Source: Moesziomyces globuligerus (taxonomy: Eukaryota > Basidiomycota > Ustilaginomycetes > Ustilaginales > Ustilaginaceae). Taken from it: a stretch of 64,000 nt of DNA. Below are positions 1 through 64,000 of the stretch, in pieces. Below the pieces are notes generated by a model. That model saw only the letters and a list, made by a program, of their open reading frames with translations, searched no databases and had not been told where the DNA came from. The stretch covers positions 124,001 through 188,000 of the forward strand of contig JARVLF010000021.1 of assembly GCA_030849465.1 (NCBI GenBank). Reading direction: 5' to 3'. Position numbers and translations under genes: made by a program. How positions within the stretch are numbered: position 1 is the stretch's first letter; every line of letters starts with the position of its first letter.

Positions 1-1697
1 GCAGCGCAATCGGGACGGGCGTGGGCTCTAGCGAGTCTTTCTCACGAGACTCGCCCAGCCTGTCAGCAAGCTACCAGGCTCTGTCGATAGCGGAGGAGAA
101 CGGGGTATCAGCATCCGCCACTGCTGCGCTGGGGACCGGCACGTCCGCATCTTCCAATCGGGCCGGACGAGCGCCATCTGTGGCTGAAAGCCTGACGAGC
201 CAGGCCTCCTCGTCTTCGCTGCGCTCCAATTACCTCAGTGCAGCCGAGCAGGCGCAGGCGATCCTGAACCACGACGCGCCGTATGCTTTGGATGGCCCGG
301 GCGGAACGAGCACATCTCTGGCCGCACAGCTGGCGGCGTACGGCGAAGCGCTGGCGCTCGAGAGAAAGCGAGCGGGTGACGCGCGCTCGGGACCTTCGCC
401 AAGTCTGAGCACGAGGGGAAGCAACGCAGCGCTACGGTCCAAGCTGCCGAGCGTGAGCGAGGACCAGTCGCCGTCACGCTCGGCGAGTCACAGTTCCAAC
501 GGCTTTGCGGTGGGTGAAGCGAGGACACCCAACTACCCGGCCACGGCGGCGCAGTCGTACAACCGGCGCGTGTCGCGTCGACCGCACAGCAGCGAGGGCC
601 GTCAGTCGCAGGAAACTGCGCAACGCAGCGTACCTGGACCCGTCCAGAGAACGGCCGAGCGCAGTTTTCCGCTGACCAGCCGCGGGCAGGATGGCGAGGC
701 ATCGCAGAGGGGCACGTGGCAACAGTCGGCCATGCTCGAACCGCACGGCCCGGGTGGTGACAGGCAGCCGGGCGTCTCGCCGAAGCTGGCGGGGGCAAGC
801 GGATTGGGCTCGCCGATGCACACGTCGCACGGCTGGACTTCCCACGAAGCGGCCAGCGAATCGCCAGCAGCACGTCAGGACTCGCGCGACGTTGCGCCCG
901 CCGTACCGCCAAAGGACCAGCGACGACGTCGACACGAGCCCGTCGTGCTGCACGGTGGCATTGAAGCGCTGCGTACCAAGCCGGATCCGGTGATGGATGC
1001 GGATGATCTGGACGAGGACGATCCGAAAACGCCCGTGCTCGGCGGCAACCGAAGCGTGCTGGACAAGTTTGCCACGTCGCCGCGGAGCCTGCATCGACAC
1101 AGCCCATCGATGCCGACGGAGCTGAGCTCATATGCAGCTGCTCGGCGCGAGCGCTCGCCGGCGGTGCTGTTGGGCGACAGCGGGAGCAGCACAGCGAGCT
1201 CGACGCCGCCGGTGCCGCCGCCGCGCAAGGAGTCGATCCATTCGAGCGAGCTGGGTGAGCTCGGCTCGCTCGGGCTGGAAGAGCCGTCTACGGCGACTGA
1301 GCGGCGGATGCTGACGCCGGACTCGGCGAGCTGGACCTCGCTGCGCAGTGGTGGTGAGGGCTATGAGGAAGGAGGCCGCGACAAGGGCGGGGGAGGAGGA
1401 GGAGGAGGAGGAGGAGGAGGAGGAGGAGGATCACTGGCGAGTCGGTGGGAGGGACTGCGGCGGCCGAGTCTCAATATGCTGCGCAGCGCCACGTCGTCGT
1501 CGCAGGCCTCGCAGACGCCGAGCCATGCGTCGTCTGGCGGGGCGGACGAGTACGGACACAGCCGCTGGTCGACCGACGAGACCGCAGCCGCGCGGGCCGA
1601 AGCGTTGGGCGGCGGAGGAGCGCAGCCAGCCGCGGGCAGCGGCAAGCGGCGGCTGGTGCGCACGCTGATCAATAAGGCGAAAGGCGCAGCCTCGTAG
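1..1697 (+). CDS. Ser-rich low-complexity protein, C-terminal part (5' truncated)
   Basis: The frame is already open at the left edge of the window and ends at TAG 1695-1697, so this is the C-terminal part (about 565 residues) of a longer protein. No ATG near the edge needs to be the start. The visible part is Ser/Ala/Gly/Arg-rich and looks disordered. It has proline-rich stretches of the SH3-ligand type (for example PPVPPPRK near 1205-1230), an acidic DADDLDEDD patch near 1000-1020, and a run of about 15 glycines encoded by a GGA repeat at about 1387-1430. It ends with a basic helix-like tail (RRLVRTLINKAKG). I do not recognise a catalytic domain. The SH3-ligand-like motifs and Ser density would suit a signalling or cytoskeletal scaffold, but this is inference only. 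Confidence 0.75.
   Translation, partial: SAIGTGVGSSESFSRDSPSLSASYQALSIAEENGVSASATAALGTGTSASSNRAGRAPSVAESLTSQASSSSLRSNYLSAAEQAQAILNHDAPYALDGPGGTSTSLAAQLAAYGEALALERKRAGDARSGPSPSLSTRGSNAALRSKLPSVSEDQSPSRSASHSSNGFAVGEARTPNYPATAAQSYNRRVSRRPHSSEGRQSQETAQRSVPGPVQRTAERSFPLTSRGQDGEASQRGTWQQSAMLEPHGPGGDRQPGVSPKLAGASGLGSPMHTSHGWTSHEAASESPAARQDSRDVAPAVPPKDQRRRRHEPVVLHGGIEALRTKPDPVMDADDLDEDDPKTPVLGGNRSVLDKFATSPRSLHRHSPSMPTELSSYAAARRERSPAVLLGDSGSSTASSTPPVPPPRKESIHSSELGELGSLGLEEPSTATERRMLTPDSASWTSLRSGGEGYEEGGRDKGGGGGGGGGGGGGGGSLASRWEGLRRPSLNMLRSATSSSQASQTPSHASSGGADEYGHSRWSTDETAAARAEALGGGGAQPAAGSGKRRLVRTLINKAKGAAS
1387..1431. repeat. (GGA)n trinucleotide tract
   Basis: A near-perfect GGA repeat of about 13-14 copies inside the Ser-rich gene, encoding polyglycine. 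Such in-frame triplet tracts are likely length-polymorphic between strains. Confidence 0.9.
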
Positions 1698-2049
1698 CGC
1701 GCATGCTGTGGGCTGAGCATGTTTGCAAATACCATGATACCCTTTTTGCACCTTGCGAGCCAGAGTCGGTGTTGTAGCCTCGACCAGCTAAAGAAAGCGG
1801 GGGAAGGGATGGCGAGAGAAGAAGGTCGGGTCGAGTGGAGGGCACGGGCCAGGCGTGTCGCGTAGAACAACGAGGCTCATGCATCGCGTTTGAGCGCGCG
1901 GGGTGGAGGCAAGGCAAGCGTTGGACCGAGAGAGCCAAGGTGGGGAATTGGGTGCGAGGTTGGGCCACGAGAGAAGGTGGACAGATTGTTGTGGATGGGC
2001 GTGGCTGTACTCGTTCCACCATCAACGCTTCGGACTTGGGTTTGCAACG
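1698..2049. other. Intergenic region, 352 bp
   Basis: It lies between the Ser-rich gene and the peroxiredoxin start and should hold the 3' UTR of the former and the promoter and leader of the latter. I see no RNA gene, repeat or convincing small reading frame. Confidence 0.6.
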
Positions 2050-2733
2050 ATGAGTGACGCTCCACGACGTAGTGCACGCAACGCCGGCAAGCCTGCGCCT
2101 GCCTCTGCCGCTGCACCTGCTGCGCCTGCTGCGGCTGGTGGTGGTAAGCGCAAAGCAGCTGATTCGGAAGCGGCGGGAGAAAAGAAGGCCAAACCGGCAG
2201 CTGGCGCCAAGCCCAGTGCGAACGGCATTCTCAAGCTGGGCGATGCGCTACCCGAGCTGACGCTCAAGACGGATACCAACGCCGACCTGGAGCTCTCGAG
2301 CCTCAAAGACGCCGTCATCTTCTCGTAAGCCTCCATCGCCTCCCGGACCTTGTTGGACCTTTCAGACTAACCTTGTATATCTGGCTTTTGGTTGGGGGGT
2401 TGTAGGTATCCAAAGGCGAATACGGGCGGATGTACGACGCAGGCCAAGCTGTTCCGCGACACGCACGACGAGTTTGTCGCAGCCAAGTACGAGGTCTACG
2501 GACTGTCCAACGACTCTCCCACGACGTTGGCATCCTGGAAGGCAAAGTACGACTTGCCCTATACGCTCATCTCGGATCCAAAGCGGGAGCTCATCAAACG
2601 ACTCACGGGATCAGCGGACAAGACGCGCCGAAGCCACTTTGTCGTCCAGCACGCCAAACTCGCCATGCTCCAACTCTCGGTCAAACCCGCAGAGAGCGCC
2701 CCCGCCACCCTCGCCTTTGTCCAGAACAACTAA
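2050..2733 (+). CDS. Peroxiredoxin, Dot5/PrxQ (BCP) type, 1-Cys
   Basis: Exons 2050-2324 and 2406-2733, with an 81-bp intron (GTAAGC...GTAG), give 200 residues. Splicing joins VIFS to YPKANTGGCTTQA, which restores the peroxiredoxin active-site signature PxxxTxxC with peroxidatic Cys101. The N-terminal ~60 residues are Ala/Lys-rich with basic KRK and KKAK clusters, like the nuclear extension of yeast Dot5. The thioredoxin fold follows (DLELSSLKD, GLSNDSP, YTLISDP). There is no Cys five residues after Cys101 and none further on, so the usual PrxQ resolving cysteine is missing. The expected role is thiol-dependent reduction of peroxides in the nucleus. The gene is convergent with the next one, with only 58 bp between the stops. 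Family assignment is firm; nuclear location is inferred. Confidence 0.9.
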
Positions 2734-2791
2734 GTCCCCCCACACCGCCGAACCCGAGATGCTAGACATGGTTTTGACTTGTCGACTTGAT

Positions 2792-4423
2792 TCACTTGAG
2801 CTTGAGTGCGTAGCCGTCTCGAAGCGGTGTGATGCGCGTGCAGAGCGTCTCGCCATAGTGCGCACTCACATACCGCCCAAGCCTCGCATCCGCCTCTGCC
2901 TCACCCAGCGGCGCAGTAGGCTTGTCCCAGTCATCCGGCGTCTCAACGACCGCCTCGCGAGTAGAGGTGGAGGGGGGTAGGAGGTCGGGTTGAAGCATGA
3001 GCAGGTTGGCGAGGTACGAGGCGTGTGCAGTTGGAAGCTCGCCTGGTGGTGGGTCGAGGCAAGGCTGCAGGGCGCGTGCGAGCGAGGTCGAGATCGGCAG
3101 ATACATGTACGCCTTCCTTGCGACTGCCCACGCACCAGTCCGAAGCGTAGCAACAGCTTGTAGCACCAACATCCTCTGCCACCCATCGACCTTGTAACCG
3201 TCGTCGGGGCGCAGGAGGCTGGTGAGTGCTAGCGGATTGGTATCGCGCAGCGCCGCGTACACTTTATCGCACCATGCTACGTGCGCCTCGATCGGCTCGA
3301 ACATCGCTAGCACCTGTAGCCTGAGCGATCTGTACTCGCGCAGACCTCGGTGCAGTGCGCCCACATCGTGCGAAGCGTCGGCGGCGTATTGGCCCAACCT
3401 GACCGCGCGTCCGGACAGACACAGCACATACAGCAGGTAGAGCGAAACCACTCTCCGCCTCCCGCCCTCCCCCGTCGCCAGTCCAAGTCGCTCGCTAAGC
3501 TGTCTGACGTCTCGGTGCTCCTGGGGAGTCTCGTGGACTGTTGGGTAGAGCTCTAGAACGAGCCGCGGGAGGGTGGCTGCGAGCTGGGGCACGTCGGCAC
3601 ACGCGAGCGCAAGGTGGGTCGAGAGCTCGTACACCTCGACTGCAAACGCGTCGATGCGCTTGCTGGCGACGACGGCTTCGCGCAGCTTACGCACCTGCAG
3701 CAGGAGCTGCTGCAATTCGACCTCGGCTGGCCTCGACGTCGCCCCATCCCCCGCTGCCGCAGCTGCACCCAGGTAGGTTGCCGAGTCCAACACTCCGAGT
3801 GCCGAAGGCGTGTCGATAAGTGGCAGCACGCGCGAGGTGAGACGGTGCGAGATGTAGCTGCGCAGTTCGTCCTGTACCGAGTGGATGGTGAGGTCCATGC
3901 TGCCCTGTGACGAGAGCTCGGTGCTGATGCTCGCCGACGCGTCCAGCCCGCGCGAGGGCGAGGCGAGCAGCGCAAGCCGTTCCAGCCTCTGGCCACCCAC
4001 CGGCCGCGAGGCATCGCGAACCTGCAGCCCATCGCTGCGCACGCGGCCGGCCGCATGCAGAGACGCAGACCCCAGCGAAGCCGTCAGCGCACTCATACCG
4101 TCCGAGTCAGACGAAGCTGGAGGTCGTGGTCGTGGTGGTTGCGGTGAGCGGGAAGCCCAGCGAGAATCAGACGTCCCCATAGAAGTAGGTGCGCAAGAGG
4201 ACGGCTTCGAGGCGGGTGTCGGCCCGTGCGCTGGCGTGCTCCAGGTTGCGGAAGCGGAAGAGGAGGACGACGAGGCCGAGGCCGCCCACCGGCTGTGCTC
4301 GGCACCGCACTTCGACGGAGCGCTGCTGGCGTTCGACGTGGCAGGCGCACGAGAGGACTGCGCGCCGCGCAGATGCGCTACGCGCGAGCTAGTCCATCTG
4401 CCCTGCTGCTGCTGCTCCGCCAT
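2792..4423 (-). CDS. SAC3/GANP-domain-like protein (tentative)
   Basis: Single exon, 543 residues from the ATG at 4423 (MAEQQQQG). An in-frame ATG at 4630 exists, but it would overlap the start of the divergent PTPA gene at 4617, so the internal start is preferred. The N-terminal ~160 residues are Ser/Pro/Ala-rich and disordered. The C-terminal ~350 residues are helical. They contain a pattern resembling the SAC3/GANP/THP3 fold: a stretch ending in LPRLVLELY, then VVSLYLLYVL, then KVYAALRDTNPLALTSLL followed by a helix with VLQAVATLR and a tail AYMYLPISTSLARAL. If correct, it belongs to the SAC3D1/THP3 group, whose members act in mRNP export, transcription or spindle function. It could also be another PCI-like helical protein. 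The call rests on motif pattern only. Confidence 0.55.
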   Translation of the reverse strand: MAEQQQQGRWTSSRVAHLRGAQSSRAPATSNASSAPSKCGAEHSRWAASASSSSSSASATWSTPAHGPTPASKPSSCAPTSMGTSDSRWASRSPQPPRPRPPASSDSDGMSALTASLGSASLHAAGRVRSDGLQVRDASRPVGGQRLERLALLASPSRGLDASASISTELSSQGSMDLTIHSVQDELRSYISHRLTSRVLPLIDTPSALGVLDSATYLGAAAAAGDGATSRPAEVELQQLLLQVRKLREAVVASKRIDAFAVEVYELSTHLALACADVPQLAATLPRLVLELYPTVHETPQEHRDVRQLSERLGLATGEGGRRRVVSLYLLYVLCLSGRAVRLGQYAADASHDVGALHRGLREYRSLRLQVLAMFEPIEAHVAWCDKVYAALRDTNPLALTSLLRPDDGYKVDGWQRMLVLQAVATLRTGAWAVARKAYMYLPISTSLARALQPCLDPPPGELPTAHASYLANLLMLQPDLLPPSTSTREAVVETPDDWDKPTAPLGEAEADARLGRYVSAHYGETLCTRITPLRDGYALKLK

Positions 4424-4616
4424 GCTGGTGGTGGTGGTGGTGTGGTGGAGCGAGGTCGAGCGAGGTTCGCTGGAGGGTGCTGGGTCGACGCTGTGCTGGC
4501 GGCCAAGAAAACCTCCACACAAAGCCAGCTCTCGAGGCCTTTTGGACCCTGAAGGCCGCCTCGCTTCTCTCTTCCACCACTCGCCACAAGCTCTTCGCCA
4601 TCGTCTGCCTGCCACG
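4424..4616. promoter_or_regulatory. Short divergent promoter
   Basis: Only 193 bp separate the start codons of the SAC3-like gene (minus) and the PTPA gene (plus), so both must be driven from a compact bidirectional promoter. I see no clear TATA box. A GTGGTGGTGGTGGTGTGGTGG-like purine-rich stretch lies next to the minus-strand start. Confidence 0.5.
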
Positions 4617-6140
4617 ATGCCGATGATCACGCCAGCCCTACGTCGGGCTCAAGCCACCGCCTCCGCTTCCGCTTCAGCTTCCGCCTCCACCTCCGCGCCT
4701 GGGCTTGCGGCTGCCACGGCATCCACTGCGACGCTGGCCTCGCAGACGCTTCCTCCGCTTGCCGCGATTGCGCACGATGCGGCAACGCTGGCACGGGTCA
4801 CGGAGCCGGTCAAACGGATCACGTCTGAGCACGACGTCGAGGCATGGAAGCGATCGCGCGCCTATGCGATCTACACGCTCTTCGTACAGCGCCTCTCGGA
4901 AGCGTGCGTCGGCAAGCCCACGCGTCTCGCTCCGCCTCCTCGGCCATCTGCTGCTGCGGAAGCCACGGCGCCCAAGGGGCCCAAGGATCGACTCGTTGCC
5001 ATGCTCTACGAGCTCGACGGCTGGACGAGCGAGATCACTCCGCACGCCAAGCCGCAGCGGTTCGGCAACCTCGCTTTCCGCGACTGGGGCGCGCGCCTTG
5101 CACAACGCATCGACCAGCTCCACGCCGCGCTCCTGCCCGCGCATCTGGTAGCGTTCGTGCCCGAACTCAGCGCGTATCTGCTCGAGGCGTTTGGCAGCTT
5201 CACGCGCATCGACTACGGCAGTGGCCACGAACTCGCCTTCGCCATCTGGCTGTGTACGCTCTACCGACTCGGATTCTTCGCCGAGACGGACGACGAGGTG
5301 AGCGAGGTGGCGGATGTCGAGGTGGACGAGGTGTTGGCACTCGAGATCTTTCCGCTCTATCTGCTCGTCGTGTGGCGGCTGCAGGATCGGTATGGTCTCG
5401 AGCCTGCAGGCTCGCACGGAGTTTGGGGGTTGGACGACTTCCATTTCCTGCCGTATGTGTTTGGAGCAGCTCAACTGCGAAACCAGTCTGCACTTCGTCC
5501 GAGTCAGATCGTCGCTGCTTCCTCGCACCCTCGGATCCTCGACGAACAGCTTGGCGAGGCGCGCGATCCGGCATCGTTGATCTCGACTGCACTTGAAGTG
5601 CCCGGCTCGTTACTGGTGGGGGAGGGGGCTGAGGGGGGTGGGGTGGTGGTGCCGAATCTGTATCTGAGTTCGTTGCTGCGCATTGCGGTGCTGAAGCGCG
5701 GGCCGTTTCACGAACACAGCCCGCTGCTGCACGACATTGCCTCGACCGTGCCCAACTGGATCAAGCTGCACGCGGGCATGCTCAAGATGTACGCTGCAGA
5801 GTGCCTGTCCAAGAAGGTCGTGGTGCAGCATGTGCCCTTTGGCAACGTCGCGCTCGTGTGGGAGCCCAGCACGCAGCTGGCCACGAGCCTACCCACGCCC
5901 ATGCCCGCAAGGACACATGCCATCGGTGGACTCCACGGCAATCTAGGCAGCTTGGGCATTCCCACCACAAGACACCTCCCGACCACATCCACACAGGGTC
6001 CAACATCTCCTGCAGCCGCAAGACTAGGCCACGCTCTGAGACTACCCCCACCCCGCGCCCCACCAGCTACCGCTCCAAGTGCCGCCTCAACCACACTGAG
6101 CACAAGTGACCCGCGCCACGACCAACCTCCCCCGTCCTGA
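4617..6140 (+). CDS. Serine/threonine-protein phosphatase 2A activator (PTPA/RRD)
   Basis: Single exon, 507 residues. All hallmark PTPA motifs are present in order: FGNLAFRDW (~149), YGSGHE (~200), GVWGLDDFHFLPY (~268), EHSPLLHDI and GMLKMYAAECL with VVQHVPFG near residues 360-410. PTPA (yeast Rrd1/Rrd2) activates PP2A-family catalytic subunits and has peptidyl-prolyl isomerase activity. An Ala/Ser repeat precedes the core, and a disordered Pro/Thr/Ser tail of about 90 residues follows it, making the protein longer than the ~330-400 residues typical of the family. The start is at ATG 4617, 193 bp from the divergent neighbour. A PPZ-type phosphatase is encoded at the far end of the window, but PTPA's known partners are PP2A-like enzymes. 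Confidence 0.93.
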   Translation: MPMITPALRRAQATASASASASASTSAPGLAAATASTATLASQTLPPLAAIAHDAATLARVTEPVKRITSEHDVEAWKRSRAYAIYTLFVQRLSEACVGKPTRLAPPPRPSAAAEATAPKGPKDRLVAMLYELDGWTSEITPHAKPQRFGNLAFRDWGARLAQRIDQLHAALLPAHLVAFVPELSAYLLEAFGSFTRIDYGSGHELAFAIWLCTLYRLGFFAETDDEVSEVADVEVDEVLALEIFPLYLLVVWRLQDRYGLEPAGSHGVWGLDDFHFLPYVFGAAQLRNQSALRPSQIVAASSHPRILDEQLGEARDPASLISTALEVPGSLLVGEGAEGGGVVVPNLYLSSLLRIAVLKRGPFHEHSPLLHDIASTVPNWIKLHAGMLKMYAAECLSKKVVVQHVPFGNVALVWEPSTQLATSLPTPMPARTHAIGGLHGNLGSLGIPTTRHLPTTSTQGPTSPAAARLGHALRLPPPRAPPATAPSAASTTLSTSDPRHDQPPPS

Positions 6141-6278
6141 CACATGCTCCTTGCATCACCGCTCTCCGCTCACAGTGAAAGCCGCATTGAGCAAAAGAAC
6201 CAGAAAAAGAGTGACGGATTGGGAGAGCTAGAATTACACAAAGAGATGGTACAAGAGGACGGCAAAGGAGCTGGGCGA

Positions 6279-7070
6279 TCACGCGCCTCTGCGGAGGGTG
6301 ATCTTCATGCTGGAGCGGGCTGCGGCGGGTGGGCCGGCGGCGTCGTTGGGATGATCTTTGGGTGTGGCTTCGGCTCGGCCTGGAGCGGGTTCGGGCGAGG
6401 CGGACTCGGTGTACTGCCTGAGGCGTTCTGCGCGGTCGCCGGCGGCGGGTGCGGGTGCGAACGACTGGGGCGAGTGGGCGCGGTCGTACGGCTGCGAGGG
6501 CGCATAGGCGCGAGCGTGGAGATGGGCGGGAGGATGCGCGTGGGCGTGCGAGCGCGGCGGCGGCGGCGGATAGTCGTCGTACACGTAGGCCTGTCGGGAG
6601 CCTGGTGGTGCTGCGGCCGACGCGTGCGCGGGAGCGCGGTAGGCGGCGCTCGAGCTCGAAGCGGGCGGGTAGGGCGCATAGTCAGCATGCGCGCGTGCGG
6701 ATGCGGATTCGGCGTGCACGGCGGGGGAGCGATACGGATCGTCTCGGCGCGCGTCTTGGAGCGGAGCATCGTAGTGGTGAGCGGATGCAGGCGGAGGTGG
6801 ATAGGGCGCGATCGAGGGGGTGGCCTGCGACTCGGCGTCGAGGCGTTCGTAGAGGATGGCGCGCTCGAGGCGCATGCGCTGGATGTTGCGCTTGATGCGC
6901 AGCGTCTTGAGATGCAGCTTGTCGTTCTCCATTTCGATCTCGCGCACCTTTTTCTTGAGCTCCTTGTACTTGAGCCGGTACTTGGCGGCGTCGCCCTGGA
7001 TGGCCACGGTCGACGAGTACGCCTTGGACTTGGTCTTGACCGGCTGCGTCGCCGGGGTTGGGGCCGACAT
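6279..7070 (-). CDS. Coiled-coil protein, INO80 complex subunit F-like (tentative)
   Basis: Single exon, 263 residues. Residues ~28-80 form a dense basic/leucine-heptad helix (KYRLKYKELKKKVREIEMEN continuing into RIKRNIQRMRLERAILYERL), the type of segment found in INO80F/TFPT-like and similar chromatin-complex subunits. The remaining ~180 residues are Pro/Ala/Tyr/His-rich and disordered, ending in a short basic MKITLRRGA. The gene is convergent with PTPA (138 bp apart) and divergent from threonyl-tRNA synthetase. The coiled coil is clear; the INO80 assignment is inference and a generic coiled-coil regulator is equally possible. Confidence 0.6.
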   Translation of the reverse strand: MSAPTPATQPVKTKSKAYSSTVAIQGDAAKYRLKYKELKKKVREIEMENDKLHLKTLRIKRNIQRMRLERAILYERLDAESQATPSIAPYPPPPASAHHYDAPLQDARRDDPYRSPAVHAESASARAHADYAPYPPASSSSAAYRAPAHASAAAPPGSRQAYVYDDYPPPPPRSHAHAHPPAHLHARAYAPSQPYDRAHSPQSFAPAPAAGDRAERLRQYTESASPEPAPGRAEATPKDHPNDAAGPPAAARSSMKITLRRGA

Positions 7071-7475
7071 GGTTTCTCTGGCTAACGGGTTGTCGGAAGA
7101 TGATGGTGATGATGATGATGAGCGAGTTGACAGGTGGCAGAGTGGCAGCCAAGCACTTCGAATTGGTCGGTGCGGAAGACCCGACTCGCTCGAGTGGAGT
7201 CACGTGCAGCAGCGGAGGTGGGCTGCGCAGGAGGAATTGTGAATGTCCAGAAAAAAAGCGCGGCAGCACAGCGCAGTCTGGCTGGCAAAAGGCGCTCGGA
7301 ATCTGACTCGAAAATTTAGTGCGCTGCGCTGCGCTGCACTGCAACTGGGCTGCACTCACAGTGTGACTGCGCTCTGACCTTCGATTCGCATTCCAACACC
7401 TCCTCGCCGCGCACACGACTCGACTCCCAACCCTCTCCACCACCATCACCCACCATCGGCGAGGACAAGCCCACC
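7071..7475. promoter_or_regulatory. Divergent promoter region, 405 bp
   Basis: Shared upstream region of the INO80F-like gene (minus) and threonyl-tRNA synthetase (plus). It holds a short GAT/ATG run at about 7098-7121 and a GCTGC-rich stretch at about 7321-7355. No gene is visible. Confidence 0.45.
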
Positions 7476-7583
7476 ATGTCGTCGTCTGCACCTCATCCCG
7501 TCGAATCGTCGGCTCAGCCCGCCGACCCCGTCCAAAACCTCACCGAGGCCGCCCAGAATGTCGACCTGAACGCCAAACCCAAC

Positions 7584-7651
<68 letters not shown>

Positions 7652-9776
7652 AAAAGGCGAGAAGAAGCCCAAGGCCAAGAAGGAGGGCGCAGATGCGGGG
7701 CCCAAGGCTCCGCTCGAGTTCACGCCCAAGCCCGCCTACTTTGACCACCGCATCGCCATGTTCGAGAAGCTCAAGGCGGAGCAGGACGCCGAGTTCGCCG
7801 CCAAGCCGCGCCAAGCCATCTCGGTCACCATGCCCGACGGCTCGAAGCGCGAGGGCACCTCGTTCGAGACCTCGCCCATGGACATCGCCAAGGCCATCTC
7901 AAAGTCGCTCTCGGAGCGCATCGTCATCTCCAAGGTCGACGACGCGCTCTGGGACCTCGAGCGCCCGCTCGAGGCCGACTGCCGCCTCGAGCTCTTTGAC
8001 TTTGACTCGCCCGAGGGCAAGCGCGTCTTCTGGCACTCGTCGGCGCACGTGCTCGGCGAGGCGTGCGAGAAGCACTACGGCTGCCACCTCTGCATCGGCC
8101 CCCCCACCGACGAGGGCTTCTTCTACGAGATGGCCATGGGCGATTCGGGCGAGCGCATGATCACCCAGTCCGACTTTGGCGCGCTCGAGACGCTCATCAA
8201 GACGGCCACCAAGGAGAAGCAGAAGTTCGAGCGCCTCGTCGTCTCCAAGCAGCAGCTCCTCGACATGTTCCACTACAACAAGTACAAGACGCACATCATC
8301 CAGTCCAAGATCCCCGACGGCACCTCCACCACCGTCTACCGCTGCGGGCCCATGATCGACCTCTGCGTCGGCCCGCACATCCCGCACACCGGCCGCATCA
8401 AGGCCATGACCGTGCTCAAGAACTCGGCCTCGTACTTCCTCGGCGACCAGGCCAACGACTCGCTCCAGCGCCTCTACGGCATCTCGTTCCCCGACGCAAA
8501 GCAGATGTCCGAGTACAAGCAGTTCCTCCTCGAGGCGGCCAAGCGCGACCACCGCAAGATCGGCAAGGAGCAGGAGCTCTTTATGTTCCACGAGCTCTCG
8601 CCCGGCTCGTGCTTCTGGCTCCCGCACGGCGCGCGCATCTACAACACGCTCCAGGACTACATCAAGTCCGAGTACCGCCAGCGCGGCTTTGACGAGGTCA
8701 TCACGCCCAACATGTACAACTCGAAGCTGTGGCAGACCTCGGGCCACTGGCAGAACTACAAGGACGACATGTTTGCGCTCGGCGTCGACAAGGAGACGTT
8801 TGCGCTCAAGCCCATGAACTGCCCCGGCCACTGCCTCATGTTCGCCTCGCGCGATCGCTCGTACAAGGAGCTGCCGCTGCGTCTCGCCGACTTTGGCGTC
8901 ATCCACCGCAACGAAGCGTCGGGTGCGCTGAGCGGCCTCACGCGCGTGAGGCGCTTCTGCCAGGACGACGCGCACATCTTCTGCATGTCGAGCCAGATCG
9001 AACAGGAGATGGCGGGCTGCTTCGACTTCCTCCAGCGCGTCTACGGTCTGTTTGGATTCACGTTCAAGCTCGAGCTCTCGACGAGGCCGGACAAGTTCCT
9101 GGGCGATGTGGCGACGTGGGATGCGGCCGAGAAGAGGTTGGCGGCGGCGCTGGACAAATTTGTGCCGGGCAAGTGGGAGCTCAACCCGGGCGACGGTGCG
9201 TTCTACGGACCCAAGATCGACATTACCATCTCGGATGCGATGCGTCGTCACCACCAGTGCGCGACGATCCAGCTCGACTTCCAGCTGCCGCAGCAGTTTA
9301 AGCTCGAGTTCCGCACCGCCGTCTCGCAGGGCGGCGAGACGCAGGCCGAGCGACCCGTGATGATCCACCGTGCCATCGTCGGCTCGCTCGAGCGCTTCAT
9401 CGCCATCCTCACCGAGCACTTTGCGGGCAAGTGGCCGTTCTGGCTCAGCCCTCGTCAGGTCCTCGTCGTCCCCGTCACCGCTTCCGTGTTCGACTACGCA
9501 AAGCAGGTGCAGCAGCAGCTTTGGGACCACGGCTTCTACGCCGATGTCGATCTGTCCGACAACACGCTCCCCAAGAAGGTCAGGAACGGCGAGATCGCCC
9601 AGTACAACTTTGTCTTTGTCGTCGGCCACGAGGAGATGCAGACGCAGAGCGTCAACATCCGCAACAGGGACGACGTCAACCAGAAGGGCAAGGCAGAGAC
9701 CATCGCCCTCGACAAGACCATCCAGCTCCTCACCAGCCTCAAGGCCGAACGCAGGCTCGAGAACAAGCTGGTTTAG
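7476..9776 (+). CDS. THS1: Threonyl-tRNA synthetase
   Basis: Single exon, 766 residues, with the full class II ThrRS architecture. A disordered N-terminus carries a polyQ run (~residues 37-58). A TGS domain (~105-170) follows, then the second additional domain with the HxxxH editing motif (His187/His191 in HSSAHV). The catalytic core has MNCPGHC around 447-453, motif 2 with Arg478 (VIHRNEASG), and motif 3 in [17 protein letters not shown]. The C-terminal anticodon-binding domain runs from about 665 ([10 protein letters not shown]) to the end. It charges tRNA-Thr. There is no clear mitochondrial presequence, so the main product is presumably cytosolic; an alternative upstream start giving a mitochondrial form cannot be excluded. 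The polyQ insert is not part of the family core. Confidence 0.97.
7584..7650. repeat. CAG repeat (polyQ) in ThrRS
   Basis: About 22 CAG codons interrupted by one AAG near the 5' end of the ThrRS gene, encoding an N-terminal glutamine tract. Confidence 0.95.
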
Positions 9777-10834
9777 ATGGATCCCCGCATGCTCAGCACA
9801 ACTTGGTGAATTCAAGACGCATTGTCAACGTCGAGGTGTAGATGCAGATGTGTTTTGTTCAACTTGTGCGGATTGGGAGATTGGTTTGGTTGGAGTGAAG
9901 ATCGGTTTTGAGGGTAGGTGGAACGCTTGGCTGGTTTTGATTTCGAATCGCGTTTTTTGAGCGAGAGGGGGTGAATATTTGGCTGAGTCGGAGACTGTTT
10001 GAGGATTGTACTCTGCACGTTGCTACGATCCGTCATCTTGATCTGAGCCTTTTGTGTTTGAAGTTGCGAACAGAGCTTTGATTGCAACGATGACGACGAG
10101 CTTACGAACGGGGGAGACGTCGATTACGCACAAGATGCGGGTTGCGGAGCTGGGGGATGCGGTGGGAGCAGCTGGCAAGATCAACGGCTTTGTGCGGATC
10201 AATGCTGCAGCCGGTCTTTCGCCGTGCGTGATCGCCTTGCTAGTCTGCGATGCGGACGAGGATCTCGACGTCGATGTAGAGGTCCGCGCTCTGCTCTTTG
10301 TAGAGTGCTGGAAAAACGGCTTCGACCCCGTACACCCAAGCTACCTTTCCCAACTCTACACCGAACTATCAAATGGAAAAACGGGCTGGAGCACGACCAA
10401 CTACCCACAAACCTACTGCATCAGCGAATAACCCAACTCCCATCCAATCCAGCCACCTTAGTCCATCGCTTGAAGCTCACCCCGTGAGCAGATGGCAACT
10501 CTTCCGTGTTCCCCGTTCGGACACGCCTTGTGATGAATAAGGTCATGCCGATGCACTCCCCGACCCATCACGCGCAATCTCGAGACAGATGATGCCAAAG
10601 GCCAAGACCGGCACGATGTGCCCATACGGACGACGCAATCTCCAACCACTCACCTGACAGGAGTCTCATTGGGTTCTACAGCAAGCCCTCGCCTTGCTTA
10701 ATTCCACACATGGATGCAGGCGACACAAACGACGAGCAACGAGGGCGGAGACGAGGTATCGTTTGTTCAAGCAGCGAGCGGAATTTACACATGGATACAT
10801 CCGAACCATTGGACTGGCTTGACGGGCCTTCGGA
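9777..10834. other. Intergenic region, about 1.06 kb
   Basis: Lies between the ThrRS and WW-domain genes, which converge here. The first ~280 bp are A/T-rich compared with the rest of the window. The only candidate gene is the weak frame at 10090-10431 listed separately. No tRNA or repeat was recognised. Confidence 0.5.
10090..10431 (+). CDS. Possible small hypothetical protein
   Basis: An ATG-started frame of 113 codons (MTTSLRTGETSITH...) in the convergent gap between ThrRS and the WW gene. It has a plausible mix of hydrophobic and acidic residues (SPCVIALLVCDADEDLDVDVE) and no low complexity, but matches no family I recognise. A chance frame of this size is common in this GC-rich DNA. Transcript evidence would decide. 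Confidence 0.25.
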   Translation: MTTSLRTGETSITHKMRVAELGDAVGAAGKINGFVRINAAAGLSPCVIALLVCDADEDLDVDVEVRALLFVECWKNGFDPVHPSYLSQLYTELSNGKTGWSTTNYPQTYCISE

Positions 10835-11713
10835 CTAGAACAGAAGACCACCGAGAAGGAGACCTCCGACGAGGGGCAGACCGATGCCGGGGCCTCGGCC
10901 GTAGGGTCTGCTGTAGGGACCCATGGGTCTCGAGTACGGACCGTAAGCGCCGTACGGACCGTCCATGGTCTGGTAGGGGCCGTATCCGAGCGTCGCTCCG
11001 TATCCGTATGCGCCCGGAGGAGGGGGTTGGGCAAAGATCTCTCTGCCCTGCTTATCCCTGCCTACGAGCTGGGGTTGACCGGTGCGGGTGGCGGTGACGA
11101 GGGCCTGTCTGATCATGGCGTGCTGCTGCATGGCCCTCTTTTCGGCCTCTTGCTGAGCCTTGCGCTTGGCCTCTCGCTCCTCGTGTGTCGTGTTGGTCAT
11201 CTTATCCTTGATCGAGCGGCCGAACTTCTTGAGACCCTTGGGCTGGGTTGCTGCTCCTGCTGCTCCTGCGGTAGCTGCGGAGGCATGGGAGGAGGACTTT
11301 GGATGGGTGGGAGCGTCGTCCTCGTCGTCGGTGTCTGCGTGGACCATGTGTTCGCGTTCGAGGCGTTCGCGTTCGGCACGGACGGCGTCTGGATGTTCGC
11401 GCTGGAACTGCGGATCGTCGTGCGGATGCACCCAGATGGAGCGCGGCGGATTGGCGAGCGTATCGACAAAGAAGTTGTGGTGCGTAGACGGATCCCACTG
11501 CCGAATCCATCCCTTGGGCAGCGGCCGCAGCATGTCCTCCATCGACTTGCGCGTAGCCGCAGCGTCGTCCGCAGGCACACCGAGATGTCCGGACGTAGAG
11601 CTGTGCGTGGCGCCAGCAGCCGCTGCGGAGGAGGTGGAGGTCGAGGCGGGACCGCTCGCCTGCTCGTACGAAGGCGGCGCTTCGGCAGGCTGGACCGGCT
11701 TTTGCGATGTCAT
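10835..11713 (-). CDS. WW-domain protein, Wwm1-like
   Basis: Single exon, 292 residues. An N-terminal PPSY motif (~13-16) is a classic ligand for WW domains. The WW domain follows at ~66-98 (LPKGWIRQW...W94VHP97; Trp69, Trp94 and Pro97 in the expected spacing). Then come an acidic patch (DTDDEDD), a basic helix rich in Lys/Glu/Arg (~150-200), and a Tyr/Gly/Pro-rich tail ending in the hydrophobic stretch LPLVGGLLLGGLLF. The layout resembles yeast Wwm1, a WW protein linked to the metacaspase, and related fungal proteins. The WW domain is certain; the Wwm1 relation is inferred. Having both a PPxY motif and a WW domain could allow self-association. Confidence 0.8.
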   Translation of the reverse strand: MTSQKPVQPAEAPPSYEQASGPASTSTSSAAAAGATHSSTSGHLGVPADDAAATRKSMEDMLRPLPKGWIRQWDPSTHHNFFVDTLANPPRSIWVHPHDDPQFQREHPDAVRAERERLEREHMVHADTDDEDDAPTHPKSSSHASAATAGAAGAATQPKGLKKFGRSIKDKMTNTTHEEREAKRKAQQEAEKRAMQQHAMIRQALVTATRTGQPQLVGRDKQGREIFAQPPPPGAYGYGATLGYGPYQTMDGPYGAYGPYSRPMGPYSRPYGRGPGIGLPLVGGLLLGGLLF

Positions 11714-12950
11714 GTTGAATGTGTTGAACGTGTGTGTGTGCGGAAGGATGGTGGTGGCGGGAGAGGTAGGGTGGAAAAGCGAGGGGTGTTATACTGTACT
11801 CGGTCTGGCGAGGATGGGCGTAGGCGGGGCTTGGCATGGAGGGGCCGGGGTGCTGACGGCAGCTTGCCGAGATGCGGCTGAGCGGCAGTCTGAGTGACAG
11901 TGACAGTGGCAAAAGGCCGGGTCGACCCCGCCCATCCGCCAAAGTGGAGGCCAGACCACCGCAGGCGAGCCATGTGGCGCTGCGTCACACTGCCGCACAG
12001 GCACAGCCTTGGTATTTTTATATGCCATGTTACGCCATTAGCTTGCACAGTCGTGTCTTTTTTGCACATTTGATGTTAGAGCTCATCTTCTTGGTGATGG
12101 ATTCAACGCGTGCAAGTAGCCGAAAGTGGCATGGCTCAAGGCAAAGTGCGGCCGAATATTCGCAGCCTGGGCTGGCTGGAAGTGGCGCCGAAATAGCCGC
12201 GCTTTGCAACTGAGGCCTGGCATGACTGATACCAATCAGCAGCACAAACTCATGGGCTCTTGCGCTCTTGCGCTCTTGCGCTCTTGTTGGTCGATGCAAG
12301 CCGGTCGTGAGCGCAACGGATGAGATCCGATGCCATTTGCTCATTTGCTCAGGCAAAAGTGCGGTTCGGATGCCGTCCGCGCACCAGGAAGCGTTTGGTG
12401 CAAGAAGGCTCAGCCCGGCGAATAAAGTGAGAAAGCGGAGACGGAGCTCGATTCCCCCTCCACTGCTTTTCTCATCCAAAACCCCAACGCTCAAGCCAGC
12501 CAGTCAAGTCGCTCCTCCTGCCTCACATCAAGTCGCACTCCAAAGGTAAGTGCCACTTGGAGTCGGCCAGCGCCAGACTCCGGCGCCTTGACCTGCCTGA
12601 GCTTCGGAAATGCGAGTTCCGAAGCCGCACAGCGTCAGGCTCGGCTGTCGAAAACGACGACGCGCGCTGCAGCTGCACCCTGAGCTTGCAGCTTGGAACT
12701 CGGAGCTTGGAGCTGGCGGCGCTTTTTTCCATTCAGCAGCGCGTCCGCCCGCCCAAGCCAAGTCAAGCCGCTAAGTGGAACGGCAAAGCGGCTCGGCTCA
12801 TCCGTCGGGCTGAGCGGTTGCTCACATTTCGAAGCCGTCGACTGATCCAAATCCCATTCCACCCTCTCTGCCTTGCCTCCTGCTCACCACCTCGACCGCT
12901 TGCGCTGACCAACAACAGCCGTCGCCCTCGAGTTGTAGACACACACCATC
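11714..12950. promoter_or_regulatory. Divergent intergenic region with likely 5' UTR intron
   Basis: About 1.2 kb between the WW gene (minus) and the kynureninase fusion gene (plus). A TATTTTTATATG stretch near 12011 may be a TATA-like element. A strong donor AAG|GTAAGT lies at 12546 with acceptor candidates at about 12919 (AACAACAG) and 12936 (TTGTAG), so the kynureninase transcript probably has a ~370-390-bp leader intron. Inside it is a 9-bp perfect hairpin (12601-12609 with 12617-12625). A four-copy 8-bp repeat lies at 12256-12287. Confidence 0.5.
12256..12287. repeat. 8-bp tandem repeat, four copies
   Basis: Unit GCTCTTGC repeated three times exactly plus one near copy in the promoter region of the kynureninase fusion gene. 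Confidence 0.85.
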
Positions 12951-15900
12951 ATGACTTCCGCAACCACCGACGCCGCCGCGGCTCAGGCGGCCGAAAAGCA
13001 GCTCCAGTCCTCGCTCCTCCGCATCGCCATCATCTGCGCCTCGTCCATCCAGTCGCTCCGCGAACCCGTACAGCCCACCATCCTTCCCTCAGACTCCGCT
13101 TCCACCTCAGCTCTGCCATCGGCACACAAGCTCTCGGCACAGATCGTCTCGGACCTCGCTCAACTCCTCACCCTCGTCCAGAAGCACTCCACCAACCTCG
13201 CTCTCGCACTCAAACCCAGCGCAAAGCCCGCCCCTCCCTCCACCGACACCGCCGCCATCTCCCCCGTCTCGGGCCTCGACGTAAAGTCACTCGAGGCCGC
13301 ACAGGCACAGATCCTCGCGCTCGGCAACGACCTCCTCCCCAAGATCGTCTTCCTCGCAAAGAAGGCCTGGAAGGACCGCGAAGTGTTCCAGCACCGCCCC
13401 AAGCACGACCAAAACGACCCAGCGCAGGTCGAACAGAGGCGCAAGCTCGAACAACTCGCAAACGAAATGGGTGGTCAGATCATGTCGGCGGACCAGCTCG
13501 GCGTGCCACCCTCCGAGCGCGACGACCTCGAAAAGAAGCTCCACTTTTCGCTCGGCAACTCATTTGCCCGCGAGATCCGCTCCGCGGTCGAAGACGTGCT
13601 CGGATCCATCGCAGACCTCCTCCACTCGCTTCTCGATGATCGCGCAAAGAAGGCTCTCGATCACGCCTCACAGGCTCGCGACCGCGCAGATGGCCTCCTC
13701 GCCGGTGTCAGCAAGAAGCTCGACTCGCTCTCCCTTTCCTCCCGCGACCCCGCCGAGCTCCGCAAGCGCACCCTCGCCGCAAACAACCTCGTCTGGGAGA
13801 CGTGCGCCAAGTACATCGGCGAGAGCCACGCAGACGGCTCCCCACGCACCGTCACTTCGGTCGCGCCCAACGGCGTTCGAACAAAGGTCCTCGTAAAAGG
13901 CCTCAGCAAGTCCAACCTCGAGGCGTGCAAACGCTCCTGGAACAACCGCGTCGAACTCATGCGCGACGGTCTCGACGAACTCAAGCAGGGCATCGAGGCC
14001 GATCCCTCCTCCAACGGCCTCGACGCTGCCGACGGCGACGACGAGTTCGCCTTCCCAGAGGCTACGCCCCTCTCGCCAGAGCAGAAGGACCGCCTGCGCC
14101 AGCTCTCCAATCTCGTCAAGATCGGCAACCTCACGCACGAGAACATCCTCAAGCAGCTCGTCAAGGCCGATGCCGCCCTCATCGACCTCGACGAGGTCGA
14201 GGAGCTGGGCAAGCACCTCGAGGAGGCCCAGGACGAGCTCGTCGCCGCCTGCCTCTACGGTGAGGCCGACGCCGGACTCGAGGCGCACATGTTTGACCAC
14301 GATGCCCAGGATGACGCCGACCTCCCCAACGGCAACGCGCATCAGCACGACGCCGATGCCGACGCCGACCTGACCGAGGAGCAGGCCATCGAGAAGGCTA
14401 TCGTCCGCACCCTCGAGCAGTACATCCAGGCCATCGTCTCGCTCTCGGCCTACGTCACCGACCGCGACGAGCTGGTGGACAAGGTGCACATCGCCTGCGC
14501 CACCGACGAGCACGGCGACTTTGCGCACGTCTTTGCCGCAAAGTTCTCCCAGCTCTCCAAGGTGCTCACCGAGGCCAGCTCCGACATTGTCCTTCGCTCC
14601 TCTTCCGCTTCGGCTTCAGCTCCAAAGCAGACGCTCGCCAAGCACTCACCCACAAAGCAGACCAACGACTCGTTCGACACACAGGTCTTCCTCAAGGAGC
14701 TCGAGTCCATCGCCGCTAAGCTCGGCAACGGCGCCAAGATCACCGACCGCGCGATCGCCGACCAGCTCGACAGCGCCGACCCGCTGCGCCCCATGCGCGA
14801 CGGCTACATCTTGCCGACGTTCAAGGACGTCTGCAGTCCGGACTACAACTCTACGTCGGCCGAGACCGCGCCCGACGCCGAGTCGCTCTACATGTGCGGC
14901 AACTCGCTCGGCCCGCTCTCGCGCCTCACCAAGCGCTACCTCGAGCAGGAGATCGAAGCCTGGGGCCGCAAGGCGGTGCTCGGCCACTTTGAGCATCCCT
15001 ACGGCACCCCCTGGACGCAGATGGAGAAGCGCGTCGGCGAGCTCTGCGCCAACATGGTCGGCGCCATGCCTGCCGAGGTCGTCGTCATGGGCACGCTCAC
15101 CGGCAACCTGCACTCGCTCCTCGCCACGTTCTATCGCCCCGCGACCAAGCCTTTCGGCGTCGACTTTACCGGCGACGTAGAGCAGGCCAAGCAGGAGGGC
15201 AAGAAGGTGAGGCACAAGATCATCTTTGAGCAGAAGGCGTTCCCCTCGGACCAGTACGCGCTGGCTTCGGTGGTGGAGCTCAACGGCTTCCAGCCCGAGA
15301 CGTCGCTCGTGCCGCTGGTCCCGAGGCAAGGGAGCAAGACGCTCCAGACGGCCGACATCCTCGAGGTGATCGAGAGGTGCGGCAAGGAGGGCGAGACGGC
15401 CATCGTGCTCATCGGCGGCATCCAGTACTTCACCGGCCAGCTGTTTGAGCTCGAGAAGCTGGCGGCCAAGGCGCACGAGTACGGCATCCTGTTCGGCGTC
15501 GACCTGGCGCATGCGTTTGCCAACGTGCCGCTGGCGCTGCACGACTGGGGCATCGACTTTGCCTGCTGGTGCACGTACAAGTACGGCTCCTCGGGACCGG
15601 GCGGCATCGCGGGCGTGTTTGTGCACGAGCGCTGGCACGAGGGCGTCGGCGGCGAGCACGGCCTCACGCGGCAGGCGGGCTGGTGGGGCCACGAGAAGGA
15701 GACGCGCTTCTCGATGCCGGACAAGTTTGTGCCCACGCGCGGCGCCGAGGGCTGGCAGGTCTCCAACCCGTCGATGCTCGACATGGCCGCGCTCAAGGGC
15801 AGTCTCGAGACGCTGGCTCAGGCCACGCAGTACGGGGAGCGCAGCGCGGCCGACGAGGCTAGCGGAGAGGGCAAGGTGGGCAGGGGCAGCGTGATGCCGA

Positions 15901-16334
15901 TCCTGCGCAGCAAGAGCCTGCGCCTGACGGCGTATCTGGAGGCGCTGCTGCTCGAGCCCGGCTTCTTCCCAGACGGATTCGACATCCGCGTCGTCACGCC
16001 CAGAGATCCGACCCAGCGTGGCAGCCAGCTGTGCATCCAGATCCCCGACCCGCCCGCTGCGCTCGAGAAGCGGAAGCGCGAAGAGGAGGAGCAGAAGCAG
16101 CACGCCAAGAGCAACGGCAAGGACGTGCCGCCTCCCATCGACGGAAAGCGCCTCATCGCGAGGGCGCACAAGCGCGCCGAGAAACAGCGCGGCCTCGTCG
16201 CCGACATCCGCGCGCCGGACATGCTCAGGCTCGCCCCGCTCGCCCAGTTCTCGACCTACACCGACGTGTGGAGGACCGCAGACGTGCTCCGACAGAGCCT
16301 ACTCGAGGAGGTCAAGCTCGATCAGTCGGCTTGA
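12951..16334 (+). CDS. CCNDBP1/GCIP-like domain fused to kynureninase
   Basis: One uninterrupted frame of 1127 residues. Residues ~1-540 match the GCIP/cyclin-D1-binding-protein-1 pattern: a helical first half, then LVWETC, a helix block (NRVELMRDGLDELKQGIE), an acidic loop, and DLDEVEELGKHLEEAQDEL followed by a second acidic loop. After a Ser-rich linker (~540-575), residues ~580-1127 are a full kynureninase: DSADPLRPMRDGYILPTFK, LYMCGNSLG, PLP lysine Lys877 in TYKYGSSGPGGIAG, and a C-terminal small domain with a charged insert. Kynureninase converts kynurenine or 3-hydroxykynurenine to anthranilate or 3-hydroxyanthranilate (tryptophan to NAD route). No stop or splice sites separate the parts. 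The first Met in the kynureninase part (Met615) already lies within its conserved N-terminus. The kynureninase part corresponds to yeast BNA5. Confidence 0.93.
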   Translation: MTSATTDAAAAQAAEKQLQSSLLRIAIICASSIQSLREPVQPTILPSDSASTSALPSAHKLSAQIVSDLAQLLTLVQKHSTNLALALKPSAKPAPPSTDTAAISPVSGLDVKSLEAAQAQILALGNDLLPKIVFLAKKAWKDREVFQHRPKHDQNDPAQVEQRRKLEQLANEMGGQIMSADQLGVPPSERDDLEKKLHFSLGNSFAREIRSAVEDVLGSIADLLHSLLDDRAKKALDHASQARDRADGLLAGVSKKLDSLSLSSRDPAELRKRTLAANNLVWETCAKYIGESHADGSPRTVTSVAPNGVRTKVLVKGLSKSNLEACKRSWNNRVELMRDGLDELKQGIEADPSSNGLDAADGDDEFAFPEATPLSPEQKDRLRQLSNLVKIGNLTHENILKQLVKADAALIDLDEVEELGKHLEEAQDELVAACLYGEADAGLEAHMFDHDAQDDADLPNGNAHQHDADADADLTEEQAIEKAIVRTLEQYIQAIVSLSAYVTDRDELVDKVHIACATDEHGDFAHVFAAKFSQLSKVLTEASSDIVLRSSSASASAPKQTLAKHSPTKQTNDSFDTQVFLKELESIAAKLGNGAKITDRAIADQLDSADPLRPMRDGYILPTFKDVCSPDYNSTSAETAPDAESLYMCGNSLGPLSRLTKRYLEQEIEAWGRKAVLGHFEHPYGTPWTQMEKRVGELCANMVGAMPAEVVVMGTLTGNLHSLLATFYRPATKPFGVDFTGDVEQAKQEGKKVRHKIIFEQKAFPSDQYALASVVELNGFQPETSLVPLVPRQGSKTLQTADILEVIERCGKEGETAIVLIGGIQYFTGQLFELEKLAAKAHEYGILFGVDLAHAFANVPLALHDWGIDFACWCTYKYGSSGPGGIAGVFVHERWHEGVGGEHGLTRQAGWWGHEKETRFSMPDKFVPTRGAEGWQVSNPSMLDMAALKGSLETLAQATQYGERSAADEASGEGKVGRGSVMPILRSKSLRLTAYLEALLLEPGFFPDGFDIRVVTPRDPTQRGSQLCIQIPDPPAALEKRKREEEEQKQHAKSNGKDVPPPIDGKRLIARAHKRAEKQRGLVADIRAPDMLRLAPLAQFSTYTDVWRTADVLRQSLLEEVKLDQSA

Positions 16335-16648
16335 GTGTTGTTCGCGTCATGCAATCTGAACTGTGATCGGGAGCATGAAGAGTAGATAGCCGTACCAAGC
16401 GTGGTGGAGGGCCAGAGTGAGCGATGTGGAGTAGTGTTGGGTTGCCGGCTTGGCGCGTGCGGCGATCCACGTGCACGGGATGGCAGATCGGCAGGGTGCA
16501 GAGGCAGATGCGGCGGCGGCAGCGGCGGCAGAGTTGAATGGGCTGATTTCCGCGGCGCTAATTTCGCATTTCGCACGGTGACTGTCGAAAGTGCCAACCG
16601 GCGATGGGGCGGTGGAGCGATCCTGTTATCTGACCACCAACAGCAGAA
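16335..16648. other. Intergenic region, 314 bp
   Basis: Tandem-gene spacer between the kynureninase fusion and the acyltransferase fusion. It contains a GC-rich GGCGGCGGCAGCGGCGG-type patch around 16512-16530. No gene is visible. Confidence 0.5.
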
Positions 16649-19258
16649 ATGGCGACTCTACCGTCTGCGCCTGCTTCGGCTCGAGCGTCGGCGACTGCGG
16701 CGACTTCGGGAAGGCAGGATGCGGTGCCACGCTTTGGGGCGTGGTGGCACATCATGCGTTCGATCGGCGACATGTCGTTGCCGCTCTTCTTCTCGTCGAT
16801 CCACATCGGCGGCGCCTCGAACGTCCCGTCGCCTACGACGCCGCTGATCGTATGCAGCAACCACAGCAACACGATCCTCGACGTTGCGGTGCTCTCGTCG
16901 CACTTCCCGCACCGACGACCGCTGCACTTCTGGGCCAAGGCGGGCTTCTTCAAGTCGCCGCTCACGCGCTGGATCCTCACCTCGGCCGGCAACATCAAGG
17001 TCGACCGACGCAGCAAGAACAACCAGACGCTCTTCCAGGGCACCTTTCGCGCCATGCGCGCCGGTGGAGCCATCGCACTCTTCCCCGAAGGCGGCAGCTA
17101 CACCATCCCCTACCTCGCCACGCTCAAGATGGGCGCCGCCTGGGCAGCGTTGGAGTACGCGCGGTACTTGGAGCTCGAGACTGGAGAGGGCAAACAGCGG
17201 ACGCAGGTCGAGATCCTACCGACAGCAGTGGTGTTTGACGACAAGAGCGTCTTTCGATCCCGGGCGATGCTGAGGTTCGGTAGACCGATTCGACTCGATG
17301 CGTATATCGACGAGTTCCTCTCCGCTCCCGCACCGTCCGACGACGCGGCAAAGGCAGGGAGGGAGGACGGTACGGTACCCGCAACACCGGAGAGCATGAC
17401 GAGGTCGAATACGAGCACAGAGACGCGCCACACTCCCGCCGGCGTCGAGAGCTACGCAAGCCCGGCGCATCGCGCCGTGGCGAGGTTGACCGCCGACCTG
17501 CAGCGCGCCATCGAGGCGCTGACGTTCAACGCGCCCGATTGGACCACGTTCCAGGCGGTGCGCGCTGCGCGCGAGATGATGTTCGAGCTCGACCCGACGA
17601 CGGATGGGATGGAGGCGATGCACGAGGGCATCGACGAGTACGTCGACGTCTCGCGACACATCATGGCGCTGCTGACCGAGCAGTCCCAGGCGAGCACCGC
17701 AGCACGCCAGGCGCTCTTTGTCTACTCGTGCATGCTGCATCTGTGCGATGTGGATGACCTTACGCTTGCGCGTGTGCTGCGTCGTTCCTCCGGGACCGGC
17801 TACACGCGGGCGTTCTGGTCGGTGGTGAGGGCGGTGGCGATCCGACTACCCCTGTACGTGCCCGTGTTTGGGCCTACGTTGGTGCCGATGTACGTGGCGC
17901 CGAATGCGATCGCGCATCACTTTGCCCGTCGCGAGGAGGAGTCGCTCTCGAGCGTCAAGACGCTCGTCGGCTTTGTGCTTACCTCGGCGCTGTATGCGAC
18001 GCTGGTGCTCAAGACGCTGCAGTGGACGCGCTGGTCTCCTCCGGGTCTGCTCGTCGGCGTCGCCGCCGTCTGGTGGCTCCACGACCTCAACCGCTCCAAC
18101 ATCGACACGGCCTACTCGCTGCTCAAGCAGCTCCGACTCAGTTGGCGCCTGCACCGCGCAGCCAGCTCGGCGGGCTTGAAGCCCGCAGAGCGGTCAGCGG
18201 CAACCGAGGGACGTGCGATGTTCTTCTACGGTACGCTGGTGCATCCTCGGATCTTGGCACGCGTGATTGGGAGTGCGGGAGCGCACGTGCGCGTGCAGAA
18301 TGCCGTGCTCGACGGTGCGACACTCTACCACGTCCGCGGCGAGGAGTATCCTGGCCTGCTCCGAACGCCGTCGTCTGCGGGCGAGAGGAGGGCGGTTAAG
18401 GGGACGCTAGTCACGGGCTTGACGGACGCGGATGTGCGGTGTCTGGATGTGTTTGAGGGCGACGAGTACACGCGTGTGCGTGTGCGCGTCATCCCAGATG
18501 CAGAGGCGGACGTGGAATGCAACGACCGACGTATGGAAAAGGCAGGTACGGCACCGCTTGACGAGGTGCTCAACACGCTTACGCGCGAGCGGATCGAGGA
18601 GCTGTGTCGAACAGGAAGCGAGGTGGATGGGGTCGAGGTATATGCATGGAGTGCAGGCAGCGAGAAGCTCACAGACGCCGTGTGGGAGTTTGACGTCTTT
18701 GCGCGCGACAAGGCGGCGAGCTGGATCGGCGAGGCGGGCGAGGCGGAGCACGAACACGAGTACCAGCTCGTCGACAAGGTGCACGCCAGCATCACCACCA
18801 CCTCGATCACCTCCCAGCCGGGCGAGCGCACCAAGTCCAGCCAAGACAGCAACGGCAGCAGAGGTGGCGAGGATGGTGGTGGTGAGGTGTGGGAGAGTGT
18901 GGTGGGGAGGTTGACGGATGACGAGCGGGTGGGCGGTGCGATTGTGCGCGTGTGCAGGCAGCTTGGCCAGAAGCCGAGTATCCAGTTCTTCGTCGATCGT
19001 GCGTTCGACCGCGAGCACAAGCGACCGCTTGGCTCCGATCCGCAGCTGCTCTCGGCCCTCGTCTCTGCTCGCTCGCACGCCCGCACCGCGCTCGAAACAC
19101 TCATCTCGTCCCACCCCGACCACGAGGCCATCACCCACCTCGTCGCAGCCAAAACCCGCTCGCTTCGCACACACCACCACCCCATCACGCCCCAATGGCC
19201 CTTCCCGGCCACCCACTTTAACTCACCACCCACAACCGAGTCAAAGAAATCCGTCTAA
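16649..19258 (+). CDS. Glycerol-3-phosphate acyltransferase fused to AIG2-like domain
   Basis: Single exon, 869 residues. Residues ~40-270 are a PlsC acyltransferase: motif I NHSNTILD with His72 and Asp77, motif II GNIKVDR, motif III FPEGGSY (~145) and motif IV ILPTAVVF. This is the Gat1/Gat2 (SCT1/GPT2) type, which makes lysophosphatidic acid at the ER. Membrane segments lie around 390-415 and 430-475. From Met524 a second module starts, MFFYGTLVHPRIL...FEGDEYTRV, with the YGTL substrate loop and FEGDEY glutamate of the AIG2/gamma-glutamylcyclotransferase-like fold (~524-715). A further ~150-residue tail (GRLTDDERVGGAIVRV...) is unassigned. The join is seamless in frame. Each module is recognisable; the activity of the AIG2-like part is unknown. 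Confidence 0.88.
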   Translation: MATLPSAPASARASATAATSGRQDAVPRFGAWWHIMRSIGDMSLPLFFSSIHIGGASNVPSPTTPLIVCSNHSNTILDVAVLSSHFPHRRPLHFWAKAGFFKSPLTRWILTSAGNIKVDRRSKNNQTLFQGTFRAMRAGGAIALFPEGGSYTIPYLATLKMGAAWAALEYARYLELETGEGKQRTQVEILPTAVVFDDKSVFRSRAMLRFGRPIRLDAYIDEFLSAPAPSDDAAKAGREDGTVPATPESMTRSNTSTETRHTPAGVESYASPAHRAVARLTADLQRAIEALTFNAPDWTTFQAVRAAREMMFELDPTTDGMEAMHEGIDEYVDVSRHIMALLTEQSQASTAARQALFVYSCMLHLCDVDDLTLARVLRRSSGTGYTRAFWSVVRAVAIRLPLYVPVFGPTLVPMYVAPNAIAHHFARREEESLSSVKTLVGFVLTSALYATLVLKTLQWTRWSPPGLLVGVAAVWWLHDLNRSNIDTAYSLLKQLRLSWRLHRAASSAGLKPAERSAATEGRAMFFYGTLVHPRILARVIGSAGAHVRVQNAVLDGATLYHVRGEEYPGLLRTPSSAGERRAVKGTLVTGLTDADVRCLDVFEGDEYTRVRVRVIPDAEADVECNDRRMEKAGTAPLDEVLNTLTRERIEELCRTGSEVDGVEVYAWSAGSEKLTDAVWEFDVFARDKAASWIGEAGEAEHEHEYQLVDKVHASITTTSITSQPGERTKSSQDSNGSRGGEDGGGEVWESVVGRLTDDERVGGAIVRVCRQLGQKPSIQFFVDRAFDREHKRPLGSDPQLLSALVSARSHARTALETLISSHPDHEAITHLVAAKTRSLRTHHHPITPQWPFPATHFNSPPTTESKKSV

Positions 19259-19359
19259 CCCCTCTTCCCCCCTTCATTTTCCACCCTGATCGATATACCA
19301 ACCCGAGGACGTTTAAGGACATAGAATGCTAGCGTCGAGTTGCGGAGGTGGAGACGTGG

Positions 19360-20712
19360 CTAGGTGAAGGTGAGGATGCGTGTGGTCGGGTGTGCGCGGT
19401 CGTGGTAGGCTGCGACCCAATCGGGGGCCGACTTGTGCTTCTTGCCTGCGGTCTTGAGGGAGCGGATGACGAGGCAGTCTGGCGTGACGGCCGGGGTGGT
19501 TTTGACGACGAGAGCGCGCAGCGCGGACGAGAAAAGTGCCGAGCCATATGCGGTGGTAGGATCTGCGAGGATGTGGGCAGCAGCAGCGTCGATGGGCGCG
19601 AGCTGCGCAAGTCGGAGCACGCCGACGTCGGAAAGCGTCACGTCGACAGGACGGAAGGACGAAGCGGTCTGCTCTGCCGGATGCAGCGTCGTACTCAACG
19701 GATACTACGCAAGAAAGGGCGGGACAGCGTAAGTCGACGTCGCGAGCGTCCGGGACGGGGCGGAAGGGGGTGGACTTACGAGGTAGGAAAAGGCTCTGTC
19801 GCGCGCGACAATGTCCGAGGCCTGCATGCGGTTCCAGCGAACGATGCTGTGTGCGGGTTTGAGCTTGGGTGCAAAGGAGCGGTGCGCCTCGTCTTGGTCC
19901 CAGCTCTGCGCCCAGCAGGTCGGGAGCTGGGACAGCGTGCGCACGAGCAGCTCCGCAGCCCGCTCGGCCATCACATGCTGCACCTCCAAAAATCCTGCCT
20001 CGCCCACCTCTCCTGCCTCTCGGCCGGGGATGGGGGGCGGAAAGGCGAACTCGGTCTGGGCGAGGATGCGACCCGTGTCGAAGGTACCCTTTTCGAGCGT
20101 CTGGATCGAGACGCCCGAGCGGACAAGCCGACGAGCGAGCGCCCACTGGATGGGTGCAGCGCCTCGAAGCTGGGGCAGGAGCGAAGGATGGATGTTGATG
20201 CGCTGCCATGGGTGGGGGAACGCGTCGAGCAGCGCGTCAGGGATGAGGTGGCCGAAGGAGCAGGTGAGCAGGATCGCCGCGCGCGATCGAGCCAGCGCGG
20301 ACGGCAGCGCGTATGCGTCCATGCCGCCTGCCTCGGACGAGGGCACCTGTTCGTGCGGCAGCGCATGCGAGAGCGCAAGCTGCTTGACGGGCGAGACTCG
20401 CATCCGACGCGCGCCCCACTTCTGCGAGACGTCGGCGGGCGTCAGCACGCGCAGCGATCCACAGAGCGTACGCTGCGAGATCAGTGCCGCCAACGACGCC
20501 GCCGCAAACGAGTCGGTGCCGCAGAACAGCACATCGTAAGGCGGCTCGGGAACCTCCGATGCCGAGACCGAGGCCGAGGTGGATGTCGAGTAGCCGCAGG
20601 TGGCTCCGGATGGCACCCGAGTCCAGCGCCGCGGATGGGAAAGCGAGTGGATCGCAAGACGTTGTGTTGCCGTGCTCGGCACCAGCGCCCGACTCGTTGC
20701 GATGAGCGTCAT
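19360..20712 (-). CDS. FMT1: Methionyl-tRNA formyltransferase, mitochondrial
   Basis: Exon 1 is 20712-19780 (311 codons, phase 0), followed by a 75-bp intron (19779-19705, GTAAGT...GTAG) and exon 2, 19704-19360, giving 425 residues. Splicing joins ...RAFSYL to YPLSTTLHPAEQ in frame. The N-terminal ~50 residues are Arg/Ser/Thr-rich and acid-poor, a likely mitochondrial presequence. The formyltransferase core has DVLFCGTDSFAAASLAAL, SFGHLIPDALL, the signature INIHPSLLPQLRGAAPIQWAL, and TGRILAQTEF. The C-terminal exon carries the tRNA-binding beta-barrel-like part. It formylates initiator Met-tRNA for mitochondrial translation using 10-formyl-tetrahydrofolate. It is convergent with the acyltransferase fusion (101 bp) and divergent from the DHHC gene. 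Confidence 0.93.
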
Positions 20713-21420
20713 GCTTACGGATGCATGGTATGCGGCTAAGCTCCACCCAGTCTCCCTGCTGCGACTCAGTCGTGGATGCTAAGCGTGTGGAAGAGCATCA
20801 AGCCTTTGCTGGCGATCAAGGCGTGAGAGTGGTGGCTTTTTTTCCCCTTGGCTGGCTATGCACGCCCGGCTCAGGGTCCAACTTCTCCACTCACAACCGT
20901 TGGAAGCGACAGTCGAAGAAGCCTCCCGTAGATTGACGCATCGAACCCCTTTGACTGATGATCGATACGCTTCAGTTGCGTCCGAATCAAGGTGCTGTGG
21001 CGAAGCGGACCATCCGATCAGAGCTCAAGTGACTTTGACGAGTGAGCAACGTCAGAACGAAGCTCGAGCCTTGCTCCTCTGTGCAGTCACAAAGCCTGAG
21101 TCTAACTCAATTCCAAGAAGTTTGGGATTCCGCCTGAAAAGGTGCGGGCGACGAGCAGAGACCAACACTCGCCTCGTGTCGAAAGCGCACTCGCGCCACG
21201 CTGCGCTGCGCCGCTGCGCCTGCCCAGTCGTTCGGATCGCCCAACGTGCGTGTGTGCTTTTGCCTTTTGATATATTCCCACCCAGCTCGCATTGGCATGC
21301 GCTTCGGATCTCTCTTGCACCCACCAACCCACCGTCACTGCTGCTTCATATTTGTCCACCCACCTGTGCGCTTCTTTCGTCGTCGGTCGTCGGCAAGGAC
21401 GGGAGACACTTTAGCTCCAC
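20713..21420. promoter_or_regulatory. Divergent promoter region, 708 bp
   Basis: Shared upstream region of FMT1 (minus) and the DHHC palmitoyltransferase (plus). A TTTTGATATATTCC stretch near 21265-21278 is a TATA-like candidate for the plus gene, about 145 bp before its start. No gene or repeat is evident. Confidence 0.45.
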
Positions 21421-24144
21421 ATGTCATATCCCGACGTCCGCGCGCGCAGCGCCGACGACGATGCGGCCGAAGCCCCCGCCGACTCGACGCTGCGCGACAT
21501 CCGCGGCCTCGCCTCGTCCCGCACGCTCAACTCGTCGTCGCGCCTCTCGTTCTACACCGAGGCCACCACACGCCGCTCCTCGTTCCAGAGCGCTCAGGCG
21601 AGCCTCTACCTGGATACCGACGCCTCGCTCGCCTTCGACGATGCCCAGTCTTCCTTCTCCCATCCCGACCTCGACAGCGACCTCGAGGTGCGCAGTCAGC
21701 GCGCTCCCAGTCGCGCCGCTCGCTCGCGCACCGCATCTCCCTTCGAACCTACCCGGCCACGCTCCGCAGCCAGCTTCCGCACGCCCTCCGCCGTTGCGCC
21801 CACCGACGCCGTTCAGCCAAAGCGCCGCTCGCTAGCCGGCACCGACGACGAGCTCGAAACCACGCTCGACAACCCCGCATCGCCCTCCATGGGCAGCGCT
21901 TCCGCCTTCCGCAGACGCTCGTCCCACAGGACCTCCGCAGAGATAGGCAGGCCCCTCTCGTCGCTCTCAAGGAGGAGCAGTACCAGTGCTGGCCCGCACG
22001 ACGAGCCGCACAACCGACTCCGCGATGCCGCCACCGCCGCCGCCAGCCGCTCCTCGCTCTCCAACCGCCGCCACTCGGTCGAGATCGATCAGCTCGCACG
22101 CAACATCAGCCGCGCCTCGACGCCCCACGGCTTTCGCACCGACGACGACGACGACGACGAAGATGCGCCGCCTCGCCCCTCGTCGCGCCCAGGAAGCTCC
22201 CAGGCGCTCCGTCGCTACGACCAGGACGGCGGCTCGTTCATCAAGCGCGATGCGAGGGACCGTGGCTCCATCCTCCCGCCCGCTGCCTTCTTTGCTCCCA
22301 AGAAGCCCTCGGCTCGCAACTCGGCCAGCAACCTGCTCGAATCGGGCGCAGCACCCAACGCGGCTCGCAGCACCACCCCGCTCTCGTTCCGCTCCACCAC
22401 CCCCGCGCCGGCCTCGGTGCCAGTGCAATCCGGCACAGTGGATAGCGGCGATAGCCAAGCGGAACAGGAGGTGCTCGAGTACCGAGCCACCTCGCCTACC
22501 GGATACCCGCCGCATGTGCGCTCGCCGAGCCCTTGGGGCGTGGCTCCCTCGCTCCACTCGGCCAGCTCGTCTGTGCATCACGCACCCATCGTGGGATCCA
22601 CCGCCACGGACCGCAACGACGTGCACATCGTCGCACCCTCGGACACGCCCGTCACACCGCTCGGCCCGCACGACGCGTTTGGCGCCCCCTCGGTCCAGGC
22701 CTCGCCGCACTCGGTCGTCCGCATGATGACCAGCACCGACCCGCTCCTCCCCGCCCGCGCCCTCTCGGAAGCCACCACGACGCCTTCGGCCAACGCCGGG
22801 CTCGGCCTGAGCTCCCCTGTTGCCGCGGCCCCTGGAGCGTCTCAACCAGCAGACACGCGAGACGACGCGGACCAACGCACAACTCTGCGTAACGGCGGCC
22901 ACGCCGTCGTTCCAACGACTGACGCAGCGGGGAGCGCGCAGGATAAGGAGACCGCGGCTGCTACGGGTCAAGAGGCGAGGTCGTCGGTGGGAAAGCCGAA
23001 GCGGGGGGTGCGCAACTACCGCCGCCATGCGGGCGAGAACCGGTTCCTGCTGGGCGGGTTGCTGATGACGTCGAGCGACAACCCGCTGCCGTTCGTAGCG
23101 TCGTATGCGCTGCTGCTCGTGCTCGGCGGACTCTTTCTGGGCTTCGAGGCACCATGGCTGTGGCGCAACGTGAGTCCAGGAGTGGTGGTGGTGTTTGCCT
23201 ACGTGTGGTTGCTGGCGGTGGTCAACATGGGTGTGACGGCGTGGAAGGACCCGGGGGTGATTCCGCGCGGGCTGGATGCGGATCCGCCGTGCGTGCTGGG
23301 TGATACGTCGTACGAGCCTGGACGGCAGGCGCTGGCGGATCCGGAGGATCCGTTGGCGATGCCCGTGCAGCGCGTGCTGCGCATCCGCAACCAGACGGTC
23401 AAGGTCAAGTGGTGCGAGACGTGCGGCACGTATCGGCCGCCGCGCAGCAGCCACTGCCGGGTGTGCGACAACTGCGTCGAGAACATCGACCACCACTGCA
23501 CCTACCTCAACACGTGCATCGGTCGACGCAACTACGTCAGCTTCCTCGTCTTTCTTGCCGCCTCGATCAGCGCTGCGCTCTACGTCGTCGCCTTCACCGC
23601 GCTCCGCCTCGTGCTGCTCACCAAACCCACCACCTACCGGTATCCTAGAGGGGGTGCGGCGCCGGGTGATTCGTTCCGGCAGGCGCTGCGCGCGTCGCCC
23701 GTGTCGGCGGTGCTGTTTGTGCTGAGCCTGGCGGCGGCGGCGCCGCTGGTGGTGCTGCTCGCGTACCATGTGCGCCTCGTGCTGCGCAACCGCTCGACCG
23801 TCGAGCAGATCCGCATCAACACGGCGCGCGACTACGGCGAGCACAAGGAGCTCGAGCTCGCCAACGCCGACGACGATGCGGCCTCCACCTACGGCGCCGC
23901 TCCAACGTCGCGTAGAGAGGGCAGGTTGCGCGCGCTCCTCGTCAGCATCAAGATCGCCAGTCCCAGGTACAGGGATCCGAACCCATTTGCCGTTCGCCGC
24001 ACGCGCACAAACGTGCGCAACGCGCTCGGATGGCGGAGCCTCGATCTGGGTAGCTGGATCGATCGACGCGCCGTCCACGTGCCCGAGACCAGAGCTCCGC
24101 ATCCTCGACCCGCTGCCGACGGTGCGCCAGTCTGGAAAGCATGA
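21421..24144 (+). CDS. DHHC palmitoyltransferase (Erf2-like)
   Basis: Single exon, 907 residues. The N-terminal ~520 residues are Ser/Arg/Ala-rich and disordered, with an acidic DDDDDDEDAP run. Four membrane segments follow: two before the cysteine-rich domain (~555-610) and two after it (~705-730 and ~755-785). The DHHC cysteine-rich domain spans ~660-710: KWCETCGTYRPPRSSHCRVC, then D690-H-H-C693 with TYLNTCIGRRNY. The catalytic Cys is Cys693. The cytosolic tail after the last membrane segment includes TVEQIRINTARDYG. The closest family type is Erf2, the Ras palmitoyltransferase (with Erf4/Shr5) of the ER/Golgi. The variant DHHCTYLNTCIG instead of DHHCPWVNNCIG is usual for Erf2. The very long N-terminus exceeds typical Erf2 length. 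Confidence 0.93.
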   Translation: MSYPDVRARSADDDAAEAPADSTLRDIRGLASSRTLNSSSRLSFYTEATTRRSSFQSAQASLYLDTDASLAFDDAQSSFSHPDLDSDLEVRSQRAPSRAARSRTASPFEPTRPRSAASFRTPSAVAPTDAVQPKRRSLAGTDDELETTLDNPASPSMGSASAFRRRSSHRTSAEIGRPLSSLSRRSSTSAGPHDEPHNRLRDAATAAASRSSLSNRRHSVEIDQLARNISRASTPHGFRTDDDDDDEDAPPRPSSRPGSSQALRRYDQDGGSFIKRDARDRGSILPPAAFFAPKKPSARNSASNLLESGAAPNAARSTTPLSFRSTTPAPASVPVQSGTVDSGDSQAEQEVLEYRATSPTGYPPHVRSPSPWGVAPSLHSASSSVHHAPIVGSTATDRNDVHIVAPSDTPVTPLGPHDAFGAPSVQASPHSVVRMMTSTDPLLPARALSEATTTPSANAGLGLSSPVAAAPGASQPADTRDDADQRTTLRNGGHAVVPTTDAAGSAQDKETAAATGQEARSSVGKPKRGVRNYRRHAGENRFLLGGLLMTSSDNPLPFVASYALLLVLGGLFLGFEAPWLWRNVSPGVVVVFAYVWLLAVVNMGVTAWKDPGVIPRGLDADPPCVLGDTSYEPGRQALADPEDPLAMPVQRVLRIRNQTVKVKWCETCGTYRPPRSSHCRVCDNCVENIDHHCTYLNTCIGRRNYVSFLVFLAASISAALYVVAFTALRLVLLTKPTTYRYPRGGAAPGDSFRQALRASPVSAVLFVLSLAAAAPLVVLLAYHVRLVLRNRSTVEQIRINTARDYGEHKELELANADDDAASTYGAAPTSRREGRLRALLVSIKIASPRYRDPNPFAVRRTRTNVRNALGWRSLDLGSWIDRRAVHVPETRAPHPRPAADGAPVWKA

Positions 24145-24233
24145 CCACGTCCGCACGGGTTAGAGCAAAGACACACCTTCTTTTTTCGGGCTAGAATTCA
24201 CATGGCTGCTACAGTTGTCTATGCTAAGTGTGA

Positions 24234-25745
24234 TTATGCGAGGTAGGGTTTGAGCTTTTGGAGGCGCGGGGCGGCGATTTGAATCTGGTCGTCCTTGCAG
24301 AAGCTGAAGCGGACGTAGTTCTTGCCTACCTTTTCGGCGCCTTGATCTGCGTAGAAGGCGGTGGCGGGGATGACGACGACGTCGCAGATCTTTGCGATGA
24401 ACCAGGCCTTTAGATAATCGTCGTGTTTCTGAAGGATTGCTGGGGGAATGTGGTTTGTTTCGATCCAATGCTTGGGGATTTGGAGTTTGGAAACGTCTGC
24501 CATGACAAAGTAGCCTCCGTGGGGGATGGTGTAAGGAAGATCAATGTCGTCGAGAGCCTTTTGGAGGATAGCTCTTCTCTGAGCGTACTGGTGGATTTGG
24601 GTGGGGAAAAAGTTGTGGGTGGTGGCGGATTCGAGGCCGATAGCAGCGCCTTCCTGGGCGGCAGAGTTGACGGCAAACGTGATGCGCGTATGCACCGCTC
24701 TCGCCGGGCCGATGAGATGGTCCGGACCGACGAGCCAACCGACACGCCAACCGGTGCAGGCAAACGACTTGCCTGCCGATCCCACCGTGATGGTTCGATC
24801 CCACATCCCCTCGAAGCTCGCCAGCCGCACGTGAGGATGCGCATCAAACGTGAGGCAGTCGTACACCTCGTCGGCAACCACGAGAATGTCGTACTTGACG
24901 CACAGCTCGGCGATCCTCCCCAACTCGGCTGCGCTGAAGACCTTGCCGACAGGATTGTGCGGTGTGTTGAGGATGAGTGCCTTTGTCTTTGGCTGTGCCA
25001 GCACACTCTCGAGGTGACCCATATCCAACGTCCACTCGTTCGAGTCGATGTGCCTGTCCGCCTTCTTGGGCGGTAGCAGCGGCACATAGAGCGGGATACC
25101 GCCGTGGAAGAGGATTTCGGCATTGTACTGATCGAAGAACGGCTCGATGCAAACCACACCATCGCCATCGTTGATAAACGCACCCATGACCGAGTAGATG
25201 CCACCATTAGCGCCGCTCGTCACCTGCACCTCTGTTTCGACGTCCAACTTCCTCGTCCCCGCTGCGCGCTGGTTTCCCGGTCGAACGCCGTCGCCCTCGG
25301 CGGCGCCGGGGGGCAGGTGGAAGTCGGCCGAGTAGTGGTCGCTGATGGCCTGTCGGAGACGCGGACGACCCTTCGGATGCGAGTAGTGGTGCAGATCGAC
25401 GCGGCCGGCGAACTCGGCGGTGAGCGCCTCGAGGATGTACGAGGGCGGCTGCCAGTTCATGAAGCCCTGGCCGAGGTTGATGGCGGTTGGGAAGACGACG
25501 GGGTTGAAGAGCGTCCAGACGTCGACTCCGGCGTTGAGTTCGGCGTGGATGCGGTCCGAGCGTTGCGATGCCCAGCGCGTAGCTCCCGCAGCACCGGGCT
25601 GCGGTTCGGTGGATGCGGCGCTGGTCATGGTGGAACGAGCAGCACCCACTGCAGACAAGGCACGATGCGGAACGGTGGTGAGTGGGATACGAACGATGCG
25701 CGGTGTCGAGGTGAAGAGCCTCATGCGCAGTGATGCAGCGTGCAA
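24234..25745 (-). CDS. Kynurenine-oxoglutarate aminotransferase (BNA3-like)
   Basis: Single exon, 503 residues. A basic N-terminus (MRLFTSTPRIVRIPLTTVPH) looks like a mitochondrial presequence, and an internal Met at residue 40 could give a cytosolic form. The fold type I aminotransferase core follows: INLGQGFMNWQPP, HHYSHPKGRPRLRQA, VTSGANGGIYSV, ILNTPHNPVGKVF, VVADEVYDCLTF, and PLP lysine Lys326 in VGSAGKSFACTGWRVGW. Near the end NYVRFSFCKDD carries the substrate-carboxylate Arg. The enzyme converts kynurenine to kynurenic acid, the branch that competes with kynureninase, encoded about 8 kb away. Cysteine-conjugate beta-lyase or glutamine transaminase K activity is an alternative for this family. 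It is convergent with the DHHC gene (89 bp). Confidence 0.92.
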   Translation of the reverse strand: MHAASLRMRLFTSTPRIVRIPLTTVPHRALSAVGAARSTMTSAASTEPQPGAAGATRWASQRSDRIHAELNAGVDVWTLFNPVVFPTAINLGQGFMNWQPPSYILEALTAEFAGRVDLHHYSHPKGRPRLRQAISDHYSADFHLPPGAAEGDGVRPGNQRAAGTRKLDVETEVQVTSGANGGIYSVMGAFINDGDGVVCIEPFFDQYNAEILFHGGIPLYVPLLPPKKADRHIDSNEWTLDMGHLESVLAQPKTKALILNTPHNPVGKVFSAAELGRIAELCVKYDILVVADEVYDCLTFDAHPHVRLASFEGMWDRTITVGSAGKSFACTGWRVGWLVGPDHLIGPARAVHTRITFAVNSAAQEGAAIGLESATTHNFFPTQIHQYAQRRAILQKALDDIDLPYTIPHGGYFVMADVSKLQIPKHWIETNHIPPAILQKHDDYLKAWFIAKICDVVVIPATAFYADQGAEKVGKNYVRFSFCKDDQIQIAAPRLQKLKPYLA

Positions 25746-26920
25746 GGATCAGTTCGGTGGCGATGAAGAAACGAACGTTGGCAAGGGAAAGAGAAGATCT
25801 CGGACATGATGGAAGACGGTCCGTGCCAGGTTGAGGTCCGGCGAGTCATCGTCCGACGACAGCCGGAAATTCCGCACACGGCAGTGTGAGATCGTTGGAT
25901 TGGACCCTGAGGGCGAATCGTTTGGCGGCTGCAAGTGAGGAGCGGCGGATTTCATCATCCGACAGCGTCTGACGTGCTTGAGATTTGGCCGCATTTTTGC
26001 TCTTTTGGCCAATCGCAGAGCCGTGCCCCGCATTCCCATTCAGGCTTTCAAAGCTCGAAAGCTCTCTCCGCATGCACGGCTGGGCGCCCAAAAGCGCGCT
26101 CGTCTGCGATCCCGTCATTCTACGCATCCATCCCGACATCTCTCCACCTCACCTCACCTCAACTCAGTTCACCGGTCAACCCTTCTTCTTTTTGACGCTC
26201 CAATATCCAACAGACCCATCGCTGAGATCTACAGCACTGTGTGTACCGTACCGCTTCCGACCCACTCCCGTGCCCACGCTAGCAATGCCCCATCGGCGAA
26301 ATTGATATATCCTTCTGCCGCCCGCCTCCCCCACGCCATTGTCCTAGGAACCGCATTGTGCCGTGAGGAGAGAAAAGATGCCACGATGCGTCGAGATGGT
26401 GCCATGCATGAGTCATGCTACAATGCCGCTCACGCCCGGTCACGCCGAGCCGGTGCAAATCGCCAGTCGCAGCTGCAGTACGATGGCAGCAGACGGGCTT
26501 GGCTAGGAGCTCGGTTGCGGTGCTGCCTCGGCTAGCAACCATCTCGCCACGGGGTAGCCCCTTGCCCTTTTCAGGTGCCTGACCTCCATGATCGTGTGCC
26601 ATGTGCTCGCAGCTCGCCATCCACTAGCCACGATTGCCAAACCGCTCCCCCAACTCTAGAGCTCACCACCATCAGCTTGTCTCCCACGTGCCAGAGCTTG
26701 TTTCTTGCACGAGGTATCAGCTGGCTCCCGTCTTGCCCGCGCTTCGATTTCTTCCAGCCGAACTTGACTGCCCGCTCGCCTTAGCTACGGTCCCCACCGC
26801 GGTCCCACCCGTCAGCCACGTTCGTGAAGCGCATCGTTCCCAAACCTACATAAGTCCCACTGTCTTGGACCGACCTCTCGAATCATCCTGCCATCTTCTC
26901 CTCCAGCCTGTGCCGTCGCC
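25746..26920. promoter_or_regulatory. Divergent intergenic region, about 1.2 kb
   Basis: Between the kynurenine aminotransferase (minus) and UNC93-like (plus) genes. It contains pyrimidine-rich stretches typical of fungal promoters and leaders (26140-26330, 26690-26770, 26880-26915). Short frames here lack conserved features. No repeat or RNA gene was recognised. Confidence 0.45.
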
Positions 26921-28483
26921 ATGTCCGCAAAGCCCGAGGCCATCGCCGTGGACGATGCCAGCTCCAACCCGGATCAGAAGTCGCTCACCAGCGTTTCTGA
27001 CCACGCGCCCGCTCCCGCGCCGCAGAGCAGCGCCAAACTGACCTTCCTCGAGACGGTCGGTCTTCGCGACCCGAAGCCCGAGGCGCGTCCCGTCTGGGAT
27101 GGTAAGAACCCCTCCTGGTTCCGATCCACCTTCTTCCAAATCACCGTGCTCGGAGGATGCTCTTTCCTCGCCCCGGGTATTTGGGGTGCCATGGCCGCGC
27201 TCGGCGCCGGCGGCTCTCAGGATCCTAGCACCGTCAACGCTGCCAACTCGCTCACCTTTGGCCTCATGGTCGTCACCAGTCTCTTCACCTCGTCGCTCAT
27301 CTCCAAGACGAGCGTCAAGTTTGCCTTGGCGTTCGGCACCATCGGATATGCGCCTTACGCCGCCGGATTGTATCTCAACAGCGTCAACCAGTCGCAGTGG
27401 CTCATCGTCCTCGGCGCCGCACTGTGTGGTATCAGTGCAGGCACCTTCTGGAGTGTCGAGGGCGCCATCGCGCTCGGCTACCCCGAGCGCCTCAAGCAGG
27501 CGAGGTACATCTCGTACTGGCTCATGTTCCGCGTTCTCGGCCAGCTTCTCGGCGGCATCATCAACCTCGCTCTCAACTACAAGGACAGCGAGAAGGGCTC
27601 CATCTCGACCAACACCTTCCTCGTCTTTGTGGTGCTGCAGTGCCTGGGTCCCTTTTGCGCCATGCTGCTCTCGCCACCGCACAAGGTGCAGCGCACGGAC
27701 AAGACGCCTGTCTACCTGCACATCGAGTCGTCGACCCGTCGCGAGCTCAAGCTCATGTGGAAGACGATCACCAAGCCGCACGTGCTGCTGCTGCTGCCCA
27801 TGATCTGGCAGTCGACCTGGTCCGAGGCGCTCATCGGCACGTATGCGGTCAACTACTTTAGCGTCCGCTCGCGCGCGCTCGGTTCGTTGCTCTCGGCCGT
27901 CACGGCGAGCCTCGCCAACTACATGCTCGGCTTTTTCCTCGACTGGAAGAAGCCGACGGTCAACACGCGCGCGAAGTCGTCGTTCCTCGTCATCTACGGC
28001 GTCCAGGCAGCCTGGTGGGCGTGGGCGATCTACATTATGAACAAGTACCACAACACGACACCCAAACCCTCGTTCGACTGGACCACGCCCGGATACGGTG
28101 CCGGCTTTGGCGTCTACATCTTCCTCCAGATCGGCTTCAATGTCATGTACGAGTACACCTACTGGGCGATTTCCAACATCACCGAGGACCCCGAGGAGCT
28201 CATTCGATTGGCCTCGATCGTCCGCGGTGTCGAGAGCGCAGGTCAGTGCGTCTCGTACGGCGTCAACAGCACCAGCTGGAGGCTCGACGCTGTCGCAGGC
28301 CTCAATACCGCCCAGTGGGCAATCAGCGTCCTGCCCGCTTGGCTCGTCGTTCGCAAGATCGGCATCCTGCCAGACGGTACAAAGATCCACGAACCAAGGA
28401 CCTATGCTGCGGACGAGGATAGGCAGAAACTCAAACACTCCGGCCTCAAGACGGCAGATTACGACCTCACCGGAGATGAGTAG
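26921..28483 (+). CDS. UNC93-like major facilitator membrane protein
   Basis: Single exon, 520 residues. A ~65-residue hydrophilic N-terminus is followed by about 11-12 hydrophobic segments, including ITVLGGCSFLAPGIWGAMAAL, FGLMVVTSLFTSSLI, WLIVLGAALCGISAGTFWSV and FLVIYGVQAAWWAWAIYI. The pattern FWSVEGAIALGYP and MFRVLGQLLGGIINLALNY after TM5 is typical of the fungal UNC93/DUF895 branch of the major facilitator superfamily. Its substrate is unknown. A plasma- or endomembrane location is inferred from membrane topology. Start ATG 26921 follows a long pyrimidine-rich leader. Confidence 0.9.
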   Translation: MSAKPEAIAVDDASSNPDQKSLTSVSDHAPAPAPQSSAKLTFLETVGLRDPKPEARPVWDGKNPSWFRSTFFQITVLGGCSFLAPGIWGAMAALGAGGSQDPSTVNAANSLTFGLMVVTSLFTSSLISKTSVKFALAFGTIGYAPYAAGLYLNSVNQSQWLIVLGAALCGISAGTFWSVEGAIALGYPERLKQARYISYWLMFRVLGQLLGGIINLALNYKDSEKGSISTNTFLVFVVLQCLGPFCAMLLSPPHKVQRTDKTPVYLHIESSTRRELKLMWKTITKPHVLLLLPMIWQSTWSEALIGTYAVNYFSVRSRALGSLLSAVTASLANYMLGFFLDWKKPTVNTRAKSSFLVIYGVQAAWWAWAIYIMNKYHNTTPKPSFDWTTPGYGAGFGVYIFLQIGFNVMYEYTYWAISNITEDPEELIRLASIVRGVESAGQCVSYGVNSTSWRLDAVAGLNTAQWAISVLPAWLVVRKIGILPDGTKIHEPRTYAADEDRQKLKHSGLKTADYDLTGDE

Positions 28484-30110
28484 CTCCAGAGCCGGAGCAG
28501 GGTGTCTTGTGCAATGGAAGCGCTGTCCACCTAGATGGTTGTGTGCGAGGAGCGCGAATGCGACGGCGTGAGCCATGTCTGCGATGGTGTGTGCCATGGT
28601 CCAAAGAGCAGGTTGTGGTCTCGGACGCGGTTGCTTGGGCTCATTTGACACGATCACGGCGCAGCTTTTGACAGCCGCCTCGCTTTCAGGTAGTCGCTGC
28701 TCACGCAGTGGCCTCCATCTGGTACGCAGACCTAGCGTCATGTGCTACGGTAGAGCTCGCTGCTTTCGACACGATGCCCTCGCCTCTCATACGGTGTTCT
28801 CGCTTCGTAAGACACGGTGACCCCGCGACCTCAACATGGTGCCACCTCTTCGTCGACGCGCTCAACCTCGCTCTAGACGCAGCCTCGCTTCGTTTGCTCG
28901 CCTTGGCTATATGGGACATCATGCCGTCGCTCGTCGCTCCAGTCGCTGCGATGTGCTGGCTTCATCTGACACTGCTGCCTCAGCTTCATTCCAAGCCTTC
29001 GCTGGCACCTTTCTGCGCTTCGCTTGACCAAGCTACCTTTCGATGTATTCCACACAGTCACGCCCGCTCCGTTTGATACCATACCTTTGCTTCATCCATG
29101 CCGAAGCCCTCGCTCCATGAGCTACGAAGCTTTCGCGACACTTTGACACGAGGTCTCCGCTGCGTGCGCTTCTGTGTACTCGCTTCAGTACGTGTGATAG
29201 GCTCGCTTCGTTTGCTTCGATGCTTTCGCTTGACTACTTGCGCACCATGTCTTTGCCTCGTTCGACAAAATGCGCTCGCTCTGTGTGCTGCGATCGCTTA
29301 ACGCCTTTGCTCCATCAGCCGCGGCGCCTGCGCTTCCTTAAAGACGGTGGCCTCGCTCTACTGGTACAGTGCCTTCGCTCTGCTCAACACACTCGTTCCG
29401 TCTGGCGCGGTTGCCCCACGCTCCGTTTCCTACGATGCGCTCGCTTCAAAACAGTTCGTTCGCTCCATTCGCCACGATGCCTCCGCTTCACCTTGACGCA
29501 GTGAAATCGCTCCATCTGGCACGGCGGTCTTGCTCCGTTCGGCGCAACGCCACCACCTCTATCGGGCAGATCGATCTGTCACTCGGCACTACGACTGCCG
29601 TGGCAAAACAAGCTCAGGAAGAGAGAAGCGCCATCCCGATCGGCCGGGTCGATTCGGGGAGCGCCGGTCTTGCGCCCAGGGCGAGCGGAAGCGCTCGGAG
29701 AAGAAAGGCATCGGATGCGCTTCGGCGCTTCGGATTCGGGATCGGCGTCAAGGCTTGGTATGACATGAGACGGCGGCCCGAAGAAGAAGTGTCCGAGGGG
29801 TGCCAAGAAATTTTTCGAAGCTGTCAGGCTTGGCATGACATCCTTCAGGCACACAGGCTTAAGTATATCGACAAAGTCGTCTCCTCGCTTTTGAATGTTG
29901 GCCACTTGCATCCGCATCCAACTCCATCACCACCGCATTCGTTCAGCATTGCTGTGGCTGTGCTTCGGCGTCGGGGAGGAAATCCGTTCAGAGAAGAGAC
30001 TGCTTCTCACATGCGCAAATGGCATCACGACGTTCGACAGCCAGCGCATCGCGTGTCGGAGGCAGGCAAAGTGCCAAGGTATACTGAGATTGTCATGAGG
30101 TGTGGGCAGA
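28484..30110. other. Non-coding stretch, 1.6 kb
   Basis: Holds the 3' UTR of the UNC93-like gene, then the decayed ~23-bp tandem repeat (28630-29565), then about 550 bp of ordinary sequence that ends at the stop of the esterase-like gene. Frames in it show no conserved protein. Confidence 0.6.
28630..29565. repeat. Decayed ~23-bp tandem repeat (minisatellite)
   Basis: About 930 bp made of roughly 40 divergent units with period 18-25 bp, most often 22-24. The consensus is close to CTCGCTTCATTTGACACGAT followed by GC. Clear members lie at 28637 (CTCATTTGACACGATCA), 28756 (GCTTTCGACACGATGCC), 29461 (CGCTCCATTCGCCACGATGC) and 29508 (CGCTCCATCTGGCACGG). Unit length is not a multiple of three, so it is not a coding repeat. 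Confidence 0.75.
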
Positions 30111-31466
30111 CTAGGGGATGAGGGCGTCTTTGAGATGCCAGAGGAGCATTTCGGCGAAGAGAGCTCCGCAGGGGAGCTGACTTGGCGCAAGCGGGTTGAG
30201 CGAGTGCTGGTCCTGGCCCATGAGGACATGGGCGAAGTTGAGGGGCACGACGTCGTTGGGAATGCGCGCAGCACGCGAGCGCTCGCCCTTGACAATGTCA
30301 TCGCCGTGGACGTCGAGCGCCGAATGCTGGGCGTTGTTGATCTGGGCGATGCGATTGGCGTGGTAGAGCGGGTGGTTCTTGCGCACCTCGCCCTCGATGC
30401 CCAAGAAGGCCTCGACGGTGCTAGCCTCCGAGGCGAGCGGGTAGGAGGTATCGCGCCAGACGATGCGCGGGTGGCGCCAGGCGCGGCGGATCGAGGCGAG
30501 CATGTCGACCATGCGCGATCGCCACCACATGATCCTCTCCTCGCTCAGATTCTCGAGCAGACCCACGCCCGTGTCGATGTCGAACCGCGCCCAGCGAGCC
30601 AGATCCCACAGGCCCGAGTTGAAGATGACCAGGTCCGGCTCCGCGCGTGCGCGCGGCAGTGGCAACGCGGGAGAGGTATGCGCCGACGAAGCCATATCCT
30701 TGACGAGAGGTTCGAAGAGATCCGTCATGCGGTCCTCGAATAGCCCCGGCGCATTGTACAGCTGCTCGCCCCGCCACGAGTCGAACGTATCCGCGCCATA
30801 GGCGTACGCCGACATGAGCACAAAGTCGTACTCGGGCAAGTGGCAGTAGTGCGCCAGCGGCGCGTTGTTCTTCACGGGCGTAAAGCCGTGCTTGGGTGGC
30901 ACCGCATTGAGGCTACTCCCCCACGGATGGTTCTTGTCCACCGGCTGTATTGTGTGTCCCGTCAGCGCACAGAAGTGCTCGACCAACGAACGATCCACCT
31001 GATGGTCGCCGATCATGAGCACCGTGCGGTTCGAGAGAAACGCGCTGAGCTCCTCCACGCTACCCGAGCCGGTCGGGAGCTTATGCACCGCGTGCGGAGC
31101 GATCTTGCTTGGGTCTTCCTGCTGGATGTTGAGCGTCGAGATGAGTGTGCCGACCAGGTTGGTGGTGGAGCACGACGGATCGAATGTGCGCCAGGCGGGG
31201 AGATCGTTGGTGCCGATCGACCAGTCTACCCAGCCGGGAATGCTGAATGGATCGCAGCGGCCGGAGCTCGTCGTAGAGAAGCCTCGCCGCGGGCCGGAGG
31301 AGGCAAGTGTGCCACGCGAGGATCCAGCGGGTGCGAGAGAGCAGAGGAAGGTGACGGTAATGTAAGCCGCGGAGAAGTAAGTGAGGATGCGTCCGGCGAT
31401 CTGGACGCGCGTGTCTGCGAGCTGCGGTTTGCTCTTGCCCGTCAAGAGCCGCACATTGGACGGCAT
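30111..31466 (-). CDS. Membrane-anchored SGNH/PC-esterase-like protein
   Basis: Single exon, 451 residues. A short basic N-terminus is followed by one membrane segment (ILTYFSAAYITVTFLCSLAP, ~28-47), so a type II Golgi or ER protein with a lumenal domain is likely. The lumenal part has the layout of fungal GDSL/PC-esterase-like proteins: a FDPSCSTTNL cysteine region, VLMIGDHQVDRSLVEHFC in the position of the GDS block, then PDLVIFNSGLWDLARW and PRIVWRDTSYP. In that family the first block usually reads GDS, with Ser as the nucleophile. Here it reads GDHQ, so catalytic activity is doubtful or the active site differs. The family call is by pattern, and the substrate is unknown. Confidence 0.7.
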   Translation of the reverse strand: MPSNVRLLTGKSKPQLADTRVQIAGRILTYFSAAYITVTFLCSLAPAGSSRGTLASSGPRRGFSTTSSGRCDPFSIPGWVDWSIGTNDLPAWRTFDPSCSTTNLVGTLISTLNIQQEDPSKIAPHAVHKLPTGSGSVEELSAFLSNRTVLMIGDHQVDRSLVEHFCALTGHTIQPVDKNHPWGSSLNAVPPKHGFTPVKNNAPLAHYCHLPEYDFVLMSAYAYGADTFDSWRGEQLYNAPGLFEDRMTDLFEPLVKDMASSAHTSPALPLPRARAEPDLVIFNSGLWDLARWARFDIDTGVGLLENLSEERIMWWRSRMVDMLASIRRAWRHPRIVWRDTSYPLASEASTVEAFLGIEGEVRKNHPLYHANRIAQINNAQHSALDVHGDDIVKGERSRAARIPNDVVPLNFAHVLMGQDQHSLNPLAPSQLPCGALFAEMLLWHLKDALIP

Positions 31467-32997
31467 CGTGGTCTTCTGTGTTGCACCTAGCCGACGGGAT
31501 CCGACGACGATACAGCTTGCTCCTGAGACTCGAGTCGAGGGGTTGCAGTTGAGAGCAACTGGTCAGCGTGGTGCGACGGGGTGCTGCTTGTTGCAGAGGC
31601 TCGTGAGAGGTCGTGGTAGGGAGGAGCAAGTGGCAAGGCGCCAAGAGACAGGTGTTTATGTAGCGTCGAGGGTAGAATGCTATGACGATCCGGAAGACGG
31701 GCGACACGAGCGGATGAGTGGTGCGTGGGGATAGAGCTCTGCGGTTGCACCGTGCGGGGATCGGCGTCGGGATGATTTGCCAAGATTCTCACTCCACTGC
31801 CTCGTCGACTTCCGCCAAGCAGATCTCTCGGCTTTACATCCATGCGCATCACACACAATCGTGATAGGATCGGGATGGATCCTCGATTCAGGCGACTGTG
31901 TCGTGCTTGTTAGGTCGAGTATGCGATGCAAAGTCTGATAATTTTAGAAGCTCGGCCGAGGTCTGAGCTCGACTATTGTAGATCACATGATCTGAATACA
32001 GTGCATTCGAATCACTCGAAATTCCAAGTCGAAATCGAAGCCCTGACGCTGGGCCCTCGGCCATCTGCTCGCGAGGTCGACGCACTGGAGCTGGCCAGCT
32101 GTGGCTCGGCTTGATGCATGCCAAAGGCGAACGACGCTAGCCAGGAAGCGGTCTCGAGCTGCGAGTGCTGTGAGCGGGGCGGCATTGAGTGGATTCGAGT
32201 GAGCAAGTGGCAGCGTTGAGCGCACATCGCCGCGTGCAGGCCTGTGTTGGAATTTGGGCCGCCAGCCAGCGCGGTTGGTGCTGACCGCGAAAGAAGCTTC
32301 GTCGCCATCCGATCATCCTCCTTACCCTCACCCTACGTCAACACCCCACATCACCTCAAGGTTAGTATATACGCCTGCCACGCTCGAACGACAAACGGCG
32401 ACGATCATTCGACACACGCAGCACGAGCGAATCCATCGATCCCGACTTTGCACAATCAGCCTAGACGCACGCTAGCCAGCTCGACCCGGATCATCCTACC
32501 TACAACTCCTACGCCCTTCCTTTCTTCACCACTTCCACCAACTCATCGCCAGCAACACGGTAAAGGTACTATCCAACATCTCGCTCAGGGGCCCTGTGAT
32601 CTATCAGGGTGGAGATAATCGACGGACGTATGCATGCAGAGAAGGTCGCCTACAATGCGTCCCCCTACCAAAGCGAGGATACGAACGAATAGATGAAAGT
32701 TCGATGGCCTACGACCCCGTCGAGTCTAGCTCGTCACGCAACTCGACGCGTCATAGGACCGCTGTGGGAGTTGGCATCCGCAGGCACCTGATACCTGCGC
32801 ATGCTTGATTCGGAGCTCCCATTCGCACCACCAACTTTCGTGCCGCACCTTCGACCGACTTCTATCGCCCACGCTCGTGCTTGTCGTTTTTCCGCCCGTC
32901 GTCGCTACGTCTCGTCGCTTCATCAGCGCCGCCCAAATCAGCCGAAACTGACTCGCCCTCCAACCCATCTTCCTTTCGCACCTGTCGCAGATCCAAG
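31467..32997. promoter_or_regulatory. Divergent intergenic region, 1.5 kb
   Basis: Between the esterase-like gene (minus) and RPL9 (plus). It includes pyrimidine-rich sequence at about 32480-32550 and just upstream of RPL9 (32930-32990), as expected for a ribosomal protein promoter and leader. Possible leader splice donors exist (GGTTAGTATATACG at 32361). No protein or RNA gene was recognised. Confidence 0.4.
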
Positions 32998-34157
32998 ATG
33001 CTGCAGATCTTCAAGGAGCTCGACCTCGCGGTCCCCGCCGACGTTACCGTCAGCGTCTCGTCGCGCGTCTTCACCGTTAAGGGTCCCCGCGGCTCTCTCA
33101 CTAAGGTTAGCATCCCGCCTTTCTTCCACACATCGGACAGCTTCTCTCGGCAGCACAGCAGCAGCAGCAGCATCAGCGGACGACAGATCAGGGGGATTGC
33201 AGGACTACAAAGTACAGAAGGGACAGATCCGACCCAACATGGAGGCTTCGATGGTAACACGCACAATTCAGCAGGGATCGACCGCACGGACAGGAGAACG
33301 GTCGCGGAGCACCATTGCTTTAGCGCGGTGGTACACATAGTCAAGTCGTGTTCCTGCTCTTGATCGACATACCACCACGGAGGAGATGGGGAACCAGAAG
33401 ACTGCAGAAAGCTTGGATCAGGAGAATTACCGCCGTTGGGACAGATCGAAATCGACGAGACGTCTCGAAGGCGAGCTGCGGTGCATCATACGCCACACAA
33501 CAAACCGCTTCCGATGCGCGTTCGACAAGTTGTCGAATCGCTTCTGCTTCTGTCACTATTGCTTCTGCTTCTGTCACTATTGCTGCTGCTGCTGCTGCCG
33601 CTACCGAAAGAGCTCCCTGCCCCGCTTCTGCTCAGCCGATGATCCGATGCTGACTTTCTTTTCCACTCGTTCCAAACCAACAGTCGCTCAAGCACATGAA
33701 CCTTGATGCCCGCATCATCAAGAGCCCCTCGGGCCAGAAGATCAAGTTCATTGTGTGGCACGCCGCCCGCAAGCACGCCGCTTGCCTGCGTACCGCCCAG
33801 GCATGCGTTGCCAACATGATCAAGGGTGTCACCAAGGGTTTCCAGTACAAGATGCGTGCTGTCTACGCCCATTTCCCCATCAACATCATCATTGCTGGTG
33901 ACAAGCAGTCGGCCGAGATCCGCAACTTCCTTGGCGAGAAGCGCGTCCGCAACATCCAGATGCTCGAGGGTGTCACCATCCAGGAGGACAAGGCGCAGAA
34001 GGACCAGGTTCTGGTCGAGGGTAACGACATCGACCTCGTTTCGCAGTCGGCCGCTCTCCTCCACGGCGCCACCCTTGTCCGCAACAAGGATATCCGAAAG
34101 TTCCTCGACGGTATCTACTGCACTGGCAAGGACACCATTGTCAAGGCCGAGGTCTAA
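32998..34157 (+). CDS. RPL9: 60S ribosomal protein L9 (uL6)
   Basis: Exon 1 is 32998-33105 (36 codons), then a 578-bp intron (GTTAGC...CAACAG), and exon 2 is 33684-34157, giving 193 residues; yeast L9 has 191. Splicing joins VKGPRGSLTK to SLKHMNLDARI. Conserved L9 blocks are VFTVKGPRGSL, ANMIKGVTKGFQYKMRAVYA, HFPINI, IRNFLGEKRVR, VEGNDIDLVSQSAALLHGAT and NKDIRKFLDGIY. It is part of the large ribosomal subunit near the GTPase centre. The donor GTTAGC is a weaker variant than the GTAAGT sites elsewhere in the window. The intron is very long for this gene-dense genome and carries a duplicated 21-bp element. Confidence 0.96.
33541..33582. repeat. 21-bp direct repeat, two exact copies, in RPL9 intron
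   Basis: The 21-base unit beginning CTTCTGCTTCTGTCAC occurs twice in tandem (33541-33561 and 33562-33582), followed by a CTG-rich run, inside the RPL9 intron. Confidence 0.9.
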
Positions 34158-34593
34158 GCAATTGTACCATGTTTCCATTTCGACTTCGACTCCTACATCT
34201 CACCACCACCCCACACATGCACCGGCATCTCTCTTGCCGACCCCCTCCTTCACATGCTTGTATCGGTTAGCATCTGATTCCCTTTCCCCCACACACCCTG
34301 CAAAAATAAAACACGCTCCCATCTACGCATGGAGCAGTTTCGATCCCAGAACTCGCATCTCGTCCGTGATCGTGAAAGAATGCAGTTCTGCGCCACATGA
34401 GCACACGTGCTTGACAATTGCTGGATGTCATGGAATGGAAGTGGACATGGGCAAGGAAGGAATTGGGTTGGAATTGGAGGAACGCATTTCAGCGTGGGGG
34501 TATCAAGCGATGCAGCGCTTCACTGATGATCTGTGTAGCGGTCTCGCTGCTGCGAAAGGTGTGCGGCTTCAAACGGCATGCTTGGATTCGGAT
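34158..34593. other. Convergent 3' region, 436 bp
   Basis: Holds the 3' UTRs of RPL9 (plus) and isopentenyl-diphosphate isomerase (minus). An AAAATAAAAC stretch near 34303-34312 could serve as the RPL9 polyadenylation signal. No gene is seen. Confidence 0.5.
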
Positions 34594-35469
34594 CTAGAGC
34601 ATGCGGTGGATGGTGTGGTCTGTGAGGTCCTTGAGAGACTTTGCGTCGAGCGGGTTGGTTGCTTGCCTCCTTGCGAGGAGGTCGGACCACCAGGGGAAGA
34701 GGAACTTCTGGACGATGAGCTTGAACCAGGGGGTGAAGGCGGTGGGGTCGAGTTCGGTCATGAGCGCACGGAGTTCGTCGGGCGAGACCCACTTTGTGTC
34801 GCACACCTCGTTGAGGTTGGGCTGGAGCGTGACGTTGGCGGTGATGAAGAGGATGTAATCGATCTCGTGCTCTCCCCAGATGTCGTCGTCGCCGTTGGCA
34901 GCAAGGTAGTGGATGCGCGTGAGATACTGGAACTCGTCCAGCGGCACCTGATCGGCAGGAATGCCCAGCTCGTGGTCCAGCTTACGCTGAGCAGCTCGAC
35001 GAACGCCTAGATGCAAGGAACAAGAGCGGAGCGTCAGCACGTGCGAGCCGATGCGATGCAATCTGGACAGCCACGAGGGCTGGTGGGGAGGTGACTTACC
35101 GATCTGCTCTGCCTCCTCGAGCTCACCCTTGATGGCGAGCGGATGGGAGCAGCAGGTGTTGGTCCACATGTTGGGGAAGGTGATCTTCTCAGCAGCCCTT
35201 CGCTGGAGGAGGAGCTTGCCAGTCTCGGGGTCGAAGAGGAAGACGGAGAAGGCGCGATGCAAGAGGCCCTTGTTGATGTTGGTCATGAGGTGGCACTCCT
35301 TCTTGCTGCCGTCGCGCACATACTTGTCGTCGTTGTCGAGCACGATGCAGCGCTCCTCCATGAGGCGGATCTGCTCCTCGTCGTAGCCGGCGAGGGACGA
35401 GTCGAGCGTGATGGAGCTGGCCTGGGCGGGCTGTGCCTCGGTCTGTGTGACGGTGGTGGTGGACGACAT
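34594..35469 (-). CDS. IDI1: Isopentenyl-diphosphate delta-isomerase, type I
   Basis: Exon 1 is 35469-35100, the intron is 35099-35007 (93 bp, GTAAGT...TCTAG), and exon 2 is 35006-34594, giving 260 residues. Splicing joins EEAEQIG to VRRAAQRKLDHELGI. The Nudix-like IPP isomerase core shows HRAFSVFLFDPETGKLLLQ, the catalytic Cys block TNTCCSHP (Cys106/107), RRAAQRKLDHELGI and the EHEIDYILF block with the catalytic Glu. It interconverts isopentenyl and dimethylallyl diphosphate for sterol and prenyl synthesis. The frame continues open upstream to 35997, but MSSTTTVTQ at 35469 fits the family length. The intron is a multiple of three and has no in-frame stop, so an unspliced message would encode 31 extra residues. 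Confidence 0.95.
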   Translation of the reverse strand: MSSTTTVTQTEAQPAQASSITLDSSLAGYDEEQIRLMEERCIVLDNDDKYVRDGSKKECHLMTNINKGLLHRAFSVFLFDPETGKLLLQRRAAEKITFPNMWTNTCCSHPLAIKGELEEAEQIGKSPPHQPSWLSRLHRIGSHVLTLRSCSLHLGVRRAAQRKLDHELGIPADQVPLDEFQYLTRIHYLAANGDDDIWGEHEIDYILFITANVTLQPNLNEVCDTKWVSPDELRALMTELDPTAFTPWFKLIVQKFLFPWWSDLLARRQATNPLDAKSLKDLTDHTIHRML

Positions 35470-36038
35470 CGTGCTGCTTTTCCTGTGCGAGACGGGATGG
35501 GTGCGAATGAAGGAGAGGTGGCCACTGGACGTGGGAGGGTGGTGGTGTCGAGCAGGCCAAGGTGAATTTGGCTCGAGAGCAACACCAACATGCTCTGCAG
35601 CTCTAACTTTGGAGCCCCTTCCCTTCGACATGCGAATCAGCCCATCTTCTGACCCTGAGCTGGTGCGGCGAATCGCGTCTCGACGTTGGGCGAATCGGGG
35701 AGGCTGGCAGCTCAAGTCGAGGACAAAGGAGACACAGACTCGCTGAGCCGCTTCTTCTTGAAGTCCGGACCACACGTGACTTTGTAGTGCCGAGTACAAA
35801 GCGGCAATACGACCAGATGCTGGTTGGAATTGAGTGGGTGTGTGTGTGCGTGTGCCGCGCTGTGCTTTTCTTCCAAATTTGCTCGCTTGGTGTGCCTCGA
35901 CGAAGACAACAGGCTGGAGTGCCTTTGCGCTGTTCAACTTGCTGGAGCCGGTTGCAAGCTGTTGGATTGCTGCGCTCTCGGCCTTCCTCACCACCACCGC
36001 ATCTCCACCAGCGTCGGCACCTCACAGCACACTCCAAC
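35470..36038. promoter_or_regulatory. Divergent promoter region, 569 bp
   Basis: Shared upstream region of IDI1 (minus) and eIF3k (plus). It contains a GTGTGTGTGCGTGTG run at about 35838-35853. No gene was recognised. Confidence 0.45.
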
Positions 36039-37380
36039 ATGGCTTCGGAATCCACCAGCGCATACAAGTGGCACTCGTCGTCCACGCGACCCGAGCACAT
36101 CGAGCAGCTCATCTCGGGCGTCGACCGATACAACCCGCAGAACCTCGACGTCCTCCACGACTACCTCGCCCAGCAGCTCGACGATGGCTCGTACGATCTG
36201 CTCGCCAACCTCGCCATCCTCAAGCTGTAAGTTCTCAAAGCTGCACAGCGTCCACTCGGTGTCCTCTCGCGTGCAGGCATGCAGGAAAACGGCGCCGCAC
36301 ACCAACCACACACACGCCGCACCATCTGCCCGGACAACTTGATCGCTGGTCCAGGATCACCAACACAAAACACGGCCAGGGATGCGCCCAGGTCCGTGCT
36401 ACCTCGAGTGATGATCCCATATTACCATAATGCAAAGCGATTGGGTGGCTGGGAGTGAAGCCCCGGCCACCCGATGACGTGCATCTATATTAGCTCTATC
36501 TGACTCTTCCCCAGCGAATATCCTCGGACGGATCAAAGAATAGCTCGGCCTACGATCGGCTTCCGTTTCCGACGTCGGCCATACGAACGCTCTGCATTTC
36601 GAGATGGACATGGACGCTGTGCACTGTCGTGAAACCGCTCGCACCTCGAATGGATGCTCGCGATCTAGATTCCAACCGTACTGACCGTCGATGACGTTTC
36701 TCGATCCTTGGCTTTGCAATCACAGGTACCAGTTCAACCCCTCGGACTTCAACTATGTCGTCGTGATCAACATTCTGCTCAAGGCGCTTGTAGCCGCGCC
36801 ATTGCCTGACTTCAACCTGTGCATCTCGCTGCTCGGCGAGGCGCCACTGCCCACCGTGCCCGTCAAGGCGGAGAAGGAGGCGACGACCGGTGACGATGCC
36901 GGCTCGCTCGCTGGTGACGACGAGGAGGCGGTTGTGGAGAAGCCCCAGGAGGTGGCGTCGGCGGGCCACCTGACGGATGCGTTGATCGTGCGTCTGTCGC
37001 AGCTCAGCACGCTCCTCTTCCAGGCGCGCTTCCGCGAGTTCTGGTCGACGCTCAACAGCGCCGACTACTCGGACGTGCGTGAGTACGCCGCCAAGATCAG
37101 CGAGTTTGAGAACGCCGCGCGCAGGGTCGCGCTCAACTCGGTCAAGGGCTCCTTCACCTCGATCAGCGAGAAGCGCATCGGCAGCTACCTCAACCTCGAC
37201 GGCGCAGAGCTCGACAAGTTTGTCAACGCGCAAGCCGGCTGGAAGCTCGCCAACGGCACCGTCACCGTGCCCGCCAACCCGGACAACGAGATCAAGGCTA
37301 CCGTCATCCGCGAGGAGATCTCGCTCGACCAGATGCACAAGTTCCTCTCCCAGGCCCAGTCGCCCATCCTCCGTGCATAG
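36039..37380 (+). CDS. Eukaryotic translation initiation factor 3 subunit K
   Basis: Exon 1 is 36039-36226, the intron is 36227-36725 (499 bp, GTAAGT...CACAG), and exon 2 is 36726-37380, giving 280 residues. Splicing creates LANLAILKLYQFNP, the conserved eIF3k block. The N-terminal part has RPEHIEQLISGVDRYNP as in metazoan eIF3k, followed by PDFNLCISLL, FWSTLNSAD and a winged-helix/PCI-like C-terminus. An acidic, Glu/Asp-rich insert (~95-125) makes it about 60 residues longer than the human protein. Subunit K is a non-core part of the 43S-binding eIF3 complex, absent from budding yeast. The unusually long intron hosts a likely C/D snoRNA (listed separately). Confidence 0.95.
36404..36508 (+). 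ncRNA. Candidate C/D-box snoRNA, SNORD44-like, in eIF3k intron
   Basis: Box C GTGATGA (36408-36414) and box D CTGA (36500-36503) are 96 nt apart, a normal C/D snoRNA size. A C'-like CGATGAC lies at 36472-36478. The bases just before box D (TATTAGCTCTA then T) are complementary over 11 nt to the universally conserved 18S rRNA segment UAGAGCUAAUA. The fifth base before box D faces the A within that segment that is 2'-O-methylated in human 18S (Am166), guided by SNORD44, whose guide reads ATTAGCTCTAACTGA. The terminal stem is short (GAG with CTC). The intronic location on the sense strand of a translation gene is typical of snoRNA hosts. Confidence 0.7.
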
Positions 37381-39640
37381 ACCCGACGTCCTCCCTCATC
37401 GCCGTCGGCGCTCATCAGCCCCTCACCCCAAAATTCGAGCTCCCTGACCTGCTTTCCCTTGTTTCTGTACCATATCCAAGCATCAGTCTCGGCCAAAATT
37501 TCACGCATATCCCACACAGGAGCGAATCGGTCCGCAGCATGCTGATGAGATGCCGCGCAGAGACGGCGCCGTGAAGATCCGCGGCCGTGTGATTGCTGTT
37601 GAGATCGACGCAACGTGGCCTGGTCCGCCGCCGCAGAAGCTTCGCCTTCTGCCTGAAAGGGCCAGCGAGCGCGGCTTGGCCCTTTGACCGCATTTGATGC
37701 ATCACGGGCATCTCACTCTGGCTTGACGAGATCCTCGAGTCGACACACCGATTCGGCGAGCCCGATGCCGAGGAGAGCCTCTGATCGTGATTCGATCCAA
37801 TAAACGCGACGGACATGCGCGTCGCCGCGTCGCGCACGCAGCTAAAACCCCTTGCTTCCGCCTGAAAGTCAAGCTCAAGCTCTCAAGCCACACGCGACTG
37901 CTGCTCCTTATCGGCTTCCGCTATCTATCACGCTCGACATGGCTTGTTGTCGTCGCCGTGGCGCAAAGACGATGAGGGCCAAGCTTGGGCCCGAGATGCG
38001 TGTTGAGCCCCGGGCTGACACGCACCATCGGCCCCACCCGAGACGCGACGGGACAGGCAACGATACAGTATCGAGTGCCGAGCATGCAAGACGTTGCCTC
38101 TGCAAGCAGAGACCCGTGCCGCACCCATCTGCCAGGAATTGCTTCATTTGGCACGCTACGCTGTACTGCACTGCACTGTAAATGGCAGCAAAGTCGAATG
38201 TTGAGCTGCTGTCGCGGCTGGTGGTGTGCCCTTTGCCCCTTGCCGCCGTGTCTCGCGCTTTTCCCACCGGATCTGCACTTCAGACGCGGCTCACCACGCT
38301 CATGAAACAGCACCCTGGCACTCTGTAACCGTCGGCGCTCGGGTGTCAGCTGTCAGCCGATGCATACTGCCAGGATGCCCAACACGCACTCCATCTCGCC
38401 GCGTCGACGCGCGCGGACACTGGCGCAGTGCCCTTCTCGCTCCGTTCCTGTATTCGGTTCGTCTCATTCCTCATCCACCCTCGTCCATCCACCCGCATCG
38501 CCAGCATCCAACTCGTCCTCTGCTGACGCGCCGCGCAACGCGGATGGCCCAGGTTGGGATGGGCGCGACCCTGAGTCAAGCGCATCGAAAACCTGGGCCT
38601 CCGCCCGCCTGCCCAGTGTGCCCGCACGCCCGACTCCTCTTTACACGAACGCGCCGCTCCAATACGCCCATGGTGAATGGCTCGCCCCGCGCCTGCCCAG
38701 TGTCGAGAGACCTCGCGACCGAGCCCGCTTGGCCATGGTGTTTTTGCCAGATCTACCGGGTCTCGAGCAACTTTCCAGCGCCATGGAGCCCCCCCTTTCC
38801 CCTCCATGCGCGTCCTCGATCCAGTTCTGCCTCGCCCACGGCACCCCATCTCCGATTTCCCTTGCGCCCTGTCGCTCGTCCCGACCTGATCCACTACCAC
38901 CATCTCCCCCCCCCCCTCCCTTTTCATCCATCCATCCGCTGCATTTTCCCATCCGCCCTTCTTCGTCATCGGTCCAACGCCTTCGTCTCCGTCCGTCGTC
39001 TCCCTTCGCATCTGTCTTTCGCGGCCGCATTCCGCTTACATATCTGCATCGCACGTCGCTCTCGCAGCCGCACCACCCCCACCTCCACCACCAACCCGCA
39101 TTCGACATTTGCAAATCCCAATCCCATTTTTTTTCGGTCAGACAGCTGCCCCTCTCCGCGATCCGACGTTCCTGCTTGGCGTTCCTGCGCAACCGACATC
39201 TTTGACACCTGTCCAGTTCCATTCGGGTGTCGTCACCACGCTCGTCTGAGCAAGCACACAGACCTACAATACACGCGCGCCAACACGCAAGCAACCTCCG
39301 ACCTTCTTCTTGCATCGACTGCCAGCCTTGCTCTCTGGTCAATCCCTGCGAGTGCATTCGTCCCTTGTCGTCATCATCGGCTTGTCTACGCTGGAGTCGG
39401 CCCGGTTGCTGGCATGATAGAGTCCTCCTCCAACTCGGCAGCTCCTCAATTCGCATCCGAGATAACTCTGTTCATCCAGTGTCCGGCCGTCAATTTTGCT
39501 GTGTCTAGCATCCCTCCCATCCGCTCGACGTCCTAGGACCGTCTCCTGCCATCGACACATCCAACGCAGGTATTTGGCTTGCGTGCAATTGCTTGTCTTC
39601 ATCCTCGATCCCTCGATCCGGTGCCCGTCGTCGGACGCTC
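37381..39640. other. Long intergenic or leader region, 2.3 kb
   Basis: Separates eIF3k from the Whi3-like gene. The second half (38300-39600) is pyrimidine-rich and CA/CT-biased with homopolymer C (38907-38916) and T runs, like a long 5' leader. A frame at 38226-39536 is open by composition but has no recognisable protein. Long leaders are common for fungal RNA-binding regulators. No RNA gene was identified. Confidence 0.45.
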
Positions 39641-40801
39641 ATGTCAACAACGCTCTCTGCGCTTCACGTCGCCGATCTGCCCCTGGATCATCCCAACAAA
39701 TCTTGTGCTTCCTTCCCGTTCCCCACTTACACCTGGGCTGACGAGGCGCCAGAGCATCCCCCCACCGTTCCTCGGACTATGCCCGACGGCGCAGATCCGT
39801 TCCCGCGCATACTCAACAGCGAGCCGCACCTTTTCCCCGGAACATCTTCCTCCCTCGGCATGGTCTACAGTCCAGAATCGAGGCCACACCCTCCACCTGG
39901 AATCTTTGCGCCCGCACCATCCTCCTCGAGATCAGCGGCCTCTTCGGGTCCGCCTGGCCTTCCACGCGATCAAGCTGGTCCGTCGGCTTCTTTCGCCTTT
40001 CCATCCTCACCGCCTTTGGCTCACGCAGACCACACGCCGCTCGCAGCACCGCAACCCATGCAGCCCTTTCCTCGTCTCACGTCACCGCAGCCCGGCGGAG
40101 AACCTGGCACAGGCTCGCGATCCGGTGGCCGGTCCCCTTCGCCTACCAAGCGCACCTTCAACTTCCCTATGGGCGACCCGAGCGAGCGCTGGCAGTCCAT
40201 CGGTCAGGCATCCAACAATGCCAGTCGGGCGCCGAACAGCACGACACAACGCAAACCCTCACTTCACTCTGGCCTGTCTGCGGCAACCGCCTCGGCTGAG
40301 CCCTTCCTCGGCTACAACGAGCTCTTCTCGCCTAATGGCTCCACCCTCGCTTCGTCCGAGGCGTCCAAGAGCGCCAATGCAGCAGCACTCTCCACCTCGG
40401 ACCCAATGAATGTTGCGTTCCACTCCGGCTCGAGCGCCGACTCGAGGGGCTTCTCTTTGTCCTCCAGCCACGAACAGGATCTCCCCGCCACCCGCTTCGG
40501 CTTGTCGCCTGGCCACTACGCCGCATCGGGACGAGACGAGGGTTCGCAAATGGGTGGCCACCCTCGCAGCATCGGGCATGATGATTTCGGTGCCCGTCCA
40601 TCGTACGCGATAGGCGGGCCAGGTGGCGGCGCAGGCGTACCACCAGGGATGATGGGCATGCCACCCAACGCAGGCAACCTCAGCCCGCGCAGCATGATGC
40701 AGCTTCAACACCACCACATGCAGATGCAGTCGCAACAACATCAGCACCAGGCACCACAACAATTTCCGCCAGGCTTGCAACAGCAGCAGCAGCCGTCACA
40801 A

Positions 40802-40842
<41 letters not shown>

Positions 40843-42862
40843 CCCGAATCAGCAGCATTATGGCCTACAAGCCGGCATCAGCAACGCCGCCGGGCTCGCC
40901 GCCCAAGGTGGCCCGGCGGAGGAAATCACCACCGTCTTCATCGTCGGGTTTCCCGACGACATGACTGAACGAGAGTTCGCAAACATGTTCCTCTTTGCCA
41001 AAGGATTCGAGGCCTCTACGCTCAAGATCCCAGCTGGCCTCGGCAGCGCAGCACCCAACGGTCGCGTGCCTGATGTCAACGGTCCCCTGCCAACTGGCCC
41101 GGGAGGTCCTTACCAGGCTGTGAGCATGCCCGGCTCTGGCGTGTTCGATCCGGCCGGTGGCATGACGCCCGGATGGGACGATCCAAGCCTGCCTCTGGGC
41201 CTCAATCGCGCTGCACTCAACGATGCCTACCCTTCTCTGGCAGGTGTGCCTGGCATGCCGAACGCACTCGCCGCTGGAGCCTCGGCGAACAACGCGTCGG
41301 CGATGGCAGCCGGAAAGATCAAGCAAATCATTGGCTTCGCCAAGTTCCGCACACGCGCCGAGGCGCTCGAGGCACGCGATGCGCTCAACGGCCGCAAGGT
41401 GGACGCAGAGAAGGGTTGCGTGCTCAAGACCGAGATGGCCAAGAAGAACCTGCACACCAAGCAACGGCCGGTCTTGTCGGCGCCTGGGTTTCCCGAGGGT
41501 GGTAGCGGTCCCATGCCGCCTCCTTCGAGCTTGGGCGGGCCACCTCCGCCGTTTGCTGTTGGCGGTCCCTTCGATCCTCGCGCCGGTCCACAGCTCAACG
41601 GCCCTCCATCGCAGGCTGGTCATTTCGGACCATTCGCAAAGGGCAACGCTAGCTTCGAACCATTCGCCGCCAACGGACCTGCTGCCACACCCAGCGACCT
41701 GCTGTCACCACAAGAAATGTTCGGGGGCCCCGACTTCTTCAGCGCGGGGAATCACTCGGCGCTTCGGTCTTCGATCGGTGGCTCTGGCAGCATGGACCAT
41801 CAAGGCCGACCGACCGGCCCCGCACAGGCGCCACAGGCTCAGCAGCAGCCGTCGCAAGGCTCCGTGGGCGTGGACAAGTGGGGTGGATCCATGGGCCCTA
41901 TCGACTACTATGGACCCGAGAGCGGGCCCGGACCGGTGGGAGCGCCGGGCAGAGGTCCGCAAGGTGGACCTGGTCCGAGCCAGCAGTCGCAGAGCGGTGC
42001 ACAAAGATCCGAATGGCCCGCGGTGGGGTCTCCTCCGCCAGGCCTATACGGCACCAGTGCAGGCGGCGGTATTGGCACGTCCGCGCAGCGACCTTCCTTC
42101 GCTCGACAAGGCTCCCGCGGAATGGCTCCCATAGGCGGGGCTAGCCACGAGCAGGGCGCAGGAGCCGGCTCGGGCGGCGGATCCGCTGCCATCAGCAGGC
42201 CTGACGAAGGCGGCAAGATTCAGACCAGCCGGGCGAGCTCAACGCCTTCGTCGGCGGGCCCGGACGATGTGCAGCAGCAGCCGGCATCGGTCGTCACGCG
42301 ATTCGGCTCGCTCAAGCTCAACTCGCCGCCAGCAGGAGACGATGGCCCGACCGTGGGCGGCATCCGACCGCCGCAGCAGGTGCCGAGTCCAGACCTGCCG
42401 AGTCCGACGGGCCGCAACGTGGTGGGAGACAACCACCCTCCCGTCAACACGCTGTTCGTGGGCAACCTCCCAAGCAACGCATCGAGCGCGGTGCTGTCGC
42501 AAATCGAAGACCAGCTGAGGGCGGTGTTCAGCAGCTGCCGCGGCTTCCGTCAGTTCTCGTTCCGGCTCAAGTCCAACGGGCCCATGTGCTTTGTCGAATT
42601 TGAGGACGTGCACACGGCGTCCAAGGCCATGTCGGAGCTCAACGGCCACTCGCTCGGGGGCGCCATCAAGAACGGTGGCATCCGCCTCAGCTTTAGCAAG
42701 AATCCGCTCTTTCGCATGAACTCGAACTCGGCCATGAACATGGCAGCCAACGGCGCCAGTGGAGGCGCTGTCGGAGCCAACGCTGCATCTGTAGCTGCGC
42801 CCGAGGGAGGTCCGCTTAGCTTGGGCTCGGCGAGCGAGACCCTGGCTTCGACGCGTCGATAA
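39641..42862 (+). CDS. Whi3/Scw1-type two-RRM RNA-binding protein
   Basis: Single exon from ATG 39641, 1073 residues. The N-terminal ~400 residues are Pro/Ser/Gly-rich and end in a polyQ tract (~380-405). RRM1 starts at TTVFIVGFPDDMTEREF (~430) but is interrupted by a Gly/Pro/Ala-rich insert of about 95 residues before its second half (IIGFAKFRTRAEALEARDAL). RRM2 lies at ~945-1030: NTLFVGNLPSNAS, GPMCFVEFEDVHTASKAM and GGIRLSFSKNPL. The two-RRM arrangement with polyQ matches yeast Whi3 and fission yeast Scw1, which bind and localise mRNAs controlling cell size, morphology and wall integrity. The polyQ in Whi3 supports condensate formation. The function here is inferred from the family. Confidence 0.9.
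40779..40841. repeat. CAG/CAA repeat (polyQ) in Whi3-like gene
   Basis: About 20 Gln codons, mostly CAG, interrupted by one CCG-TCA pair, upstream of RRM1. Confidence 0.9.
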
Positions 42863-42999
42863 ATCCGAAATCCGAGAAAGTTTTTTGCGCGACCCGAGGA
42901 TTCACGGATGCCAGCGCATTTTGGCTCTGGACCGCATGCCTCCACACGGCTTTCTTCTCGACCAGCATCATCCTGCGCGACTGCTGGCGTATCTTCGAC

Positions 43000-43641
43000 A
43001 TGGCAATGGCTTCGGATCCACTCGATTTCGACTTTGACTTTGAGTCGGTCAACAACGTGGAAGAGGCGGCATACGAGGACGGCTACCAGCAAGGCTTCGA
43101 CCATGGCGCGCTGCACGGCACGTTCGAGGGGCGCGAGCTCGGACGCGAGAAGGGCTTCGAGCTGTGGGAGGAGGTAGGGTACTACCAAGGACTGGCCAAG
43201 GTGTGGCGAGAATGCCTGGAGCAGGCGGAAGCGGCTGGACACAGCTCGCGGAAGCAGGCCAAGCAGATCCAGCACCTCGCCGGCCTCGAAAGGCTCATCT
43301 CGTTCTTCCCGACTACCAACACTTCGTCGGATCCGTCGACGGATCTTGGACGACCGCAACCTGCGGAAGAGGTTAGCGAAGCAGCCGCGGAAGAGGGTGC
43401 GGAGGTAGAGGCGACCAACGACGAAGACCTCGCCAAACTCGACATGCTCGCCCTGCTGGAGAAGATCCGTGCCAAGTACCGATTGACATGCTCGGTGCTC
43501 GGAATTGCGCCGCAGAGGGCGCCGGCTCTGGCGCAGATCGGCTCCGGCCACCGCAACGACGACGCAGAAGGTCCCAAGACCGAGAGCAAGTCGGTGCTCG
43601 TCGCTGGCAAGTTGGTGGATCCGACTCAGCTCAAGTACTGA
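43000..43641 (+). CDS. LTO1: Lto1 (ORAOV1) homolog, Yae1-type Gly repeat protein
   Basis: Single exon, 213 residues, starting 137 bp after the Whi3-like stop. Residues ~23-65 hold the deca-GX3 array of the Yae1/Lto1 family (GYQQGFDHGALHGTFEGREL continuing with GREKGFELWEEVGYYQG). The rest is a variable Glu-rich spacer and a helical C-terminal part. Lto1 pairs with Yae1 and works as an adaptor that delivers Fe-S clusters to the ABC protein Rli1/ABCE1, needed for ribosome recycling. Known Lto1 proteins use a C-terminal aromatic tripeptide to contact the CIA machinery; this one ends in LKY rather than the canonical hydrophobic-acidic-Trp form. Confidence 0.88.
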   Translation: MAMASDPLDFDFDFESVNNVEEAAYEDGYQQGFDHGALHGTFEGRELGREKGFELWEEVGYYQGLAKVWRECLEQAEAAGHSSRKQAKQIQHLAGLERLISFFPTTNTSSDPSTDLGRPQPAEEVSEAAAEEGAEVEATNDEDLAKLDMLALLEKIRAKYRLTCSVLGIAPQRAPALAQIGSGHRNDDAEGPKTESKSVLVAGKLVDPTQLKY

Positions 43642-44938
43642 ACGGCCGGCCTCCGCACCGCGCTTGCCTCGATGACCTCAATTATACCCACCTCGAAAAG
43701 CCCCCGCCTCCTGCACGACTCCTCGGCGTGAGCTTGCGCCACAATACCCTGGCCTCTGGCCTCCCTTCCCGGCATCGTTTTGTAACCTGTTCCCTCGTGT
43801 CCCTCCTTTCCGGCTCCGGGCCGTCGTATCGTATCACCGCTCCCGCTCGTTTCCTGGCTTTTCACTGGACATCCCCCTTTTCCCCTCACGCATATGCTTC
43901 GATGTTCCCGCTCCCGCTTTTGCTCTCATCTAGTCTCGCGGTTGTATCGCAGGGATCAGTGCGCCGTTATCCACATTGGTTCGTTTCACCGTCAACGCAA
44001 GTGCAGATTTTTTATCGAGGTCTAGGGTGCGGGCGAGTGGATGCGTGGCTTGTTGAGGGCCAAGACGCGCCGTGGAGGTGTTGGTTCGTTTCGGCCGAGA
44101 GCGGTAGTCTGTGGCGCGGCAGCTTTGCGAGTCTGGTGTGTGTGTGGCTCTGCTCGTGCTTCAGAGCGTGCTCGTATGAGTGTCGGCATCTTGCTGTGCG
44201 GTCGGGCTATAGGTGAAGCTTGGATCGGTGGCGGTCGATGCTGGTGATGCTTGCTGGTGACGCTGCTGCGGAACGATGGCAGGCTGGCCGCTAAATGAAA
44301 TTGATATCCGCTTCCCTTTTCGGGCCTCCTTTTCGACCTTTTAATTTTCGCCCATCCATGAATTTAGCCGGAGTGAAATTAGATTAGGTTCAGGCACTGC
44401 CGCAAGCCACCGTGGACACCACACATCGCAACTGGATGCTGTAACAACGACGCAGAGGCGGCACGCAGCGGCGGCACGCAGCGGCACTCTCAATCCCACA
44501 CCGGAGCTATTGGATGAGAGCGAGCAGCACATTGAAGCTCGCGGGGGCAGGATTTGATGGGAGGTCGTAGGTACCGGAGTCGGACGAGGGCCGTGTCTGG
44601 GCGGGAGGAACACGTCGCAGTGCGGGGACCCCGGGCTTGTCCGCTAAAAGCGAAAATCTCGGGCCAGCGTGTGGGACTGGTTCGGCTCAAGGGAGAACTG
44701 CAATTTGGCCCGTTGGCACCGAAGAGCCGCCTCACTTTGCCGGGGACCCTTTTGGCCGCGCGCTGTCGGCGCTCTCCCCCGCAACACGCGCGCTGCCTTT
44801 TGCTCCCCCAAGTCGAGTAAGCCGGAACCGGCCCCCCCACGATTTTCTTTCCCTCCCTCAACTTCCCTGCCGGGTTTGCTAGACGTTGCTTCCTGACCAC
44901 GATCCGTCCCCTCTCGCGACCTTTCCATCTCTTCAAGC
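43642..44938. other. Intergenic region, 1.3 kb
   Basis: Between LTO1 and isovaleryl-CoA dehydrogenase. It includes pyrimidine-rich sequence before the IVD start (44820-44935) and a small duplicated GGCACGCAGC element at about 44459-44483. No gene was recognised. Confidence 0.45.
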
Positions 44939-46201
44939 ATGTCGTTCTCCGCCCTTCGCGCTGTGGCTGCGCCTCTCCGTCGCGCCGGCCTTCGCGTCCC
45001 CTCCGCCGCCGCTGCACGCCGCGGCATCGCGACGACGTTCTACAACGCCGACGTCGCCGGCCTCACCGAGGAGCAGGCCGAACTCCGAGACGCTGTTGCT
45101 ACCTTCGTGGCTGCCGAGCTGCCCGCAGACAAGGCAGCGGCGATCGACAGGAACAACGAATCGCCCAAGGACATCTGGACCAAGCTCGGCGACATGGGCC
45201 TGCTGGGTATCACGGTTCCCGAAGAGTTTGGCGGTCTCGGCAAGGGGTACCTTGACCACACCATCGTCATGGAGGAGCTCTCGCGCGCTTCGGGATCGGT
45301 GGCCCTCTCGTACGGTGCACACTCCAACCTGTGCGTCAACCAGCTCAACCGTCACGGCACCAAGGAGCAGAAGCAGAAGTACCTGCCCGACCTCATCTCG
45401 GGTCAGAAGGTCGGCAGTCTCGCCATGTCTGAGCCCGGCTCGGGGTCGGATGTGGTCAGCATGACGACGACGGCGATCAAGAAGGGCGATCACTACGTGC
45501 TCAACGGCGGCAAGATGTGGATCACCAACGCCCCCATCGCCTCGACCTTTATCGTCTATGCCAAGACCGAGCCCAAGGCGGGTTCCAAGGGCATCACCGC
45601 TTTCATCCTCGAGAAGGGCATGAAGGGGTTCAGCCAGCTGCCGAAGCTCGACAAGGTCGGCATGCGTGGCTCGGACACGTGCGAGATTCACTTTGACAAC
45701 GTCGAGGTGCCCGAGACCAACGTGCTGGGGCAGGTGAACAAGGGGGCGGCGGTGCTCATGTCGGGGTTGGATTTGGAGAGGTTGGTCTTGAGTGGTGGAC
45801 CGTTGGGCTTGTCGCAGGCTGCGTTTGACTATGCCACGGCGTATGCGCACGAGAGGAAGCAGTTTGGTCAACGCATCGCCGAGTTCCAGCTCATCCAGGG
45901 CAAGATCGCTGACATGTACACCAAGCTCGGCGCCGCACGCTCGTACGTCTACGCCGTCGGGCGCGCGTGCGATGCGGGTAAGATCTCTCGTCGTGACTGC
46001 GCGGGTGCCATCCTCTACAGCTCCGATCGCTGCGTAGAGATCACCACCGAAGCCATGCAGATGCTCGGCGGAAACGGTTATACAAACGACTACCCCGTCG
46101 CCCGCTTCTGGCGTGACGCACGTCTCTACACCGTCGGCGCTGGCACCCAGGAGATCCGCCGCATGCTCATCGCCCGCGAATTCAACCAACAGCTCAACTA
46201 G
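44939..46201 (+). CDS. IVD: Isovaleryl-CoA dehydrogenase, mitochondrial
   Basis: Single exon, 420 residues. The first ~32 residues are Arg/Ala-rich with no acids ([20 protein letters not shown]), a mitochondrial presequence. The acyl-CoA dehydrogenase core is complete: [47 protein letters not shown], and the IVD-specific [16 protein letters not shown] with the catalytic Glu (Glu280). The C-terminal [19 protein letters not shown] and [13 protein letters not shown] blocks follow. It oxidises isovaleryl-CoA in leucine breakdown with FAD and passes electrons to ETF. The Glu position and flanking residues separate it from short- and medium-chain acyl-CoA dehydrogenases. Confidence 0.97.
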
Positions 46202-46659
46202 TCCCATCCACATCACACACAATGTACCTTATAGCTTCTGCAATGCATCGGTAGTATCCTGCGTTGCGAGGCTAGCGTCATGAGATTGTGTACGCTGCGA
46301 ATCTATGTGCCTGACTCTTGCCAGTGTTTACAAACGCCAGCACAAGGCTCAGTCCATTCGCCCTCGTCGAAATCGACTCCGCTGCGAGGAAAACCAGAGC
46401 ATGCCGACAAGCGGGGTCACCCCTCCGTCATGGCACGACGTTTGCTGTGCGCCAAGCCTCCGAGCTCACACGTCTCTACGCGTATCCCACTTGGTCCCCC
46501 ACCTCGGCCTCGTCCCAAGATCATTGGACGCAGACCGCTCTGCAACTCTGACTGGCACATTCTGAGTCCGAGTGCACTCCAAGGAAGCAGCGGAAGTTCA
46601 CGGGATTGGATTGCGGGGGGTGTAGGACGGCAAGACAACGTCGCCGCAGGCGAGAGGGC
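46202..46659. other. Convergent 3' region, 458 bp
   Basis: Between the stops of IVD and LEO1. Nothing recognisable beyond 3' UTR sequence. Confidence 0.5.
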
Positions 46660-48528
46660 TTACTCTTCGTCGCTCTCTACGATGCGCTTCTTCTTGGCGA
46701 TGGTCTGGCTACCGACGGCCTCGTCCTTGGCGGCATTGTCGCTGTCGTCGTCGTCCTCGTCCGAGGAGAAGGAAGGTTCGGGTCTTCGAGGCTTTTGCTT
46801 TGCGCCGCTGCCAGCTGCGGCGGCGGCGCGCTTGCGAGCCTTTTCGGCCTCTTCGATCTTGCGTTCTGCGAGCTCCATCTCATCCGGCTCGTCGTCGACC
46901 TCCATAGCATCCTCGTCGTCGGAAGCGCGCTTCTTCTTGCGTCGCCCACCGCGTCCCTGACCCTCGTCCTCCTCATCGTCACCCTCGTCATCGACGATAA
47001 AGCCGTCATCGTCATCTTCGGCGTAGCGCTGCGAAGCGGCGGCACTGCGCTTGCTGCCTCCACGAGCACCGCCGACGTCGTCGACTCCGCCGCCGAGATC
47101 GCTCTCGTCGCTGTAGTAGTCGGCATTGCGCGGACCGGCGCCGAGCTTGCGACCGCCGACGTAGCGGCTCCGACGACGCGACTCGATGTCGAACATGTCG
47201 TCGTCGAACTTGCCGCTCTTGCGATCGGCCTTCTGGCGCTCGCGGATGCGCTTCTTCTCGGCGTCCTTGAGCTCCTTTTCGATGCGCGCCTTCTCCACCT
47301 CGGGATCCAGCGCACCCTCGCCCGCCGTCGTCGCCACGACACGCGCCGTCTTCTGGAAGCGCAGCGCCTTGGCGATCCTGCGGTGCGTCTCGGACTGCGT
47401 GTCCGCGGGCGTAAAGGCAAGCGAACCGGCGATCGGTCCCTGCGACTCCATCACCTGCTCGCGCTCGTGCGGCACAACGAGGTAGGACAGACTCTGCGAC
47501 GGTCGGTTGGACGATCCACTGGAACCCATAGGTACGCTCTGCGTGGCCTGGCTCAGCAGCTGCTGCGACGACGGACCTGCGCTTTGCGAGCTCGCACCGA
47601 GCTGAGGCGTGTTGGCGCCCGTGTTGGCCACCGAGACGCGACCCTTTTCGGTCTGCTGGGTGATGTCGAAGAGCTCGCTGCCGACCTGGAGCGACATGGT
47701 GCCATCGCTCCATCGCACGATCCTGGCATTCGACTCGGGCACCTTGGCACCGTCCTCGTCCACCTGGTCGGTGTAGCGCCATCGAATGGTGTTGGAGGTG
47801 CGGAGCAGACTGGTGGCGCCCTCGTCGTGCGCAAAGCCCGAGTTGAAGCCTTCGTCGCGGAGCATCTCTTCCTCCTGCTCCTCGTCCCACGCCTCGGGCT
47901 CAAAGGGTGTGGTGACGTAGCGCAGGAAATGCGGTATTCTGGCGAGCCAGTGCTCTTTGGTGTGACGCACGGGCAGCTGCGGCAGCGCGAGCTGGGCGAC
48001 CTCGATGTTATCGTCGGGCTGCAGGTCTTCGTCCTCGTCCTCCTTGTACTCGAGCTGACGCAGCGCGGCGTCGTCCATCTCCTGCGAGCCCTCGCGTCCG
48101 TAGGGGCTGCCGCTGCGAGACGAGCGGTCCGAGCGATCTGAGCGACGTGCGGGGGAGAGAGGCTCCAGGGGCGGGGGAGCAGCGAGGCCATTGGCACCTG
48201 CAGGGGGTGGGGAAGCCGAGGCCGAGGCAACTCGTTGGCGGGATCGACGTACGTTGCGACGGATACCTTGGTCCTCATCATCCTCATCGTCTTCGTATTG
48301 ATCGCCTCCATTTGCGTCAGCTTGTGTCGATGCTTCCGGGTCTTTGGACGCGCTGCTTCTTGAAACGGGCTTAACCTGCTCCTCGTCGTCCTCATCGTCG
48401 TCGCCGAATAGAGCGTCCTCAAGGTTGTCCGTCGAAGCCTCGGGCGCGGCCGAGACGTTCTCCTGTGCTTCGGAGGTAACAGCGGCAGCCGCGGTCGGTC
48501 CGGCATCTGTGGCCTCGTGGTCCGACAT
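46660..48528 (-). CDS. LEO1: RNA polymerase-associated protein Leo1 (Paf1 complex)
   Basis: Single exon, 622 residues. The N-terminal ~170 residues are Asp/Glu/Ser-rich. The conserved Leo1 core runs from about 175 to 425: VAQLALPQLPVRHTKEHWLA, RTSNTIRWRYT, NARIVRWSDGTMSLQVGSELFDI, SYLVVPHEREQVMESQGPIA and HRRIAKALRFQKTARVVATT. The C-terminal ~180 residues are charged (EKELKDAEKKRIRERQKADR, then acidic and KKKR clusters), likely nuclear. Leo1 is a Paf1-complex subunit that supports transcription elongation and histone modification. The core spacing is interrupted by a Ser/Gln-rich insert (~290-335) between the SELFDI and SYLVVPHE blocks, longer than in yeast Leo1. Confidence 0.94.
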   Translation of the reverse strand: MSDHEATDAGPTAAAAVTSEAQENVSAAPEASTDNLEDALFGDDDEDDEEQVKPVSRSSASKDPEASTQADANGGDQYEDDEDDEDQGIRRNVRRSRQRVASASASPPPAGANGLAAPPPLEPLSPARRSDRSDRSSRSGSPYGREGSQEMDDAALRQLEYKEDEDEDLQPDDNIEVAQLALPQLPVRHTKEHWLARIPHFLRYVTTPFEPEAWDEEQEEEMLRDEGFNSGFAHDEGATSLLRTSNTIRWRYTDQVDEDGAKVPESNARIVRWSDGTMSLQVGSELFDITQQTEKGRVSVANTGANTPQLGASSQSAGPSSQQLLSQATQSVPMGSSGSSNRPSQSLSYLVVPHEREQVMESQGPIAGSLAFTPADTQSETHRRIAKALRFQKTARVVATTAGEGALDPEVEKARIEKELKDAEKKRIRERQKADRKSGKFDDDMFDIESRRRSRYVGGRKLGAGPRNADYYSDESDLGGGVDDVGGARGGSKRSAAASQRYAEDDDDGFIVDDEGDDEEDEGQGRGGRRKKKRASDDEDAMEVDDEPDEMELAERKIEEAEKARKRAAAAAGSGAKQKPRRPEPSFSSDEDDDDSDNAAKDEAVGSQTIAKKKRIVESDEE

Positions 48529-49049
48529 TGTGCGAGGATGACACTAGGCTCGGATCCGGTCGCTCCGTTGTGGCCGAGATGAAGGATGCGATCGATGCGA
48601 GTGGATCTCCGAGCTGTACGTGGGGCCTGGGATGCTTCGAGAGCCGACTCGGTGCAGAAGCTGAGGCAGGCGATGCGCTGCGAACGTGCGTGGTGAGGTC
48701 GATGTGTGGATGAGCGAGAAGGGATTGGTCGAGCGCCGATGGTGTCGAGCTTCTTGTGCGCGTCGGCTTGGCGTGGAAATTGAAATGCTTCCTCCCGCGC
48801 GAGAAGAAGCGCCGCCGAGGGCGCGTCCAAAGATGACTGAGCCCTCCACAAAAGCGGCGCGTTTTGGCCTGAGCTCAGGCGAGGCATTCAGCACGGAGCA
48901 CCAACTCGAGACTCGCAACTGGCTCACTTCCTCACCACCAACCGCAGCAAGCTCACGGATTCGATTCGCTAGTCGACCTGTCTGTCTGCTCGAACGCAAC
49001 GGAACGCACCAAAATTGGCCAACAAAGGTAGCACATCCAAAGACACAAC
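48529..49049. promoter_or_regulatory. Divergent promoter region, 521 bp
   Basis: Shared upstream region of LEO1 (minus) and MGM101 (plus). No clear element or gene was recognised. Confidence 0.45.
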
Positions 49050-50142
49050 ATGAGGAGTTCGATCGTCCGGATGGGCCACGGCCTGATCAGGCAGGCCTCG
49101 GTCGCGGCGCCCGCGCGAGGATTCTGCTCGGTCTCGACACCGGTGCTGAGCTCGCGAGGCCGCACGTTTGTCAAGCAGCAGCAGGCGGCACCGTCGGTGG
49201 CTCGCACGGGGCTCAAGGACCTGCACCCGCTGCCCGAAGCGATGCGCGAGCAGCTGGAAAGCGATGGTGCACCGCAAGAGCCGTACACGGCGAGCGGCAA
49301 CTCGAACGATCCTGCCGTGCACTCGAGCCGCCCCGAGGCGCAGCCAGCCGGCTTAGACATCGATCCGAGCGTCGCAGCGCCCGGGCTGGTGAACGGATCG
49401 TCAAGCAATGGAGGCGGATCGTCGGCAGTGACTTCGGCGCCGTCGAGCAATGTGTCGGAGGAGTGGGGTACGAGCTTTGCAGGCCTCGGCGAGCGTTCGT
49501 TCAGCAGGGAGACGGTGGATGTGCTGCTGGGCCCCATCAACGAGGCCGATATCGAGATCAAGCCTGGTAAGTGCACGTCTCGAGCCAGTAGTTGTAGTGC
49601 ACCGCATCCTGACTCTGCTCGCTCGATCGTCTCTGCTGAAACGATGCAGATGGACTCATCTACCTGCCCGAGATCAAGTATCGTCGCATCTTGAACAAGG
49701 CTTTCGGCCCAGGAGGCTGGGGCATGGCGCCGCGCAGCGAGACCAACGTGGGTCAGGGCATCGTGAGCCGAGAATGGGTTCTCATCTGCCAGGGACGGTA
49801 AGTGGTGTTTGGAAGCGTCGGCTGGGCGTAGGCGCCGTTGCTGATTCGATCGTGGTTGGGATTCACAGATTCGTCGCAACAGCTCGCGGCGAGCAGGAGT
49901 TCTTCAAGCCGTCCGGTGTGCCGACCGCGTCCGAGGGCGCCAAGTCGAATGCGCTGATGCGATGCTGCAAGGACCTGGGCATCTCGTCCGAGCTGTGGGA
50001 CCCTCGATTCATCCGGGACTTCCGCAAGAAGAACTGCGTCGAGGTGTGGGCGCAAGACACCGCCGGCAAGAAGAAGAAGCTGTGGCGCCGAAAGGACGAT
50101 CCCAAGTTTGAGTATCCCTGGAAGGAGACTGGCACCGTCTAG
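49050..50142 (+). CDS. MGM101: Mitochondrial genome maintenance protein Mgm101
   Basis: Three exons: 49050-49566, 49650-49797 and 49869-50142, with introns of 83 and 71 bp (both GTAAGT donors), give 312 residues. Splicing joins DIEIKP to [15 protein letters not shown] and ICQGR to [12 protein letters not shown]. The N-terminus ([20 protein letters not shown]) is a mitochondrial presequence, followed by a Ser/Gly-rich variable region. The conserved Mgm101 core starts at ~140 ([19 protein letters not shown]) and includes [39 protein letters not shown] and [17 protein letters not shown]. Mgm101 is a Rad52-like single-strand annealing protein of mitochondrial nucleoids. Confidence 0.96.
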
Positions 50143-50860
50143 ATGCCAGTGTGTCGCCTCAGGCCGCTCGCTGTACGGTACATTACCGTAGCTTGCTTGG
50201 CCTTGCGATGTTCATTCGAGGAGATGCAGCTGCACGCACGCATTCGTGGCCGTGATGGCTCTAACAATGAGAAAACAAATTAATAGGCGAATGTGAAATT
50301 GGGTCCGTACGAAACAAGCTTTACAAGCTTTGGGTGGGCTCTGCTCGCCACTGGGAGAGTGGCATCTGATCTCCGGGAGCGAGGCGTCGCTGAGTCGCTT
50401 GCCAGAAAGCCAGTTGGCCGGAGCGTCGTCCAATCACGCATCACTCGCTTCCAACCCCGGCCCAGATCATCCTCAACGCTCCCATCCTTCACTCCACCAC
50501 TCACCGCTTGCCAACAGCACACACGTACACTGCACCGCCAGCGACACCGCCTGATCTCACGCATCCTCGCTCGCGCTTTTGCTGCGCTTTCTCACCGCCA
50601 TCGTCGCCGCATTCGGCTCTTCGCTACCACCAACGCCTATCATCCAAACTCGCCCCACAGCCACAATAATTGCCAAGAGCCCGCTGCCTACTCTAGCCAG
50701 TCAAATCCACCTGCGCCATCTAGCCTCTGCTACGTAACGCCGCGAAGGTCTCCCTACGCTCTACGCTCTCGCGCCCTTGCCGCCCGTGCTTAGCTAGCAA
50801 CACTCATTATTCGGCCAAGCAACGCGTGAGGCTTCCACTCGCGCTTCTCGAGCTTCCACC
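50143..50860. other. Intergenic region, 718 bp
   Basis: Tandem-gene spacer between MGM101 and the 4E-T-like gene. The last ~400 bp are CT/CA-rich, as in a leader. No gene or repeat was recognised. Confidence 0.45.
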
Positions 50861-53839
50861 ATGGCAGCTGGTAAGTTTCAGTTCAGGCTACAGCAACCCC
50901 CCCTTCGTTCGACTCTGGCATCTTCAAGTCTGACCTTGTGCTTTCCGTTTTGTCTCCTTCAAGGTCCACCCCCTGGGCTGGGCATAGCCGCGCCACCAGC
51001 AGCAGCATTACCACCCAACCCGTTCGGCGCAAACGGTTCCCAACCATCACTCAATGCGCCTCTCCACCACCACTCGGATCCTCACACCATCGTTCGATAC
51101 GAACGACCACCCAACTGCCCACGCATCTACACCCGCGGTGCGCTCCTCGCCTACAGCGCCTCCACCTTGGTCGTCAAACCCACCAACATGGCCGATCTCC
51201 GAGACTGGTTCGGAGATTGGGAGCCCTACCACCCCAAGGGCACCTACAACTACCGCGAGAACTCGCGCAGAACTCATGCCGACGACGCCGCCGCTGCCGC
51301 CCGCTCCGCCGACGTCGAAGACTCTGCCAACAACGGCGGCATCATCGGAGGCGCCCTCGGAGGTTTCGGCCCCAGGAGGGAAGGCGCTGGTGCTCGCTTC
51401 GGAGGCAGGAGGAACGAAGACCGCGAACGAAGCGAGGGCCTTCGTCTCGGTGAGGTCGCCAGCCGCAGGGTCGCGCCCGCTGGCAAGAACCCCTTCGGCC
51501 AGATCTCAGCCAGCGGAACTTTCAAGCCCGCAGGCACGCCGGGAGGCGGCCGCGGCCTTCCTCGCGAAGTCAATGCAGATGCTCTCGGAGACGGTCGCCG
51601 TTCCGGCATGGGCGAGCGCTCCACATCTTACGGCAAGGACAGGATGCGCGAGATGCTCCCCGAAGACCGTCGACGTGATCCTAACCGCGACCGACGCCGT
51701 GGCGATCGAGGCTTGGACGCCGACGAGAGTCGCGAGGAGGGCGAGATCATCGACTCGCCCAGGACACGACGCACAGGCGGTGCCGACACCGCCTCGGATT
51801 GGAGGAGGCCCGGCGACCGCGACCGCGCCGGCCCCTTCTCCAGCCTTCCATCCGACCGCCTGCGCCCCAACGAACGACGCGGAGCTCAGCGCGCCGGCGG
51901 TGCTCCTTGGTCGGCCGATGCCGACGACAACCCAGCTTGGCTCGAAGACGACTCGGATCCGCTCCCCGTCGACAACCGCGCTCCCTTTGGACAGTTTGGC
52001 AGCCGTCGCAAGGACGCTGACGACCCGCACTCGCAAGGCGACGGAATGGCTGGCGCCGTCGACAGCATTCAGGCCTTCAAGGCTCAGATGAAGGAGCGCG
52101 AACGTCGCGAAAGGCTTGCTCGCGGCGAACCCGAACCGACCGAAAAGACGCCGCTCGAATCTTCTCACAGCGACTCGTTTGGTGCCGACCGACACGGCGC
52201 GCACGACTATGCCTTCGGCTCCGATCCTGCCCCGCAGCAGTCCGAACTCGACGCAATCCGCGCCGAAATGATGGCCGCTGCCAACCAGCGCTCCACATCG
52301 GGCAACTCGATGTTTGATAGCATCTCCAACAGTCACGGTGGAGCCGAAGGCCAAGGACCGCCCGGCCTGCCCGTGCGATCGAGCCGCTTCGCACGATTCT
52401 TCGACGGCCGCGGCGCCCCGCCGCGCGACCCTCAAGCAGCGGCGCTCGCTGCGCAGCAGAAGATGCTCGAATCCATGGGTGGCCTCGGCAGCCCCGCCGC
52501 TGGCGCTCAACCTGCGACGCCCTCTTCCGAGGACAAGGACGCTGCTAGCGCACACGCGTCCAAGTCGCCACAGAACGCATCGTCGTCCTCCATCAACATC
52601 TCGGATCTCTTCAGCAAGACCGCCATCCACGACAAGGCAGACGGATCGCACAAAGACGCCTCGGGCAAGAACGTCTCGGAAGCAGATCAGCAAAGCATGC
52701 AGAAGCTCATGGCTATGCTGCAAGGTGGCGGCGGAAGCGGCACGGGCACGCCCACGCCAAGCAAGGACGCTCGCCATGAGCACGCGCACCACTACTCGCA
52801 GCGCGGCGACAATGACGATCGACTCAAGGAGCTTCTCGGCGCCAGTCAAGGTCGCAATGGCGATCACCTCGCCGAACGACCTCGCAGCATCGTTTCCCCC
52901 GGCCTGTCATCCGCCGATGCTCACAGCTACGGCAAGGAAGCGCGCTCGCCGCTGCCTTACCACCACCACCAGCAGCAGCAACAGCACCAACGAGAATCCA
53001 GCACGTCTTCGGGCGTTGGCCACAACCAGCACCTGGGCCCGCAGCACCAGCATCAGCAGACGCACGAAGCCCAGCAGCCCTTCGCTCAGTACCAACAGCA
53101 GCCGCGATCCGACTCGCCCGCGATGGGCGGCGGCAGCGCGTACAACGACGCTCATCAGCAGCTCCACGTTGGCTCTCCCACGAGCCCCTCTGGCCCCGGA
53201 GTTGGCTCACCGGGCGCTGGCCCGGGCATGGCAGGCTTCCAAGGCTTCCCTGGAGCGATGGCTGGGCGACCTCCGCCGCCGGGTATGGACCCCCGGATGA
53301 TGGCGCGCCCGCCGATGGGTGCGCCCGGATTCCAGCAGCTGCCTCCGCACCTTGCGGCGAGCCTGGGGCTGGCGCGTGGACCGATGCCTCCGGGCATGGG
53401 CAACATGCCGCCGCCGCCGCCCATGGGCGTAGCCGGCCCGCGGGGGCCGAACGGGGGGTTCCCTGGTTTTGCGCCGTTCCCGGGCGGTCGACCGCCGCCG
53501 CCGGGAATGCCGCCGCAGCTGTACCAGCAGCTGATGAGCATGCCGCCGCACATCCAGCAGCAGGTCATGGCGGGTCAGGGCTTCCCGCCCGGAATGCCGC
53601 CGCCGCCGGGCTCGCCGTACGACATGCCCAATACTCCGGGGGGTGGGCCGGCTGGCGTGCCTGCAGAGCGCAGGTCCGGCTCGCCCGCACAGTTCCCCTA
53701 CTATGCTCAGGGCCCAGGCGGGATGCAGCCCCCAGCATCGCCTCAGCAGCATCAGCCCGTGGCCGTGGGCGCACACGCCATCAACGGCGCAAACCTCATG
53801 GCGCTCCTCAGCGGCGGCAGAAACACTCCCACAAACTAG
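50861..53839 (+). CDS. Candidate eIF4E-binding protein (4E-T-like)
   Basis: Exon 1 is only 10 bases (50861-50870), then a 93-bp intron (GTAAGT...TTCAAG), then exon 2, 50964-53839, giving 961 residues starting MAAGPPPGLG. At residue 59 a perfect canonical eIF4E-binding motif YxxxxL-phi is present (YTRGALLAY: Tyr59, Leu64, Leu65), followed by LRDWFGDWEPY. The rest is disordered: an Arg/Asp-rich part with EEGEIIDSPRTRR (~250), short conserved-looking patches (FDSISNS, RSSRFARFFDG, NISDLFSKTA) and a long Pro/Gly/Met/Gln-rich C-terminus. The order of a 4E-binding motif, an RS/RD-rich part, SRFARFF-type patches and a PQ-rich tail fits the 4E-T (EIF4ENIF1) family, a translational repressor in P-bodies. 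Ascribed by motif only; Eap1-like or unrelated RNA-granule proteins are alternatives. Confidence 0.65.
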   Translation: MAAGKFQFRLQQPPLRSTLASSSLTLCFPFCLLQGPPPGLGIAAPPAAALPPNPFGANGSQPSLNAPLHHHSDPHTIVRYERPPNCPRIYTRGALLAYSASTLVVKPTNMADLRDWFGDWEPYHPKGTYNYRENSRRTHADDAAAAARSADVEDSANNGGIIGGALGGFGPRREGAGARFGGRRNEDRERSEGLRLGEVASRRVAPAGKNPFGQISASGTFKPAGTPGGGRGLPREVNADALGDGRRSGMGERSTSYGKDRMREMLPEDRRRDPNRDRRRGDRGLDADESREEGEIIDSPRTRRTGGADTASDWRRPGDRDRAGPFSSLPSDRLRPNERRGAQRAGGAPWSADADDNPAWLEDDSDPLPVDNRAPFGQFGSRRKDADDPHSQGDGMAGAVDSIQAFKAQMKERERRERLARGEPEPTEKTPLESSHSDSFGADRHGAHDYAFGSDPAPQQSELDAIRAEMMAAANQRSTSGNSMFDSISNSHGGAEGQGPPGLPVRSSRFARFFDGRGAPPRDPQAAALAAQQKMLESMGGLGSPAAGAQPATPSSEDKDAASAHASKSPQNASSSSINISDLFSKTAIHDKADGSHKDASGKNVSEADQQSMQKLMAMLQGGGGSGTGTPTPSKDARHEHAHHYSQRGDNDDRLKELLGASQGRNGDHLAERPRSIVSPGLSSADAHSYGKEARSPLPYHHHQQQQQHQRESSTSSGVGHNQHLGPQHQHQQTHEAQQPFAQYQQQPRSDSPAMGGGSAYNDAHQQLHVGSPTSPSGPGVGSPGAGPGMAGFQGFPGAMAGRPPPPGMDPRMMARPPMGAPGFQQLPPHLAASLGLARGPMPPGMGNMPPPPPMGVAGPRGPNGGFPGFAPFPGGRPPPPGMPPQLYQQLMSMPPHIQQQVMAGQGFPPGMPPPPGSPYDMPNTPGGGPAGVPAERRSGSPAQFPYYAQGPGGMQPPASPQQHQPVAVGAHAINGANLMALLSGGRNTPTN

Positions 53840-55331
53840 GCCGAGTCGTCGTTCTGGCCAATCGGCCGCTCCCAGGCAACGGCGCCAACGCGTCCCCCCC
53901 CCCTTCTCCCCTTTGTCTCCCTCTCCGCCGCTATTTTCCCCCGTCCGTGACGTCTCGAATCTTGAACTGCGTTCCTCTTCTTCTTTCCGCTCTGGTTCCG
54001 TGTAAGTGGTGGTGTACGTTTGGCTGCGCGGGTGCGATTGTATGTGAGGGGGGTTTGGTGGCGTCGTTCTGTCCGTTTGCCGGTTCGGACAGTCGTAGCA
54101 GCACTGTCGAGCAGTGGAGGTTGGATGCAATGCAAGTCCCGGCCGTGGCAGCTGGATTGGTCGTTGGGTGGGAGTAGCTCTGGTCCGCTTGGTGGTGTTG
54201 CTTGCGCTCCTGCTCGCGTCTTTCGCCGCCTTTCATCCTGACCATCCTGACCATCCTGACCACGCTGATCATCATGACGATGCTAAGCATTCTAAGAACC
54301 TGAGCGTTTGGAGCGTTCTGAGCATGCAGAGCATGCAGAGCATGCAGAGCGATTCAAAGTGTTCTGAGCACTCTGAGCACTCTGAGAACTCTGAGAACTC
54401 TGAGGTTTCTGAGGTTTCTGAGGATTCTGAGGATTCTAACTCGACTGCCGACCGTAGTTGCGGTTGTGAGGTGGAGAGTGACGAGCTGCGATGGTGGGAA
54501 GGAGCGAGGAACGGCTGCAGCGACTCGTATCCATTGACGAGCGCTCTTAACTTGTGAGGTTATGTCGTCGTCAACTTGGCTCGACCGAACTTTCGGATCA
54601 TGACGTGCCGTATGGCTTGCACCAGCCTAACCATCATTGGGCCTCTAGCTCGAAAAGGCTCGAGACCACAAGACCTAGGTCTGTAAACCTGTGACGCTGG
54701 ATTGCAAAGCCTCAAGACTAGATGTCCGACAGCTACATCTGTTCCAGATCTCCCGAGTCCCCCAAACCTTCAACACACCCCAGTACGCCCCTGATCTCAC
54801 TACAGCCCCCGTCACCCTTTCAAACTTCGCAAGAGCCATGCTGAATACCACCTTTCCTCTGCAGAAAAGCACGACATTCCTGTTGACCGGGCTCAATCCA
54901 CGACACAGCCCTGCTCACATGCACAGAATCATCCTTCCCGCCTTCCACCTCATACTCCAGTCCGCGCGCAAGCCGCTCCGATAGACCTGTTCTCGGGCTT
55001 GTGAGCCCAACTGTATGATTTGGCGATGCCGTCCTCGCAACATGGAGAAAGTGGAACCGAGGCGAGGAGCAGCAAGTGTGGGTGGGAAAGGTGCAAAGCC
55101 ATGGCCCTGGAATGAAAGGACGGGTCGAATAGCGCTTTGACGATTTTTGGGGTGGACGTAAGGGCGGGAGGAACGATGCGAGAGTCGGCGCCGAGGCAGA
55201 GGTGCATCGCATCGTCCGGTATGCAGAAAACGTCGATCGCTCGACGTCGGACTAAGTTGCAGCGAGAATGAAGAACGGAAGAGGAGGGAGAGACCGGAAA
55301 CCTGGAATTGCTATGGACGAGCAACCACGAT
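53840..55331. other. Intergenic region, 1.5 kb, with 9-bp repeat block
   Basis: Convergent gap between the 4E-T-like gene and RPL37. It holds a poly-C run near 53895, the 9-bp tandem repeat block at 54234-54440, and about 850 bp with no recognisable gene. Confidence 0.5.
54234..54440. repeat. 9-bp tandem repeat, 23 units in perfect register
   Basis: Twenty-three consecutive 9-bp units with no register shift. It starts as CATCCTGAC three times, passes through diverged units, then ATGCAGAGC three times, then nnn-TCT-GAG units in identical pairs (first codon CAC,CAC; AAC,AAC; GTT,GTT; GAT,GAT). The pairing suggests recent duplication of single units. One frame is open throughout and reads tripeptides HPD, MQS and SEx. 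Confidence 0.92.
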
Positions 55332-56072
55332 TTAGGCGGCAACCTTCTTGCCGGCCGAGCCAGTCTGGAAGCCGTTCTTGGCGCGGCGGCCGACGTTCTT
55401 GAGGTAGCGCATGCGGCCGGTACCGGTGGTCTTTCTGCGCTTGGCCTTCTGGCCCCACTCGTACGAGCGGATCTTAGCGGCGGGGTAGCCGCACGAGGCG
55501 CAGACCTTCTTCTGACGGTGGAACGAGCGGGCGTTGCATCGTCGGCAGACGGTGTGCGTCTTGGTGCTGTAAGTTGCAAGAGCGAGCAGAAAAAGAGTTG
55601 ACGAATGGTGAGCACGATGCCCGGATCGCAGTGGTTGGCAAAGCTAGCGTCCCTTTCGCCCTGCAATCGACGCCCAATCGACGTTCCCATCGTCATATCC
55701 AAATGTCCCAGCAGTATTGGACCCATGTCGTGTGCCTCCGCGCACGCGATCGTATCCCATCAGATCCTCTCCGTAATGAGGCCTTGTTGCCGACGGCATT
55801 GGCTTCCATCACCTCCGCCTGTTACATCCCGTCCTGGATCTCATGGCGGTGTGACCGAGTCCGGCCATACATCCGGGCCTGACGTTGTGCAGCCATGTCC
55901 CCTGTCCCTGCTGGATGCGTTTCCCTTCGCGTTTGCCTGATGATCGCTGCTGCTGACTTCTCCCTCCAAGCACCTCGCGGCGTCGACTGCAAGGCGGAAT
56001 ACGGTGCTGAGAAGTGTGCTGCATCAATGATACTTACTGTCGCTTACCGAAAGAGGTAGTACCCTTCGTCAT
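55332..56072 (-). CDS. RPL37: 60S ribosomal protein L37 (eL37)
   Basis: Exon 1 is 56072-56038 (35 bases, [11 protein letters not shown]), the intron is 56037-55567 (471 bp, GTAAGT...TTACAG), and exon 2 is 55566-55332, giving 89 residues. Splicing forms the [12 protein letters not shown] junction. The zinc-binding CxxC pairs (CRRC and CASC), [23 protein letters not shown] and the NGFQTGSA block are all as in eukaryotic L37. It is a large-subunit ribosomal protein. The long intron was checked for C/D boxes on the coding strand; a GTGATGG/CTGA pair 50 nt apart exists near 55812-55760, but its guide matches no rRNA segment I know. A donor AAG|GTAAGC at 56508 (minus) suggests an extra 5' UTR intron. 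Confidence 0.96.
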
Positions 56073-57759
56073 CTTTCAGAGTGGGTGGGGAAAGTGTTGG
56101 AATGATGGGTGGTGGTCAGGTGCTGAACAGAGTGAAGTTGAGAATGAATTTCCAAGGTTGCTGCGAACGATCCGGGAGCTGCGATCTTTGGTGAGGCTGG
56201 TGCTGAAAATGCTGGAGAGTGTGCAGATCGGTCTAGCGCGGAAGACAATGATTCCTCGTTTGTCTCGGAGGCTTGTGTCTCGAAAGCTGACCAGATGGAT
56301 GATATGGGGTGCGGTAGGAGCGTCGACGAGACTGCTGAAGATGGTTTGTTCCGCGAAAGTATGTCTGGTGCAGAGGTTTCGGCGGTGTAGCTAGACGTTT
56401 GTGCTTTTCAAGCTGATGACGGTGGTGTGTTCCGGGCGGATGTGTCGGACGAGATCGCAGCTTCGGATCGTGCAGTACGGATGGTCGAGATGTCGGTGTC
56501 GAGCTTACCTTGGCTAGAGTATGTCTTGAGAATTACTGGTGGGAGCAGAAGAAAGGTGTGATAGCGACGAGAGCCTTCAGGCCTTGGATGCGAGCGCTTG
56601 GCGCACGACTCTGCCAGCAGGCGCTCTCGGCCTTCTCGACGAGTGACTGACTGCGAACCACCTGCGCACAACTCACCCTCCTGTGGCTGCCACGCCCACG
56701 CCTTTGCCTTCTCGCGTCGGCGCACGACTTTGCTTCGCGCAGCCCAGCCAAGCCTGTGTCTCGGTGCAAGCCCTCTCGACATCCGGGACCGAGAATGCTC
56801 GTGGCCAACTCAACTCTAGACGCGGCAGCTGAGCCTGGCAAAATATCACGTGAGTAAAAATTCCCACGCTTTCCTTTCTCGAATTTCAGAGTTCGTCTTC
56901 AAAGGCAGCGGCGTGTGAGTTCGAAAAGCGGAAGTTTCGCGCCTGGACGCGCACCCTTGCTGAAGTCGGGCTGAAGAACCCTTTCCAGATGTTAGTTTGC
57001 GGTCGAGAAGGCATCAGATTGCAAGTCGGAAGCCGTCTTCGCGGACTGGCAGAGAGAGTGTGTGGATCGCAGCGTGGGCGCAAGTGGGATGCGCACTGTA
57101 TCGAATGCGTGACTACGACACTTGCTTCCCTTCTCCCCAAGTCAACATCGACCTCACCGCATATACATCACATAGCGTAAGTACTCATCATCGACATCGA
57201 CATCCAAGTGCAGCTAGGATACAGCATTCGTGAAGGTCGCCGTTCAGGTTCGACCTTGTTGGGTTCAGCACGATGGAAAAAGCGATGGATTGATGGTAGC
57301 ATGGGGACGTTGCCGCCGCCGCAGGGGGCGGGTCGCACTCAGTACGGCCACACCAGCAGAGACCTCAGGATGGTCTCCAGCATCAGGGTTGGAAGGAGAC
57401 AAGATGACGGGGGCAGGCTCCGTTTCCGTCTGGAGAGCACGCAGGTCTGGCAGCGACAGCAATGGGTCGCATTCGCGCGACGCAGGAGGATACGTGCTAG
57501 GAGCAGCGGGATCCGCACAGGTGGGCGTAGATACTCGAAGCAGGGCCGCATTGGATCTCGCGGAAGCGAAAGCGAAAAGGAAGAACTGCATGCCGACCTT
57601 CACCTTGCATCCCAATTTGGACCTGTCGACCTTCACAGGGACCTTGCCTGCGAAAGTTAAGCATCACACGTGATACTTACTGGAGGCCTCTTTCAACCTT
57701 TCCATCACCACCACCCATCCCCCGACCGTTTCACCCCAACCGTTTTCACCGACAGAACC
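56073..57759. promoter_or_regulatory. Divergent ribosomal protein promoter region, 1.7 kb
   Basis: Lies between RPL37 (minus) and RPL30 (plus), so two ribosomal protein genes share it. Both ends look like leader introns: donor GTAAGC at 56508 (minus) toward RPL37, and donor AGC|GTAAGT at 57178 with acceptor ACCGACAG at 57755 toward RPL30 (578 bp). The true promoter core is then about 56510-57170. A CATATACATC stretch at about 57158-57170 may be TATA-like. Confidence 0.5.
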
Positions 57760-58197
57760 ATGGCTCCCAAGGCTAAGAAGTCGTCCCAGGACAACATCAA
57801 CACCAAGCTCCAGCTTGTCATCAAGTCTGGTAAGGTCGCCCTCGGCCTTAAGAGCGCGCTCAAGAACATGCGCTCTGGCAAGGCTAAGCTCGTGCTCATC
57901 TCGGCCAACACGCCCCCCCTGCGCAAGTCCGAGATCGAGTACTACGCCATGCTTTCCAAGACTGCCGTGCACCACTACCAGGGCACCAACGTCGCCCTCG
58001 GTACTGCCGCCGGTAAGCTCTTCCGCGTCGGGTAAGTTGAAATTCCGCATCACCGTTTACCACCTCGAAGTGGCACTGCTTTGCTCTCAGGACGGCCATT
58101 CTGACCATGTCTCGATCATCATCGCTTCCGCTACTGCAGTGTCATGACCATCCTCGACGCTGGTGACTCGGACCTCCTCTCCACCGTCTCGGCCTAA
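57760..58197 (+). CDS. RPL30: 60S ribosomal protein L30 (eL30)
   Basis: Exon 1 is 57760-58031, the intron is 58032-58139 (108 bp, GTAAGT...TGCAG), and exon 2 is 58140-58197, giving 109 residues. Splicing joins GKLFRVG to [18 protein letters not shown], as in yeast Rpl30 (KLFRVGVVSILEAGDSDIL). Conserved blocks are [33 protein letters not shown] and [14 protein letters not shown]. Yeast Rpl30 autoregulates the splicing of its own first intron; whether this happens here is unknown. The start ATG is four bases after a good 3' splice site, so the leader probably contains a 578-bp intron. Confidence 0.97.
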
Positions 58198-60824
58198 GCG
58201 AGTTTGCATGCGCAAGAAGGACGATTCTTTGCCCTTGTAGCAACGTCCTCTCGTATGTGAACGAGCTCAACAGTGCTGCAAGCATCGGCAACGCTGACCG
58301 AGCAGCTCGGCTGCCTGTCGGTGTAATCGGCACTGTCATTGCCATGTGTACTTTACGATCACGGGCCACTTTTGTGGCGTTCCTCTTGGCATCCTCATCA
58401 CCACCAAAAATGCAACTCTAGCATACCATCACACACACCTCGGGCCGAGCTACGAGCTGTACGTGGCAATTGTGCCGGATTCAATGTAGGAGGGTGTGGC
58501 AGGGGGTTAGACGAAGAGCAAGATGCTGAGGGTATGGGGCTCGGAGAGACAGTGATCACACGCGGGGGCAAGATCAGGGGTCGGGTTGCGCCTGGGCAGG
58601 TTGATATGGCGGTAGGGTGTCGACGCTGGGTCGTGGTTGAGTAGCGTGAGCCGTCGACGTGGACGTGGCAGGTGCGGAGGTGGCCGGAGCAGGTCGTCGA
58701 GTGGCGGGTTGAGCCGATTTACGGCGAGGCTGGGCGCCGCCCATCCTGGCGAGGCCGCTCATGCTCGTGTCCTGGTCGACATAAGAGGCAGGTGCGGAAG
58801 TGTTGGTGCCCATGTTTGCTGTGCCTACCGACGAGACTATATGAACGTCGAGAAGAGCAAGAAGAGGACGTCCCACAGGCGGCCTTGGGGCTCGGCTGTC
58901 ATCTGCACCATGGCGGATCGGGCCGAAGCAGACTGATGACCACATCTTGGTGGAGGCCAAAGATGTTAACTCGAAAGAACAGACAGTAAAGAAGCGGGGT
59001 GGAGCTCTGCGACTGCACATTTCCGGCCGCCTGGCCCACGACGGCTTCAACGTTGCCCATGGCTGTCGGTTGCTTTCCAGTAGGCAGATACTGTATCAGC
59101 AGCCTTGACAGCTTGTCGACTGTGCTGGCTGTGCCGATGCCGAAGAGGGTCGAACTGAATGCGACAGGAGCGAGGCAAGGAGGGCGGATGAATTTAGCTA
59201 TGGGGTTCCTTCGGACGGCGCTTGGCGGTCGACTGCATGTGCAACCGCGCAATCCGCCAGGAAAGCCACATGCCGAGACGGCATCAAGCCAGAGTGGGGG
59301 TGGATGCTGACGCTGGACCACATTGATCCGCATGCGAAAGTGGCGCGGGTCAGCTTTCCATCTGGTGCATCACGGGCTGTGCTTGTCAAACGACTGGTAG
59401 CTACGTCGGGCGACGGCATCATGTGTCACTCATCCACGGTAACGCCTGCCATGACTCTCATCGCAGCACGCTGGACAGGGCCGGCTATTGTGATGAGCGA
59501 ACCGTGCACGCTTGTCTAGAGTAGGTTTGAGTCGTCTGGACATGTTTTTTCCCGCTTGCCAAGTCTGGGGTGGGTTGAGCAGGCGAGCAGGCAAGCAGGC
59601 AAGCAGGCAAGCAGGCGAAGAAGCTAGTTCACGCTGGTGTGGCGCCCTGAAGCCGGATGCGAGCGTCAAGGCTAGGGCAAAATGGAAAAAAAGGGGGCGC
59701 CTGGAAAGCAGGGAATAGGGACAAGGGGCAGAAAAGGGCGCGAAGCGAGAGGCCAAAGTGGAGTGGAGCGGGCGCAGAGCTGCGAGTGCCAGCAGGCGAG
59801 AAGTCTCGGGAGCAGGGTGAGTCTTGGCTGGGCCCGCGCAGCTTTTCTGGCTGGCAGGCTCAGTGTGGTGGCTCATTGGCGAAATGAAGTGCTGATGCGT
59901 CACAACGCGCTGTGGTGCCGCGCCCAGTCTGGAGCCAGACTCAGACTGCCTGGCTACAGCCGCGCGCCGCGCACGACCTTCCGTTTTCGCGACTTGCATG
60001 AGCGCCTACTCAGCATGCGGGCGCACGCAGGCAGGCCAAGCGCTGGGCTGCCGCTCTCACAATGCCCGGGCCGTCTTGGCTGCTAGTGTGCGTGTCTGTC
60101 TTGGGCGCCAGAGTGTTGCGACGGCTCTTGCCGCGCTCAATCCACCTCTCTAGCCCGACACCATCCGCCGACCTTGCAGTCGACTCTCATCCCACTCGCA
60201 TCGACATCCCAACCTTATTCGCCCCTCCCCCGACCGCTGCCAACCGCCGTCGTCTCCTTCACTTGCTTCCATTTCCTCCCAGCAGCGGAGCCAAACTTTG
60301 TTCCCACCCACCCCCTCCGCTCGCCAGCGCACGTCTGCCTCGGCCAATCCTCGACGTGCATTTGGCTACCTCGACCCTCGTTTGCTCCAAGTGCATCTCC
60401 CACCTCGACGCATCAGTGCCTGCCCATCCACACGCACGCATCATTTCACGCCATCGCTGCTCAATCCCACCCGAGTCCTTCCAACCACGCCCCAGAGCTT
60501 GCTTCCATTCCACCGATCTCGGCGCTCGAACCACCTCGTCAGCTTCCACGCCCCACGTTCGATATCCTAGACCGGCGGTGTTAGACAATCTCGTCATCCA
60601 ACTCCTTCTTCCAGCTGCAGCATATCATCGCACTGCGCTTTCGCCCGCCGTCGCAGACGCCGTCTCGAGGTCGAGAACGGTCTCATCCCATCTCGAACCC
60701 CCGAGCTCTCAACCCCAAGTCTAGAGCGCTTCTCCAGTCTAGACAAAGCGCTTCCTCCGGTCGTCGCCTCCCCGCACAGCGCTCCCCTGCTCCCTCCGAC
60801 CGCATCTGCGCATCCACATCCATC
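58198..60824. other. Long intergenic region, 2.6 kb
   Basis: Between RPL30 and the PPZ phosphatase. Frames on both strands at 58570-59520 are open for 70-158 codons, but none shows a recognisable domain. A five-copy 8-bp repeat lies at 59577-59616. The last ~750 bp (60070-60820) are strongly pyrimidine-rich and probably form the PPZ promoter and long leader. A small multi-exon gene in 58450-59520 cannot be ruled out. Confidence 0.45.
59577..59616. repeat. 8-bp tandem repeat, five copies
   Basis: Unit (G/A)AGCAGGC repeated five times in the intergenic region between RPL30 and the PPZ gene. Confidence 0.9.
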
Positions 60825-62318
60825 ATGTTCAAGTCGTTTGGTAAGATCATGGGCGGCTCGTCCCGAAAAGGCAAGTCCAAGCTTCAAGAGGGCGACGATG
60901 CCGCCGAAGGCTCCAACGGCCTCTCGGGCTCCGACTCGTCCAACCTCCTTCGCGCAAAGAGCAAAGATTCGCTCGCCGTATCCGAGAACGGCGCCGGCAA
61001 CAACGGCAGCCTCGGCTCGTCTGCGCCTGCCAAGATCGAAAAGCGTGGCGGCGTCAGCCGGCACGAGTCGCCCTTGCCCTCGCCTTCTCCATCCGCGCGC
61101 AACGTGCTCGAAGCTACCGAGGACGGTTCCGAGGCGGGCAGCCCCGCCGTAGCGAGATCAGCAGCTGGGCGCAGCGACGCCGACGCCGCCTCAGCAGCCG
61201 GCATCGAGGGCGCCTCCCAGGGCGCTTCGGCCACCTCGGCCACCATCCTCTCCAATCCGCTCGCACAGGCCGGCGCCGGCTTCCCAGGATCCGTCGGCAA
61301 GGGTGCGCAATCCGTGGGCGCCGGCGATCAGGTGCGCACGTTTGACATTGACGACATGATCTCGCGTCTGCTCGAGGCGGGCTACTCGGGCAAGATCCCC
61401 AAGCCCGCACTCAAAAACGCCGAGATCACCGCCGTCTGCCAGGCGGCACGCGAGATCTTCCTCTCGCAACCTACGCTGATCGAGCTCAGCCCGCCGGTCA
61501 AGATCGTCGGCGATACGCACGGACAGTACCACGATCTGCTCCGGCTGTTTGAGATGTGCGGCTTCCCGCCATCCGCCAACTACCTCTTCCTCGGCGACTA
61601 CGTGGACCGCGGCAAGCAGTCGCTCGAGACCATCCTGCTGCTGCTCTGTTACAAGATCAAGTACCCCGAGAACTTTTTCCTGCTGCGCGGCAACCACGAG
61701 TGCGCCAACGTCACGCGCGTCTACGGCTTCTACGACGAGTGCAAGCGTCGCGTCAACATCAAGATCTGGAAGACGTTTATCGACGTGTTCAACACGCTGC
61801 CCATCGCGGCGGTGGTGGCGTCCAAGATCTTTTGTGTCCACGGCGGCCTCTCGCCTTCGCTGTCCAACATGGATGACATCCGACGCATCGAGCGACCGAC
61901 GGATGTGCCGGACTACGGTCTGCTGAACGATTTGCTCTGGTCGGATCCGTCGGACACGGCGCTGGATTGGGAGGACAACGAGCGTGGCGTGAGCTACTGC
62001 TTTGGCAAAGCGGTCATCCAGCAGTTCCTCGCGCAGTACGACTTTGACCTCATCTGCCGCGCGCACATGGTCGTCGAGGACGGCTACGAGTTTTGGAACG
62101 AACGCACACTCGTCACCATCTTTAGCGCGCCCAACTACTGCGGCGAGTTTGACAACTTTGGCGCCGTCATGTCGGTCTCGGAGGACTTGCTCTGCGCCTT
62201 TGAGCTCCTCAAACCGCTCGACGGCGCCGCGCTCAAGAAGGAGATGGCAAAGAACAAGCGCAGGTCCCTCCTCCAGCATCAGAGTCCCCCCGCCCGCGTC
62301 ACACAGCAGTCGTTCTAA
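60825..62318 (+). CDS. PPZ-type serine/threonine protein phosphatase
   Basis: Single exon, 497 residues. The N-terminal ~165 residues are Ser/Ala/Gly-rich and disordered, as in yeast Ppz1. The catalytic domain (~172-485) has the PPP motifs: GDTHGQYHD (Asp230, His232), [70 protein letters not shown] and [16 protein letters not shown]. The choice of KQSLETI, RPTDVPD and [15 protein letters not shown] fits PPZ/PP1 rather than PP2A. PPZ controls cation homeostasis and cell-wall integrity and is fungus-specific. The first metal motif reads GDTHG, not the usual GDVHG or GDIHG. A second in-frame Met (residue 9, MGGSSRKG) would give a Gly-2 N-terminus resembling the myristoylated Ppz1 start. Confidence 0.93.
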
Positions 62319-62642
62319 AAGTGCGTCAGCCTCCTTATCTTATGCTCTTTTCGCCCCAACGTCCCTCACCCCCATCCCCCGGCGGTTGTTTTCTTCGTTT
62401 TGTTTCAGTCACTCTTCCATCGAAATGGTCTCGCTGCTCTCCCTTTTGACCTTGAGACGTTGGCTGCGTCGCCAGGGTTGCACGGCTGCCAAAAATGTAT
62501 GTGCGCTCCTGTGTGCCTGCGCATCGATCGCCGAGTCGTGAGAATGAAGACGAGCTTTGCAAGCGAGGAAGGCTTTGGTGATGGGATCAAAACACGGTCT
62601 ACTGGATTCCAAAGGTTTCGCACCGAGGAAGGTGCGGGGGAT
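62319..62642. other. Convergent 3' region, 324 bp
   Basis: Between the stops of the PPZ gene and the GTP cyclohydrolase II gene. Holds the two 3' UTRs only. Confidence 0.5.
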
Positions 62643-64000
62643 CTAGAGTGCGGGGAGACGATCGGTTTCGTCGTCCGAGTTGGGTTGGGAGACGGGAGCA
62701 TCGTCGATGCTGGATTCGAGGGCTTGGGCGGCATCTGTAGGCTGCTTTTCGTGATGCGGAGGGAGGGTGAGTAGGTGACCCATCCTCTCGACCTTTGTGC
62801 GGAGGTACTTTTCGAGTTCGGGACCCTTTGTGATGGAAGCACCGATCATGGTCGTTCCGGACCTGCGCAGTACATGGTCGATGTACGAATCACCCGAATC
62901 ACTCGCACTCTCATCATCCCCTGCTTGGTCTTCATCCGAGTCGAAGCGATCGGTCTCGTTAAGCACATCTTCACCCTGATGCCGAAGACCTGCTGTAGTC
63001 GCATCCAGTTCGGAATCCGACTCAGTCCCCGTGCCCGCCTGCGAGATGATACTCCCATCCATCCCAGATAGACTGATCTGTCGCAACAACGACGAAGCCT
63101 TCTTGACATTCACCCCACCACCCATCGATCCACGCAGCGAAGAGCCACGACTACTAACCCCACTTGCGCTCGTGACCTTGTCCTGAGCTTTACCTCGCCT
63201 AGCCTCGCCGCGCTTGCGCGTTCGACGCCTACGAAGCGACTTGCCAAACTTCCAAACGCGCGGCACCATACCAACGCGCTCGGTAACACGCACACCCTCG
63301 GCCTCGAGCGCCTCCATCTTCTCCGGATTGTTGGTCAGCAACCGACACTCCTCGACGCCCAAGTCGCGCAGGATGGCCGAAGCAATGTCGTACTTGCGCG
63401 CGTCCGGCAGATGACCCAGCAGAATGTTGGCCGAGACCGTATCGTGACCCATGTCCTGCAGGTTGTACGCCATGAGCTTGTCCAGCAGTCCAATCCCACG
63501 ACCCTCCTGACGCAGGTAGACGATCACTCCGCGACCGAGCTTACGTGACGGCTGGTCGGGATGCTGCTCGCGCGCGCTGGGCTTCGAGGTATCGTACGCC
63601 TCGGAGATGAGTCGGATGGCTTCGTCGAGCTGCTCGCCGCAGTCGCAGCGCTGGCTACCGATCGTCTCGCCCGTAAAGCACTCCGAGTGGATGCGCACCA
63701 GCGGCGCAAGCGCATCGTCGTGCTCGGCGTGCGCCTGCGCAGGCTGCGCGTGGCGTGGCAGCGGCCGCGAAGCCATCTGGAAGCTCGGACCAAGCCGCCC
63801 GACGTACGCACCGCGAACGATGCGCTCCATGTCCGTCTCCGCCGGGCCCCAGACCTCGTCGAGCGACTTGCTGCGCAGGGCGTGCTGCTGGTAGATCGGA
63901 TCGGACTCCTTGAGCGCACGCCCGTCCGCGCCCACCTGGACACTGCCCTCGTCGTTCTGGTACGGATCGATGACGAGCGCAAGGTGCTCCTTGGTGTCGT
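62643..64000 (-). CDS. RIB1: GTP cyclohydrolase II, C-terminal part (5' end beyond window)
   Basis: The frame runs open to the right edge, so the N-terminus lies outside; about 452 residues are visible. The RibA core is clear: [20 protein letters not shown] with the three zinc-binding Cys, [43 protein letters not shown] and the [13 protein letters not shown] block. GTP cyclohydrolase II opens GTP to start riboflavin synthesis. After the core comes a basic patch ([17 protein letters not shown]) and a Ser/Asp-rich disordered tail with a short [24 protein letters not shown] helix near the end; the tail of about 200 residues is much longer than in yeast Rib1. It is convergent with the PPZ gene. 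Confidence 0.94.

Follow-up and report, generated by a model that had tools for sequence, protein, structure and literature searches.

A reading frame of Moesziomyces globuligerus joining a GCIP-like domain to kynureninase, an architecture found in three orders of Ustilaginomycetes

Kynureninase helps to make NAD from tryptophan; the yeast enzyme is Bna5, and kynureninases are dimers. The other family concerned here is GCIP/CCNDBP1, whose human member two papers present as a putative tumour suppressor and as a regulator of transcription (PMC4148118, PMC11930424). The evolution of the kynurenine pathway in eukaryotes has also been treated (PMC4217691), and the terms "fused", "Ustilago" and "Basidiomyc" occur zero times in the main text of that paper. 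In the open-access literature searched, a scope that leaves most subscription journals outside, no description of a GCIP-kynureninase protein was found among the papers listed. Since databases name fused proteins, for example, "related to kynureninase", the open reading frame (ORF) described below is already annotated.

In the window, which is the whole stretch of 64,000 nucleotides analysed (G000:C21:124001-188000), the sequence-only reading had reported one stop-free frame of 1127 codons. This frame was present on the plus strand, and a search of the organism's own genome (18.5 Mb, 24 contigs) located it at G000:C21:136951-140331 without an internal stop. The start codon is ATG in the context CATCATGAC, an in-frame TAG lies upstream at 12936, and the computed mass of the 1127-aa product is 122.8 kDa. 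The features of the frame are as follows.

12951..16334, plus strand: single ORF of 1127 aa and a TGA stop, in the order GCIP-like half, linker, kynureninase (ORF list, translation, own-genome search)
12951..14579, plus strand: GCIP/CCNDBP1-like half, residues 1-543, mostly helices
13893..13994, plus strand: top-scoring GCIP_N stretch, residues 315-348 (Pfam profile search)
14580..14675, plus strand: Ser/Thr-rich linker, residues 544-575, without Met (residue counts, alignment)
14676..16331, plus strand: kynureninase half, residues 576-1127 (Pfam, NCBIfam, alignment with human 3e9k)
14793..14795, plus strand: M615, the first Met codon after M447 (Met scan; 3e9k aligns from residue 587)
15579..15581, plus strand: K877, the PLP lysine, equivalent to human K276 (K in 19 of 19 rows)
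16176..16289, plus strand: top-scoring KYNU_C stretch, residues 1076-1113, with R1093, equivalent to human R434 (Pfam, alignment)

The frame is continuous, both domains are identified (the GCIP domain as a distant relative), the active-site residues are conserved, and the architecture occurs in three orders. It is quite probable that the locus encodes one polypeptide of ~123 kDa, in which a GCIP/CCNDBP1-like helical bundle is followed by a flexible Ser/Thr-rich linker and a complete PLP-dependent kynureninase.

The kynureninase half matched NCBIfam TIGR01814 over residues 604-959 with 309.5 bits (cut-off, 246.4), and Pfam KYNU_C and Aminotran_5 both scored above their cut-offs. Human kynureninase (3e9k) was aligned from query residue 587 with an E-value of 3e-76. 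Sixteen positions of the human enzyme, which we chose as presumed active-site positions, were mapped onto the alignment of the fused proteins (19 rows: the window protein and 18 database proteins). The window residues at these positions were invariant in all 19 rows, and 14 of the 16 were identical to the human residues, the exceptions being S221 (G822 in the window protein) and S274 (T875). Human H102, K276, N333 and R434 correspond to H679, K877, N939 and R1093, respectively. With TIGR01814 above its cut-off and K877 aligned to human K276, the claim of an intact kynureninase with PLP Lys877 was borne out. Human His102 and Asn333 are taken by us to be the determinants for 3-hydroxykynurenine; hence, the occurrence of His679 and Asn939 suggests this compound as the substrate of the kynureninase half, which would place its role in NAD synthesis rather than in anthranilate formation. 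A full-length AlphaFold model built from 19 sequences had a mean pLDDT of 54.6, too poor to judge the packing of the halves. When this model was used with Foldseek, 244 matches were obtained, and the three with E < 0.001 were all kynureninases.

No second kynureninase was found in the organism's own genome by protein search or with PF22580, both of which gave this locus only. Loci for IDO (two), 3-HAO and QRPTase were present. Because no other kynureninase was found and IDO, 3-HAO and QRPTase are there, the fused protein is probably the only kynureninase of the tryptophan-to-NAD route in this genome. One of the IDO loci is a frame of 1043 aa (L006:445-3576, minus strand, around G000:C20:512070-513692), in which IDO (PF01231, residues 152-692) is followed by a 4'-phosphopantetheinyl transferase (PF22624, 794-868; PF01648, 879-980). 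The transferase has no obvious start of its own, since no Met occurs between residues 608 and 800. With this frame, the genome has another enzyme of the kynurenine pathway that is unexpectedly fused. The other, more distant IDO homolog is an ORF of 681 aa (128.6 bits; L007:982-3027, plus strand; G000:C20:240318-241481). In U. maydis, UMAG_03728 is listed as IDO-related in one paper (PMC10532341).

The distribution of the fusion was surveyed with the whole protein, and 23 proteins were obtained at E up to 0.001 from 7996 candidates scored: 18 full-length fusions, one fragment spanning the junction (P0016) and four kynureninases alone (P0020-P0023). The 18 full-length database proteins share the same single-protein architecture and are 46-82% identical to the window protein, although a fused query favours fused gene models and U. 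maydis was not among the named matches. Ten of the fused proteins are named, including those of Moesziomyces aphidis, Sporisorium, Ustilago, Kalmanozyma, Testicularia, Thecaphora frezii and Violaceomyces palustris. With order assignment looked up for one species per order, these ten span three orders of Ustilaginomycetes, namely Ustilaginales, Urocystidales (Thecaphora) and Violaceomycetales (Violaceomyces). An accidental fusion fixed in this lineage, as one option of the sequence-only reading had it, is therefore too narrow a description; from these comparisons the fusion looks old and kept, not an accident of one genome. Identity to the most distant protein, that of Violaceomyces, was 45% over residues 1-543 and 57% over residues 576-1127 against 16% in the linker, which indicates that both halves are constrained.

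In the search with the kynureninase half, no standalone copy closer than 60% identity was seen among the best 120 of 7878 matches. The sole closer match in these 120 was P0016 (84%), which includes part of the GCIP half; next came the standalone proteins P0025 of Pseudozyma flocculosa (60%) and P0026 of Thecaphora frezii (58%), followed by standalone copies from Exobasidiomycetes and Malassezia. Among the matches, P. flocculosa was not represented by a named fused protein. Thecaphora has both a fused and a standalone form, whose identity over the shared part is 58%. In the chytrid Gonapodya sp. JEL0774, a kynureninase of 891 aa (P0081) is listed together with serine/threonine phosphatase domains (PF00149, PF16891); it looks like a further fusion of kynureninase, unless gene models were merged.

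In a midpoint-rooted tree of 48 rows, the nearest row to the window protein was that of Moesziomyces aphidis, with which it shares 84% identity in the alignment; this position points to a smut of the Ustilaginales. The 19 fused and the two standalone rows formed one clade (support, 99/95), and the standalone pair was nested among the fused rows. The simplest account of this topology would be a single fusion event near the base of Ustilaginomycetes, after which a duplicate lost its GCIP half. Alternatively, the standalone kynureninase may be an ancestral paralog of Ustilaginomycetes that predates the fusion and not a fused copy minus its GCIP half. In favour of such a paralog are the values around the placement, 91/88 for the branch uniting the two standalone rows with the fused rows of Ustilaginales and 82/34 for the next branch rootward, but a tree holding all 19 fused rows together was 24.2 log units worse in a set of 39 rows, for which nine rows with long branches or of distant origin had been left out (p-AU 0.028, an optimistic value because the constrained group was chosen after the first tree had been seen). 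We regard the older paralog as the less likely explanation and early fusion followed by loss as the preferred one.

How the two halves might work together was considered from the linker. In agreement with the proposal of a Ser/Thr-rich hinge between the domains, 11 of the 32 residues at 544-575 were Ser or Thr. Between conserved anchors, the linker took ten different lengths from 30 to 83 residues in the 19 rows, all in frame, and its identity to the window linker was 16-55% across the aligned fused rows. Since both length and sequence vary freely, no fixed geometry or contact between the halves seems to be kept. We propose that the C-terminal half would serve as the cell's working 3-hydroxykynureninase where NAD is made de novo from tryptophan; it would dimerise like other kynureninases, so that two GCIP bundles would be displayed per enzyme; and the GCIP half would keep a putative protein-binding job of its own. 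Passive tethering of two halves that are each useful appears more likely than not, and likelier than direct regulation or placement of the enzyme by the GCIP half, and the probability left over from these two belongs to separation of the halves after translation or at the transcript level.

In the case of functional coupling, the GCIP half would bind a cyclin, kinase or transcription factor as its partner and thereby localise or regulate the kynureninase, or report kynurenine/NAD flux to growth control. The retention of the fused state in three orders, the conservation of both halves and the putative regulatory role of human GCIP (PMC4148118, PMC11930424) are consistent with such coupling; the freely varying linker and the standalone Thecaphora paralog coexisting with the fused copy speak against it, and on balance we consider it unlikely. 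The boldest form of the idea, that smuts wired tryptophan-to-NAD catabolism to a GCIP-type regulator by placing their only kynureninase permanently on a growth-sensing or signalling helical scaffold, is doubtful. If true, the enzyme would be, together with the frame joining IDO to a phosphopantetheinyl transferase, one of two kynurenine-pathway enzymes joined to unrelated partners.

The identity of the first half was assessed by profile and structure comparisons. Against GCIP_N (PF13324; cut-off, 27.5 bits), the whole protein scored 27.0 bits, just below the cut-off, and the half alone scored 29.8 bits (residues 1-580) or 30.1 bits (residues 1-550). The GCIP profile was thus not missing from residues 1-540, as the sequence-only reading had allowed it might be, although the cut-off was passed by the half alone only. 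GCIP_N was matched in all 19 fused members at E up to 0.1 and is precomputed for nine of the 18 fused database proteins. For GCIP_C (PF20936), 15 of the 19 members gave a match at E up to 0.1, the lowest value being 0.00027, and the window protein was not among them. When the predicted model of the half was compared by VIA-align, 3ay5 was aligned over residues 15..541 with 261 of its own 298 residues (rmsd 6.2), and it was the only one of the 50 rows listed that covered both bundles and most of its own length; the other rows spanning the N-terminal half were 8vdr (rmsd 18.1) and 9hdd (rmsd 20.3). With Foldseek, the best match of the half model had an E-value of 0.23, and 3ay5 was absent from the 50 rows listed. 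Taken together, the scores are weak and support a GCIP-type first half as a distant relative. That the half is instead another talin/vinculin-like helical bundle is improbable, given the coverage by 3ay5 and the profile matches across the members.

The whole-protein search of the organism's own genome found this locus only, which speaks for a single copy of the GCIP-like gene, with the reservation that a very divergent second GCIP could escape such a search. The Pfam GCIP profile gave no match in the same genome, where it missed the window copy too, nor in control genomes, and is hence uninformative here. A search for standalone GCIP relatives with a five-sequence profile of the GCIP half gave two matches only, both fragments. 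P0016 extends across the kynureninase as well, whereas P0024 (467 aa) breaks off inside the GCIP half. In tblastn against plasmid records, which are of no use for a fungus, the GCIP half had no match.

The GC content at third codon positions was 0.84 for residues 1-543, 0.69 for the 32 linker codons and 0.92 for residues 576-1127, and both halves look coding on account of the first and last of these values. The length of the ORF as proof of a fusion was rejected, since a stop-poor composition yields long frames by chance: among 300 sequences of 64 kb each, simulated by a first-order Markov model with the dinucleotides of the ORF, the longest stop-free run had a mean of 565 codons and a maximum of 1116. 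Because length alone is not beyond chance, the claim of a fusion rests on homology and on the architecture common to other species. An antisense ORF of 507 aa (14646-16169, minus strand) overlaps the kynureninase half; such a frame is to be expected where codon use is GC-rich and stops are scarce.

The last Met before M615 is M447, which belongs to the GCIP half, and M615 itself comes ~40 residues after the start of the kynureninase part; an AUG start therefore cannot yield a complete kynureninase free of GCIP sequence. As had been stated, M615 lies inside the N-terminal part of the kynureninase, and a start there would remove about 40 N-terminal residues. Met was absent from the linker in 18 of the 19 rows, and the Violaceomyces linker has two. 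In a scan of 14400-14900 for promoters and terminators, which covered bacterial signals only, nothing was found. That a GCIP gene and a kynureninase gene have been read as one, with a promoter or the end of a transcript between them and the open frame as a by-product of stop-poor DNA, is very improbable: 35 codons stay open by chance with p about 0.63 in the Markov model and Violaceomyces does have linker Mets, but all ten linker lengths are in frame, the Met-free linkers of the other 18 rows leave no AUG there for a GCIP-free complete kynureninase, no split pair of GCIP and kynureninase genes appeared in the GCIP-half search or among the best 120 of 7878 kynureninase-half matches, and the ORF contains no AATAAA, ATTAAA or TATAAA, an absence that means little in fungi.

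The next ORF 3' in the window (16649-19258, plus strand, 869 aa) comprises an acyltransferase (PF01553, residues 51-191) and a gamma-glutamylcyclotransferase/AIG2-like domain (PF06094, residues 524-620). Because residue 524 is a Met, exactly where the second domain begins, this ORF may hold two separate genes that happen to share a frame instead of a fused gene.

The fused protein offers a model for why fused genes persist, since Thecaphora apparently has both forms and the present genome apparently relies on the fused one. Thecaphora, with both forms, is a natural comparison for the role of the GCIP half. In addition, the GCIP family in fungi becomes tied to a testable enzyme reporter, and the annotation "kynureninase" is completed for proteins that begin with a different domain.

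Compared with GCIP/CCNDBP1/HHM (PF13324, PF20936; PDB 3ay5), the smut half is very divergent, with 12% identity in the structural alignment, and it is joined to an enzyme. Compared with human KYNU (3e9k; EC 3.7.1.3; TIGR01814), the smut C-terminal half extends from near the N-terminus to the C-terminal domain, with insertions at about 734-753 and between 1033 and 1078, whereas the smut protein as a whole has in addition an N-terminal domain of ~543 residues and a linker. The kynureninases of Exobasidiomycetes and Malassezia (Tilletia, Tilletiaria, Exobasidium, Meira, Malassezia) are the closest outgroup of this half (42-53% identity) and are without a GCIP domain in precomputed Pfam. The standalone P0025 of P. 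flocculosa and P0026 of T. frezii are 58-60% identical to the C-terminal half and are placed within the fused clade; unlike the fused proteins, they have no GCIP domain by Pfam.
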